Shown here piece by piece: positions 1-47,423 of a stretch of DNA of 47,423 nucleotides (positions within the stretch are counted from its first letter, which is position 1; each line of letters starts with the position of its first letter). A program made the position numbers and the translations under genes. The notes under the pieces were generated by a model. That model worked only from the letters and a program-made list of their open reading frames with translations. It had not been told where the DNA came from and did no database searches. Source of the DNA: Flavobacteria bacterium RIFCSPLOWO2_12_FULL_35_11. GTDB lineage: Bacteria > Bacteroidota > Bacteroidia > Flavobacteriales > Flavobacteriaceae. The stretch covers positions 1-47,423 of the forward strand of contig MGWK01000065.1 of NCBI GenBank assembly GCA_001800975.1, read 5' to 3'.

Positions 1-12
1 TAATGCAAATTT

Positions 13-52
13 ATAAAAAAAAAATATCTTTTAAAATTTGATTTTAAAGATA
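13..52 (-). terminator. Rho-independent terminator of rsgA
   Basis: An imperfect hairpin pairs 25-36 with 42-52, with one bulged T and a 5-base loop. Read on the minus strand it is followed by a run of about ten T (15-24 are all A on the plus strand). It lies just past the rsgA stop codon, so it fits as that gene's terminator. Confidence 0.65.
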
Positions 53-66
53 GTACCTTCCGACTC

Positions 67-1005
67 CTAAGTATAAATATCCGTTCTGTAATTTTCTTCA
101 TTGCCTTCAACCATTTGAATATAACTGTTGTACCGTGAATAGGCAATTTCTTCGTTTTCAACGGCGTCTTTTATGGCGCAGTTTGGTTCATTCATATGCA
201 AACAATTGTGAAATTTACATTTTCCTTTCAGCTTAAAAAATTCAGGAAAATAATCGGCGATTTCTTGAGGTTCAAAATCCACCACCCCAAATCCTTTGAT
301 TCCGGGCGTGTCAATAATGAATCCGCCAAAACTCAATTCGTACATTTCGGCAAAAGTGGTGGTGTGTTGCCCTTGTTTGTGCTGTTTGGAAACCTCAGCG
401 GTTTTTAAATTTAGGCTAGGCTCAATGGCATTTACCAAAGTGGATTTCCCCACGCCCGAATGCCCCGAAAACATGGTTGTTTTGTCTTTCATTAACGCCT
501 TAACCTTATCTATATTGATGTGTTTTGTGGCAGAAACATCAATACATTGGTAGCCGATTGACGTGTAAATAGCTTCATATTCCGCTTTTATTTCCAGTTG
601 CTCTGGCGTATACATATCAATTTTGTTGAAAAGAATGACGGCGTGAATGCTGTAGGCTTCCGCAGTGGCCAAAAAACGATCTATAAATCCGGGCGAGGTT
701 GGCGGACTGTCGATAGTAACCAGTATAAAAGCGGTGTCAATATTGGAGGCGATGATGTGCGTTTGTTTGGAGAGGTTTACGGATTTTCGAATAATATAAT
801 TTTTCCGTTCAAAAATTTTATTGATAACGCCGATACCTTTTCCTTCTTCATATTCAAAATTTACGTGGTCGCCAACAGCCACCGGATTGGTGCTTTTGAT
901 GCCTTTCATACGAAACTTTCCTTTCAGCCTGCAATCAACCCTGTCGCCATCTTCGGCATAAACATTATACCAACTTCCTGTAGATTTTGTAACAACTCCT
1001 TTCAT
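67..1005 (-). CDS. rsgA: Ribosome small-subunit-dependent GTPase A (RsgA/YjeQ)
   Basis: This is a late-stage 30S assembly GTPase that binds the immature small subunit and releases maturation factors. The protein has 312 residues, a normal length. An OB-fold region comes first, followed by the circularly permuted GTPase that defines the family: G4 NKID at about 127-130 precedes the P-loop GHSGVGKST at 181-189 and G3 DTPG at 232-235. The C-terminal zinc site is visible as C263, C268, H270 and C276. An in-frame ATG 17 codons upstream would put the start at 1056. I chose 1005 because the conserved OB-fold begins there (MKGVVTKSTG) and a promoter -7 element ends five bases before this ATG, which leaves no room for the longer form. 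It is transcribed alone and ends in a terminator. Confidence 0.95.
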   Translation of the reverse strand: MKGVVTKSTGSWYNVYAEDGDRVDCRLKGKFRMKGIKSTNPVAVGDHVNFEYEEGKGIGVINKIFERKNYIIRKSVNLSKQTHIIASNIDTAFILVTIDSPPTSPGFIDRFLATAEAYSIHAVILFNKIDMYTPEQLEIKAEYEAIYTSIGYQCIDVSATKHINIDKVKALMKDKTTMFSGHSGVGKSTLVNAIEPSLNLKTAEVSKQHKQGQHTTTFAEMYELSFGGFIIDTPGIKGFGVVDFEPQEIADYFPEFFKLKGKCKFHNCLHMNEPNCAIKDAVENEEIAYSRYNSYIQMVEGNEENYRTDIYT

Positions 1006-1010
1006 ACTTG

Positions 1011-1018
1011 CAAAGATA
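1011..1018 (-). promoter_or_regulatory. Promoter -7 element of rsgA, near-leaderless
   Basis: On the minus strand this reads TATCTTTG, a perfect match to the Bacteroidota -7 consensus TAnnTTTG. Only five bases (CAAGT) separate it from the rsgA ATG, so transcription would begin at or next to the start codon. Confidence 0.7.
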
Positions 1019-1136
1019 TTTAAATTAGGGAACAATGGACGATAGATAATGGACAATAAGTTAATTTAGTCAATGAAAAAAGAATAGAGAATAGAGAAAA
1101 AAGACTAAAGGGAATTGATCATTTTTATTAAACCCA

Positions 1137-1173
1137 ATAAAAAAGAGGGCTTCCTTTTGGGTTGCCCTCTTTT
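1137..1173 (-). terminator. Rho-independent terminator of the LRR lipoprotein gene
   Basis: A ten-base perfect stem (1141-1150 with 1164-1173, containing AGAGGGC/GCCCTCT) has a 13-base loop. On the minus strand a T-rich tract follows. It sits 18 bases past the stop codon of the LRR gene. Confidence 0.85.
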
Positions 1174-1190
1174 GGTTTTGTTTATTTATG

Positions 1191-2327
1191 TTATTCTGGT
1201 GTGCAATTTATAGCATAATTAGCGGTAGCATCTTTAATCCAACCAGATGTATTTTGACCTTCATATATTTTTATACAAGAAAGATTTGGATTAATTTGGC
1301 AATTTAAATAAGTTAAAAGAGTATTGTTACTTACATCCAAACTTGTGAGATCGTTATTATTAATAACTATATAATATAAACCAATATTACTGGTTAGATT
1401 TATACTTGTCAGATCATTATTATCACAGACTAAACTATACAAATTAGTATGAGAACTTACATTCAAACTTGTGAGATTGTTATTATAGCACTGTAAAGCA
1501 TATAGTGAATTAACGTCACTAATAATTAAACTATTGAGATTGTTTCTGTTGCATTGCAATTCCGCTAAAGCAATATTATTGCTTACATCTAAACTTGTGA
1601 GTTGGTTGTTATCACTACAATATAAAATCCTTAAATCAGCATTTTCGCTTACATCTAAACTCGTGAGTTGGTTATTATTACATTCTAGACCTCTTAAAAC
1701 TGAATTTTCGCTTACATCTAAACTTGTCAAATTATTATTATTATTACATTTTAAGGATAGTAAAGCTGCAAAATCTTCTATGCCTGTTAAATCACTAATG
1801 CTTTTGCTAGATACATCAAGAGAAGTAACTGCATTAATGTTTGGGGTATGAACATAATTATCCAATACAATATCATAACCTAAATCAATTAAGGCTTGTT
1901 CAAAGTTGTTATCGGGAACATAGGTTCCACAAACTTCATCAGTTTCCGTATTACAATCGTTGTCTATGCCGTCACCGCAAATTTCAACAGCGCCAGGGTG
2001 TATGGCAGCATTGGTATCATCGCAATCTAAGCCATTTAACAAGGTGCATTGATTATCTGCCGCATAACCATCGCCATCCGCATCAAGGACAACATCTCCG
2101 GGTTGCACACGTTTTTCAACTACTGTCACTACTGAATAGGTGCCTTTGCGTTCATTATAACGGCAAACAGTTACTTTGACAGGTCTTGCATTCAATTCAG
2201 TTTTAATTTGGTTTTCCTCATAAATGACGGCATCATCATCCTGGCAATTTTGCATTAAAAATACAAACCCAATAAAGAGTGCAAATAAGCACCATTGGGC
2301 ACGACTCACTTTTTTTAAACTTTTCAT
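1191..2327 (-). CDS. Surface lipoprotein with MopE metal-binding motif and leucine-rich repeats
   Basis: This 378-residue protein is probably surface-exposed and adhesive or ligand-binding; no substrate can be named. The N-terminus has two lysines, a hydrophobic stretch and a Cys at residue 28 followed by QDDD. That acidic tail resembles the lipoprotein export signal of Bacteroidota surface lipoproteins, although the residues before the Cys (LMQN) are an atypical lipobox. Residues about 83-133 hold an Asp/Cys-rich segment (DADGDGY, DCDDTNAAIHPGA, CGDGIDNDC) matching the putative metal-binding MopE motif. From about residue 165 there are some eight leucine-rich repeats of about 21 residues (LTSLDVSxNxxLxxLxC). 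The tail (NPNLSCI ... NC) is a usual ending of flavobacterial LRR proteins, and no type 9 secretion tail is visible. It forms its own transcription unit with a good terminator. Confidence 0.8.
   Translation of the reverse strand: MKSLKKVSRAQWCLFALFIGFVFLMQNCQDDDAVIYEENQIKTELNARPVKVTVCRYNERKGTYSVVTVVEKRVQPGDVVLDADGDGYAADNQCTLLNGLDCDDTNAAIHPGAVEICGDGIDNDCNTETDEVCGTYVPDNNFEQALIDLGYDIVLDNYVHTPNINAVTSLDVSSKSISDLTGIEDFAALLSLKCNNNNNLTSLDVSENSVLRGLECNNNQLTSLDVSENADLRILYCSDNNQLTSLDVSNNIALAELQCNRNNLNSLIISDVNSLYALQCYNNNLTSLNVSSHTNLYSLVCDNNDLTSINLTSNIGLYYIVINNNDLTSLDVSNNTLLTYLNCQINPNLSCIKIYEGQNTSGWIKDATANYAINCTPE
1300..1770 (-). repeat. Tandem ~63-bp coding repeats (LRR units)
   Basis: The DNA shows recurrent near-copies of a segment that on the minus strand encodes LTSLDVS, spaced about 63-66 bases apart. 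These are the LRR units of the overlapping gene. Their similarity at the DNA level suggests that unit number could change by recombination. Confidence 0.7.
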
Positions 2328-2701
2328 AATATTTAATTTTAATTGTTTTTTTAAAATATTAAGGAGGAAAACAATTTCGCTATTGAAGTTCGTTTATTCT
2401 ATAAAATTACGCTATGAGATTTGTCAATAAATTCAATGACTTTCGTCAGTTAACACACTGATATTAAACAGTTAAAATTATTAAGGAAAGTGATTATAAT
2501 CAGTTTACAGACGCACAAACTGATTAAAAAAGAAAATCCCGAAAACCAGTATGTTTGCGGGATTTATTAAATTTGATGGTTTTCATACAAGTTCTACTAA
2601 AGTTAACAATATAATCGCAAAAAAACAATCGTGTATTTGACTTTGGTGTTGGGAATAAACCTATTAATGCAGTAAACAAAGTCAATAATTATACTGGGAA
2701 A
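2328..2701. other. 374-bp intergenic region with tandem hairpins and an inverted repeat
   Basis: No convincing gene lies here. It contains a 10-bp hairpin (2497-2506 with 2517-2526), a terminator-like hairpin on the minus strand (2534-2541 with 2558-2565) without an obvious upstream gene, a weak minus-strand promoter match at 2598-2605, and a 9-bp inverted repeat (TTGACTTTG at 2637-2645, CAAAGTCAA at 2677-2685) just before the restriction operon. Confidence 0.6.
2534..2565 (-). terminator. Orphan minus-strand terminator-like hairpin
   Basis: The stem AAATCCCG (2534-2541) pairs with CGGGATTT (2558-2565) around a 16-base loop. On the minus strand it is followed by TTTTCTTTTTT. No minus-strand gene ends to its right, so it either terminates a small transcript or is left over from a lost gene. 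Confidence 0.55.
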
Positions 2702-2752
2702 ATGACTAAAAAAAGCCCTATATTTAGCAAAAATTATTTACAAAAATTGCCA

Positions 2753-4699
2753 ATGACCATTCAACAATACCTATCAAAAATAAACACATTATACCTCACA
2801 GGAAACGCAAGAGAACATGCCTATCGGGGTGATTTGCAAAACCTCATTATGGGTATTTTGCCCGATATTTTGGTGACCAATGAACCCGCAAGAGTTGCGT
2901 GTGGCGCTCCCGATTATGTGCTGACCCGTAAAGACGTTCCCGTTGGTTATATTGAAGCAAAAGACATTGGGGTTGACTTAGGCAGCAAGACTTTAAAGGA
3001 GCAGTTTGAGCGCTATAAAGCAGGTTTGTCAAATTTGATATTTACTGATTATTTGGAGTTCCATTTTTATAAAGAAGGTGTATTTACCACCAAAATTTCC
3101 ATTGCAAAACTACAATTCCCCTCCGCTGGAGGGGTGTCCGAAGGACGGGGTGGCCAAATTGTTCCCATTCCCGAAAACTTTGACCAATTTACCCAACTCA
3201 TCACAAATTTTGCCCAAACCGTTTCGCAAACCATCAAATCACCAACCAAGTTAGCTCAAATGATGGCGGGCAAGGCAAAATTAATGGCAGATGTTATTGA
3301 AAAGTCGCTAAACCTTGACGACCAACAGGGAAACCAGTCCACCATAAAATCACAAATGCTTTCGTTTCAGCAAATGTTGATTCACGATATAGACAACAAG
3401 GCTTTTGCAGACATTTATGCGCAAACCATTGCTTACGGTATGTTTGCCGCTCGCTATCACGACCCAACTTTGCCAACCTTTTCACGGATGGAAGCGGCGC
3501 AACTAATTCCTAAAAGCAACCCGTTTTTAAGGAAGTTATTTCAGGACATTGCGGGTTTTGACCTCGATATTCGGTTGACGTGGATTGTTGATGAATTGGT
3601 CAATATTTTCTTGGCGAGTGATGTGGCGCTTATCATGAAAAACTTTGGGAAAAGCACCAAACAGGAAGACCCTGTGGTACACTTTTACGAAACCTTTTTG
3701 GGGGAATACAACCCCGCTTTGCGCAAAGCCCGCGGCGTTTGGTACACCCCGCAACCTGTGGTAAATTTCATTGTTCGTGCCGTTGACGATATTTTAAAAA
3801 CAGAATTTAATTTACCGCAAGGCCTGGCCGATACCAGCAAAACAAAAATTACGAAAAAAGCCATTACCCAAACCGCTTCCAAAAAGAATGCTGTAATAAA
3901 AGAAGTTGACGTTGAGGTTGAAGTGCACAAGGTGCAAATACTTGATCCCGCAACAGGAACGGGAACATTTCTTGCCGAAGTGGTGAAACACATCCATAAA
4001 AAATTTGAAGGGCAACAAGGCATTTGGAGCAAGTATGTTACCAATGACCTCATTCCGCGCTTAAACGGTTTTGAGCTGTTAATGGCGAGTTATGCGATGG
4101 CACACCTTAAAATGGATATGCTGTTGACCGAAACAGGCTACAAACCCACAGACGACCAACGTTTTCGTATTTTCCTGACCAATTCGCTTGAAGAAGCGCA
4201 TCCCGATACCGCGACATTATTTAGTTCCTGGCTGTCTGATGAAGCCGACCAAGCCAATGCCATAAAACGTGATACGCCTGTGATGGTGGTGATGGGAAAT
4301 CCGCCTTATAGTGGCGAAAGTTCCAACAAAGGGGAATGGATCATGAATTTGATGGAAGATTACAAAAAAGAACCGGGTGGAAAAGAGAAATTAAAAGAAC
4401 GAAACCCAAAATGGATCAATGACGATTATGTAAAATTCATTCGATTTAGTTCCCATTTGATAGAAAAAAATGGCGAAGGAATCCTGGCGTTTATCAATCC
4501 TCACGGTTATTTAGACAATCCTACTTTTAGGGGAATGCGGTGGCATTTGATGCAAACTTTCGATAAAATTTACACCATCGATTTACACGGAAATTCCAAG
4601 AAAAAAGAAACTTGCCCAGATGGTTCAACAGACCAAAATGTATTTTACATTATGCAAGGTGTTTCTATCAATATTTTTGTAAAAAAGAAAACTCACTAA
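2753..4699 (+). CDS. Type ISP/IIG-like restriction-modification enzyme, N-terminal part (nuclease + N6-adenine methyltransferase)
   Basis: This is the first half of a combined restriction-methylation enzyme of the kind annotated as 'type ISP restriction/modification enzyme' in Bacteroidota. The N-terminus has a PD-(D/E)xK-type nuclease signature: D54 in GAPDYV, and E68-A-K70 in YIEAKD. A helical region follows. Next comes an N6-adenine methyltransferase with motif I DPATGTGTF from about 398 and catalytic motif IV NPPY at 516-519. No helicase block separates nuclease and methylase. Relatives continue for another ~350-400 residues into a specificity region; here the frame stops after NIFVKKKTH and the remainder is encoded at 5503-6693. 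An ATG at 2702 would add 17 residues; I prefer 2753 because relatives begin with the MTIQQYLSKIN-like segment. About 13 residues (FPSAGGVSEGRGG, about 122-134) come from an inserted palindromic repeat. Confidence 0.85.
   Translation: MTIQQYLSKINTLYLTGNAREHAYRGDLQNLIMGILPDILVTNEPARVACGAPDYVLTRKDVPVGYIEAKDIGVDLGSKTLKEQFERYKAGLSNLIFTDYLEFHFYKEGVFTTKISIAKLQFPSAGGVSEGRGGQIVPIPENFDQFTQLITNFAQTVSQTIKSPTKLAQMMAGKAKLMADVIEKSLNLDDQQGNQSTIKSQMLSFQQMLIHDIDNKAFADIYAQTIAYGMFAARYHDPTLPTFSRMEAAQLIPKSNPFLRKLFQDIAGFDLDIRLTWIVDELVNIFLASDVALIMKNFGKSTKQEDPVVHFYETFLGEYNPALRKARGVWYTPQPVVNFIVRAVDDILKTEFNLPQGLADTSKTKITKKAITQTASKKNAVIKEVDVEVEVHKVQILDPATGTGTFLAEVVKHIHKKFEGQQGIWSKYVTNDLIPRLNGFELLMASYAMAHLKMDMLLTETGYKPTDDQRFRIFLTNSLEEAHPDTATLFSSWLSDEADQANAIKRDTPVMVVMGNPPYSGESSNKGEWIMNLMEDYKKEPGGKEKLKERNPKWINDDYVKFIRFSSHLIEKNGEGILAFINPHGYLDNPTFRGMRWHLMQTFDKIYTIDLHGNSKKKETCPDGSTDQNVFYIMQGVSINIFVKKKTH
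3114..3155 (+). repeat. Palindromic repeat element, copy A, in frame inside the restriction enzyme gene
   Basis: Two adjacent hairpins are present: CCCCTCC-GCT-GGAGGGG, then GTCC-GAA-GGAC followed by GGGGTGG. The segment aligns with the reverse complement of copy B at 6182-6223 at about 33 of 42 positions. It resembles a dispersed palindromic element common in flavobacterial genomes. It is translated without a stop. Confidence 0.75.
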
Positions 4700-4702
4700 A
4701 AT

Positions 4703-5506
4703 ATGGCAAAAATAAACGTAAAAAATACTGAAATCACAGTTTTTGCCCAAAACGATACCGATTTTATTTCCTTAACCGATATGTCTGGAGGTTTTAAGGA
4801 AGGAAGTGCGTTAATTGGCAAATGGATTACCAATAAAAATACCTTAGAATATTTAGGAATTTGGGAGAAAATTAACAATCCTGATTTCAATTACCCCGAA
4901 TTCGGGGTAATTGAAAATAATGCTGGCATCAACAGATTTGTTATGTCTGTGGGGCAATGGATTGATCGCACGCAAGCGAAAGGTTTATTGGTAAAAGCAG
5001 GAAGATATGGCGGAACGTTTGCACATAAGGATATTGCTTTTCATTTTGCGATGTGGCTAAGTCCTGAATTCCAAATTTACCTAATTAAAGAATTTCAACA
5101 CCTTAAAGAAAAAGAGCAAAAACAAATTGGTTGGTCTGTTCAAAGAGAATTGGCAAAGATGAATTACTATATTCACAGCGATGCCGTTCAGCAATTTTTA
5201 ACGCCTGCCACACTAACAAGTTTGCAAAAAAATATGATTTATGCCTCAGAAGCCGATGTATTGAATGTGGCACTTTTTGGAAAAACAGCAAAACAATGGC
5301 GGGAGCAAAACCCAACATCCAAAGGGAATATTCGAGATTATGCGGGCATCAATGAACTCATTTGCCTTTCGAATCTCGAAAACCTGAATGCGGTTTGGAT
5401 TCAGGAAAACATTGCACAATCCGAACGATTAGTAAAACTAAACCTCGTGGCAATTCATCAAATGAATATCCTAAAAGAAGTTGAAACCAAAAAATATCTG
5501 AAATGA
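4703..5506 (+). CDS. KilA-N domain protein inserted between the two parts of the restriction enzyme
   Basis: This 267-residue protein carries an N-terminal KilA-N domain, a DNA-binding fold first seen in phage and large DNA virus proteins. Recognisable stretches are ISLTDMSGGF, IGKWITNKNTLEYLG, SVGQWIDRTQAKGL, the family hallmark AGRYGGTFAHKDIAFHFA, and WLSPEFQIYLIKEFQHL. The C-terminal half (about 140-267) is helical and resembles the extension of Bacteroidota KilA-N proteins often found next to restriction-modification genes. It starts three bases after the upstream stop. Its stop overlaps the ATG of the downstream enzyme fragment (ATGA at 5503-5506), so translation is probably coupled. It could regulate the restriction genes, act as a specificity or antirestriction factor, or be a mobile passenger; the sequence does not decide. 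Confidence 0.85.
   Translation: MAKINVKNTEITVFAQNDTDFISLTDMSGGFKEGSALIGKWITNKNTLEYLGIWEKINNPDFNYPEFGVIENNAGINRFVMSVGQWIDRTQAKGLLVKAGRYGGTFAHKDIAFHFAMWLSPEFQIYLIKEFQHLKEKEQKQIGWSVQRELAKMNYYIHSDAVQQFLTPATLTSLQKNMIYASEADVLNVALFGKTAKQWREQNPTSKGNIRDYAGINELICLSNLENLNAVWIQENIAQSERLVKLNLVAIHQMNILKEVETKKYLK
4885..4916. repeat. Perfect 32-bp palindrome inside the KilA-N gene
   Basis: The half-site TTTCAATTACCCCGAA (4885-4900) is followed without a spacer by its exact reverse complement (4901-4916). It could form a 16-bp cruciform or RNA hairpin, or bind a dimeric protein. It lies in codons about 62-72 of the KilA-N frame. Confidence 0.9.
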
Positions 5507-6693
5507 AAAAATTAGCCCAAGTTTTCCATTTTGACCTCTACGGAAAACGAGAAGATAAATATGATTTTCTAAACGAAAATTCGTTGGCAACTATCGCTTT
5601 TGCAGCGCTAAACCCACAAGAACCCGAACTGTTTTTTGTACCCAAAGATTTTGACTCTAAAAGCGATTATGATGAAGGGTTTAAAGTAAATGAATTATTG
5701 CTAATTAATAATGTGGGAATTGTGACTGCTAAAGATGCTATTCTAGTTAATGATACAAAAGCGGATTTAATTAACAAAGTAGAACATTTTTATGAAATAG
5801 AAGCTAACACGAATCTTGTCAAAAGAATTTCATACCGACCATTTGATGATAAATATATTTATTATGACACTAAAATTGTTGAAAGAACAAGGGAAAAAGT
5901 TATGCAACATTTTCTAAAAAGAGAAAATATTGGTTTAATTATAGGAAGACAAGGACAAGTAGTTGGAACAATGCCTTGGAATTTATCTTTTATTACAAAT
6001 ACTATTACAGATTTTAATATGTATTATAGAGGAGGTGGTATGTTATTTCCGCTGTATCTATATCCCGAAACCAACGCCCAACAAACATTACATGGAAATA
6101 TTGAAAGAACCCCCAACCTCAACCTTGAAATTGTAAAGCAATTTGCAGATGGTTTGGCTTTAACATTCACCAACGAAAAAACCACCCCGCCCGTTGGGCA
6201 CCCCTCCAATGGATGGGAATTTGCACCAATTGATGTGTTGGATTATATTTATGCCGTGTTGCATTCCCCAACCTATCGGGAAAAATACGCAGCATTTTTG
6301 AAAATAGATTTTCCACGTGTGCCCTATCCAAAAGACAAAGACCTGTTTTGGCAATTGGTAAAATTAGGCGGAGAAATACGGCAAATTCATTTGCTGGAAA
6401 GTGCCGTTGTGGAGAAATATATGACGCAATACCCAATAGATGGCAACAATATTGTTGTTAAACCCAACTACAAAAACGGCAACGTGTACCTCAACGAAAA
6501 CCAATATTTTGCCAACGTTCCAGAAGTGGCCTGGAATTTTTATATCGGTGGCTATCAGCCAGCCCAAAAATGGCTCAAAGACCGCAAGGGAAGGGAATTG
6601 AGCACAGAAGATATATTTCACTATCAAAAAATAATTGTGGCTTTAAGCGAAACAGACAGGATTATGAAAGAGATTGATAAAATTGATTTTTAA
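5503..6693 (+). CDS. Type ISP/IIG-like restriction-modification enzyme, C-terminal specificity part
   Basis: This 396-residue protein continues the enzyme begun at 2753. It opens with KKLAQVFHFDLYGKREDKYDF, the segment that in single-chain relatives follows directly after the VSINIFVKxGKKK linker. The rest is the target-recognition region, with conserved stretches such as ISYRPFDDKYIYYD, VLDYIYAVLHSPTYREKY and FPRVPYPKDKDLFW, ending near YQKIIVALSETD. It has no catalytic motif of its own, so it would need to associate with the first part to give a methylase or nuclease with defined specificity. Its ATG overlaps the stop of the KilA-N gene by four bases. Residues about 226-238 (TTPPVGHPSNGWE) derive from a palindromic repeat. 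The frame is otherwise intact, which argues for a working two-chain enzyme more than for decay, but a split pseudogene remains possible. Confidence 0.8.
   Translation: MKKLAQVFHFDLYGKREDKYDFLNENSLATIAFAALNPQEPELFFVPKDFDSKSDYDEGFKVNELLLINNVGIVTAKDAILVNDTKADLINKVEHFYEIEANTNLVKRISYRPFDDKYIYYDTKIVERTREKVMQHFLKRENIGLIIGRQGQVVGTMPWNLSFITNTITDFNMYYRGGGMLFPLYLYPETNAQQTLHGNIERTPNLNLEIVKQFADGLALTFTNEKTTPPVGHPSNGWEFAPIDVLDYIYAVLHSPTYREKYAAFLKIDFPRVPYPKDKDLFWQLVKLGGEIRQIHLLESAVVEKYMTQYPIDGNNIVVKPNYKNGNVYLNENQYFANVPEVAWNFYIGGYQPAQKWLKDRKGRELSTEDIFHYQKIIVALSETDRIMKEIDKIDF
6182..6223 (-). repeat. Palindromic repeat element, copy B, in frame inside the specificity part
   Basis: The reverse complement matches copy A (3114-3155) at about 33 of 42 positions. 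The second stem reads GCCC/GGGC here and GTCC/GGAC in copy A, a base-pair-preserving change that supports a selected structure. The element is in the opposite orientation to copy A and is also translated without a stop. Confidence 0.75.
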
Positions 6694-6764
6694 ATCAGAA
6701 ATTTCATCATTTAAATACAATAAATTTAAATAAATGAGTTAATACTCCTATAAAAGAGAAAAAC

Positions 6765-7742
6765 ATGACTATTGATGCCCAATTTTTATTCGACAATCAG
6801 TTAATAACTGCCGTTGAAAACCTGATAAAAAATTCCAAAAATGAATTATTGCTTATATCCCCTTTCATTGATTTAGACAGAAGAATACAAGATGCTTTGT
6901 CTGAAAAAATAAACAAAACCGATTTCAAACTGAAGGTGCTATTTGGGGAAAATGAAAACAACATTTATAAAAGCATCAAAAAGGACAGTTTGGATTTTTT
7001 GAAAAAATTTCCTGATATTGAAATTAGATATAATGAAAAGCTTCACGCAAAATTCTTTTTAAATGACACCCATTTTATTTTGTCGAGCCTAAATCTTTAT
7101 GATTACTCATTGGCGAAAAATATTGAATCGGGAATTTTGGTCAAACATTCCGCAAGAGGGCTTTTCGGAAAAGCTATGGATGGGGCAAATAGCCTTATTT
7201 CAGAAGGCGTTTCATCGGTTAAAGCCAATGTTTTAGGCATTGAAAATAATGAGGAAGACCCAACGATAAAATTTTATCAAATTTTTGAGAGTTCCTATTT
7301 AAAATTTAAAGCGGTCCCAGTTTTAAAAAATAAAAAAGGACTTTTCAGCGGAATTGTTGGCACTAAAGAAATTGATGCCACAACGATACTGGTGGATGAA
7401 CTTTCTGTTTTTTTCAGCCCAATTGCCGAAAATATAAAACCTGTTGAGAAGTATACAAATACCTCTGTGGAAAATTCACAAATTGTTGAGGAGCATTTCA
7501 AAATTCCTGAAAATGAAGCAGAAATTGTGGAACGAAAAAAACTTTCCGCCTCAATAATCGCGCAATTCATGGGAATTGACCAGGCGAATTTTATTGAATT
7601 GATGGAGAATGAAGGTTATATTATGGATTATAAAATAACCGATTTTGGCAAGGCAAATGGATTGGAATTAAAAAACGATATGGGAAGAGCGTATATTGCA
7701 TATCCTGAAAATTTAGAAGTAATCGAAAAATACAGGCGTTAA
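6765..7742 (+). CDS. Phospholipase D-like (HKD) protein, candidate nuclease of the defence cluster
   Basis: This 325-residue protein has one phospholipase-D catalytic motif, HxKx4D, as H94-A-K96 ... D101 in LHAKFFLND, followed by the usual FILSSLNLYDYS strand. The early LLLISPFIDLDRRIQ segment fits the first part of the PLD fold. A single HKD motif implies that two subunits would form one active site, as in the nuclease Nuc and the restriction enzyme BfiI. Residues about 250-325 (SASIIAQFMGI ... YITDFGKANGLE-like) look like a small winged-helix or Lsr2-type C-terminal domain. No signal peptide is present, so it is cytoplasmic. It starts 71 bases after the restriction operon on the same strand and is probably part of the same accessory cluster. 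A role as a DNA nuclease is an inference from family and context. Confidence 0.7.
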   Translation: MTIDAQFLFDNQLITAVENLIKNSKNELLLISPFIDLDRRIQDALSEKINKTDFKLKVLFGENENNIYKSIKKDSLDFLKKFPDIEIRYNEKLHAKFFLNDTHFILSSLNLYDYSLAKNIESGILVKHSARGLFGKAMDGANSLISEGVSSVKANVLGIENNEEDPTIKFYQIFESSYLKFKAVPVLKNKKGLFSGIVGTKEIDATTILVDELSVFFSPIAENIKPVEKYTNTSVENSQIVEEHFKIPENEAEIVERKKLSASIIAQFMGIDQANFIELMENEGYIMDYKITDFGKANGLELKNDMGRAYIAYPENLEVIEKYRR

Positions 7743-7831
7743 GGATTCGTTGCCTAAACCATTGGTAACTATTTGAAAAATAAGTCTATCGGCTAATTTG
7801 GGTAAATTTTCTAAGCTATCGCTGTGTCTAA

Positions 7832-8695
7832 TTAACCTAAATATGTTTTTAAGATTTTACATCTTGATAAACTTTTTAATCGTCTTATCGATTTATCTTT
7901 AATTTGACGAACACGCTCCCTTGACAAATGAAGCATTTCAGCAATTTCTTCAAGTGTCTTGTTATGTGCATCTTCTAAACCAAAGTATAACTGAACAACA
8001 TCTGCTTCTCTTGGCTTTAGTGTTTGTAGCGCACGTTTAATCTCAATTTTTAAAGATTCCTGCAATAAGGCTTTATCCGGATTTGGAAATTTCTTGATAT
8101 TCAATACATCATAAAGGTTAGAATTTTCACCTTCCATTAATGGCGCATCCAAAGAAACATAATGACCCAAATTTTTCAAAGATTTTTGAACTTCACCCAA
8201 AGACATAGCCAACTTTTCTGAAATTTCTTCAGCTGAAGGAGGCCGCTCTTTTTCCTGTTCTAAAATTGCATACATTTTGCTAATTTTACCAATATTGCCA
8301 ATTTTATTTAGTGGCAAACGAACAATGCGAGATTGTTCCGCCAACGCTTGCAATATAGATTGACGAATCCACCATACGGCATAGGAGATAAATTTGAACC
8401 CGCGAGTTTCATCAAATCGTTTTGCCGATTTTATCAAACCCAGATTTCCTTCATTTATTAAATCTTGCAATGCTATTCCTTGATTTTGGTATTGCTTTGC
8501 AACCGAAACAACAAATCTTAAATTGGCCTTAACCAATCGTTCCAAAGCCACTTGATCTCCTTCTCTAATACGTTGCGCCAACTCAACTTCCATATTGGCA
8601 GTAATTAAATCAACTTTCGCTATTTCTTGAAAGTATTTTTCTAATGACGCAGTTTCCCTACTGGTAAGTTGTTTTGATATTTTAAGTTGTCTCAT
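7832..8695 (-). CDS. rpoD: RNA polymerase sigma-70 family factor, RpoD/SigA type
   Basis: This 287-residue sigma factor has the short form usual in Bacteroidota, without the long region 1.1. Region 1.2 is at the N-terminus ([14 protein letters not shown]). Region 2 is clear ([54 protein letters not shown]). Region 3 contains [13 protein letters not shown], and region 4.2 is [20 protein letters not shown]. The end KILKTYLG is typical of flavobacterial RpoD. Several segments ([35 protein letters not shown]) differ from the housekeeping RpoD sequences I recall, so this could be a second, group 2 paralogue. It stands alone and converges on the defence cluster; no -7 element was found close upstream. 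Confidence 0.85.
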
Positions 8696-8864
8696 TTATT
8701 GGCAATAAAATATTTTCCCTATACTTCTTTACATAAACAATAATAAAAGTGGGGAAATTTGTAGGAATAAATTTAAAATAGCGAATTTTAAAAAAAAATG
8801 ATATTAATCAAAATAATAAATGATTCTTGTCAGTTAGTTGGTAAGGGTGCAGACAGGGGTGCTA

Positions 8865-8903
8865 TAAAAAAAAGAACCCTTATAAAGTGTTAATTTATAA
8901 GGG
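8865..8903 (-). terminator. Rho-independent terminator of tRNA-Gln
   Basis: A perfect ten-base stem (CCCTTATAAA at 8877-8886 with TTTATAAGGG at 8894-8903) has a seven-base loop. On the minus strand TTCTTTTTTTT follows. It lies 17 bases past the tRNA 3' end. Confidence 0.9.
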
Positions 8904-8920
8904 AATTTCTAATTTGCTAG

Positions 8921-8991
8921 TTGACCCACAAGGACTCGAACCTTGACTGACGATACCAAAAACCGGAGTGCTACCATTACACCATGGGTCA
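8921..8991 (-). tRNA. tRNA-Gln (anticodon UUG)
   Basis: Read on the minus strand, the acceptor arms TGACCCA and TGGGTCA pair over seven bases, with discriminator A at 8921. The D-arm GTG/CAC, the anticodon loop TTTTGGT (anticodon TTG) and the T-arm CAAGG-TTCGAGT-CCTTG are all present. CCA is not encoded. The anticodon stem CCGGT/ATCGT has a C-U mismatch at 27-43 and a G-U pair at 30-40, so it is weaker than usual. Confidence 0.93.
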
Positions 8992-9002
8992 TTTTGCGGG
9001 TG

Positions 9003-9010
9003 CAAATTTA
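9003..9010 (-). promoter_or_regulatory. Promoter of tRNA-Gln
   Basis: The minus strand reads TAAATTTG, matching the TAnnTTTG -7 element. TTTG lies 19 bases upstream (plus-strand CAAA at 9030-9033) and the tRNA 5' end is 11 bases downstream. Confidence 0.75.
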
Positions 9011-9135
9011 GCCTAAAGTTTTAATTCAACAAATAATTTGAAGTATTTTTTTAAGAAAATGTCTATTAAAAACACATTCACACCTTATTGTCATCTCATA
9101 TCATCATAACTTTCTATAATTAATTTTTATTTTAC

Positions 9136-9143
9136 TAAATTCG
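9136..9143 (+). promoter_or_regulatory. Possible promoter of the GT117 gene
   Basis: TAAATTCG matches the -7 consensus at all but one base and lies 20 bases before the ATG at 9164. No -33 TTG was identified at the expected distance. Confidence 0.4.
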
Positions 9144-9163
9144 CTTCGGTTTTAAATTTAATT

Positions 9164-12100
9164 ATGAACGCATTCAATTTTACTAAATGGAACACCATTC
9201 TTGGATGGTCAACTTTTGCAATAGCCTTAATAACCTATACGTTAACGCTTGAACCTACAGTGAGTTACTGGGATTGCGGTGAATATATCGCCACTTCTGT
9301 AAAACTTCAGGTTGGCCATCCGCCGGGAGCGCCTTTATTTCAAATGTTGGGTGCATTTTTCGCGTTGTTTACCAATGAAGTAACGGAAATTGCCCGAATG
9401 GTCAACTTTATGTCGGCATTGGCCAGCGCATTCACTATTTTATTTTTGTTTTGGACCATCACCATATTGGCTAAAAAATTAGTGAACAACGCTTCAGAAT
9501 TAAGCAAAAGCACCTCAATCGCCATTTTAGGAAGCGGTGTTGTTGGTGCATTGACCTATACTTTTTCGGATAGTTTTTGGTTTAGTGCAGTTGAAGGGGA
9601 AGTATATGCCATGTCTTCATTTTTAATGGCGCTTTTATTTTGGCTGGGCTTGCGTTGGGAAGCTGAAATGGATCAGCCGCGAGGCAATAAATGGTTGTTG
9701 ATTATCAGTTTTGTGGTAGGATTGTCGTTTGGCGTCCATATTTTATCCTTATTGGTAATTCCTTCAATTGTGTTTCTTTACATCTTCAAAAAATATAAAA
9801 ATTTAGACTTTAAGCAATTTATTGTTGCCAATATTGTAGCGGTTTTTGTGTTGGTGCTGGTTTTTAAATTATTGTTCCCGTACACCTTAAAATATTTCAG
9901 TGCTTTAGAGCTGTTTTTTATAAATTCATTGGGAATGCCTTTTAATTCGGGAAGTATTATAGCGGGAATATTGTTAATTGCCTTTTTCTATTTTTCAATA
10001 CGATACACACAAAAGAAACAACAGGTTGAAGCAAACACCATTATTCTGTCTGTACTTTTTATCATGATTGGTTTTTCTTCTTGGATAATGCTTCCGATAA
10101 GGGCCAATGCCAACACCACCATCAACGAAAATAATCCGTCGAGTGCGCGTGAATTATTGGCTTATTACAACAGGGAACAATATGGCGACACCAATGTTTT
10201 TTACGACACTTACTACTCTGTTATGTATGATCGCGATGTTGACAAAAGCGACCCAACAAGAGATGATAAGCCAAAATATGAAAAAGACGAAAAAGCGGGT
10301 AAATATATTATTGTAAATAATTACAAAGATGCCTTGCCAAACTGGGACAGTAAGCATAAAGGATTTATTCCGAGAATGGTAAATACGGATGCTTCCGTAA
10401 TTAAAAATTACAAATCTATTGCAGGAATCCCCCAAAGCAGCAAGAGCCGGCCTACTTTTATTGAAAACATAAAATACATGGTCGATTTCCAATTTGGGTA
10501 TATGTACGGCCGATATTTTATGTGGAATTTTGTCGGTAAACAAAACGATGAACAGGGACAGCTCGATTTACAAAATGGAAATTGGCTGAGCGGCATTAAA
10601 TTTATTGATGAATTCAGACTGGGCCTTCAATCGGATTTGCCTTCTGATGTGCTCAACAACAAAGGCAGAAATACCTATTATTTTCTTCCATTTCTATTGG
10701 GAATTATCGGACTGTTTTTTCAAGTGAAACACAACAAAAACGATTTTTATACCTTATTGCTGTTTTTTGCTTTTACGGGATTGGCCATTATATTTTACAC
10801 CAATCCAAGACCATTTGAGCCAAGGGAGCGCGATTATGCGGTGGTAGGTTCATTTTACATTTTTGCCATTTGGGTAGGATTTGGCGTATTGGCCATTTTT
10901 CAAAAATTAAAAAAATACGCCACCGAAAACATGGTTGCTATTGCGGTTACGCTTGTGGCATTGGTGGCTGTTCCAATGTTGATGGCTTTTCAGAATTGGG
11001 ATGACCACGACAGGTCAAATCGTTATACTTCCCGCCTAAATGCAACCGCTTATTTGGATTCTTGCGCACCAAATGCCATCTTGTTTACCATTGGCGACAA
11101 TGATACTTTCCCGCTATGGTATATGCAGGAAGTTGAAAATTACCGAACCGACATTAAATTGATCAATACCAGCCTTTTTCAAACCGATTGGTATATTGAC
11201 CAAATGAAGCGAAAAACATATGACGCCGCTCCTATTCCGTCGCAATTAACGCACGACAAATACAAATGGGGAACGATGGATGTTGCTTATTATTTTCCTG
11301 AAATTATCCCTCAATTGAAGGATTCGGTGGTGGATATCAAGTATTTTATGAAATGGATTGAAAGCGACCAAGACATTACTTTTTACGATTTGGATGAAGA
11401 CGGCATTCCAGAAAAAATATTGCCAACGAATAAAATTAGGGTTCCTGTGGACAAAGCAATGGTGTTGAAAAATGGCATTGTTGCCCAAAAAGATTCCGCA
11501 TTAATTTTGCCTTATATTGATATCGAATTTAATGGCGCACTTACAAAAAGCCGCATTTTAATGCTCGACATTTTGGCCAATAACAATTGGAAACAACCCA
11601 TTTATTTTACAGGCGGCGCGCAGGCTGATGAAGAATATATTTGGCTGAAAGACTATTTGCAATTGGATGGAATGACTTATAAATTGGTGCCAATTTTAAC
11701 GCCTGATGACGGGAATTTCTTTGAAATGGGTCGTATAAATACCGATATCATGTACAAAAATGTCAAAAAGTGGGATTGGGGAAACATTACCGACGATAAC
11801 ATTTATTTAGATACCGAAACAAGAAAAAACTCAGTAACCTATCGTAACAATCTCGAACGTTTGGCAAGGGCTTTAATTGCAGAAAACAACGTGGCCAAGG
11901 CGGAAGAAATTGTTGATCTTTCACTGGAAAAAATGCCTGTAAATAAATTTGGCCACTACAGCATGCTTATTGGTTACGTAGATTTATACTATGGCTTGGG
12001 CAAAAAAGAAAAAGCAAGAAAATTAACTGCGGAATTAAAAATTGTTTTACAGGAAAATTTACGGTACTACAGCCAGTTTGACGAATCAACCGTTGAAGCT

Positions 12101-12256
12101 GTATTTAACGACATTGAACGCAGTTTATTGATGTACGACCAACTTGTTAAAACAGCGATTCGCTTTGATGATACTGCTTATGCAAACACCATTAAAGAAG
12201 AATATGTTGGTTATTTAAAATTATTTGATTTTTTAATCAACGAAGAAGAAAAATAA
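9164..12256 (+). CDS. DUF2723 / GT117-family membrane glycosyltransferase
   Basis: This 1030-residue polytopic membrane protein belongs to DUF2723, the family of the human O-mannosyltransferase TMEM260. The substrate in Bacteroidota is not fixed; lipid-linked sugar transfer to exported proteins is the usual assumption. The first luminal loop has the conserved acidic segment YWDCGEYIATSVKLQ followed by GHPPGAPLF, near residues 36-62. About eleven or twelve hydrophobic segments follow up to around residue 605. Further conserved pieces are SDSFWFSAVEGEVY, the RERDYAVVGSFYIFA stretch, and AILFTIGDNDTFPLWYMQE near 640. The C-terminal 400 residues are soluble and end in a short helical TPR-like region (LARALIAENNVAKAEEIV, LYYGLGKKEKARKL). 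It is a single-gene unit with its own possible promoter. Confidence 0.85.
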   Translation: MNAFNFTKWNTILGWSTFAIALITYTLTLEPTVSYWDCGEYIATSVKLQVGHPPGAPLFQMLGAFFALFTNEVTEIARMVNFMSALASAFTILFLFWTITILAKKLVNNASELSKSTSIAILGSGVVGALTYTFSDSFWFSAVEGEVYAMSSFLMALLFWLGLRWEAEMDQPRGNKWLLIISFVVGLSFGVHILSLLVIPSIVFLYIFKKYKNLDFKQFIVANIVAVFVLVLVFKLLFPYTLKYFSALELFFINSLGMPFNSGSIIAGILLIAFFYFSIRYTQKKQQVEANTIILSVLFIMIGFSSWIMLPIRANANTTINENNPSSARELLAYYNREQYGDTNVFYDTYYSVMYDRDVDKSDPTRDDKPKYEKDEKAGKYIIVNNYKDALPNWDSKHKGFIPRMVNTDASVIKNYKSIAGIPQSSKSRPTFIENIKYMVDFQFGYMYGRYFMWNFVGKQNDEQGQLDLQNGNWLSGIKFIDEFRLGLQSDLPSDVLNNKGRNTYYFLPFLLGIIGLFFQVKHNKNDFYTLLLFFAFTGLAIIFYTNPRPFEPRERDYAVVGSFYIFAIWVGFGVLAIFQKLKKYATENMVAIAVTLVALVAVPMLMAFQNWDDHDRSNRYTSRLNATAYLDSCAPNAILFTIGDNDTFPLWYMQEVENYRTDIKLINTSLFQTDWYIDQMKRKTYDAAPIPSQLTHDKYKWGTMDVAYYFPEIIPQLKDSVVDIKYFMKWIESDQDITFYDLDEDGIPEKILPTNKIRVPVDKAMVLKNGIVAQKDSALILPYIDIEFNGALTKSRILMLDILANNNWKQPIYFTGGAQADEEYIWLKDYLQLDGMTYKLVPILTPDDGNFFEMGRINTDIMYKNVKKWDWGNITDDNIYLDTETRKNSVTYRNNLERLARALIAENNVAKAEEIVDLSLEKMPVNKFGHYSMLIGYVDLYYGLGKKEKARKLTAELKIVLQENLRYYSQFDESTVEAVFNDIERSLLMYDQLVKTAIRFDDTAYANTIKEEYVGYLKLFDFLINEEEK

Positions 12257-12266
12257 ATTAGGTTTC

Positions 12267-12295
12267 GACTGCGCCTATGGCAGACAGGCGCAGTC
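12267..12295. repeat. Palindromic repeat after the GT117 gene
   Basis: GACTGCGCCT (12267-12276) and AGGCGCAGTC (12286-12295) form a perfect ten-base stem with a nine-base loop. The left arm extends as TTTCGACTGCGC, the reverse complement of the core of the repeat inside the next gene (GCAGTCGAA). No strong T-tract follows on either strand, so it looks more like a repeat element than a terminator. Confidence 0.7.
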
Positions 12296-12372
12296 AAAAA
12301 TGCTAAAATAATTCATAACTCATGAAACGAGCATAACAAATTTTGACACACCAAGAAATGATTTATTGCGAA

Positions 12373-12391
12373 CCTGCCTGCAGTAGGCAGG
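12373..12391. repeat. Small GC-rich palindromic repeat (CCTGCCT/AGGCAGG)
   Basis: CCTGCCT (12373-12379) pairs with AGGCAGG (12385-12391) around GCAGT. Its high GC content stands out in an AT-rich gap, and it resembles dispersed REP-like hairpins of flavobacteria. Confidence 0.65.
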
Positions 12392-12428
12392 CAGCATCTG
12401 TTACCGTTAAAAAATAAAATTTAAACAG

Positions 12429-13100
12429 ATGAAACCTTATTTTATAAAAACACCGATTCTTTTTAAGTTCCTTTTTAGTAATTGGGTTTGGCGTTTATCT
12501 TCCAAAGAAAAAGTGCTTTATCTCACTTTTGATGACGGTCCGACCCCAGGAATTACGGAATGGACTTTGAATGAACTCAGAAAATATAAGGCGAAAGCCA
12601 CCTTTTTTTGCATCGGAAAAAATATTGGGGAGCACCCTGAAATCTTCCAAAAAATTATTGAAGAAAATCACGCGGTTGGTAATCACACCAACAACCATTT
12701 AAATGGCTGGAAAACAAAAACGGCAGCTTACCTTCAAAACATAGAAGAATCAGAGAAATATTTTGAAGAATACGCAACACTAAAAGCCGTCACCCTGAGT
12801 GCAGTCGAAGGGCAAAATCTAAAACTATTTCGGCCGCCCTATGGACGGCTTTCCTTCTCTCAATCAAAAAAAATTAGGAAAATGGGCTATAAAATAATTA
12901 TGTGGGATGTTTTAAGCGCCGATTTTGACACTGAAATTTCCAATGAAAAGTGTTTGGAAAATGTAATTCGGAATATCGAAAATGGCAGTATCATTGTTTT
13001 TCATGACAGCATTAAAGCTTCAGAAAAACTAAAATTTGTATTGCCAAAAGTTTTGGAATATTATAGTTATCAGGGATTCAATTTTAGAAGTATTGAGTAG
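12429..13100 (+). CDS. Polysaccharide deacetylase (NodB homology, CE4 family)
   Basis: This 223-residue protein is likely a metal-dependent de-N-acetylase acting on cell-wall or other N-acetylated glycans. The CE4 motifs are in order: motif 1 LTFDDGPTPG near residue 35, motif 2 GNHTNNH near 79, motif 3 RPPYGR near 137, motif 4 WDVLSADFD near 159 and motif 5 IIVFHDS near 190. The catalytic Asp and the metal-binding Asp and two His are all present. No signal peptide is seen. Between the second and third motifs the segment AVTLSAVEG (about 120-128) is encoded by a dispersed repeat and is extra compared with relatives, where the helix runs directly into LKLFRPPYG. The insertion sits in a surface loop and keeps the frame. 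Palindromic repeats fill the 172-bp gap upstream. Confidence 0.9.
   Translation: MKPYFIKTPILFKFLFSNWVWRLSSKEKVLYLTFDDGPTPGITEWTLNELRKYKAKATFFCIGKNIGEHPEIFQKIIEENHAVGNHTNNHLNGWKTKTAAYLQNIEESEKYFEEYATLKAVTLSAVEGQNLKLFRPPYGRLSFSQSKKIRKMGYKIIMWDVLSADFDTEISNEKCLENVIRNIENGSIIVFHDSIKASEKLKFVLPKVLEYYSYQGFNFRSIE
12788..12812 (+). repeat. Dispersed repeat motif inserted in frame in the deacetylase gene
   Basis: The sequence CGTCACCCTGAGTGCAGTCG followed by AAGGG matches a motif recurrent in flavobacterial genomes (CACCCTGAGCGNAGTCGAAGGG type). It is recalled by pattern, not by search. It is translated as AVTLSAVEG. Confidence 0.65.
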
Positions 13101-13260
13101 TTAACATTTAGTATTGAGGTGAAAAAAGAAAAGAGAAAAAAGACTAAAAAGCACTTTAACCATTTGTGTTTCCAATTGATATTTGTGGATTTATTTAGAC
13201 GTTGATTTGTTTAATTTAAAATTCAAAATCCATAATTCAAAATCCTTTCAACTTTAGACT

Positions 13261-13560
13261 TTAAAGATACTGCTGAACCAAACTAATTAAAGTATTTGCA
13301 TCCTGGTCACCGGATTGGCGCCATTTCATTTCCCCGTCTTTGTAGATAATAAACGTAGGATTTCCTTTAATTCTAAGCGCATTGGCAAGCGTCTCGTTTT
13401 TTTCGATATCAATTTTTATAACCTTTGCTTTATCGCCAAGTGCGGCAGCCACATCTCGTAAAATATCATGTAAATCATCAGATTTTTCTTCTTCCCATTC
13501 TGCGTAAAAATCGATTAACACAGGAATCTCTGAACTAATTAATTCTCCGAATTTTGCCAT
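13261..13560 (-). CDS. Thioredoxin-fold protein lacking the CXXC active site
   Basis: This 99-residue protein has the whole thioredoxin frame: the strand VLIDFYAEW at 14-22, the VIKIDIEKN strand near 47-55, the cis-proline loop KGNPTFIIY with Pro68, and GEMKWRQSGDQDA. Where WCGPC belongs, it reads WEEEKSDD (22-29), with no cysteine in the protein at all. It therefore cannot be a disulfide reductase. I recall similar cysteine-free relatives in other flavobacteria, which suggests a conserved non-redox role such as binding a partner. It is cytoplasmic, with no signal peptide. A promoter match precedes it at 13613-13620, and the metallophosphoesterase gene lies upstream on the same strand. Confidence 0.85.
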   Translation of the reverse strand: MAKFGELISSEIPVLIDFYAEWEEEKSDDLHDILRDVAAALGDKAKVIKIDIEKNETLANALRIKGNPTFIIYKDGEMKWRQSGDQDANTLISLVQQYL

Positions 13561-13612
13561 AATCTAACTATTTTTTTGAAGCAATGTTTAAAAAATAAAA
13601 GCCTTATACTTA

Positions 13613-13620
13613 CAAATGTA
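13613..13620 (-). promoter_or_regulatory. Promoter -7 element of the thioredoxin-fold gene
   Basis: The minus strand reads TACATTTG, a full match to TAnnTTTG, about 52 bases before the start codon. Confidence 0.6.
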
Positions 13621-13645
13621 ACATTTTTATTGAAACAAACTACAC

Positions 13646-14860
13646 CTACTTCTTTTTCAGTGTAATTACCGTAATTTCAGGCCAAATTCCTACACGGCCT
13701 GGGAAAGCCAAAAAACCAAAACCCCTGTTTACATTGATATACTTCCCTAACTCCTCATAAATACCGGCCCATTGTTCATAAACATATTGCACCGGACTCC
13801 ATTTTATGCCCGGAATTTCAATGCCAAATTGCATTCCGTGTGTATGTCCGCTCAACGTGAGATGAAAATTACTCTGGTGATTTTTAATTTCGGCATCCCA
13901 ATGAGATGGATCGTGACTCATTAATATTTTAAAATCTTCCTGCTTGATTTTTGAAGAAGCCAAATTTAAATCGCCCACTTTTTTAAATCGAGTTCCCCAA
14001 TTCTCAACGCCAACCAAGGCAATTTTATCATTTCCTTTTTCAACATAAACACTGTCATTCAACAATAAATTAAAACCTATTTGCGGATGTAAATCTTTTA
14101 TGGCCTTAAAATTTTGCTCCTTTTCTGCTTCGGAATCAAAATGCACATATTCCCCATAATCGTGATTTCCCAAGATGGAATATTTGCCATATTTGGCTTT
14201 CAGTTTGCTAAAATGGGAAATCCAGGGAATCATTTCATCGGCGGTATTGTTCACCAAATCTCCAGTAAATAACATTAAATCCGATTCCTGTTCATTGATT
14301 AAATCGATGCCTGCCGCTATTTTTTCGATATCATCAAAACTGCCGCTGTGAATGTCGGAAATATGGGTTACTTTAAATCCGTGAAACGCTTCGGGCAAAT
14401 CGTCAAAATACAATGTGTGGTTGATTACCTGATAATTGTATTTTCCGCGCGCCATTCCATACAAAACTGAAGTAAACGGTATGGCGGCCAGGGCCAAAGC
14501 CACTTTGCTCACAAATTCCCTTCTGTCGGCCAAAAATGCTTTTGAAGAAGATTTTGAAAAGTAATTTAAAAAGCCTTTAAAAACCCTAAAAATATCTTCG
14601 CCAAATAGTACGGTTAAAGCAATAAATTTTGGCGCCATAGATAAAATGAGCAATCCAAAAGCCAGCATCATGGGTTGTGTCAAACCTCTGGAGTCGTTAA
14701 AAACCAGCAATCTATAAATTAAATTGGCTAAAATACCCAAGGAAACTGCCCAATAAAGAATTTTAACAATTTTACTTTTGGTGAGTGTTTTTATGCTTTG
14801 AAACGCATAAAAATCCACACATAAAATAAATGCCACAAAAATAATCCAACGTATCATCAT
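13646..14860 (-). CDS. Membrane-anchored metallophosphoesterase
   Basis: This 404-residue protein has four N-terminal membrane segments (about 1-20, 34-53, 63-85 and a fourth near 113-130) followed by a calcineurin-like phosphoesterase domain from about 155. The metal-binding motifs are all visible: THISDIHSGSF, LFTGDLVNN, LGNHDYG, and LSGHTHGMQFG. It resembles YkuE-type enzymes and the membrane-bound phosphoesterases of flavobacteria. A role in envelope lipid or UDP-sugar hydrolysis is possible but not shown. Two ATG codons stand in tandem (14860 and 14857). The first is only four bases from a promoter -7 element, so the message is probably leaderless. The 5' end including promoter and start is part of a 71-bp sequence repeated at 15865-15935. 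Confidence 0.88.
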   Translation of the reverse strand: MMIRWIIFVAFILCVDFYAFQSIKTLTKSKIVKILYWAVSLGILANLIYRLLVFNDSRGLTQPMMLAFGLLILSMAPKFIALTVLFGEDIFRVFKGFLNYFSKSSSKAFLADRREFVSKVALALAAIPFTSVLYGMARGKYNYQVINHTLYFDDLPEAFHGFKVTHISDIHSGSFDDIEKIAAGIDLINEQESDLMLFTGDLVNNTADEMIPWISHFSKLKAKYGKYSILGNHDYGEYVHFDSEAEKEQNFKAIKDLHPQIGFNLLLNDSVYVEKGNDKIALVGVENWGTRFKKVGDLNLASSKIKQEDFKILMSHDPSHWDAEIKNHQSNFHLTLSGHTHGMQFGIEIPGIKWSPVQYVYEQWAGIYEELGKYINVNRGFGFLAFPGRVGIWPEITVITLKKK

Positions 14861-14927
14861 AAAGCAAAATTACTTTTATTTTACAACTGGCTCATTGCAG
14901 GTTAAAAAATTAAGAGGGATTTAACAG
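14857..14927. repeat. 71-bp direct repeat, copy 1
   Basis: It matches 15865-15935 at 66 of 71 positions in the same orientation. It covers the start codon and promoter of the metallophosphoesterase gene. Confidence 0.95.
14865..14872 (-). promoter_or_regulatory. Promoter -7 element of the metallophosphoesterase gene, near-leaderless
   Basis: The minus strand reads TAATTTTG, then CTTT and the ATG. The spacing places the transcription start on or beside the start codon. Confidence 0.6.
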
Positions 14928-14972
14928 CTGCCAATGCCTTTATTGAACAATGAGTCCATTCACTAAATTTAT

Positions 14973-15356
14973 TTATTCCTTCTCCAATGAAATTCCGCCC
15001 TTTAACGTGTTCTTAATGCGTTTGGAAGGCTGGTAATTGAGCACAAATTTTTTGATGCTCTTTGCGGCAAGCAACTTAGGATCGGGTTGCGCATGGCCTT
15101 TAAATCCAAGCTTAAATCGGCCTAAATCCCCCAAATCTACCGTATAGCCTTGTCCCAAATGGTCGCGCAAATTATGTCCCAAAGCACTCACCACGCCCAC
15201 CACGTCGCTTTCCCTTATGGTGCATGAGTTGCTGATGTCGCGGCATATTTTCTCCAAATCAATCACGCCCTTACTCACCGCCTGCATAATGTATTGGGGT
15301 TCATCAGTATTTTGAATGTTGTTTCTTCGTTTGGTAATGCGATATTTTAATGCCAT
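14973..15356 (-). CDS. HU-like DNA-binding protein (HU-HIG type)
   Basis: This 127-residue protein is an HU/IHF-fold DNA-binding protein of the Bacteroidota-specific histone-like subgroup. The start MALKYRITKRRN, the LEKICRDISNSCTIRESDVVG helical region, the GQGYTVDLGDLGRFKLGF strand pair and the following basic arm (HAQPDPKLLAAKSIKKF) are characteristic. It would bend or bind DNA without known sequence specificity. Genes of this type are often numerous and placed near mobile DNA. Here it is the only gene between two copies of a 71-bp direct repeat, and more than 500 bp of AT-rich sequence lies upstream of it. No promoter consensus was found close to the start. Confidence 0.85.
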   Translation of the reverse strand: MALKYRITKRRNNIQNTDEPQYIMQAVSKGVIDLEKICRDISNSCTIRESDVVGVVSALGHNLRDHLGQGYTVDLGDLGRFKLGFKGHAQPDPKLLAAKSIKKFVLNYQPSKRIKNTLKGGISLEKE

Positions 15357-15723
15357 ATTTCTCTTTTTTTTAACAATTATTTTTATATTTAAAGCGCCGT
15401 AAAGCCATTAATTGCGATTGTTAGATAAATGACCGAAATCGTTTAATAAATCACAACAATGATACGTATAGTTCTTGTCGATTGCTAATTAGTTCTGCAG
15501 AAAGTTGTACAATTTTAGGCAATAAAATTCTATAACTTTTAAATTAAAGTTGTATAACTATTTGAAAAAGTTGTAGAATTAAAAAAAGAGGTGATTTTCT
15601 TTCGCCAAATCACTTTGAATAAGCTATTTGAAAACCAATAAGTAAATATAAGTATTTTTAGGTTTAACAGCGCTCTATTTTACCAATCTATTTTATATTT
15701 TTTTAGTTTGGCAGACAGTCAAC

Positions 15724-15868
15724 TATTTATTGATGATTTTGAAAGTTACTTTATCCAATGGAAATTAGACAATGACAAGATATACGCCTTTTGAATATTC
15801 AAAATGAACGGCAAAAATGTTTTTGGGGTCGATGTTGAAATGCTGCAAAAAACAACCTAAGGTGTCAT
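15724..15868 (-). pseudogene. Possible coding relic next to repeat copy 2
   Basis: On the minus strand the copy-2 promoter leads to ATGACACCTTAG, an ATG frame that stops at once. One frame over, about 30 codons read protein-like (CFLQHFNIDPKNIFAVHFEY, then SKGVYLVIV) before a stop. It may be the remnant of a small gene. I do not recognise the family. Confidence 0.3.
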
Positions 15869-15935
15869 AAAGCAAATTTACTTTTATTTTATGACTGACT
15901 CATTGCAGGTTAAAAAATTAAGAGGGTTTTAACAG
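15865..15935. repeat. 71-bp direct repeat, copy 2
   Basis: It differs from copy 1 (14857-14927) at five positions. The -7 element is preserved as TAAATTTG on the minus strand (15873-15880), and so is the following CTTTATG. Confidence 0.95.
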
Positions 15936-16030
15936 TGGATACTCCTATTAAGTTTCAAAATATGATTAATGTATTCTTAAAATTGATTTTATTACTTTTA
16001 CACAAACAAATATTTCAATATCACAATTCA

Positions 16031-18865
16031 ATGTCAACACAAAAACGCCTTTTCCTTTTAGATGCCTACGCTTTAATTTTTCGCGGCTATTATGCGCTTA
16101 TAAAAAACCCAAGAATAAATTCTAAAGGAATGGACACTTCGGCCATTTTGGGTTTTACAAATTCGTTGCTTGATGTCATAAAAAGAGAGCGGCCCGACCA
16201 TTTGGCGGTTGCTTTTGACAACGGCGGCTCCCACTTGCGTTCTGAAGCGTTTCCTGAATATAAAATGAACCGTTTGCAAACTCCGGAAGCCATTAAAATT
16301 GCCATTCCTTATATTCATAAAATTTTGGAAGCCATGCACATTCCCATTATTGAAAAAGTGGGTTTTGAAGCTGACGATTTAATTGGAACACTTGCCAAAC
16401 AAGCTGAAAAAGAAGGTTTTAAAACTTATATGGTGACGCCGGATAAAGATTTTGCCCAGCTGGTTTCCGAAAATATTTTTATGTACAAGCCAGCCCGAAT
16501 GGGAAATGGTATTGAGATTTGGGGAATTCCCGAAGTTCAGGAAAAATTTGAAGTTGAACGTCCGGAACAGGTGATTGATTTATTGGGAATGATGGGCGAT
16601 GCCATTGACAATATTCCGGGATTGCCGGGTGTTGGCGAAAAAACGGCCAAAAAGTTCATCAAAGAATACGGCAGTATGGAAAATTTGTTGGCGCATTCGC
16701 ATGAGCTTCAAGGTAAAATGCGCGAAAAAGTGGAAGAAAACAAGGAACTCGGATTGCTTTCCAAAAAATTGGCTACCATTTTATTGGATTGTCCGGTGAC
16801 CTTTGACGAAAAAGATTATGAGTTAAACCATCCAGATTTTGAAAAGGTAAATGAAATATTGAAGGAATTGGAGTTCAGAAGAATTGCCGAGAGCTTCAAT
16901 ACCATATTTAAATTGCCTTCCGAAACTAAAAAAAGCGTTCAAAAAGAAGAAATAATTGACACCAAAAAATCACAGCCTGCAGCAGAACATCAATTCGATT
17001 TATTTTCAACATCCTCTAATGATGCCGCTGACGAATCATTTTCGGCTGGCGATAAAACTACTGAAAACACGAATCATTTATATCAGTTTGTAAATTCGCC
17101 ATTCTCCAGAAAATTGCTTCTGGATAAATTATTGGCGCAAAAATCGGTTAGTTTTTATATTGAAACCATCGGAGAAGATTTGTTCGAAACCGATTTGGCA
17201 GGCATCGCTTTCTCCTATGAAAAAGGAAAAGGTTATTATGTGTCACTTTCTGAGAATAGTTCCGAAACCCAAAAAATATTAGAAGAATTTCGTCCGTTTT
17301 TCGAATCTGAATCCATAGAAAAAGTTGGACACGACCTGAAAAACAATGTTAAGGTTCTCAGCAATCACCAAATTCAAATTAAAGGAAAATTATTTGACAT
17401 TATGTTGGCGCATTATTTAATAAATCCGGATATGCGCCACGATTTAATGGTGCTCACGGAAACTTATTTGAATTACAAGCCCATTAATTTGGCCGCTTTT
17501 GTTGGTAAAAAAGGAAAAAACCAGGTGTCCATTCGTGAAATAGACCTCAAAAAGCAAACGGAATATGCCGTTGAAAATGCCGACATGGCATTTCAGCTTA
17601 AAGATTTTTTCGAAAAAGAATTGGGTGAATTAAACCTTACCAAATTATTTGATGAAATAGAGATGCCATTGCTTCGCGTATTGGCGGCTATGGAATTGGA
17701 AGGCATAAAAATGGATGCCAATTTTTTAAATTCCCTGTCAAAAAAATTAACGGAAGACATTCATCAGTTAGAAACCAACATTTACAAAGAAGCGGCTATT
17801 GAATTTAATTTGGCTTCCCCTAAACAACTGGGTGATGTGTTGTTTGAGCATTTAAAATTGATTGACAAACCTAAAAAAACCAAAACTGGACAGTATGCAA
17901 CCGGTGAAGAAATTTTATCGAAACTGGCAACAAAACACCAAATCGTTAAAGACATTTTAGAGTGGCGCGGATTGGTAAAGCTAAAAAACACCTATGTTGA
18001 TGCATTGCCAAATCAAATAGACAAAAAAACAGGCAGGGTTCATACCACTTACAGTCAGGCCGTTGCGACAACAGGCCGTTTGAGTTCCATCAACCCGAAC
18101 CTTCAGAACATTCCAATGAGAACTGAACGTGGTCGCCAGATCAGAAAAGCGTTTGTTGCAAGAGATGAAAATTATTTGATTGTATCTGCCGATTATTCCC
18201 AGATTGAACTTCGCATTATCGCCGCTTTAAGCAACGATGAAAGTATGATTGAATCCTTTAGAAATCAGGAAGACATTCACGCTGCAACAGCCGCAAAAAT
18301 TTACGGAATTCCCTTAAATGAAGTGACCAGAACACAGCGTAATGATGCAAAAGCGGTAAATTTCGGAATTATATATGGGCAAGGCGCTTTTACTTTGGCC
18401 GATCAATTGAACAAATCAAGAGCCGAAGCAAAAGAATTGATAGACAATTACTACAAAACATTTCCCAAATTAAAAGAATTTATCGCCGGTCAAATGGAAT
18501 TGGCCCAAGAGCAAGGTTATGTTGAAACAATTTTAGGGCGTCGCAGGTATTTAAAAAACATCAATTCCCAAAACGCCGTAGTTAGAGCCGGAGATGAACG
18601 AAATGCCGTAAATGCGCCTATTCAGGGAAGCGCCGCAGATATTATTAAAATAGCGATGATCAATATTTATAAAATATTGAATGACGGACATTACAAATCA
18701 AAAATGCTATTGCAAGTTCATGATGAGTTGGTTTTTGATATACACCAAGAAGAATTAGCAGTTCTAAAACCAAAAATTAAGCACGAAATGGAACATGCAT
18801 TTACACTTTCTGTTCCGTTAATTGTTGAAATGGGTGAAGGAAGAAGCTGGTTAGAAGCACATTAA
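16031..18865 (+). CDS. polA: DNA polymerase I (5' nuclease, degenerate 3'-5' exonuclease, polymerase)
   Basis: This 944-residue enzyme serves Okazaki-fragment processing and repair. The N-terminal 5' nuclease is intact (FLLDAYALIFRGYYAL, FEADDLIGTLA, TPDKDFAQLV, GDAIDNIPGLPGVGEKTAKK). The polymerase has motif A VSADYSQIELRI, motif B RNDAKAVNFGIIYG and motif C QVHDELVFD. The middle exonuclease domain is degenerate. Its first motif reads FYIET, with Tyr376 where the catalytic Asp of DTE belongs. Its second reads GHDLKNN, with Asn439 for Asp; Asp in the YAVENAD motif remains. Proofreading is therefore probably absent. An upstream GTG at 15935 would add 32 hydrophobic residues, but the family N-terminus begins at the ATG at 16031. 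The gene is transcribed alone. Confidence 0.95.
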   Translation: MSTQKRLFLLDAYALIFRGYYALIKNPRINSKGMDTSAILGFTNSLLDVIKRERPDHLAVAFDNGGSHLRSEAFPEYKMNRLQTPEAIKIAIPYIHKILEAMHIPIIEKVGFEADDLIGTLAKQAEKEGFKTYMVTPDKDFAQLVSENIFMYKPARMGNGIEIWGIPEVQEKFEVERPEQVIDLLGMMGDAIDNIPGLPGVGEKTAKKFIKEYGSMENLLAHSHELQGKMREKVEENKELGLLSKKLATILLDCPVTFDEKDYELNHPDFEKVNEILKELEFRRIAESFNTIFKLPSETKKSVQKEEIIDTKKSQPAAEHQFDLFSTSSNDAADESFSAGDKTTENTNHLYQFVNSPFSRKLLLDKLLAQKSVSFYIETIGEDLFETDLAGIAFSYEKGKGYYVSLSENSSETQKILEEFRPFFESESIEKVGHDLKNNVKVLSNHQIQIKGKLFDIMLAHYLINPDMRHDLMVLTETYLNYKPINLAAFVGKKGKNQVSIREIDLKKQTEYAVENADMAFQLKDFFEKELGELNLTKLFDEIEMPLLRVLAAMELEGIKMDANFLNSLSKKLTEDIHQLETNIYKEAAIEFNLASPKQLGDVLFEHLKLIDKPKKTKTGQYATGEEILSKLATKHQIVKDILEWRGLVKLKNTYVDALPNQIDKKTGRVHTTYSQAVATTGRLSSINPNLQNIPMRTERGRQIRKAFVARDENYLIVSADYSQIELRIIAALSNDESMIESFRNQEDIHAATAAKIYGIPLNEVTRTQRNDAKAVNFGIIYGQGAFTLADQLNKSRAEAKELIDNYYKTFPKLKEFIAGQMELAQEQGYVETILGRRRYLKNINSQNAVVRAGDERNAVNAPIQGSAADIIKIAMINIYKILNDGHYKSKMLLQVHDELVFDIHQEELAVLKPKIKHEMEHAFTLSVPLIVEMGEGRSWLEAH

Positions 18866-18872
18866 AAAATTT

Positions 18873-18909
18873 GTTGATTTGTTGAATTGTTTATTTGTTG
18901 ATATGTTTT
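18873..18909. repeat. Degenerate TTGTTGATTTG-type intergenic repeat
   Basis: TTGTTGA and TTTGTTG units recur here in tandem, and related words (TTGTTTATTTGTT) appear again after the next gene at about 20957-20970. They carry no coding signal. Confidence 0.5.
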
Positions 18910-18946
18910 TGTATTATTGCGCAACGATTAATGTTGTAATTTTTTT

Positions 18947-20953
18947 ATGTTAAATTTATTGTTTTCTAAGCGCTTTTCTTTAGTTAAAACTTTTTCAGCA
19001 ACATTTTTGGCCTTTGCTTTTATTATTAGATTGACGCTTTACATTTGGTCTTTCGACAATCTTGAATTTTCATTTTTCAATTTAATCAAAATTTTTGGAT
19101 TGGGTTTTTTGTTCGATTTGGGCAGCCTTTCTTATATCATGGCGTTTTATTCCATCTATTTATTATTGGTTCCAAAGCAATTTTACGGAAGCATCATTGA
19201 TAAATTTATTACCTATTTTTCTTATGCTTTAATCCTATTTTTCATGGTATTTTCATTTTTGGCAGAACTTGCCTTTTGGGATGAATATCAAAGACGTTTT
19301 AATTTTATAGCGGTAGACTATTTGTTATATACTTATGAAGTTGTCCAAAATATAAGACAGTCGTTTCATATAGAAATTATTATTGGCGTCTTAATTACGA
19401 TTACTTTTTTTTCACTGATAATCGCCAAAAAGAAAAATGCCTATACAAATGCATTTTACAACTCCGATACTTTTTTAATGAAAGTGATTCCGGCCTTGTT
19501 TTGGGTGCTTGTTCTAAGCAGTTTTCATTTAAAAGTTGAAAATAATGATGCCGAAATTTTCGCAAATCAATATGAAAACGAAATAACCAAATCTGGCTTA
19601 TATTCCTTTTTTGCGGCATACGATGAAAATGAATTAAATTATAACGATTTTTATGAAACCAATCCTTCCGACAAGTCCTTTAATATTGTCAGAAATTTAC
19701 TCGCATCAGAAAATGACCGCCTAAACAGCAATCCGAAAAGCATTAGAAGATCTGTGATTAACAGCGGCGAGGAACAAAGGCCAAATGTAATTTTTATTGG
19801 ATTGGAAAGTATGAGCGCTGATTTCATGAAACGATTTGGAAACGAAAAAAACTTGGTGCCAACAATAGATTCTTTGGCAAAGGAATCCATATTTTTTACA
19901 AATTTATTGGCAACAGGAACAAGAACCATTAGGGGAATCGAAGCAATTACCTTGTCCATTCCGCCAACTCCCGGCAGAAGCATTGTTAAACGGGAAAACA
20001 ACGACAACTTATTTACCATTGGTGAAGTTTTCAAGCAAAAAGGATATACGCGCACTTTTTTTTATGGTGGTGATGGCCATTTTGACAACCTAAATGTTTT
20101 CTTCGGAAACAATGGTTTTAATATTGTGGACAGAAAAAATAAACTTCGCGTTAATGGGAGATTTCCTGTGCAAAGAACTCAAATTAAAGATGACGAAGTT
20201 ACTTTTGAAAATGCCTGGGGAGTTTGTGACGGAGATTTGTATGATAAAGTTTTAAGAGAAGCCGACAAGCAATACCAACTTAAAAAACCCTTTTTTAATT
20301 TTGTGATGACCAGCAGCAATCACAAACCTTATACCTACCCAAATGGTGTTGTTGATATCCCTTCAGGGAAAAATAGAGAAGGCGCATTAAAATACACCGA
20401 TTGGAGTTTTCGTAAATTTTTTGAGGAAGCAAAAAACAAACCTTGGTTTAAAAATACGGTCTTTGTAATTATGGCCGACCATGCTGCCTACAGCGCCGGG
20501 CGAACAGAAATTAACGTGGAAAGCTACCACATTCCTGCTTTTATTTTTAACCTAAAAAATAAAAATCCTGAAGAAGTCAATAAATTAAGTTCCCAAATAG
20601 ACATTTTTCCAACGCTGTTTGGCTACCTAAACTGGAGCTATGAATCGAATATTTTTGGGAAAGACATCACTAAAATGCAACCAAAAGATGAAAGAGCCTT
20701 AATCGCCAATAATATAAAATTAGGACTTTTAAAAGGTGACCAACTTTTAATTTTAAACAACCATAAAAAACACACTTTTTACAAATGGAATAAAGAAAAT
20801 AATGAATTAACAGTCAAAAAAACTGATTCTATATTTCTAAAAGAAACCATTTCTTACTATCAAACAGCTTTCGATTTATTTAAAGATGAAAGCTTAAAAA
20901 TAAAAAAAGAATCATTTATTTCGCCCAACAAATTAGCCAATAAGGTTCGTTAA
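18947..20953 (+). CDS. LtaS-like membrane sulfatase/phosphotransferase-fold protein
   Basis: This 668-residue protein has five N-terminal membrane segments (within about 10-190) and a large extracytoplasmic domain of the sulfatase/alkaline phosphatase superfamily, the architecture of lipoteichoic acid synthase. Conserved pieces are NVIFIGLESMSADFM near residue 280, the nucleophile-region segment GTRTIRGIEAI near 327, FFYGGDGHFDN, MTSSNHKPYT and VIMADHAAY near 510. Bacteroidota do not make lipoteichoic acid, so the likely role is transfer of a phospho-group such as phosphoethanolamine or glycerophosphate onto envelope glycolipids. The exact substrate cannot be read from the sequence. It follows polA with an 81-bp gap but has no evident functional link to it. 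Short TTGTTGATTTG-type intergenic repeats flank it on both sides. Confidence 0.85.
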   Translation: MLNLLFSKRFSLVKTFSATFLAFAFIIRLTLYIWSFDNLEFSFFNLIKIFGLGFLFDLGSLSYIMAFYSIYLLLVPKQFYGSIIDKFITYFSYALILFFMVFSFLAELAFWDEYQRRFNFIAVDYLLYTYEVVQNIRQSFHIEIIIGVLITITFFSLIIAKKKNAYTNAFYNSDTFLMKVIPALFWVLVLSSFHLKVENNDAEIFANQYENEITKSGLYSFFAAYDENELNYNDFYETNPSDKSFNIVRNLLASENDRLNSNPKSIRRSVINSGEEQRPNVIFIGLESMSADFMKRFGNEKNLVPTIDSLAKESIFFTNLLATGTRTIRGIEAITLSIPPTPGRSIVKRENNDNLFTIGEVFKQKGYTRTFFYGGDGHFDNLNVFFGNNGFNIVDRKNKLRVNGRFPVQRTQIKDDEVTFENAWGVCDGDLYDKVLREADKQYQLKKPFFNFVMTSSNHKPYTYPNGVVDIPSGKNREGALKYTDWSFRKFFEEAKNKPWFKNTVFVIMADHAAYSAGRTEINVESYHIPAFIFNLKNKNPEEVNKLSSQIDIFPTLFGYLNWSYESNIFGKDITKMQPKDERALIANNIKLGLLKGDQLLILNNHKKHTFYKWNKENNELTVKKTDSIFLKETISYYQTAFDLFKDESLKIKKESFISPNKLANKVR

Positions 20954-21108
20954 AACTTGTTTATTTGTTAAAGTGTTGAAGCGTTTAGGCGTGCAATTGT
21001 TGAGTGAAAAAATTGCGCTTCGTTTTTCCGTCTTCCGACTTTGGACTTCCATCTTCCAAACAAATAAACTTTTTTAAAAACACAGTTTGTTATCACTAAA
21101 ATAGTTTG

Positions 21109-21116
21109 TACATTTG
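21109..21116 (+). promoter_or_regulatory. Promoter of the rplM operon
   Basis: TACATTTG matches the -7 consensus and TTTG stands 19 bases upstream (21086-21089), the same spacing as at tRNA-Gln. Confidence 0.8.
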
Positions 21117-21170
21117 CACTCCCTTTTTAGGGAGAAAAATGAATGTTTAACTATAACAAAGAATTTAATT
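21117..21170 (+). promoter_or_regulatory. rplM 5' leader with hairpin
   Basis: Immediately downstream of the promoter, CTCCC (21119-21123) pairs with GGGAG (21130-21134). A three-codon open frame (ATGAATGTTTAA) follows, then the GTG start. The placement at the very 5' end suits ribosomal-protein autoregulation, but no binding site can be assigned. Confidence 0.5.
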
Positions 21171-21626
21171 GTGAATAAATTAAGTTACAAAACAGTATCA
21201 GCTAACAAAAATACCGTTACTAAAGAGTGGGTATTGGTTGATGCAGACGGCCAAACGTTGGGTCGTATAGCTTCTAAAATAGCCATGCTAATTAGAGGTA
21301 AATACAAAACAAATTACACGCCTCACGTAGATTGCGGAGACAATGTAGTTGTTATCAACGCCGAGAAAATTAATCTAACAGGTAAAAAATGGGGTGACAA
21401 AACCTATATTCGTCACACTGGATATCCTGGAGGACAACGATCGTTAACTGCTATTGAAATGTTCGATAAAGACCCTACCCGTCTTATTGAAAAAGCAGTA
21501 AAAGGAATGTTACCTAAAAATAAATTAGGAAGCGCCCTTTTCAGAAATTTATACGTTTATGCAGGTACTGAGCACCAACAAACAGCTCAAACACCTAAAA
21601 CCATTAACCTTAACGATCTAAAATAA
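21171..21626 (+). CDS. rplM: 50S ribosomal protein L13
   Basis: This 151-residue L13 binds 23S rRNA early in large-subunit assembly. The family is clear from KEWVLVDADGQTLGRIASK, NYTPHVDCGDNVVVINA, YIRHTGYPGGQRS and VKGMLPKNKLG. The reading frame is open back to a TTG at 21114. I place the start at the GTG at 21171 because relatives begin directly at the xNKLSYKTVSANKNT segment and a promoter and leader hairpin occupy the sequence before it. It leads the rplM-rpsI-rpsB-tsf set, the usual order in this phylum. rpsI begins two bases after its stop. Confidence 0.97.
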   Translation: MNKLSYKTVSANKNTVTKEWVLVDADGQTLGRIASKIAMLIRGKYKTNYTPHVDCGDNVVVINAEKINLTGKKWGDKTYIRHTGYPGGQRSLTAIEMFDKDPTRLIEKAVKGMLPKNKLGSALFRNLYVYAGTEHQQTAQTPKTINLNDLK

Positions 21627-21628
21627 TA

Positions 21629-22015
21629 ATGGAAACAATACACAAAATAGGTAGAAGAAAAACAGCAGTTGCTCGTGTTTATGTTTCTGACGGTACTGGA
21701 ATCATTACGATCAACAAAAGAGAATTTAAAAACTACTTTACAACAGCAGGTTTACAATATAAAGTTTTACAGCCGCTTACTTTAACAGATCACGTAGCTT
21801 CATTCGACATTAAAGTGAATGTTTTTGGAGGTGGAATTACCGGACAAGCTGAAGCTATCCGTTTGGCTATTTCAAGAGTATTGGTTGAGCTAAACGCTGA
21901 AAACAGATTAATTCTTAAACCAGAAGGATTACTTACCAGAGACCCAAGAATGGTTGAACGTAAAAAATTCGGTCAAAAGAAAGCAAGAAAAAAATTCCAA
22001 TTCTCAAAACGTTAA
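21629..22015 (+). CDS. rpsI: 30S ribosomal protein S9
   Basis: This 128-residue S9 has the characteristic start IHKIGRRKTAVARVYV, the glycine-rich FGGGITGQAEAIRLAISRVL centre and the basic C-terminal tail ending KKARKKFQFSKR. The last Arg is the residue that contacts P-site tRNA in the ribosome. It starts two bases after rplM and is almost certainly co-translated with it, as in most bacteria. A 175-bp structured region separates it from rpsB. Confidence 0.98.
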   Translation: METIHKIGRRKTAVARVYVSDGTGIITINKREFKNYFTTAGLQYKVLQPLTLTDHVASFDIKVNVFGGGITGQAEAIRLAISRVLVELNAENRLILKPEGLLTRDPRMVERKKFGQKKARKKFQFSKR

Positions 22016-22190
22016 TCGTTTATTTGAATTACTTCACCAATTTTTTTGGTGGTTCATTGAAATTAAAATTAATAACAAAGTTGTCGTTGATCAGTCAATG
22101 ATTGACAAAAGTTTAGCATCCAAATAGGTAAGATCGGATTTCCGCTACTTACCTATTGCTAGCTCAACGGAACGTAAACTAAATAACAAA
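22016..22190 (+). promoter_or_regulatory. Structured rpsB leader with three hairpin elements
   Basis: Three elements are visible. CACCAA/TTGGTG with a T-rich loop lies at 22036-22051. GTCAAT/ATTGAC lies near 22094-22106. A long hairpin pairs AATAGGTAAG (22123-22132) with CTTACCTATT (22148-22157) and encloses a second helix, CGGA/TCCG (22135-22144). No TAnnTTTG promoter is evident, so it may act within a read-through transcript. Confidence 0.6.
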
Positions 22191-22940
22191 ATGACAAAAA
22201 TTGAAATTAAAGACTTATTAGACGCAGGTGTACACTTTGGCCACCTAACAAGAAAATGGAATCCAAACATGGCTCCTTATATTTACGGAGAACGTAACGG
22301 AATTCATATTATTGACCTTTACAAAACTGCTGCAAAAATTGATGAAGCTGCTGAGGCACTTCAAAAAATTGCAAATTCAGGCAGAAAAATTCTTTTTGTA
22401 GCCACAAAAAAACAAGCAAAAGAAATTATTGCAGAAAAATCTACCAGCATCAACATGCCATACATCACTGAAAGATGGCCTGGCGGAATGTTGACAAATT
22501 TTGTTACCATTAGAAAAGCTGTTAAAAAAATGACAGTTATTGACAGAATGAAAGTAGATGGATCTTTTGATGCACTTTCAAAAAGAGAAAAATTACAAAT
22601 TAACCGTCAGAGAGAAAAATTAGAAAAAAACTTAGGTTCTGTTGCTGATATGACTCGTTTACCAGGCGCCATTTTTGTAATTGACGTAAAAAAAGAACAC
22701 ATTGCTGTTGCTGAAGCAAAAAACTTAAATATTCCAATTTTTGCAATGGTTGACACAAACTCTGATCCAAGAGGTTTAGATTATGTAATTCCATCAAATG
22801 ATGATGCTTCAAAATCAATCAATAAAGTTTTAGGTTTTATTGTTGATGCTATTGCAGAAGGCTTGTCTGACAGAAAAACAACCAAAGATAAAACAGTTGA
22901 TGTTGAATCCGATGTTGAAGCTGACGAAAAAGGGGAATAA
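22191..22940 (+). CDS. rpsB: 30S ribosomal protein S2
   Basis: This 249-residue S2 recruits S1 to the small subunit. Diagnostic stretches are LLDAGVHFGHLTRKWNPNM, IIDLYKTAAKI, ITERWPGGMLTNFVTIRKA, LPGAIFVIDVKKEHIAVAEA and PIFAMVDTNSDPRGLDYVIP. The C-terminus is acidic (about 235-249, VESDVEADEKGE), a variable tail. It follows a structured leader and precedes tsf by 58 bp, the near-universal rpsB-tsf pairing. Confidence 0.98.
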   Translation: MTKIEIKDLLDAGVHFGHLTRKWNPNMAPYIYGERNGIHIIDLYKTAAKIDEAAEALQKIANSGRKILFVATKKQAKEIIAEKSTSINMPYITERWPGGMLTNFVTIRKAVKKMTVIDRMKVDGSFDALSKREKLQINRQREKLEKNLGSVADMTRLPGAIFVIDVKKEHIAVAEAKNLNIPIFAMVDTNSDPRGLDYVIPSNDDASKSINKVLGFIVDAIAEGLSDRKTTKDKTVDVESDVEADEKGE

Positions 22941-22998
22941 ACTAAATAATTAATGTATCACCGTTGAATTTTAAAATTCAACAAAAAAATAAATAAAA

Positions 22999-23964
22999 AT
23001 GGCACAAATTACAGCCGCAGAAGTAAATAATTTAAGAAAAGCTACCGGAGCTGGCATGATGGATTGCAAAAATGCACTTGTTGAAGCTGAGGGAGATTTA
23101 GATAAAGCTATTGAAATTTTGCGTAAAAAAGGGCAAAAAGTTGCTGCAAACAGAGCTGACAGAGATTCTAGTGAAGGCGCTGTTATTGCAAAAGTTAATG
23201 CAGACAATACAATTGGCGTAATCATTTCATTGAACTGTGAAACAGATTTTGTTGCTAAAAACGACGCTTTTGTTGCTTTGGCTACCAAATTTGCTGAAAT
23301 CGCAATTGACTACAATTCAAAAGAAGATTTTTTAAATGCTGATTTTGGAGGAATGACTGTTGCTGAAAAATTAATTGAGCAAACTGGCGTTATTGGTGAA
23401 AAACTGGAAATAGGCGCTTTTGAAAAAGTGACCGGTAAATTTGTAGGTTCATACATTCATGCAGGAAATAAAATTGCTGCCGTAACTGCATTATCTGACA
23501 ATGTTGACGGTGCAAGTGTTGTTGCAAGAGATGTTTCTATGCAAGCTGCCGCAATGGGCGCAAAAACGTTGTCTTATAAAGATTTCGACCCTAATTTTGT
23601 CGCTTCTGAAACTGAAGCCAGAATTGCAGTGATAGAAAAAGAGAATATTGAACTTGGCCGATTGGGAAAAACCCTTAAACATGTGCCAACTTACATTTCC
23701 AGAATGCAATTGACAGATGAAGTAATTGCGAAAGCTAAAGAAGATTTAAAAGCTGAACTTAAAGCTGAAGGAAAACCTGAAGCAATTTGGGATAAAATTC
23801 TTCCGGGAAAATTAGAAAGATTTCTTTCTGACAACACCACGTTAGACCAAGAACTTTGTCTTTTAGACCAAGTTTTTATTAAAGACGACAAGTTAACAGT
23901 TGCTGATTACGTTAAATCAATTGGTGTAACTGTAACAGACTTTAAAAGAGTTTCGTTGGCATAA
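22999..23964 (+). CDS. tsf: Elongation factor Ts
   Basis: This 321-residue protein is the nucleotide-exchange factor for EF-Tu. The N-terminal UBA-like domain (VNNLRKATGAGMMDCKNALV ... AIEILRKKG) and the EF-Tu-contacting motif NCETDFVAKNDAF (about 79-91) are intact. The length exceeds the 283 residues of E. coli EF-Ts and agrees with Bacteroidota forms that carry a longer core with repeated subdomains. It is the last gene of the ribosomal-protein set and ends in a strong terminator 20 bases after its stop. Confidence 0.97.
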   Translation: MAQITAAEVNNLRKATGAGMMDCKNALVEAEGDLDKAIEILRKKGQKVAANRADRDSSEGAVIAKVNADNTIGVIISLNCETDFVAKNDAFVALATKFAEIAIDYNSKEDFLNADFGGMTVAEKLIEQTGVIGEKLEIGAFEKVTGKFVGSYIHAGNKIAAVTALSDNVDGASVVARDVSMQAAAMGAKTLSYKDFDPNFVASETEARIAVIEKENIELGRLGKTLKHVPTYISRMQLTDEVIAKAKEDLKAELKAEGKPEAIWDKILPGKLERFLSDNTTLDQELCLLDQVFIKDDKLTVADYVKSIGVTVTDFKRVSLA

Positions 23965-23983
23965 TCACAAACAATATAAATTT

Positions 23984-24013
23984 AAAAAACTCGCTTTTCA
24001 GCGAGTTTTTTTG
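23984..24013 (+). terminator. Rho-independent terminator after tsf
   Basis: AAAACTCGCT (23986-23995) pairs with AGCGAGTTTT (24000-24009) around a TTTC loop, and T residues follow. Confidence 0.93.
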
Positions 24014-24116
24014 TTTTGCATTTTTAAGGAAATGTTTAATCCAAAAAAATATCCATCCAGAAATTTGTTATTTTTACTGAACAACAACATTGCCTTTTTA
24101 CTTATAAAGTATTTCT

Positions 24117-24124
24117 TATATTTG
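24117..24124 (+). promoter_or_regulatory. Promoter -7 element of pyrH-frr
   Basis: TATATTTG fits the consensus and lies 20 bases before the pyrH ATG, downstream of the tsf terminator. It separates pyrH-frr from the ribosomal set as its own unit. Confidence 0.75.
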
Positions 24125-24129
24125 CATAA

Positions 24130-24852
<723 letters not shown>

Positions 24853-24876
24853 ACGTATAATTTATTTTAACCAATT

Positions 24877-25431
24877 ATGAATGAGGAATTAGACTTTATT
24901 ATAGATAGCACAAAAGAATTAATGGCAAATTCGATTTTGCATTTAGAAAAAGAGTTCAGAAATATCAGGGCAGGAAAAGCAAGTCCGGCAATGTTGGGGA
25001 ATGTTACTGTTGATTATTATGGTTCTCAAACACCATTGTCTCAAATTGCAAACGTGAGCACTATGGATGCGCACACCATCACCGTTCAGCCTTGGGAAAA
25101 AAATATGTTGCACCCAATTGAAAAAGCAATTATGCTTGCCAATTTAGGATTTAACCCTATGAATAATGGTGACATCATCATTATTAACGTACCGGTTTTG
25201 ACTGAAGAAAGAAGAAGAGAGCTTTCAAAACAAGCAAAAGTTGCCACTGAATTTGCAAAAGTAAGCATTAGAAACGGGCGAAGAGAAGCAATGAGTGAAA
25301 TTAAAAAAGCCGAAGTTTCTGAAGACATGAAAGCAAACGCAGAAACCAGCGTTCAAAAATTAACCGATGCGTTTATTGTTGAAGTCGACAATCATTATAA
25401 AATAAAAGATCAAGAAATCATGAAAGTTTAA
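24877..25431 (+). CDS. frr: Ribosome recycling factor
   Basis: This 184-residue protein splits the post-termination ribosome together with EF-G. The signature IRAGKASPAMLGNVTVDYYG (about 29-48), PLSQIANVS, TVQPWE and the VLTEERRRELSKQAK helix region are all present. The length matches the family (about 185). It is the second gene of the pyrH-frr unit and is closed by a terminator. Confidence 0.97.
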   Translation: MNEELDFIIDSTKELMANSILHLEKEFRNIRAGKASPAMLGNVTVDYYGSQTPLSQIANVSTMDAHTITVQPWEKNMLHPIEKAIMLANLGFNPMNNGDIIIINVPVLTEERRRELSKQAKVATEFAKVSIRNGRREAMSEIKKAEVSEDMKANAETSVQKLTDAFIVEVDNHYKIKDQEIMKV

Positions 25432-25470
25432 TTTCGATATTTTTTAAAACGTTAAACTTATCAAAAAATT

Positions 25471-25497
25471 AAAGCACTCAAAAAAGGGTGCTTTTTT
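25471..25497 (+). terminator. Rho-independent terminator after frr
   Basis: AAAGCACTC (25471-25479) pairs with GGGTGCTTT (25486-25494), including one G-T wobble, around an A6 loop. T residues follow. Confidence 0.88.
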
Positions 25498-25504
25498 ATT
25501 TACC

Positions 25505-25512
25505 TATATTTG
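25505..25512 (+). promoter_or_regulatory. Promoter -7 element of the DUF5686 gene
   Basis: TATATTTG, 24 bases before the ATG at 25537. Confidence 0.7.
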
Positions 25513-25536
25513 TTTTCCAAACTGATAATATTTTAA

Positions 25537-28053
25537 ATGAAATACCTATTCCTTCTATTATTTCTCATTCCTATATTTTCATTTTCACAAACACAAATTC
25601 AGGGTATTATTATCGATAGCAAAACCAATCAGCCGTTGCCATTTGCCACAATTACAACTTCCTCCAATTTTGGAACATTGACTGATGTTGACGGAAAATT
25701 TAATATAAAATCTAATAAATCAGTAACGCAAATAAGCATTTCCTATGTTGGCTATGAATCTCTAATCTTTCCAATTACTAAAAATGAGAAGTTTATAAAA
25801 ATACCCTTAAAGCCAAAAGTTGAAAGCTTAAAAGAAGTTCAAATTATTGCCAAAGAAAACCCTGCCTTGCAAATTATTAGAAATACCATTAAAAATAAAC
25901 CGAAAAATAATATTGAAAAATCATTAAATACCTTCAAATTTAATACTTATACCAAAATATTGGTTACGGCTAACCCCGACTCTATCAGCGGAAACATCGA
26001 TTCTGTTTTTGTGCTAAAAGAAGGTCAAAAACAATTTAAAAAATTGGATTCTTCCAATTACAAATTCAAAAAAGAAATTGACAAACATCACTTGTACATT
26101 TCAGAAAAGATTTCTGAATTTCAATTTCAAAAAGGAAAAGGAAAAAAAGAGGCGGTAATGGCTTCAAGAATGGCAGGTTTAAAACAACCTATCTATGAAT
26201 TATTGGCAGTCACTTTTCAGGATTTATCTTTTTACAATGAATTTTACGTCCTTGCAGGAACTAAATATATCAATCCAATTGCTGATGATGCATTAAAAAC
26301 TTACAATTATAAAATATTGGATACCATAAAAACGGAATCTGGAAGTTCAATTTTAATCTATTTTAAACCCAAAGAAAAGAAAGAGACTTTAGGAATTGAA
26401 GGTGTTTTGTATATTGACAATCAAAGTTTTGCGCTTACAAAAGCCATTGCCGAACTAAAAGGAATGGTAAATGTAAAAGCAACCCAAAACTACAGTTTCA
26501 TTAAACTGCACAATACTTGGTTTCCAAAAGATATGGACATTGTGCTAAAAAAAGGAAACAATAAAGAGCGTATTTCATTATTTGGCGGCTCTGTAAAATT
26601 TGGGGAATCTAAAAAAAATGATTCAATTGTAACTACCAAAACAAAAAGTGAGGGAGATATTGTGTATTTTATCTCAAAAGCCACAAATTCAAATATTGAA
26701 ATAAACACGCCAATTGTAGTGAAAAGTGCTTTGCCAACCATACAATTTAATGATGATGCAGCGAAAAAAAAAGAAGATTTCTGGGACAGGTACAGAACCG
26801 ATTCTATTACTGAAAAAGGCAAAAATACCTACAAAATGTTGGACAGTATTGTTGAAAAGGAAGGTGAGAATATTGAACAAAAGATTAATATTGGCAGAAA
26901 TATTCTAAAAGGAATTTATCCCACAAAATACATCGATTTAAATTTGGGGAAAATTCTAAATTTCAACAATTACGAAGGTTTCAGAGCTGGTTTTGGTGGT
27001 GAAACAAATTCAAATTTCTCCAGTACATTTAAACTGGAATCATATTTGGCTTATGGAACAAAAGACCAAGATTTTAAATATACTTTAGGAACATCATTCC
27101 GCCTAAATAAAAATACGAATACTTGGATTGGAACCAATTACACCAACGATTTAAAAGAGGCTGCTTCCTTAGATTTCATTGCAATAAACACTTCATTTTC
27201 GTTATTAAATTTAAGGAATTTAAATCTTGATAAATTTTACAATTATAAAACGCTGAGTGTTTATTTAAAACATGACATTCGGCCAAATCTAGAAGCGGAA
27301 ATTCAATTAAGTTCAGGCGATTTCAAGCCTTTGTTTGACTATCAATTTATTTCTTCCGATAAAAATTTGTCGGAATATAGTTTAACAACAGCTGTTTTTG
27401 GATTTCAATACAATCCAAAAAGTGAATATATGAATTCACCAATTGGAAAATTGAGGATTAAAAATGAATTTCCACAATTTACGTTTCAGCTCACAAAAAG
27501 TTTCGAAAATGTGTTGAATGGGGATTTCGACTTTACCCAACTAAATTTTCGGGCCCAACATGAAATTAAACGACTTCAAAAGGCTACAACTTCCATTTTA
27601 GTGGAAGGCGGCATTGTATTTGGCGAAGCACCAATTTCACATTTATTTAATTCATCGCCAAATGCTACATTTAAAAACCCTTGGGCTAACCGCATCAATT
27701 TCGTAGGAAAAAATAGCTTTGAAACCATGGGTTACAACGAATTTATTTCAGACAGATTTGCTGCAATTCACTTAAAACATGAGTTAATACCTTTTAAAAT
27801 TGGTTCTAAATTTAAACCGCAATTGATATTTGTAACCAGAGCCGCTATTGGTGAGATCAAAAATCCATTATATCATAACGGATTGGTGTTTAGGAGTTTA
27901 AATAACGGGTATTTTGAAAGTGGTTTAGAATTTAAAAGCCTGTTTAAAGGTTTTGGATTGAGCACATTTTATAGATATGGCGCCAATCAAAATCCAGAAT
28001 GGAGCGATAATTTGGCCGTAAAAATATCCTATAAAATTAGTCTGGGATTTTAA
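25537..28053 (+). CDS. DUF5686 outer-membrane protein with carboxypeptidase-regulatory-like domain
   Basis: This 838-residue protein has a cleavable signal peptide (MKYLFLLLFLIPIFSFSQ) and then a CarboxypepD_reg-like beta-sandwich (IQGIIIDSKTNQPLPFATIT ... GTLTDVDGKF ... ISYVGYES, about 20-85), as in the N-terminal extension of TonB-dependent receptors. The large remainder fits DUF5686, ending in alternating beta strands and a terminal Phe (VKISYKISLGF), the usual end of an outer-membrane barrel. There is no TonB box or plug domain, so it is not an ordinary SusC-type receptor. Its function is unknown. It has its own promoter and is followed 55 bp later by an exporter gene with a separate promoter. 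Confidence 0.85.
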   Translation: MKYLFLLLFLIPIFSFSQTQIQGIIIDSKTNQPLPFATITTSSNFGTLTDVDGKFNIKSNKSVTQISISYVGYESLIFPITKNEKFIKIPLKPKVESLKEVQIIAKENPALQIIRNTIKNKPKNNIEKSLNTFKFNTYTKILVTANPDSISGNIDSVFVLKEGQKQFKKLDSSNYKFKKEIDKHHLYISEKISEFQFQKGKGKKEAVMASRMAGLKQPIYELLAVTFQDLSFYNEFYVLAGTKYINPIADDALKTYNYKILDTIKTESGSSILIYFKPKEKKETLGIEGVLYIDNQSFALTKAIAELKGMVNVKATQNYSFIKLHNTWFPKDMDIVLKKGNNKERISLFGGSVKFGESKKNDSIVTTKTKSEGDIVYFISKATNSNIEINTPIVVKSALPTIQFNDDAAKKKEDFWDRYRTDSITEKGKNTYKMLDSIVEKEGENIEQKINIGRNILKGIYPTKYIDLNLGKILNFNNYEGFRAGFGGETNSNFSSTFKLESYLAYGTKDQDFKYTLGTSFRLNKNTNTWIGTNYTNDLKEAASLDFIAINTSFSLLNLRNLNLDKFYNYKTLSVYLKHDIRPNLEAEIQLSSGDFKPLFDYQFISSDKNLSEYSLTTAVFGFQYNPKSEYMNSPIGKLRIKNEFPQFTFQLTKSFENVLNGDFDFTQLNFRAQHEIKRLQKATTSILVEGGIVFGEAPISHLFNSSPNATFKNPWANRINFVGKNSFETMGYNEFISDRFAAIHLKHELIPFKIGSKFKPQLIFVTRAAIGEIKNPLYHNGLVFRSLNNGYFESGLEFKSLFKGFGLSTFYRYGANQNPEWSDNLAVKISYKISLGF

Positions 28054-28085
28054 GAATCAAATTCTTATAGGACGAACTATTTTTA

Positions 28086-28093
28086 TACCTTTG
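28086..28093 (+). promoter_or_regulatory. Promoter -7 element of the MMPL exporter gene
   Basis: TACCTTTG, a full consensus match, 15 bases before the ATG at 28109. Confidence 0.7.
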
Positions 28094-28108
28094 CAGAAAT
28101 TTTTTTGA

Positions 28109-30490
28109 ATGGATTTTTGGTCAAGGCTCTCTCGGTTTATTTTAAAAAGAAGATATATTATCTTAGTTGTAATAGCCGCCATCACTGTTTTTTTAGCTTC
28201 TCAAATGAAGTATATGCGTTTTTCATATACAGAAGCAAATTTACTTCCCCAAAATCATAAAGTTAATGTTGAATACGATAAGTTTCTGAAACTTTTTGGT
28301 GAAGAAGGCAATCTAATCATTTTGGCGGTTGAAGATTCAACCTTATTTACGCCAAAAAAATTCAACGATTGGAATAACTTAACAAAAAATTTAAACAATT
28401 TCCCAGAAGTAGATTTTACAGTTGCCATTGGCGATATTAAAGAACTGAAAAAAAATGCTGATGAAGAAAAATTTGATTTTATACCGCTATATAAAGATAT
28501 CCCCCAAACTCAGGAAGAAATTTTAAAAATTAAAACCGAACTTTTTGAAAATTTACCGTTTTACGACAATATCTTATTCAATAAAAAAACGGGAACCATT
28601 AGATCTGTTATCTATTTAAAGAAAGAGATTGTAAACACACCAGCTCGTAAAGATTTTATTTTCAACACTTTAAATCCTGCCATAAAACAGTTTGAAACTG
28701 AAAATAACATTGATGTCAGGGTTTCCGGCATGCCTTACATTCGCACAATGAATGCCCAAAATATTATTGATGAAATTGGGATTTTTGTAGGTTTGGCTTT
28801 GGCAGTCACCGCCTTAATTTTCTTTTTCTTTTTCCGATCAGTGAGGGCAACGATGATTACGCTTTTGGTTGTGGGTATTTGTGTTATTTGGGCATTTGGG
28901 TTTATTGGTTTGTTCCGTTATGAAATCTCGGTTTTAATGGCCTTAATTCCGCCTTTAATCATTGTAATTGGTGTTCCCAACGCCATATTTTTAATCAATA
29001 AATACCAACAAGAGGTAAAAAAACATGGGAATCAGGCAAAATCATTACAACGTGTTATTTCAAAAGTAGGAAATGCCACCTTAATGACCAATGTGACCAC
29101 GGCTTTTGGGTTCTCTACATTTATCTTTACCAAAAGTCAACTTTTAAGGGAATTTGGAATTGTTGCTTCCATCAATATTATAGGAATCTTTTTGGTCGCT
29201 TTATTCCTTATCCCCATTGTATATAGTTTCTTGCCTTTACCAAAAGAAAAACACTTAAAACATTTAGAAAGAAGATGGATTGAAGCGCTTGTAAAAAGAA
29301 TAGAATCTATTGTCAGAAATCATAGAATTGCCGTTTATGCAACAACAATTGTATTGATTATTGTGAGTATGATCGGAGTTTTTATGATAAAAGTTTCAGG
29401 GAGTATCATTGAAGATATGCCAAAAGGCGAACAATTCTTTAAAGACATTGTGTTTTTTGAAGAAGAATTTGGCGGCATTATGCCATTAGAAATCATAATT
29501 GATACCAAAAAAGAAAAAGGTGTCATGAATTTAGGGACCCTAAAGAGAATGGATAAACTTGAGGAAACCATTGATGAAATTCCCCAACTCTCAAAACCAA
29601 TTTCTGTTCTTAATATTGTAAAATACTCAAAACAAGCTTTTTACGGAGGCAATCCGAAATTCTATCAATTGCCTACCAATCAGGAAAAAAACTGGATATT
29701 GGCTTATTCCAAAAATGCAACAAAAAATACCAATTTATTAAATAGCTATGTTGATTCTACTGGCAGATATGCCCGGATAACAACATTTATGAAGGATATT
29801 GGTACCGATAAAATGGAAATTATTGAAGAGCGATTACAACAAAAAATTGACAAAGAATTTCCTAATGAAAATTACAGTGTAACAATGACCGGTAAAGCAT
29901 TGGTATTTTTAAAAGGAACCAATTATTTAATCAATAATTTGATAATTTCCCTTGCTCTAGCCATTTTTCTTATTGCAGGATTCATGGCGTTTATGTTTCG
30001 GTCATTCAAAATGATCCTAATTTCCTTAATTCCCAACATGTTTCCTCTATTAATAACTGCTGGTTTAATGGGCTATTTAGGAATTCCGTTGAAACCTTCA
30101 ACTATTTTGGTGTTTAGTATTGCCTTTGGTATTTCGGTTGATGACACCATTCACTTTTTGGCCAAATACAGACAAGAACTAAAAGCAAACAATTGGCGGA
30201 TAAAAATATCTGTTTACAAGGCCTTGCATGAAACCGGCGTAAGCATGTTTTACACCTCTATCGTGTTATTCTTCGGATTTTTAGTGTTTACCGTTTCAAG
30301 TTTTGGAGGAACAATTGCCTTAGGCGGTTTAGTTTCCATAACCCTGTTATTTGCGATGACTTCTAACTTGTTATTACTTCCATCTCTATTGCTTTCATTA
30401 GAAAAAACAATTGCGAACAAAGAGGATTTTAAAGAGCCTACCCTTACCATTCTTGATCCTGAAGATGAAAATGGCGATAAATTGGAGTGA
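28109..30490 (+). CDS. MMPL/RND-superfamily exporter
   Basis: This 793-residue inner-membrane transporter has the two-fold RND plan: one membrane helix (about 14-30), a periplasmic domain, five helices (about 215-385), a second half starting near 410 with another periplasmic domain, and five more helices up to about 770. Helix 4-type motifs GVPNAIFLINKY and FGISVDDTIHFLAKYRQEL carry the acidic residues used for proton coupling. It resembles hopanoid/lipid-type MMPL exporters more than tripartite drug pumps, since no adaptor or outer-membrane factor gene is adjacent. The cargo is unknown; a lipid or other hydrophobic molecule is an inference from the family. Confidence 0.88.
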   Translation: MDFWSRLSRFILKRRYIILVVIAAITVFLASQMKYMRFSYTEANLLPQNHKVNVEYDKFLKLFGEEGNLIILAVEDSTLFTPKKFNDWNNLTKNLNNFPEVDFTVAIGDIKELKKNADEEKFDFIPLYKDIPQTQEEILKIKTELFENLPFYDNILFNKKTGTIRSVIYLKKEIVNTPARKDFIFNTLNPAIKQFETENNIDVRVSGMPYIRTMNAQNIIDEIGIFVGLALAVTALIFFFFFRSVRATMITLLVVGICVIWAFGFIGLFRYEISVLMALIPPLIIVIGVPNAIFLINKYQQEVKKHGNQAKSLQRVISKVGNATLMTNVTTAFGFSTFIFTKSQLLREFGIVASINIIGIFLVALFLIPIVYSFLPLPKEKHLKHLERRWIEALVKRIESIVRNHRIAVYATTIVLIIVSMIGVFMIKVSGSIIEDMPKGEQFFKDIVFFEEEFGGIMPLEIIIDTKKEKGVMNLGTLKRMDKLEETIDEIPQLSKPISVLNIVKYSKQAFYGGNPKFYQLPTNQEKNWILAYSKNATKNTNLLNSYVDSTGRYARITTFMKDIGTDKMEIIEERLQQKIDKEFPNENYSVTMTGKALVFLKGTNYLINNLIISLALAIFLIAGFMAFMFRSFKMILISLIPNMFPLLITAGLMGYLGIPLKPSTILVFSIAFGISVDDTIHFLAKYRQELKANNWRIKISVYKALHETGVSMFYTSIVLFFGFLVFTVSSFGGTIALGGLVSITLLFAMTSNLLLLPSLLLSLEKTIANKEDFKEPTLTILDPEDENGDKLE

Positions 30491-30575
30491 AAAGCCAAAA
30501 GTTTGAAAGTTTAAAAGTTGAAAATTTTTAATTTTTCATTATTAATTGTTAATTGTCAATTATCAATTGAAACCG

Positions 30576-30583
30576 TATCTTTG
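30576..30583 (+). promoter_or_regulatory. Promoter of asnS
   Basis: TATCTTTG with TTG 20 bases upstream (30553-30555 region). The ATG at 30604 follows 20 bases later. Confidence 0.75.
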
Positions 30584-30603
30584 CAAGGTTAAAAATTAAG
30601 AAT

Positions 30604-32037
30604 ATGACAAGAAGCAATGTGGCTGAACTTTTAAAATCAACCAATTTTTCACAAGAAGTTAACCTTAAAGGTTGGGTTAGAACATTTAGGGCAAATCGTT
30701 TTATTGCCTTAAATGATGGATCAACAATTAATACCATTCAGTGTATTGTTGATTTTGAGAATACCGACGAACGCATTTTAAAACGCATTACAACAGGTGC
30801 GGCAATTTCCATAAAAGGAACCTTAATAGAAAGCCTTGGAAAAGGACAGCAAGTTGAAATTCAAGTTTCTGAAATTAATATTTTAGGCGACTCAAATCCT
30901 GAAGAATATCCTATTCAACCAAAAAAACACAGTTTTGAATTTTTACGTGAAAATGCACATTTACGCATAAGAACAAATACTTTTAGTGCAGTTATGCGCG
31001 TACGGTCTGCATTGTCTTTTGCCGTGCATAAATATTTTATCAAAAACGGATTTTACAATTTTCATGCGCCAATAATTACTGGTTCTGATGCAGAAGGCGC
31101 CGGAGAAATGTTTAATGTTACCACGCTTGACGTCAACAATCTGCCAAGAAATGAAGCGGGAAAAATTGACTATTCTAAAGATTTCTTCGGAAAATTGACG
31201 AATTTAACCGTGTCGGGTCAATTAGAAGCTGAAACCTATGCCATGGCTTTAGGAAAAGTATATACATTCGGGCCAACTTTTAGGGCTGAAAACTCAAATA
31301 CAACGCGTCATTTGGCCGAATTTTGGATGATTGAGCCAGAAGTGGCTTTCAATAATTTAGATGATAATATGGACTTGGCGGAAGATTTTATAAAATCTGT
31401 TATTTCATATGTGTTAAAAAATTGTAAAGATGATTTGGCATTTTTAGACGACAGGTTGTCCCAGGAAGAAAAATTGAAACCAGCCTTGGAACGCAGCGAA
31501 ATGTTACTTATTGAAAAACTGAAATTCATCATTGAAAATAATTTTATTCGTGTCAGCTACACGGAAGCCATTGACATTTTAAAGAATTCAACCCCTAACA
31601 AAAAGAAAAAATTTCAATATTTAATTGATGAATGGGGCACCGATCTTCAGAGCGAACATGAACGTTATTTGGTTGAAAAACACTTTAAATGTCCGGTAAT
31701 TCTATATGATTATCCAGCCAAAATAAAGGCGTTTTATATGCGTTTGAATGATGACGGTAAAACCGTAAGGGCCATGGATGTCTTATTTCCGGGAATTGGA
31801 GAAATTGTTGGAGGCAGTCAGCGAGAAGAAAGGCTTGATGTTTTACAACAAAAAATGTCGGATCTTGGAATTGATGAAAAAGAATTATGGTGGTATTTGG
31901 ATACCCGAAAATTTGGAACTGCCGTACATAGTGGGTTTGGGTTGGGATTTGAACGTTTGGTTCAATTTACAACAGGAATGGGAAATATTCGGGATGTTAT
32001 CCCTTACCCAAGAACTCCGCAAAATGCAGAATTCTAA
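30604..32037 (+). CDS. asnS: Asparaginyl-tRNA synthetase
   Basis: This 477-residue class IIb synthetase charges tRNA-Asn. An OB-fold anticodon-binding domain comes first ([18 protein letters not shown] ... LNDGS). The class II catalytic core follows, with [11 protein letters not shown] near 160, motif 2 [20 protein letters not shown] near 225 and motif 3 [20 protein letters not shown] near 450. The presence of asnS suggests direct Asn-tRNA charging in this organism. It has its own promoter and precedes rpoN by 77 bp. Confidence 0.97.
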
Positions 32038-32114
32038 TTAATTATTGCCAAAAAAGTCATCATTTAGTAAATACTGTGTTTTTTTCGTATTTTTATAAAA
32101 AGCTATTTTAATTT

Positions 32115-33581
32115 ATGCTGAAACAAGGTTTACAATTCAAATTATCGCAAAAATTATCGCCGCAGCAAATTCAACTCATGAAGTTGATTCAATTGCCTAC
32201 TCAAGAATTTGAACAACGCCTAAAGCAAGAATTAGAGGAAAATCCAGCTTTGGAAATTGAGGATGAAAATGCTGAGGACTATGATAATTCACAATTAAGC
32301 GACACCTATGACGAGTATGATGATACCGGGAATGAAAGCATAAACACCGAAGACATAAATATTGATGAATATTTAAGTGACGATGAAATTCCAAATTATA
32401 AAACGCAAGCCAATAACTATTCTACAGATGATGAAGAAAAGGACATCCCGTTTGCTTCCGGCCCTTCGTTTACGCAACATTTAAAAAATCAAATGAATAC
32501 CTATCGGTTAACCGAAGAAGAAGAAATTATTACTGATTTTCTGATAGGAAGCATTGATGACAGTGGCTATATTCGCCGTGATTTGGTTGATATTTTGGAT
32601 GATTTGGCTTTCACAGAAAATATTTTTACCACAAAAAAAGAATTGGAACGATTGCTTAAAATTGTTCAACAATTAGATCCAGCTGGGGTTGGCGCACGCG
32701 ATTTAAAGGAATCTTTAATCATTCAATTAAAACGAAAAGACGAAAAGCCCAGCGTAAACTTGGCTATTGATATTTTAGAAAATGGTTTTGAACATTTTGT
32801 CAAAAAGCATTACACTAAATTATTGCAAAGATTTCATGTATCAGAAGAAGAATTAAAAGAGGCGATCAAACAAATTGAAAAACTCAATCCAAAACCCGGC
32901 GGTTCATTTGTTGGGAACAGTAAAGTAACGGAACAAATTGTGCCCGATTTTACCATTAGAATTGTTGAAGGCGAATTGGAACTCACCCTAAATTCAAGAA
33001 ATGCACCTGAACTTCATGTTTCAAGTGAATATAACAATTTAATGCATGGCTATAAGGATTCCAGCGAAAAATCGAAATCCCAAAAAGAAGCCGTCATGTT
33101 CATAAAGCATAAATTAGATGCAGCAAAGTGGTTTATTGATGCCATAAAACAGCGTCAACAAACATTACTTTTGAACATGAATGCCATAATGCAGCATCAA
33201 AAAGAATATTTTTTAACAGGTGATGAGCGCAAATTAAAACCCATGATATTAAAGGATATCGCGGATGTGATAGATATGGATGTTTCAACCGTTTCAAGGG
33301 TTGCAAGCAGTAAATATGTGTCAACACCCTATGGAACAAAATTAATTAAAGAATTTTTCTCAGAATCAATGAAAAATGACCAGGGAGAAGATGTTTCTAC
33401 CAGAGAAATTAAAAACATATTGGAAACCGTTATTAAAGAAGAAGATAAAAAGAAACCATTAACGGATGATAAATTGGCATTAATACTAAAAGAAAAAGGA
33501 TATCCGATTGCTAGAAGAACAATAGCAAAATATAGAGAACAGTTGGATATTTCGGTTGCTCGTTTAAGAAAAATATTTTAG
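32115..33581 (+). CDS. rpoN: RNA polymerase sigma-54 factor
   Basis: This 488-residue alternative sigma factor directs transcription that depends on AAA+ enhancer-binding activators. The Gln-rich activator-interacting region I is present (LKQGLQFKLSQKLSPQQIQL, residues 2-21), then a strongly acidic region II (about 50-115). The core-binding region and the -12 DNA-binding helix-turn-helix (IADVIDMDVSTVSRVASSKY) follow. The RpoN box ARRTIAKYREQL lies near the C-terminus, ending LRKIF. No enhancer-binding protein gene lies in the window. It follows asnS and is followed 14 bp later by a membrane-protein gene, so the two may be co-transcribed. Confidence 0.97.
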   Translation: MLKQGLQFKLSQKLSPQQIQLMKLIQLPTQEFEQRLKQELEENPALEIEDENAEDYDNSQLSDTYDEYDDTGNESINTEDINIDEYLSDDEIPNYKTQANNYSTDDEEKDIPFASGPSFTQHLKNQMNTYRLTEEEEIITDFLIGSIDDSGYIRRDLVDILDDLAFTENIFTTKKELERLLKIVQQLDPAGVGARDLKESLIIQLKRKDEKPSVNLAIDILENGFEHFVKKHYTKLLQRFHVSEEELKEAIKQIEKLNPKPGGSFVGNSKVTEQIVPDFTIRIVEGELELTLNSRNAPELHVSSEYNNLMHGYKDSSEKSKSQKEAVMFIKHKLDAAKWFIDAIKQRQQTLLLNMNAIMQHQKEYFLTGDERKLKPMILKDIADVIDMDVSTVSRVASSKYVSTPYGTKLIKEFFSESMKNDQGEDVSTREIKNILETVIKEEDKKKPLTDDKLALILKEKGYPIARRTIAKYREQLDISVARLRKIF

Positions 33582-33595
33582 CAAAAGGCCTAAAA

Positions 33596-34207
33596 ATGAC
33601 TATGAAATTCTCCAAATTTATTTCCTATTTTTTTCATCCCATAAACTTCCCTATAATTGGAACTATTTTATTTTTTCTTTTTATTCCGAAATTTATTTTT
33701 AAACCGCAAGAATACACCATCTTAGCTGTTATTTTTATTGGCACCTATTTATTTCCAATCATACTTTTATGGCTTTTAAAACGATTTGGAATGATAAATA
33801 GTTATCATATGGTTACTATTGAAGAGCGAAAATTTCCCACATTGCTATTTATTTCAATTTCTTTTATAATTGGAAACTGGCTATACAAATCATTAATAGT
33901 TGATATTTTGGCACTCCTATTTTTCGGGTATGGTTTAAGTTTAATATGTACATCGATTTTTTTATACTTAAAGCTAAAAATAAGTCTGCATACTTTGGCA
34001 ATCTCAGGTTTAATAGGATTTTTAATTTATTTTAGTTATTTCTACAAGATAAATTTAATACCGATTATGGCGCTATTATTTGTTTTAGGAGGGTTGGTTG
34101 CATCCTCGAGGTTAAGGTTGCGGGCGCATCAGTTAAATGAAGTTATATTGGGATGTGTTGTTGGGTTTGCGTCGCAGTTTATTGTTTATTTTGTTTACAT
34201 GATGTAA
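33596..34207 (+). CDS. Polytopic membrane protein, PAP2-like C-terminus
   Basis: This 203-residue protein consists of about six hydrophobic segments separated by short loops. The stretch SSRLRLRAHQLNEVILGCVVGF (about 167-188; key residues SR, AH, EV, G) recalls the last motif of PAP2 lipid phosphatases (SRxxxxxH). The first PAP2 motif (KxxxxxxRP) is only weakly suggested by HMVTIEERKFP, so activity is doubtful. An alternative ATG lies two codons in (33602). It starts 14 bp after rpoN and its 3' end overlaps the convergent beta-barrel gene by 13 bp. Confidence 0.65.
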   Translation: MTMKFSKFISYFFHPINFPIIGTILFFLFIPKFIFKPQEYTILAVIFIGTYLFPIILLWLLKRFGMINSYHMVTIEERKFPTLLFISISFIIGNWLYKSLIVDILALLFFGYGLSLICTSIFLYLKLKISLHTLAISGLIGFLIYFSYFYKINLIPIMALLFVLGGLVASSRLRLRAHQLNEVILGCVVGFASQFIVYFVYMM

Positions 34208-34872
34208 AACTTTAAACCTATGTTTATGTCTTTTATATCTAGGTCCTTCTCATTAAACTCAGCATTCTTAAATAATGGGCTTAAACCATAATAAAAGTAT
34301 AGGTTCCAATTACTATAACCTGCCGCCAATATAACGCCATATTGAATTTTATTGATTTCAGGTATGTTTTTGGTGGTAATTTGAACTTCTGGATCTAGGA
34401 ATTTTGTTTTCGCTGCCACGAGGTATGCTATTTTTACACCTCCATATACTCTCCAAAAACTATATTTTTCTGGTGTTGAAGTTCTCCACCTAAATTCAAT
34501 GGGCATTTCTATGGCATTAATTCCTAATCTATTCGTTTTGTATTCTTCCGCCAGTTCAAATAATGTTGTTTGATTGTTCCTTGATATTTTTAAATTTTGA
34601 ACATAAACATTATAGGCATATCCAGCCCCTATGGCAAGTCCAACGTTCCGCTGCTCATTTAGAGGAATGTCTTTTATGAATCCCATTGAAAATCCACCAG
34701 AAAATCCATTTTGAGAAATTGTGGCTGGTTTGTTATTCAAAATAGAATAGGTAACAGACAGATATAACTGATCTTCTAAATATTTTAAATCAATTATTGA
34801 ATCATTACTAACCTGAGCCTGCAGTTTCGCAAAGCCAATCAGAAAAAAAAATATTAAGCAATACTTACCCAT
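34195..34872 (-). CDS. Outer-membrane beta-barrel protein (PorT-like annotation family)
   Basis: This 225-residue protein has a signal peptide (MGKYCLIFFFLIGFAKLQAQ) and alternating amphipathic strands typical of an eight-to-ten-stranded barrel (FSGGFSMGFI, GLAIGAGYAYNVYV, YGVILAAGYSNWNLYFYYGL), ending in INIGLKFYIM. Such proteins are often labelled porin or PorT family next to exbD genes in flavobacteria. I do not see enough to call the type 9 secretion protein PorT. A -7 element ends five bases before the ATG, so it has its own promoter and is not part of the exb operon, which ends in a terminator just upstream. Confidence 0.75.
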   Translation of the reverse strand: MGKYCLIFFFLIGFAKLQAQVSNDSIIDLKYLEDQLYLSVTYSILNNKPATISQNGFSGGFSMGFIKDIPLNEQRNVGLAIGAGYAYNVYVQNLKISRNNQTTLFELAEEYKTNRLGINAIEMPIEFRWRTSTPEKYSFWRVYGGVKIAYLVAAKTKFLDPEVQITTKNIPEINKIQYGVILAAGYSNWNLYFYYGLSPLFKNAEFNEKDLDIKDINIGLKFYIM

Positions 34873-34877
34873 AGTAA

Positions 34878-34885
34878 CAAAGATA
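34878..34885 (-). promoter_or_regulatory. Promoter -7 element of the beta-barrel gene, near-leaderless
   Basis: The minus strand reads TATCTTTG, then TTACT and ATG: the same spacing as at rsgA. Confidence 0.7.
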
Positions 34886-34896
34886 CTTTATAAAAA

Positions 34897-34934
34897 TAAA
34901 AAAGGCAATCAAATTTATATGATTGCCTTTTTTA
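34897..34934 (-). terminator. Terminator of the exbB-exbD operon
   Basis: GGCAATCA (34904-34911) pairs with TGATTGCC (34920-34927), extended by A/T pairs, with T-tracts on both strands. It lies directly downstream of the second exbD gene. Confidence 0.9.
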
Positions 34935-34962
34935 TTTTTATTAGTGTTATAAACTCTAATAA

Positions 34963-35436
34963 TTACTCGTAATTCTTTGATAAATCTGTGCCCTTTGCAG
35001 TTGAAAAACTAATTTTAAGCGCGTCAATATCTCTTAATTGTTCTTTAATATCTAAAACTGTACCTACACTAGCTTCTTTATCGGCTTTAATAGAAGTTGT
35101 CATAAATTTAACTTCATCTTCTTTTCTTAAAGCTCTTTCAGAATAGATAAAACTTGGAACATCTTTAACTTCGATAATTTTATCATTTACCTGAATTTTA
35201 TCTCCAGCTATTCTAGCGTCCTTTGATTTACCAACATAAATAGTGCTTACCAAACTTTTGTGTTCCAACTTTTTTACTTCACTTGCCACAGGAAGTGCTG
35301 GTTTCTTTATTAACAAATCAGTTTCCCTCATTGTAGTGGACACCATAAAAAAGAATAATAACATAAATACAATATCAGGTAAAGACGCCGTAGAAATTGC
35401 AGGCATCCCTTTTTTTCTCATTTTAAATTTACTCAT
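34963..35436 (-). CDS. exbD: ExbD/TolR-family biopolymer transport protein (second copy)
   Basis: This 157-residue protein has one N-terminal membrane helix with the functional Asp in LPDIVFMLLFFFMVSTTM (about 18-36) and a periplasmic domain. It partners ExbB to convert proton motive force into work at the outer membrane through TonB. It starts nine bases after the stop of the first exbD, in the same operon. Two ExbD paralogues in one operon are common in this phylum. No tonB gene is in the window. Confidence 0.9.
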   Translation of the reverse strand: MSKFKMRKKGMPAISTASLPDIVFMLLFFFMVSTTMRETDLLIKKPALPVASEVKKLEHKSLVSTIYVGKSKDARIAGDKIQVNDKIIEVKDVPSFIYSERALRKEDEVKFMTTSIKADKEASVGTVLDIKEQLRDIDALKISFSTAKGTDLSKNYE

Positions 35437-35445
35437 AATCTGATA

Positions 35446-36060
35446 TTATTTTAACGGTTCAGGTTCAGTAATAATTTGAGGATATTTATCTTTCAAATCA
35501 TCAATTTTCACTTTTAAACTTTCGGTAGGATTATCATCGTAATCTTGAAGCAAAGCGTCATAAGATCTTCCATATCTTTTTGTAGCCAGATTATTTCTCA
35601 ACTCATTATATGCCGCTTCAATTTCATTTTGAATTGACACATACATACCATAAGTTGTACCTCTATCGCTTTGTAAAGATATAATAGCCTTTGTTGGATG
35701 ATCTGAAGAATTTGGATCTTTAGCTCCTTCACAATAATCACAAGGTTCTCCTGGTTTATTATCAATTGGAGTGCCTAATCCGCCTCCGTTATCAATAAAC
35801 TTCATTGCCAAACGTTTAATGTCAGTTACTTTTACATATTCATTTTCAACTAACAATTGATTGTTTCTGTTAACAACGATATCCAAAACGTTTTTTTCTT
35901 TAACAATTACATCTGATTGTTGATCGGTTTTTTCCGGTAATTTACGGGCAATTCCGGAATCAACATCCATAGTTGTAGTTACTAAGAAAAATATTAAAAG
36001 CAAGAACGCAATGTCTGCCATTGAACCAGCGTTAATTTCTCCAATATCTCTTCTTGCCAT
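35446..36060 (-). CDS. exbD: ExbD/TolR-family biopolymer transport protein (first copy)
   Basis: This 204-residue ExbD-type protein has the membrane helix ADIAFLLLIFFLVTTTM with the conserved Asp (about 15-31). It is longer than the second copy: the periplasmic domain contains an extra loop with GEPCDYCEG, a Cys pair that could form a disulfide or bind metal, near residues 105-113. The C-terminus (about 150-204) has an added helical part. It lies seven bases after the small membrane-protein gene and nine before the second exbD. Confidence 0.9.
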   Translation of the reverse strand: MARRDIGEINAGSMADIAFLLLIFFLVTTTMDVDSGIARKLPEKTDQQSDVIVKEKNVLDIVVNRNNQLLVENEYVKVTDIKRLAMKFIDNGGGLGTPIDNKPGEPCDYCEGAKDPNSSDHPTKAIISLQSDRGTTYGMYVSIQNEIEAAYNELRNNLATKRYGRSYDALLQDYDDNPTESLKVKIDDLKDKYPQIITEPEPLK

Positions 36061-36067
36061 AATTTAA

Positions 36068-36532
36068 TTAATTTTTTACAAGTGATTTTACAAAGTCAAA
36101 TAAGAAGAATCCTAAACCAATAGCCCCTAATATAAAACTGTAATTAATTAGTGCACTTACCCATTTAGAAACACTTCCTGCTTCGCCATCAAGTATTACT
36201 TTACCCATAGCGTCTGTAGTAGCTGCGTCAGAAGCAAATACATAAGCAACCACTAATAAAATAGCCATAGCGGCAACTCCCAACAAGGTTCTTTTCAACA
36301 CTTCAGGGTTCTTTGTTAAATTTATCAATGAAAAAACTACTGCAATTGCTGAAGTAGCAATCAATAAAAATATTGAGTATGTAATAAATGGAGACAAAAC
36401 GCTGTTTTGTGCATCCACATCTTCTGTTAAAACTGTATCACCTTCCATTATAATTCTAACGAAAAAATAGAATCCTATTAATCCAATAAAACCAGTAATG
36501 TAAGTTAATATTTTTGATTTTTTCTCATCCAT
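36068..36532 (-). CDS. Small membrane protein of the exb operon
   Basis: This 154-residue protein has four hydrophobic segments (about 9-27, 45-65, 82-100 and 127-150) and a short N-terminal Lys-rich start (MDEKKSKILT). I know of no assigned function. A protein of this kind sits between exbB and exbD in other flavobacterial genomes, which suggests an accessory part of the same inner-membrane motor complex. It is separated from exbB by five bases and from exbD by seven. Confidence 0.75.
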   Translation of the reverse strand: MDEKKSKILTYITGFIGLIGFYFFVRIIMEGDTVLTEDVDAQNSVLSPFITYSIFLLIATSAIAVVFSLINLTKNPEVLKRTLLGVAAMAILLVVAYVFASDAATTDAMGKVILDGEAGSVSKWVSALINYSFILGAIGLGFFLFDFVKSLVKN

Positions 36533-36537
36533 AATTA

Positions 36538-37284
36538 CTATTTTTTCAGTCTAATCAAAAGGTCAACTAGTGAAATTGAAGCATCTTCCATATTGTTTAC
36601 GATACTATCAACTTTAGCGATGATATAATTATAAAAAACTTGAAGAATCATAGCGACAACTAAACCAAATACGGTTGTTAATAAGGCCACTTTAATACCA
36701 CCCGCAACAACAGTTGGAGAAATATCCCCGGCAGCTTGAATTGAGTCAAAAGCACCAATCATACCGATTACAGTACCCAAGAAACCAAGCATTGGCGCCA
36801 AAGCAATAAATAAAGATAACCAAGAAATGTTTTTTTCCAATAGACCCATTTGAACTCCACCATAAGCCACAACTGCTTTTTCAGCTGCTTCTACGCCTTC
36901 ATCCATTCTGTCTAATCCTTGATAAAATATGGATGCAACAGGACCTTTAGTGTTTCTGCAAACTTCTTTTGCTGCTTCTACTCCACCTGAAGATAATGCT
37001 CCATCAATTTCGCTTACTAATTTTTTAGTGTTAGTAGTCGCCATGTTAAGGTAAATAATTCTTTCGATTGCAATTGCCAACCCTAAAATTAAGGTTACCA
37101 ATACAATTCCCATAAAGAATGGTCCACCTTCAATAAAACGTTGTTTTAATTCTTGATGAAATGTTTTTGATTCGGTTGCGTCAGCAACTTGTTCAGTGTT
37201 CGCTGCATCTTGTGCAAAAGCTTTAGGTGCTGCTCCAAATAACAATAATCCTGTAATTGCAAGGATAGTAAATACTCTTTTCAT
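36538..37284 (-). CDS. exbB: ExbB/TolQ/MotA-family proton channel protein
   Basis: This 248-residue protein starts with a cleavable-looking signal sequence (MKRVFTILAITGLLLFGAAP ... AFAQ), as in other Bacteroidota ExbB proteins. A first membrane helix lies near 53-72 (FFMGIVLVTLILGLAIAIER), and the two conserved helices of the MotA/TolQ/ExbB family follow near 155-175 (LAPMLGFLGTVIGMIGAF) and 190-215 (VVAGGIKVALLTTVFGLVVA). With the two ExbD proteins it would form the proton-driven motor for TonB-dependent uptake. It is the first gene of the operon; the 293-bp gap upstream shows no perfect -7 element. Confidence 0.92.
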   Translation of the reverse strand: MKRVFTILAITGLLLFGAAPKAFAQDAANTEQVADATESKTFHQELKQRFIEGGPFFMGIVLVTLILGLAIAIERIIYLNMATTNTKKLVSEIDGALSSGGVEAAKEVCRNTKGPVASIFYQGLDRMDEGVEAAEKAVVAYGGVQMGLLEKNISWLSLFIALAPMLGFLGTVIGMIGAFDSIQAAGDISPTVVAGGIKVALLTTVFGLVVAMILQVFYNYIIAKVDSIVNNMEDASISLVDLLIRLKK

Positions 37285-37577
37285 TGTCTAATAGTTAATT
37301 TATTAATTTCACGGGTTAAATATATAATAATTTTCACAAAACAAACAAGTCATCGAAGAGAAAGATTTTAAAGTCTTTAACTTATCTAATACCTCTACGT
37401 TTAGACATCTTTTGCGTATGGCAAGTAACAAAAAAATGTTGAGTTGTAAAAATTTAATTGCGCTTTTAAAATGATTTTTTTTATTTTTTATTTTTTTTTA
37501 GAATTGGCAAAAAATAACGTGATTTAAGCTAAAAAATTAAAAATTAATCAAGAAACACTTGTTTTATTATAAAAATA
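37285..37577. other. AT-rich gap between ansA and exbB
   Basis: No gene is seen. A weak hairpin (CAAG/CTTG near 37549-37561) followed by a T-rich minus-strand tract could end ansA transcription. TATATTTA near 37317-37324 on the minus strand is one base off the -7 consensus and may serve exbB. Confidence 0.4.
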
Positions 37578-38615
37578 TTACTCGAATGCGCTTATTTCTC
37601 CTCTAAGTTGGGTTTCAAAAATTGATTTAAATTCATTTTTTGGAATATTTTCTCCCAATAAATACATCAGTTTTGCCAAAGCCGATTCCGTTGTTATATC
37701 TCCTCCATTTATAATTCCGACCTTTTTTAACTCAATACTGGTTTCATATTGCCCCATAATTACATTTCCTCCTATACATTGGGTTACATTTATTATATGA
37801 ACTCCTTTATTGATTGTTTCTTTCAATAAATTAACAAACCATTTATCGGTGGGCGCGTTTCCTGAACCAAATGTTTCTAATATCACACCTTTGAGTCCTT
37901 CAATACCTAAAATACTTCCAACCACTTTTTCGGTGATTCCCGGAAAAATTTTTAAGATCACTATATTATTGTCTAATCGCTTTCTTACCTTAAAGGGTTT
38001 AATTTCTTTAGGTTTGTATATTAATTGCTTGTAAAATTTTAAATGAACCCCGCTTTCCCCCAATGGAGGGAAATTGGGTGAAGTGAATGCTTCAAAATGT
38101 TCTGCGTTAATTTTTGTGGTTCTGTTTGCCCTATATAATTTGTATTCGAAATACAAACAGACTTCAGAAACTATTGGTTCTCCATTTTCTTGGGCCGCCG
38201 CAATTTCGATAGAGGTGATTAAATTTTCCTTGGCATCGGTTCTCAAATCCCCTATTGGCAATTGTGAACCTGTAAAAATTACAGGTTTTGAGAGATTTTC
38301 AAACATAAAACTTATTGCTGAAGCTGTGTAAGACATCGTGTCTGATCCATGCAATATCACAAATCCGTCGAACTTTTCGTAATTTTTTTCAATTATTTCT
38401 GCAATGAAAACCCAATTATCCGGATTCATATTAGAAGAATCTATTGGTTCTTCGAGTGAAATACTGTGTATGGTGCAATTCAATTGGTTAAGTTCCGGAA
38501 TATGTTTCAAAAGTTTGTCAAAATTGAATATTTTTAAAGCTCCGGTTTTATAATCTTTAACCATACCAATGGTTCCGCCAGTATAAATCAAAAGAATATG
38601 AGGGATTTTTGCCAT
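37578..38615 (-). CDS. ansA: L-asparaginase, type I (cytoplasmic)
   Basis: This 345-residue enzyme hydrolyses asparagine to aspartate and ammonia. The first catalytic Thr is in LLIYTGGTIGM near residue 10, and the second catalytic triad is in FVILHGSDTMSYTASAISF near 90. FTGSQLPIGDLRTDAKENL and YRANRTTKINAEHFEAFTSP match AnsA. The open frame extends 20 codons further upstream (to 38675), but the family begins at MAKIPHILLIYTGGT, and a signal peptide is absent in either form, consistent with the cytoplasmic type. It is divergent from the metallopeptidase gene. Confidence 0.93.
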   Translation of the reverse strand: MAKIPHILLIYTGGTIGMVKDYKTGALKIFNFDKLLKHIPELNQLNCTIHSISLEEPIDSSNMNPDNWVFIAEIIEKNYEKFDGFVILHGSDTMSYTASAISFMFENLSKPVIFTGSQLPIGDLRTDAKENLITSIEIAAAQENGEPIVSEVCLYFEYKLYRANRTTKINAEHFEAFTSPNFPPLGESGVHLKFYKQLIYKPKEIKPFKVRKRLDNNIVILKIFPGITEKVVGSILGIEGLKGVILETFGSGNAPTDKWFVNLLKETINKGVHIINVTQCIGGNVIMGQYETSIELKKVGIINGGDITTESALAKLMYLLGENIPKNEFKSIFETQLRGEISAFE

Positions 38616-38694
38616 TTTGTCTGTTCCTGAATTTTGGAATAATTTATGATGTAAATTTACCAAAAAAAAGTACATTAACTAAAAAAAGAAAAAT

Positions 38695-39390
38695 ATGGGA
38701 TTTTATATTATTATAGGTTTGGTATCATTAATTAGCTGGTTGGTGAGTCAAAAGTTGAAAAGCAAATTTAAGTATTACTCGGAAGTTCAGTTAGAAAACG
38801 GTTTAAGCGGAAAAGAGATTGCCGAAAAAATGTTAAATGACAATGGTATTTATGATGTAAAAATTATATCAACACCCGGGCAATTAACCGATCATTACAA
38901 TCCGCAAACCAAAACCGTAAATTTAAGCGAATCGGTTTATGAACAACGAAATGCCGCCTCCGCCTGCGTGGCCGCACATGAAGTTGGGCACGCGGTTCAA
39001 CATGCGCAAGCCTACCAATGGTTACAAATGCGGTCATCTTTAGTGCCGGCAGTGAATATCTCTTCTAAATTTTCACAATGGCTGGTTATTGGCGGATTAA
39101 TTTTGGGAGCCGTTTCGGGTGATACAGGCATTGGTTTTACCATTGCCGTTATCGGACTTGGCATGATGGCACTAGCAACTATCTTCAGTTTTATCACCTT
39201 GCCTGTTGAGTATGACGCCAGCAATAGGGCGTTGGCTTGGCTTAAAACAAATAATATGTTAACAAACAGGGAGCAAGATGGCGCAAAAGATGCTTTAACC
39301 TGGGCCGCAAGGACTTACTTGGTTGCAGCTATCGGATCTTTGGCGATGTTGCTTTATTGGGGTTTAACTATTTTTGGAGCAAGAGATTAA
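38695..39390 (+). CDS. Membrane zinc metallopeptidase (YugP-like)
   Basis: This 231-residue protein belongs to the neutral zinc metallopeptidase family PF04298. The zinc motif HEVGHAVQHA lies near residues 99-108, preceded by the conserved DHYNPQTKTVNLSE segment. Membrane helices lie at the N-terminus (about 3-18) and at about 135-175 and 205-225. The family's substrates are unknown. It is transcribed on its own, divergently from ansA, and ends in a bidirectional terminator. Confidence 0.88.
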   Translation: MGFYIIIGLVSLISWLVSQKLKSKFKYYSEVQLENGLSGKEIAEKMLNDNGIYDVKIISTPGQLTDHYNPQTKTVNLSESVYEQRNAASACVAAHEVGHAVQHAQAYQWLQMRSSLVPAVNISSKFSQWLVIGGLILGAVSGDTGIGFTIAVIGLGMMALATIFSFITLPVEYDASNRALAWLKTNNMLTNREQDGAKDALTWAARTYLVAAIGSLAMLLYWGLTIFGARD

Positions 39391-39406
39391 GAATAATTGA
39401 AACAAA

Positions 39407-39437
39407 TAAAAAAAGCCGTTAAAAACGGCTTTTTTTA
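39407..39437. terminator. Bidirectional terminator between the metallopeptidase and Lrp genes
   Basis: AAGCCGTT (39413-39420) pairs with AACGGCTT (39424-39431), flanked by A and T runs on both sides. It serves two convergent genes. Confidence 0.9.
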
Positions 39438-39899
39438 TAATTTAATTTGACGGTCAATTTGCTGGTCGAGCGAAATAAAGGTTTCCGTTCTGGCTACCCC
39501 TTTAATAGATTGAATTTCCTGGTTGAGCAATTTCATTAAGTGCTCATTGTCTTTGCACATAATTTTTATGAAGATGGCATAATTTCCTGTTGTGTAATGA
39601 CTTTCAATGACTTCAGGGATTTCTTTTAGCCGAATAATCGCTGCGGAATATTTACTTGCAGAATCCAGGAAAATTCCGACAAAAGCCAAGGTTTTATAAC
39701 CCAATACTTTCGGATTAATGATAAATTTAGAGCCTACTATTAAACCTGATGCTTCCAATTTTCGCAACCTTTGATGAATTGCCGCGCCTGATATTCCAAT
39801 TTCACGGGCAATGCTTAATATTGGCGTTCTGGCATCTTCCATTAAATGTTTTAAAATAATTTTATCAATGCCGTCGAAATGTAACTCTTTTTCTTTCAT
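39435..39899 (-). CDS. Lrp/AsnC-family transcriptional regulator
   Basis: This 154-residue regulator has an N-terminal winged helix-turn-helix (ILKHLMEDARTPILSIAREI, then GISGAAIHQRLRKLEASG) and a C-terminal RAM/AsnC effector domain (KVLGYKTLAFVGIFLDSA ... HYTTGNYAIFIKIMCKD). Family members sense amino acids and form octamers. Its target is not evident. Asparaginase lies 2.3 kb away, but AsnC-type control of it would be speculation. It is a single gene between two terminators. Confidence 0.92.
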   Translation of the reverse strand: MKEKELHFDGIDKIILKHLMEDARTPILSIAREIGISGAAIHQRLRKLEASGLIVGSKFIINPKVLGYKTLAFVGIFLDSASKYSAAIIRLKEIPEVIESHYTTGNYAIFIKIMCKDNEHLMKLLNQEIQSIKGVARTETFISLDQQIDRQIKL

Positions 39900-39926
39900 C
39901 CTTTAAAAACTGTAAGTAAATTTAAA

Positions 39927-39962
39927 AAAATAAAGGATATGATTTTTCATATCCTTTATTAA
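39927..39962 (-). terminator. Terminator of the fabH-accB-accC operon
   Basis: A perfect 14-base stem (39929-39942 with 39947-39960) encloses a four-T loop, with a T-rich tract following on the minus strand. It lies 18 bases past accC. Confidence 0.93.
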
Positions 39963-39979
39963 TATTTTAATTTGAAATT

Positions 39980-41332
39980 TTATTTATTTTCTTCAGGTTG
40001 AATTTCAAAATCTTCCATAAACTTTGTGGTGTAATTACCGGCAATATAATCTGGATGATCCATTAATTGTCTGTGAAAAGGAATTGTAGTTTTTATTCCT
40101 TCAATCACAAACTCATCCAAAGCTCTTTTCATTTTACTGATGGCCTCTTCACGAGTTTGGGCCGTAGTAATTAATTTGGCAATCATGGAATCATAGTTTG
40201 GCGGAATCGTATAGCCTGCATAAACATGCGTATCTACTCGAATCCCATGACCTCCAGGAATGTGCAAAGTTGTAATTTTACCTGGTGAAGGCCTGAAATC
40301 TTTATAAGGATCTTCCGCATTTATTCTACATTCAATGGAATGTAATTTTGGAAAATAGTTTTTTCCGGAAATAGGAATTCCTGCTGCTACTTTAATTTGC
40401 TCAAAAATTAAATCGTAATCAATTACCTGCTCTGTAATTGGGTGCTCCACCTGAATACGCGTATTCATTTCCATAAAGTAGAAATTTCTATGTTTATCCA
40501 CTAAAAATTCAATGGTTCCAGCACCCTCATAAGATATATATTCAGCAGCTTTTACAGCTGCTTCACCCATTTTTTTCCGCAACTGCGTAGTCATAAACGG
40601 TGAAGGTGATTCTTCTGTAAGCTTTTGGTGACGGCGTTGAATAGAACAGTCTCTTTCCGATAAATGGCAGGCTTTCCCGTAGGCATCACCTATAATTTGA
40701 ATTTCAATATGGCGGGGTTCTTCTATCAATTTTTCCATGTACATCCCGTCATTTCCGAAACAGGCAAACGCTTCTTGTTTGGCTGCATCCCACGCATTTT
40801 TAAGATCGCTTTTATTATAAACGGCTCTCATTCCTTTTCCTCCACCACCGGCAGTGGCTTTAAGCATCACAGGATATTTCATTTCATCTGCCAACTTTTC
40901 AGCATCTTCATAAAATTCCAATAAGCCTTCTGAACCCGGAATTGTTGGTACTCCAGCTTCTTTCATTGTGGCACGGGCTGAAGCCTTATCACCCATTTTA
41001 CTGATCATTTCTGAAGTTGCTCCAATAAATTTTATACCATGTTCTTCACATAATTTTGAAAATTTGGCATTTTCAGATAAAAACCCATATCCGGGGTGAA
41101 TTGCGTCGGCATTTGTTATTTCGGCAGCTGCCAATATAGCCGACATTTTTAGGTAGGATTGACTACTTGGAGGCGGACCAATGCATACTGCTTCATCGGC
41201 AAAACGTACATGTAAACTTTCTGCATCGGCAGTTGAATATACAGCCACAGTTTTAACGCCCATTTCTCTGCAGGTTCGTATAACTCGTAAAGCTATTTCT
41301 CCTCTGTTTGCAATTAATATTTTTTTAAACAT
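39980..41332 (-). CDS. accC: Acetyl-CoA carboxylase, biotin carboxylase subunit
   Basis: This 450-residue ATP-grasp enzyme carboxylates the biotin on AccB. Markers are [20 protein letters not shown] at the start, the ATP-binding glycine loop [12 protein letters not shown] near 160-171, [13 protein letters not shown] near 236 and [14 protein letters not shown] near 288, which contains catalytic residues. The length equals that of other AccC proteins. It is the last gene of the fabH-accB-accC set, 80 bp after accB. Confidence 0.97.
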
Positions 41333-41412
41333 CCTGTTTTCAAATTATTATAGACAATGCTCAATTTCAAAAATATTTTTTGAAACTTAGATTGTGCAAA
41401 TTGGAATTAAAA

Positions 41413-41901
41413 TTATGACGGGTCTACTAAAAATATTGGTTGTCCGTATTCTACCGGAGTTCCATCTTCCACTAATATTTTTACTATTTTTCCTGAAACT
41501 TCTGATTCAATTTCATTAAATAATTTCATTGCTTCAACCATACATACTACGGTATGAGGGCTTACTATATCGCCAACTTCAATAAAAACTGGTTTGTCAG
41601 GAGCTGGTCTTCTATAAAAAGTACCAATTATAGGTGAAGTAATTTCTATGTATTTTGTGGCGACTTCTTTGCTTTCTGAATCTGCGCTTGCAGTTTGTGC
41701 AGGAACTTGTGCAGGTATTGGTTGCCCACTTACGGCAGTCATTTGAGGAATGCCTGATGGTGCTTGTTGAAGTATGGTGGTTTCAGTTCTTTCGGTTCCG
41801 GTTTTAATGGTGATTTTAATATCTTCCATTTCTAACTTAACTTCACTTGCGCCAGATTTGGCCACAAATTTTATCAAATTTTGAATATCTTTTAAATCCA
41901 T
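41413..41901 (-). CDS. accB: Acetyl-CoA carboxylase, biotin carboxyl carrier protein
   Basis: This 162-residue carrier has the biotinyl domain at the C-terminus with the modified lysine in VCMVEAMKLFNEIE (near 121-134) and the protruding thumb-type insert typical of AccB. The middle (about 45-78) is a Pro/Ala-rich flexible linker. The N-terminal segment MDLKDIQNLIKFVAKSGASE is the usual dimerisation part. It lies 29 bp after fabH, which supplies the next reaction partner, so malonyl-CoA formation and its first use are encoded together. Confidence 0.97.
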   Translation of the reverse strand: MDLKDIQNLIKFVAKSGASEVKLEMEDIKITIKTGTERTETTILQQAPSGIPQMTAVSGQPIPAQVPAQTASADSESKEVATKYIEITSPIIGTFYRRPAPDKPVFIEVGDIVSPHTVVCMVEAMKLFNEIESEVSGKIVKILVEDGTPVEYGQPIFLVDPS

Positions 41902-41930
41902 ATTCCTTAGGTTTTTAAATTGTTAATTGG

Positions 41931-42926
41931 TTAAGAATTGTATGCCCATTTAAAGTAAATTGATCCCCAAGTGAAACCGCCTCCAAATGCTGCGAAAATT
42001 ATATTGTCTCCTTTTTTAAGTTGTTGCTCATAATCGGCTAAAAGCAATGGCAATGTTGCCGATGTTGTGTTGCCGTAGTTTTGAATGTTCATCATTACTT
42101 TTGAACTGTCCAATTCAATTCTGTTGGCTGTTGCTTCAATAATGCGTTTGTTTGCTTGGTGTGCGGCAAGCCATTGTATGTCGTCATTTGTTAAATTGTT
42201 GCGCTCCAATATTTTAACAGCTGCATCAGCCATATTAAAAACTGCATTTTTAAAAACTGTTTTGCCGTCTTGAAAAATAAAATTTTCTTTATTGTCTATC
42301 CCTTCTTTTGTCAACGGATTGATAGAACCGCCTGCTTTTACCTGTAAAAATTCTCTTCCTGCACCATCGCTTCTCAAATATTCATCCTGCAATCCTAAAC
42401 CTTCTTCATTTGGTTCAAATAAAACTGCACCGGCGCCATCTCCAAATATAATACAAGTTGACCTGTCTGTATAATCAATCATAGAAGAACATTTGTCGGC
42501 TCCAATAAGCAGTACTTTTTTGTACCTGCCAGATTCAATATATTTTGCGGCTACGGACATTCCATATAAAAAACTTGAACAGGCCGCTTCCAAATCGAAA
42601 CCAAAAGCATTTGTTGCGCCAATCTCTGTCGCAACATAAACAGCTGTTGAGGCTGCCTGCATATCTGGCGTAGCGGTTGCCACTATAACCAATTCAATTT
42701 CTTTAGGGTCTAATTTTTTCTTATCCAGCAACTGTTGGGCCGCTTTAATTGCCATAAAGGAAGTTCCTTTACCTTCTCCTTTTAAAATTCTTCGTTCTTT
42801 AATTCCTGTTCTTGTGGTAATCCATTCATCGTGGGTATCCACCATTTTTTCTAACATTTGATTTGTTAGAATATCCTCAGGAACATATTTTCCAACTGCA
42901 GTTATAATTGCCGTAATTTTCGTCAT
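41931..42926 (-). CDS. fabH: 3-oxoacyl-ACP synthase III (KASIII)
   Basis: This 331-residue enzyme condenses acetyl-CoA (or a branched starter) with malonyl-ACP to begin fatty-acid synthesis. The catalytic triad is visible: Cys in FDLEAACSSFLYG, His in WLAAHQANKRII and Asn in QNYGNTTSATLP. The frame extends seven codons further, but the family N-terminus starts at MTKITAIITAVGKYVP, so I place the start at 42926. Flavobacteria are rich in iso-branched fatty acids, so a branched-chain starter preference is plausible but not readable here. It lies between rpmF and accB. Confidence 0.96.
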   Translation of the reverse strand: MTKITAIITAVGKYVPEDILTNQMLEKMVDTHDEWITTRTGIKERRILKGEGKGTSFMAIKAAQQLLDKKKLDPKEIELVIVATATPDMQAASTAVYVATEIGATNAFGFDLEAACSSFLYGMSVAAKYIESGRYKKVLLIGADKCSSMIDYTDRSTCIIFGDGAGAVLFEPNEEGLGLQDEYLRSDGAGREFLQVKAGGSINPLTKEGIDNKENFIFQDGKTVFKNAVFNMADAAVKILERNNLTNDDIQWLAAHQANKRIIEATANRIELDSSKVMMNIQNYGNTTSATLPLLLADYEQQLKKGDNIIFAAFGGGFTWGSIYFKWAYNS

Positions 42927-43030
42927 ATTTTGCTTTCTTTTCATCAAAACAGCGTTTCAAAGGAATGAAATTTATTTTGATTTTTTAGTGCTTTTCATCA
43001 ATTTTGATCGATTTTACCCTAAAAAGTAAA

Positions 43031-43060
43031 AAAAAACTCTCAAAATGAGAGTTTTTATGA
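43031..43060 (-). terminator. Terminator after rpmF
   Basis: AAAACTCTCA (43033-43042) pairs with TGAGAGTTTT (43046-43055) around an AAA loop, and T-rich sequence follows on the minus strand. It separates yceD-rpmF from fabH. Confidence 0.85.
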
Positions 43061-43078
43061 TTATTTACATGAAAATGA

Positions 43079-43276
43079 TTAAGCTTGAATTACTTCTGCT
43101 GAATCAATTACTATTTGACCTCTGTAATACAATTTTCCTTCATGCCAATGTGCTCTGTGGTACAAATGTGCCTCACCGGTTGTTGGATCAATAGCTACCT
43201 GAGGAGCTACCGCTTTGTAATGAGTTCTTCTTTTATCTCTTCTTGTTTTTGATATTTTTCTCTTAGGATGTGCCAT
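43079..43276 (-). CDS. rpmF: 50S ribosomal protein L32
   Basis: This 65-residue L32 has the family start [19 protein letters not shown] and the central region up to [18 protein letters not shown]. The zinc-type Cys pairs found in some L32 proteins are absent, so this is the non-zinc form. Its start overlaps the end of the DUF177 gene by 14 bases, the well-known yceD-rpmF arrangement. Confidence 0.97.
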
Positions 43277-43838
43277 TACTCTTATTTTTTTCTATTTGTA
43301 TATTTTTTAATTTATTCCACCTCGGATCGCTTTCCTTGGTTTTATTCTCTTGTTGTTCTTCTTCTTGATCTTCGTCTTTTATTTCAAATTCTTTTAACTT
43401 TTCCAAAACTTCCGAGTGAAGTGATCCATCAATTACGCCCGGGTGGATTCTTTTTATTGGAACTGCCAACACTATTGCTTCATAAATGTATTGGGCCACA
43501 TTTATTTTATTTTCAGAATGCGGGATGATCAACAACTCTTCATTTTCATCATTATATTCATCGCCAAATTTCACAATTAAATGAATGTCAGCTTCTATTG
43601 GTTGATGAAATAACTCTGTGGTTACATCACAAGCCACTTCAACCCAGCCAGAAAAAGCAAAATCCAATTCAAAAATTGTCGTATTTTTTAAAAATGACAA
43701 CATTACTTTTACGTTTGAATCGTAAAACTCATCATAATTAAAAAAATCAAAGAACTTCTTGTCAATTGTATATTCAAATTGATGGATTCCTTCTTTTAAA
43801 CCGATAAAAGAAATATCAAACTCCTTTAAATCTTTCAT
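43263..43838 (-). CDS. DUF177/YceD-family protein
   Basis: This 191-residue protein belongs to the YceD (DUF177) family, genetically tied to L32 and 23S rRNA accumulation in other organisms. The core is clear ([20 protein letters not shown] near 83-102, the C-D-x-T signature, and [14 protein letters not shown] near 138). It lacks the second Cys motif of many relatives, and the C-terminus is acidic and Lys-rich. The frame opens with a TTG four codons earlier (43850). I chose the ATG at 43838, where the family sequence MKDLKEFDI begins. A -7 element lies at 43861-43868. It is co-transcribed with rpmF. Confidence 0.9.
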
Positions 43839-43860
43839 TTCAAACTTCAATTTGAGCGTG

Positions 43861-43868
43861 CAAAGATA
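43861..43868 (-). promoter_or_regulatory. Promoter -7 element of yceD-rpmF
   Basis: The minus strand reads TATCTTTG, 22 bases before the ATG. Confidence 0.75.
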
Positions 43869-43906
43869 TAAAATTATAAAATATATCTAAAATAAATTTT
43901 GAATAT

Positions 43907-44959
43907 TTATCTATTTTCTTTTGGTTGGGTAATTTTTAAAGCGTTTTCAGTCAAACTCTTATATTCTGTCCTTGTTTTAAAAATTTGAATTCCGCTAAAA
44001 ACAGCTTCTTTAAATGAGTTGATGTTTGCCTCATCTTTCCCAGCGATATCGTAGGCTGTACCGTGATCTGGCGAAGTTCTGACTTTGTCTAAACCAGCAG
44101 TAAAGTTCACGCCTTCACCAAATGATAACGCTTTAAATGGCGCCAAACCCTGGTCATGATACATGGCTAAAATGGCATCAAAATTTTTGTAATTTTCTGA
44201 ACCAAAAAATCCATCGGCAGCATATGGCCCATAGACCAATTTCCCTTCATTTTGTATTTCGGCAATTGTTGGTCTTATAATTTCGTCGTCTTCATTCCCA
44301 ATAACGCCGTGATCGCCACAATGCGGATTTAATCCCAATATGGCAATTTTAGGTTTTGAAATGGCAAAATCCTGCACCAAAGTTTTGTATAAAATGGCTA
44401 CTTTTTTCTTTATTATATCGGGTGTGATTGACGCTGCGACTTTTGAAACCGGAATATGTCCTGTAATTAATCCTATTCTTAAACTGTCGGCCATTAAAAT
44501 CATTAAACTTTCGCCTTTCAATTTAGATTCCAAATATTCTGTATGTCCCGGAAAATGAAACTCTTCAGATTGAATGTTCTCCTTATTTATGGGCGCTGTC
44601 ACCAACAAATCAATTTCTCCTTTGGCCAATGCACTTGTTGCTGCTTCAAGTGATAAAAAAGCGTATTTTCCAGACTCTGCAGTTGGTGTTCCTAAATTGA
44701 CTTCAAATTCTTCTTTCCATAGATTCAATACATTGAACTTGCCTTGTAAAGCGCCGTCGACTTGTCTAATTCCGTTAAAAATCAAATTAATATCCATGTT
44801 TTTTTTATAGGCCGTAATTAATTTGGCGGAACCAAATAATACTGGCGTACAAAAATCAAACATCCGTTTATCCAAAAAGGTTTTCAAAATAATTTCTATT
44901 CCAACGCCATTAAAATCTCCGATAGAAATTCCTACCACTATTTTTTCAGATTTGTCCAT
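43907..44959 (-). CDS. pdxA: 4-hydroxythreonine-4-phosphate dehydrogenase
   Basis: This 350-residue NAD-dependent enzyme works in the DXP-dependent route to pyridoxal phosphate. Markers are GISIGDFNGVGIEIILK at the start, the metal-binding His in FPGHTEYLE and LNPHCGDHGVIG, and the AMYHDQGLAPFKALSF and RTSPDHGTAYDIAG stretches near 275-310. Length matches the family (about 330-350). It is the first gene before the yceD promoter and is divergent from ribE with a 62-bp gap. Confidence 0.95.
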   Translation of the reverse strand: MDKSEKIVVGISIGDFNGVGIEIILKTFLDKRMFDFCTPVLFGSAKLITAYKKNMDINLIFNGIRQVDGALQGKFNVLNLWKEEFEVNLGTPTAESGKYAFLSLEAATSALAKGEIDLLVTAPINKENIQSEEFHFPGHTEYLESKLKGESLMILMADSLRIGLITGHIPVSKVAASITPDIIKKKVAILYKTLVQDFAISKPKIAILGLNPHCGDHGVIGNEDDEIIRPTIAEIQNEGKLVYGPYAADGFFGSENYKNFDAILAMYHDQGLAPFKALSFGEGVNFTAGLDKVRTSPDHGTAYDIAGKDEANINSFKEAVFSGIQIFKTRTEYKSLTENALKITQPKENR

Positions 44960-45021
44960 AAATCAGGTTTATTATACTTAATTTTGAATCATCAAAAGTA
45001 GTCAATTAAATTGAAAAAAAT

Positions 45022-45606
45022 ATGTTTACCGGTATAATAGAAAGTGTGGGTATTGTTAAAAACCTGAAGCAGGAAAAAGAAAATCTTCATATCACCATTG
45101 AAAGCAAATTCACCAACGAGTTAAAAATCGATCAAAGTATTGCGCACAACGGCGTTTGTTTAACCATTGTGAACATTAAAGACAAAGTGTATACGGTAAC
45201 CGCTATAAAAGAAACGCTTGACAAATCTAATTTGAAATATCTTACTGTTGGATCTGAAATAAATTTGGAACGTGCGATGATTCTTGGCGCCAGATTGGAC
45301 GGACATATTGTTCAGGGCCATGTTGACCAAACAGCTGTTTGCACAAATATTACTGAAGAAAATGGAAGTTGGGTATTTAGTTTTAAATATGACAACACTT
45401 ACAATAATATCACCATTGAAAAAGGATCAATAACCATTAATGGCGTAAGTTTAACGGTTGTAAATTCCGAAAAAAATAGTTTTTCTGTGGCGATTATTCC
45501 TTATACCTATGAATTTACGAATTTTCACACCTTCAAAATAGGCACAGTGGTTAATTTAGAATTTGATGTAATTGGCAAGTATGTAGCCAGACTGTTAGAG
45601 AAGTAA
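45022..45606 (+). CDS. ribE: Riboflavin synthase, alpha subunit
   Basis: This 194-residue enzyme dismutates two lumazines into riboflavin. It has the two-fold repeated lumazine-binding fold: MFTGIIESVGIV at the start, NGVCLTIVNI near 48, DGHIVQGHVDQT near 98, and the second-repeat counterpart NGVSLTVVNS near 146. The 62-bp gap upstream holds no FMN riboswitch and no other rib genes are close. Its stop abuts the convergent mini-protein gene. Confidence 0.95.
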   Translation: MFTGIIESVGIVKNLKQEKENLHITIESKFTNELKIDQSIAHNGVCLTIVNIKDKVYTVTAIKETLDKSNLKYLTVGSEINLERAMILGARLDGHIVQGHVDQTAVCTNITEENGSWVFSFKYDNTYNNITIEKGSITINGVSLTVVNSEKNSFSVAIIPYTYEFTNFHTFKIGTVVNLEFDVIGKYVARLLEK

Positions 45607-45804
45607 TTATTTTTTTCTTTTTAACTCAAAAATTCCATAAGCCACGCCAGAAATTAATAAGAAAGACAACCCACCGTCAATCGGTAATCCGGGAGGTGGT
45701 GTAATATACTGAGGTGGCGTAGGAGGTTTTTCAGCATATCCCACTAAGCTAATGAGCATAAAACTAAAACTCAATAAAATTATCCTAACTTTTTTTCTAT
45801 TCAT
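45607..45804 (-). CDS. PID-CTERM-like mini-protein
   Basis: This 65-residue protein is almost only a signal peptide (MNRKKVRIILLSFSFMLISL ... GYA, about 1-24), a short Pro-rich spacer (EKPPTPPQYITPPPG) and a C-terminal PID motif, hydrophobic helix and basic tail (LPIDGGLSFLLISG, then FELKRKK). The last part matches what is called a PID-CTERM protein-sorting domain in Bacteroidota annotation, thought by analogy with PEP-CTERM to mark proteins for exosortase-like processing. A -7 element lies at 45824-45831, so it is expressed on its own. Its function is unknown. Confidence 0.75.
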   Translation of the reverse strand: MNRKKVRIILLSFSFMLISLVGYAEKPPTPPQYITPPPGLPIDGGLSFLLISGVAYGIFELKRKK

Positions 45805-45823
45805 TTTGGGGTTGAATATGCTG

Positions 45824-45831
45824 CAAACTTA
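45824..45831 (-). promoter_or_regulatory. Promoter -7 element of the PID-CTERM-like gene
   Basis: The minus strand reads TAAGTTTG, 19 bases before the start codon. Confidence 0.6.
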
Positions 45832-46238
45832 AAAAAAATCGACAAATAAATTATATATTTTATAATTACTATGACTTAAAACGCAACACTTTAAACATTA
45901 TTGTGAGCTAAAAGCATTTGAATTGTTAACTTCAATTCCCACAAAGTTCGTCACTTTAACTTATTCTAAATGTGAGCATTTTATTAAAAAAATCCTGTTC
46001 AAAAAAATCATATTGCCTTCACGGTTCACATCTCGTTGCATCCTTCATTTTGCAGCAAATATATATTTATAATCTCACTCGCAAGAAAAAATCAAATTAA
46101 ATAAACAGAATACGCTTTTTTTCTCACAAATGGTTTAATTATATTGAATATTTTAAGCATTAAAACAAAAACCCACCATATTACTAAAGTGGGTTTTAAA
46201 ATTATTTATTTGATATTAAAAAATACCGAATGTGTCTT
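45832..46238. other. AT-rich intergenic region with an isolated promoter
   Basis: No supported gene is present. On the minus strand TATATTTG (46056-46063) with TTG 18 bases upstream (46082-46084) forms a good promoter reading left into about 220 bases without a clear ORF. The right edge holds the terminator of the DUF4382 gene. Confidence 0.55.
46165..46200 (-). terminator. Terminator of the DUF4382 gene
   Basis: AAAACCCAC (46168-46176) pairs with GTGGGTTTT (46189-46197) around a 12-base loop, followed on the minus strand by TGTTTTAA. It is about 40 bases past the stop codon. Confidence 0.8.
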
Positions 46239-47081
46239 TTAAAGTGTTGGTATTTCCAACACTATTGGTGCAATCTTATTAACTGTACCTACCGTTACCG
46301 TGATTAAAGCTGATTCATAATCATCGTAAGCTTCCTGATTCACTATTTTCAATTTGTAGTCTCCTGCAGCAAGTCCCTGAACTAAAAAGTCGCCTTCTGC
46401 ATTTGTGCCGGTTTCTGTTACATAAACATCATTGGTTGTATAAACCTGAACCATGGCGTTTTCTAAATCGTTAAAAACGCTTAATCCGTTGACTAAAAAT
46501 TCTCCAGATACATTGCCTTCAATTGACCCAGAATTTACTTCTGCATTCACCCGAATTACAGGTTTTAAATTATACATGCCTGCACCCGTCATTACAACAG
46601 ATTTTTGCACATCCCAGTCAAGAATAAATGTATAGGTAAAACCAGCATCCAATGCGGTATTCAGATTTAATTTTAAACCTGATTGCATTGCGCTTGGCGT
46701 ATTAAGGGCCATCATTCCATCTTGTCCTTCTATTTTAAGCGTATTGCCGTCACCTAAAACCAATCTAATTTGTTTTAGCATTCCTGAAGGAATTATTTGA
46801 TCTGCCAATAAAAGGCTATTCCCTGCAATAAGCGTCGTTAAATCAACATTGATGGGATAATCTTCCGGAGTTCCAAAACTCACCCAACCAGCTTCATTGT
46901 CACTATTGTTATACTGAATATCCACAATTTCAACATTCACTTCTGAATAATCTCCAGGCGCATCAACCAATTTTAATTGAACTCTCGCGGTATTGCCTTC
47001 ATCATCGCTATCGCAACTTTGAAATCCTAGCATCACAATCATCGCCGCAACTGCTACAAAATAAATTTTTTTTAATCTCAT
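46239..47081 (-). CDS. DUF4382-domain lipoprotein with C-terminal carboxypeptidase-regulatory-like domain
   Basis: This 280-residue protein has a lipoprotein signal (MRLKKIYFVAVAAMIVMLGF, then QSC) with the acidic run DSDDE right after the Cys, resembling the Bacteroidota surface-lipoprotein export signal. A DUF4382 domain follows (VQLKLVDAPGDYSEVNVEIV ... LIPSGMLKQIRLVLG-like segment ... LKPVIRVNAE, about 32-185). The last part (about 190-278) is a CarboxypepD_reg-like beta-sandwich (GSIEGNVSG ... TGTNAEGDFLVQGLAAGDYK). The role is unknown. The open frame extends 28 codons further upstream (47165), but those residues do not form a signal peptide, so the start is at 47081. Confidence 0.88.
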   Translation of the reverse strand: MRLKKIYFVAVAAMIVMLGFQSCDSDDEGNTARVQLKLVDAPGDYSEVNVEIVDIQYNNSDNEAGWVSFGTPEDYPINVDLTTLIAGNSLLLADQIIPSGMLKQIRLVLGDGNTLKIEGQDGMMALNTPSAMQSGLKLNLNTALDAGFTYTFILDWDVQKSVVMTGAGMYNLKPVIRVNAEVNSGSIEGNVSGEFLVNGLSVFNDLENAMVQVYTTNDVYVTETGTNAEGDFLVQGLAAGDYKLKIVNQEAYDDYESALITVTVGTVNKIAPIVLEIPTL

Positions 47082-47423
47082 CTTTTTTAGTTTTAAATTA
47101 TTGTTATCTATATTTAAATACAGATTACAAAGTTGCTCAGTTAAATACACAAATGTGTTACACAACTTTGGAAAAGAATTGCATAATTCACATATTTATT
47201 TTTAGTGTAAGTTTTAAAAGAAAATAGACTTTTGTTTAATTGGAAATAATAATCTAAAATTCAAAATTGCTTATCCCAGTTTTTTAATGGCAAGCGTTTT
47301 TTTATATTGGACTAACCATTTATTACTTACAGTAAAGGGAAGTTTAAATGTCAGGTTTGGAATTGCCCAAGAAAAGTATCTGAACTATATACCGACTTTT
47401 ACACCACTACAGAATTTACAGAC
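47082..47423. other. End of window, no supported gene
   Basis: About 340 AT-rich bases. On the minus strand, 47272-47385 is open for some 38 codons and reads protein-like (WAIPNLTFKLPFTVSNKWLV), but a stop lies just upstream in frame. It may be a gene tail with a frameshift or chance. Confidence 0.4.

What the first reader, a model, noticed from the sequence alone, without database searches (positions are those of the whole stretch)
2753..6693. A type ISP/IIG restriction-modification enzyme split in two, with a KilA-N gene exactly at the break
Seen: the first ORF stops right after NIFVKKKTH; three bases on, a complete KilA-N gene starts; its stop overlaps (ATGA) the start of an ORF beginning KKLAQVFHFDLYGKREDKYDF. 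Known of the family: single-chain relatives read from VSINIFVKxGKKK straight into this same segment. Both halves keep full reading frames and catalytic motifs (D/EAK, DPATGTGTF, NPPY). Inference: a KilA-N gene entered the linker between methylase and specificity region and turned one enzyme into a translationally coupled three-gene operon, perhaps with KilA-N as a third subunit or regulator. This would be an unusual architecture of restriction system.
Basis: partly seen in the sequence, partly recalled or inferred. Interest (0 to 1): 0.82.

Follow-up and report, generated by a model that had tools for sequence, protein, structure and literature searches.

The report
Split restriction enzyme with embedded gene
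A bacterial DNA-cutting-and-marking enzyme that is normally one protein is encoded here as two, with a different gene between the halves, and the stretch holding the split appears to move as a unit between related enzymes by recombination.

Summary
N-half 2753-4699 (PD..EAK nuclease, N6-adenine methylase), KilA-N 4703-5506 and C-half 5503-6693 (Type_ISP_C) form a tight operon, and single-chain relatives span both halves. An independent Lutibacter MAG (L002) has the same order. In a distant genome (L152) a different gene, a YhcG/DUF1016 PDDEXK nuclease, sits at the same junction. Both genes match PADLOC phage-defence-candidate families (PDC-S22, PDC-S02).

The main new result is mosaicism. In 10 of 10 distinct split N-halves the body is closest to a single-chain enzyme (two by a hair) while the last ~88 aa are closest to another split form; the first ~50 aa of the C-half behave alike. 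Between window and L002, DNA identity is roughly 90% along N but ~97% over 4379-5600 (N-end, KilA-N, C-start); the recognition region beyond has been replaced.

Best reading: a ~1.2-kb split cassette with an exchangeable accessory gene recombines into single-chain enzymes, giving an RM subunit plus a separate specificity subunit. No helicase of true type ISP was found; the enzyme is closer to type IIG (DrdV). Function is untested.

The parts
2753..4699 (+). N gene (RM-like subunit): PD..EAK nuclease motif and N6-adenine methyltransferase; frame opens at 2702, homologues start at 2753
4703..5506 (+). KilA-N gene (267 aa), PADLOC family PDC-S22; embedded accessory gene
5503..6693 (+). C gene (specificity-like subunit, PF18135 Type_ISP_C); ATGA overlap with KilA-N
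4379..5650 (+). inferred recombination cassette: end of N gene + KilA-N + start of C gene; 5' changepoint computed at 4379, 3' edge read by eye at about 5600-5655
5655..6060 (+). part of the C gene replaced relative to the Lutibacter MAG L002; taken to be the recognition region (inferred from divergence)
4697..4705 (+). junction: N stop (TAA), 3 nt, KilA-N start (ATG)
6765..7742 (+). PLD-like (PLDc_2) gene 71 nt downstream, also next in L002; membership in the system not shown

Best explanation
This is a type IIG-like (DrdV-like) restriction-modification enzyme made as two subunits: an RM subunit (nuclease plus methylase) and a separate specificity subunit, co-transcribed and probably translationally coupled with an embedded accessory gene (KilA-N, PDC-S22). 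The halves most likely reassemble non-covalently, as HsdM-HsdS or BsaXI RM-S do (inferred). The split is carried on a ~1.2-kb cassette: the end of the methylase coding sequence, an exchangeable accessory gene, and the start of the specificity coding sequence. It recombines through conserved coding flanks into single-chain enzymes and turns them into two-subunit operons. The recognition region is then exchanged independently. KilA-N is best read as an embedded, probably autonomous defence or regulatory gene that gains co-expression, not as an obligate subunit (inferred).
For: Anatomy and single-chain relatives. Same order in an independent MAG L002. A different gene (YhcG, PDC-S02) at the same junction in L152. 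Body of N scattered among single chains: 9 changes, at least 7 forced by starred branches; one clade rejected, p-AU 7e-65. Columns 521-633 of N: one split clade, SH-aLRT 94. N-end + C-start block, four paired split forms: one clade, SH-aLRT 99. 10 of 10 split representatives nearest to a split form in the block and to a single chain in the body; 500 random sets of singles reach at most 0.36 against 1.00. C-start: 48 of 51 split rows nearest to split, 53 of 55 read-through controls nearest to single. DNA: changepoint at 4379, dLL 25.0 against a permutation maximum of 9.4; same-codon fraction 0.96 (N end), 0.94 (KilA-N), 0.92 (C start) against 0.78-0.80 in N body, rsgA, distal C and PLD. Apparent purifying selection on N: 96% aa identity with only 78% same codons (a crude measure, no dN/dS test). 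Recognition region replaced.
Against: No biochemical evidence that the halves assemble, cut or methylate. Intact split loci with the accessory gene in view are only three (window, L002, L152), the first two being one lineage; 11 other split N-halves were seen as proteins only, without their downstream DNA, so what follows them is unknown. Two of the 10 representatives are nearer to a single chain in the body only by 0.931 against 0.929. Between window and L152 the block's same-codon fraction (0.62; C start 0.68) lies within the range of single-chain controls (0.47-0.67; 0.41-0.69), so codons do not show recent transfer at that distance, and shared selection at a subunit interface could add to the protein signal. 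Beyond the C-start block split rows stay somewhat clustered (16-24 of 51 against about 11 expected). The N body also has single 100-nt steps at 96-97% between window and L002. Trees are 'quick' runs, the block is short, and the compared split N-halves were all found by searches with the window's own N protein.
Confidence: 0.66

Rival explanations
1. A KilA-N gene inserted directly into the linker of a Lutibacter single-chain enzyme and split it in place; KilA-N became a third subunit or regulator.
For: Break exactly at the linker; tight coupling; the N body of the window is close to a single chain (P0002, 95.0% in columns 1-520).
Against: The flanking coding sequence (last ~88 aa of N, first ~50 aa of C) is not that of the nearest single chain (82.3% to P0002 in columns 521-633) but resembles other split enzymes, including one carrying another gene (92.9% to L152).
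Confidence: 0.12
2. The split forms arose independently many times, and the similar N-end and C-start are convergent adaptation to a two-subunit interface.
For: Block codons between window and L152 are no more alike than in controls; N bodies are polyphyletic.
Against: The block differs at many scattered positions on both sides of the junction; within Lutibacter much the same block is a DNA tract with raised synonymous identity that also covers KilA-N.
Confidence: 0.17
3. The split enzyme is a dying pseudogene pair carrying a passenger KilA-N gene.
For: Related loci do decay: L159 stops about 24 aa into the C part, L153 lacks a C-half, L206 is broken.
Against: Both frames and motifs intact in the window, both frames open in L002; N apparently under purifying selection; recognition region replaced while the rest is kept.
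Confidence: 0.08

Closest known systems
Single-chain 'type ISP'-annotated / type IIG enzymes of Bacteroidota (P0002 and kin; PADLOC PDLC03610); by fold DrdV (7lvv/7lo5)
   Same: Same nuclease-methylase-recognition order; up to 91% identity over the N-half; DrdV is the best Foldseek match of a single-chain model (model of low confidence)
   Different: Here two genes with a third gene between them
True type ISP enzymes LlaGI and LlaBIII (5ffj, 4xqk)
   Same: Related methylase and recognition domains
   Different: They are one chain with an ATP-dependent motor (PMC6158711, passage); no helicase family was matched here
Type IIB BsaXI and type I HsdM/HsdS
   Same: Separate RM (or M) and S proteins; BsaXI is reconstituted by mixing RM and S (PMC11997821, passages; PMC9159934, start of abstract in a listing); EcoKI hsdM/hsdS overlap by 1 nt, are translationally coupled, and work when fused (PMC3510504, abstract)
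   Different: The BsaXI S subunit has two recognition domains; the C gene here has one PF18135 stretch
Defence genes embedded in RM operons (PrrC in EcoprrI; DarTG2 between hsdS and hsdR; 'guilt-by-embedding' PDC families)
   Same: Accessory gene inside an RM operon; KilA-N matches PDC-S22 and YhcG PDC-S02 (PMC12988326, PMC12707154, PMC12255303, passages)
   Different: Those examples sit within operons of separate subunit genes; here the embedding point is inside what is elsewhere a single reading frame, and the junction appears to move with flanking coding sequence

Membership tests
Type ISP | nuclease, ATPase/translocase, methylase and TRD in a single polypeptide | tested here: not met
   Two proteins; no helicase or ATPase family matched in either
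Type ISP | Type_ISP_C specificity domain | tested here: met
   PF18135, 2.7e-80
Type IIG / DrdV-like | nuclease + N6-adenine methylase + TRD without translocase | tested here: met
   Both halves match PDLC03610 in successive parts; motifs; DrdV best fold match of a single-chain relative (low-confidence model)
Type IIG / DrdV-like | one polypeptide | tested here: not met
Type IIG / DrdV-like | cleaves and methylates DNA at a defined motif | not testable with these tools
   needs methylome and cleavage assays
Type IIB (BcgI/BsaXI) RM + S | separate S subunit gene | tested here: met
Type IIB (BcgI/BsaXI) RM + S | S subunit with two TRDs | tested here: not met
   A single PF18135 stretch covers most of the C gene
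Type IIB (BcgI/BsaXI) RM + S | (RM)2S assembly | not testable with these tools
   needs purified proteins
PDC-S22 embedded defence candidate | sequence match to the family | tested here: met
   PDLC04962, 7.1e-120 over residues 3-265
PDC-S22 embedded defence candidate | encoded inside another defence operon | tested here: met
   Between the N and C genes here; some relatives are next to type I, II or IIG RM genes
PDC-S22 embedded defence candidate | protects against phage | not testable with these tools
   no experiment; [quoted passage not shown]

The most novel reading that the evidence does not exclude
A recombination-borne 'split cassette' (methylase end, exchangeable accessory defence gene, specificity start) turns single-chain restriction-modification enzymes into two-subunit enzymes across Bacteroidota orders, giving a reusable docking site for defence genes inside what was one open reading frame.
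Probability: 0.55. Interest if true: 0.8.

Novelty: new variant of a known kind. Interest (0 to 1): 0.7.

Why it matters
Defence genes embedded in RM operons are known; how they settle there without breaking the host system is less clear. Here the embedding point lies inside a former single reading frame, both halves stay open, and the junction seems to travel with its coding flanks. If the halves work together, this is a natural route from single-chain to two-subunit RM enzymes, a natural cut point for split restriction-modification enzymes, and a marker for finding unknown defence genes: whatever lies between such halves is a candidate.

Tried and rejected
Structure prediction of KilA-N (mean pLDDT 44.0) and of single-chain P0002 (58.1) was too poor to place the break in a fold with confidence; Foldseek on the latter was used only as a pointer to DrdV. 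KilA-N had no solved relative by sequence at E up to 1. Viral-contig scans: the N-half found four loci, three read as single chains and L165 partial; two C-half relatives found four loci, of which L209, L211 and L212 were read and are single chains (L210 not read); the window's C-half found none; KilA-N found eight loci whose neighbours I did not read. Plasmid searches: only two places were looked at, Bernardetia (a decayed single chain) and Roseinatronobacter (one single chain and a second copy annotated as two overlapping genes). The second class survey added no genome with a match beyond. G1462 ends at a contig end and G1112 lies beside one; G1189 lacks the end of the N part in the stretch held; G807 stops about 24 aa into the C part and G796 reads on and stops later. 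Matching contig lengths between the KilA-N and C lists (3564; 4535) were noticed by eye and not counted, since chance matches are likely. Codon comparison of window with L152 was inconclusive. Promoter and terminator scans gave no more than shuffles.
Full report
Observation. The three genes are as described: N (2702/2753-4699), KilA-N (4703-5506) and C (5503-6693), all on the + strand, with 3 nt between the first two and a 4-nt ATGA overlap between the last two. N carries GAPDY...IEAK, DPATGTGTF and NPPY and matches N6_Mtase and Eco57I; C matches Type_ISP_C; the middle gene matches KilA-N. Both halves match one PADLOC type IIG profile in successive parts. Own-genome searches at E<=0.001 found one KilA-N relative and one Type_ISP_C domain, both in this locus.

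Single-chain relatives. Of the 120 listed relatives of the N-half, 108 carry both halves in order; 96 of these are 1000 aa or longer (longest 1111) and the other 12 are shorter. The remaining 12 have no C match and end at the same point...NIF(V/I)KK(K/N/R), without the TG of the single-chain linker; four more proteins under 760 aa end beyond it. Single-chain junctions read like N(I/L)FVKTGKKKxxELGKVFHFDLYGKRE; typical split C genes begin M(K/E)KKxAQVFHFDLYGKREDKYDF. In the C-half search 54 of the 120 listed proteins start near this point under one loose rule; under another rule 48, not counting the window's own, entered the trees. The two-gene form is therefore not private to this window.

How common. 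N-half searches at E<=1e-100 found matches in 11 of 397 genomes of the family, 30 of 395 of the class, 37 of 398 of the genus of G127, 41 of 395 of the phylum, 3 of 108 of the order of G494 and 26 of 295 in a second class draw, all 26 already. By my count from the tables these are 115 distinct genomes. I held DNA for 112 loci, by my count 100 distinct places (12 were fetched twice). At the junction (loci, then places): 96 loci (91 places) read on for 60 aa or more; 5 loci (3 places: G000, G494, G432) stop at the junction; 4 loci (2 places) stop within 60 aa past it; 3 loci (2 places) are open to the end of the stretch; 4 loci (2 places) lack the N end. Matches without a locus were judged only by the tables. 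An intact gene and a C-half follow in G000 and G494; in G432 a TPR-like gene follows and no C-half is seen before the contig ends.

What lies between the halves. In L002, a Lutibacter MAG, the order is N (97% to the window), KilA-N (97%), C (65%), PLD gene. In L152 (G494, another order of the class; N body 69% identical) the N-half ends ...NIFVKKKN, 4 nt on starts a 335-aa gene, and the C-half overlaps its end. That gene is YhcG (DUF1016_N + YhcG_C PDDEXK) and matches PADLOC PDC-S02; the KilA-N gene matches PDC-S22. PDC families are described as coming from a guilt-by-embedding approach (PMC12988326, passages read). I take this to be the 2024 preprint by Payne and co-workers cited in PMC12255303 (passages); it is not held and was not read.

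KilA-N elsewhere. Of 80 loci with KilA-N relatives (the best 80 of 178), only L002 has the N/KilA-N/C order; in L010 a C-half-like frame lies upstream of KilA-N. I selected 80 adjacent ORFs (at least 150 aa, within 250 nt) and scanned 79; the one dropped, in L010, matches the C-half by BLAST. Of the 79, with L002's own two included, 8 match N6_Mtase, 8 Eco57I, 5 Methylase_S, 5 HsdM_N and 4 ResIII. Of ten neighbours that I chose for PADLOC, four are type I methylases, one a type II/IIG methylase, one a type II nuclease, one type IIG, one helicase-like, and two had no match. Relatives also occur in 18 of 50,697 phage records, among them Staphylococcus phage EW and streptococcal satellite phages. 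So the gene belongs to a free-standing family that repeatedly, though not mostly, settles beside or in RM operons.

Mosaic structure, protein level. I compared 14 split N-halves (the window, L152 and the 12 listed proteins, P0001 being that of L002) with 163 single-chain N-halves. A 40-column scan shows split rows mostly nearest to single chains in every window up to column 540 (0 to 3.7 of 14 nearest to split; about 1 expected) and nearest to other split rows from window 521-560 onward (13.3 to 14 of 14). On the whole N the split label needs 6 changes; on columns 1-515 it needs 9, at least 7 forced by starred branches; on columns 521-633 it needs one (SH-aLRT 94). Holding the split rows together on columns 1-515 is rejected (p-AU 7e-65, quick tree, 14 against 40 chosen rows). 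P0012 is 99.2% identical to single-chain P0036 over columns 1-520 but 89.4% after; the window is 95.0% then 82.3% to P0002; window and L152 are 69.1% then 92.9% to each other. After thinning to 10 representatives under 96% identity, 10 of 10 are nearest to a split form in columns 546-633 and 10 of 10 to a single chain in columns 1-520 (P0019 and P0030 by 0.931 against 0.929). 500 random 14-member sets of singles reach at most 0.36 in the block; the nine body-nearest single partners reach 0.12.

On the C side, 51 split rows against 190 others: 48 of 51 nearest to split in columns 1-40, 47.3 in 21-60, 34.9 in 41-80, then 16-24 of 51, against about 11 expected from the share of split rows (two windows scored only 26 rows, 15.5 and 16.5 of them). 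The control is 55 read-through fragments from the same search: 53 have a single chain as nearest row; of 135 other singles 129 do. A tree of the whole C-half needs 17 changes of the label, at least 13 forced. On the joined block (88 + 60 columns) of four split forms whose halves could be paired, the split forms are one clade (SH-aLRT 99) among 133 singles; on the N body the same four need three changes. One of the four pairs, P0003 with P0316, rests on equal contig lengths only.

Mosaic structure, DNA level. Window against L002 in 100-nt steps: rsgA (101-1000) 87-96%, N body (2701-4400) 86-97%, then 95-100% in every step over 4401-5600, 81% at 5601-5700, 58-70% over 5701-6100, distal C (6301-6700) 86-92%, PLD region (6801-7700) 71-90%. 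A single changepoint in 2753-5600, a range chosen after seeing the profile, falls at 4379 (8.7% against 2.6% mismatches; dLL 25.0, largest of 300 permutations 9.4). Same-codon counts among identical residues: N body 403/516, N end 78/81, KilA-N 229/244, C start 43/47, distal C 97/122, rsgA 229/291, PLD 200/256; Fisher tests against the N body give 3e-5, 1e-8 and 0.04 for N end, KilA-N and C start. The DNA tract starts and ends close to where the protein block does (first diagnostic residues near 4433), though it was found with a different pair and method. Against this, codons of the block between window and L152 are not more alike than in single-chain controls: at that distance recent transfer is not shown.

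Mechanism. Shown: tight gene order, intact motifs, high protein against lower codon identity in N, replacement of the recognition region, two accessory gene types at one junction, mosaic block. Inferred: co-transcription; N and C assemble; KilA-N is autonomous or regulatory; homologous recombination in conserved coding flanks moves the cassette. Precedents: BsaXI is an (RM)2S assembly reconstituted from RM and S (PMC11997821, passages; PMC9159934, start of abstract in a listing), and EcoKI M and S, naturally overlapping genes, work when fused (PMC3510504, abstract).

Known or new. Searches of the held papers for KilA-N with embedding, RM or anti-phage terms, type ISP with split, embedding terms, BcgI with type IIG and specificity-subunit terms, PDC-S22 (one paper, a co-occurrence statement, passage) and DUF1016 with RM showed no description of this arrangement in the listings or in the passages that I read; no paper was read whole. 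I file it as a new variant of a known kind.

Noticed in passing
G000:C53:94516-94836 (L220), G000:C88:19606-19917 (L221); L152:5260-5786: DUF559 (PF04480) nuclease domains lie in frame inside unrelated proteins: a B12-dependent methionine synthase-like ORF and a leucyl-tRNA synthetase-like ORF in the window's own genome, and the specificity half in L152. In L220 and L152 inverted repeats flank them (25 nt, 100%; 39-45 nt, 82-92%); none was found around the one in L221. They look like protein-coding mobile insertions.
   Followed up: partly
window 3128-3153: A G-rich 26-nt element inside the N gene encodes part of GGVSEGRGG; it is the only copy in the genome at up to 3 mismatches. Related peptide motifs occur in 14 of 240 relatives, and near-copies form part of the inverted repeats around DUF559 in L152.
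   Followed up: partly
window 6765-7742: A PLD-like gene (weak DrmC matches) follows the C gene here and in L002; whether it belongs to the system was not tested.
   Followed up: no
window 1191-2327 (-): A gene whose product looks by eye like a calcium-binding-type DxDGDG region plus leucine-rich repeats (not scanned) lies between rsgA and the RM operon in the window but is absent from L002, where rsgA is directly next to N.
   Followed up: no
L018:2476-5131: In a Puniceicoccaceae MAG a KilA-N relative sits tightly between two methyltransferase-like genes, overlapping each by 4 nt; another embedded case in a different RM type.
   Followed up: partly
L153 (G432:C5): An N-half is broken at NIF, the usual junction, and is followed by a TPR-like gene (by eye) with no C-half before the contig ends.
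   Followed up: no
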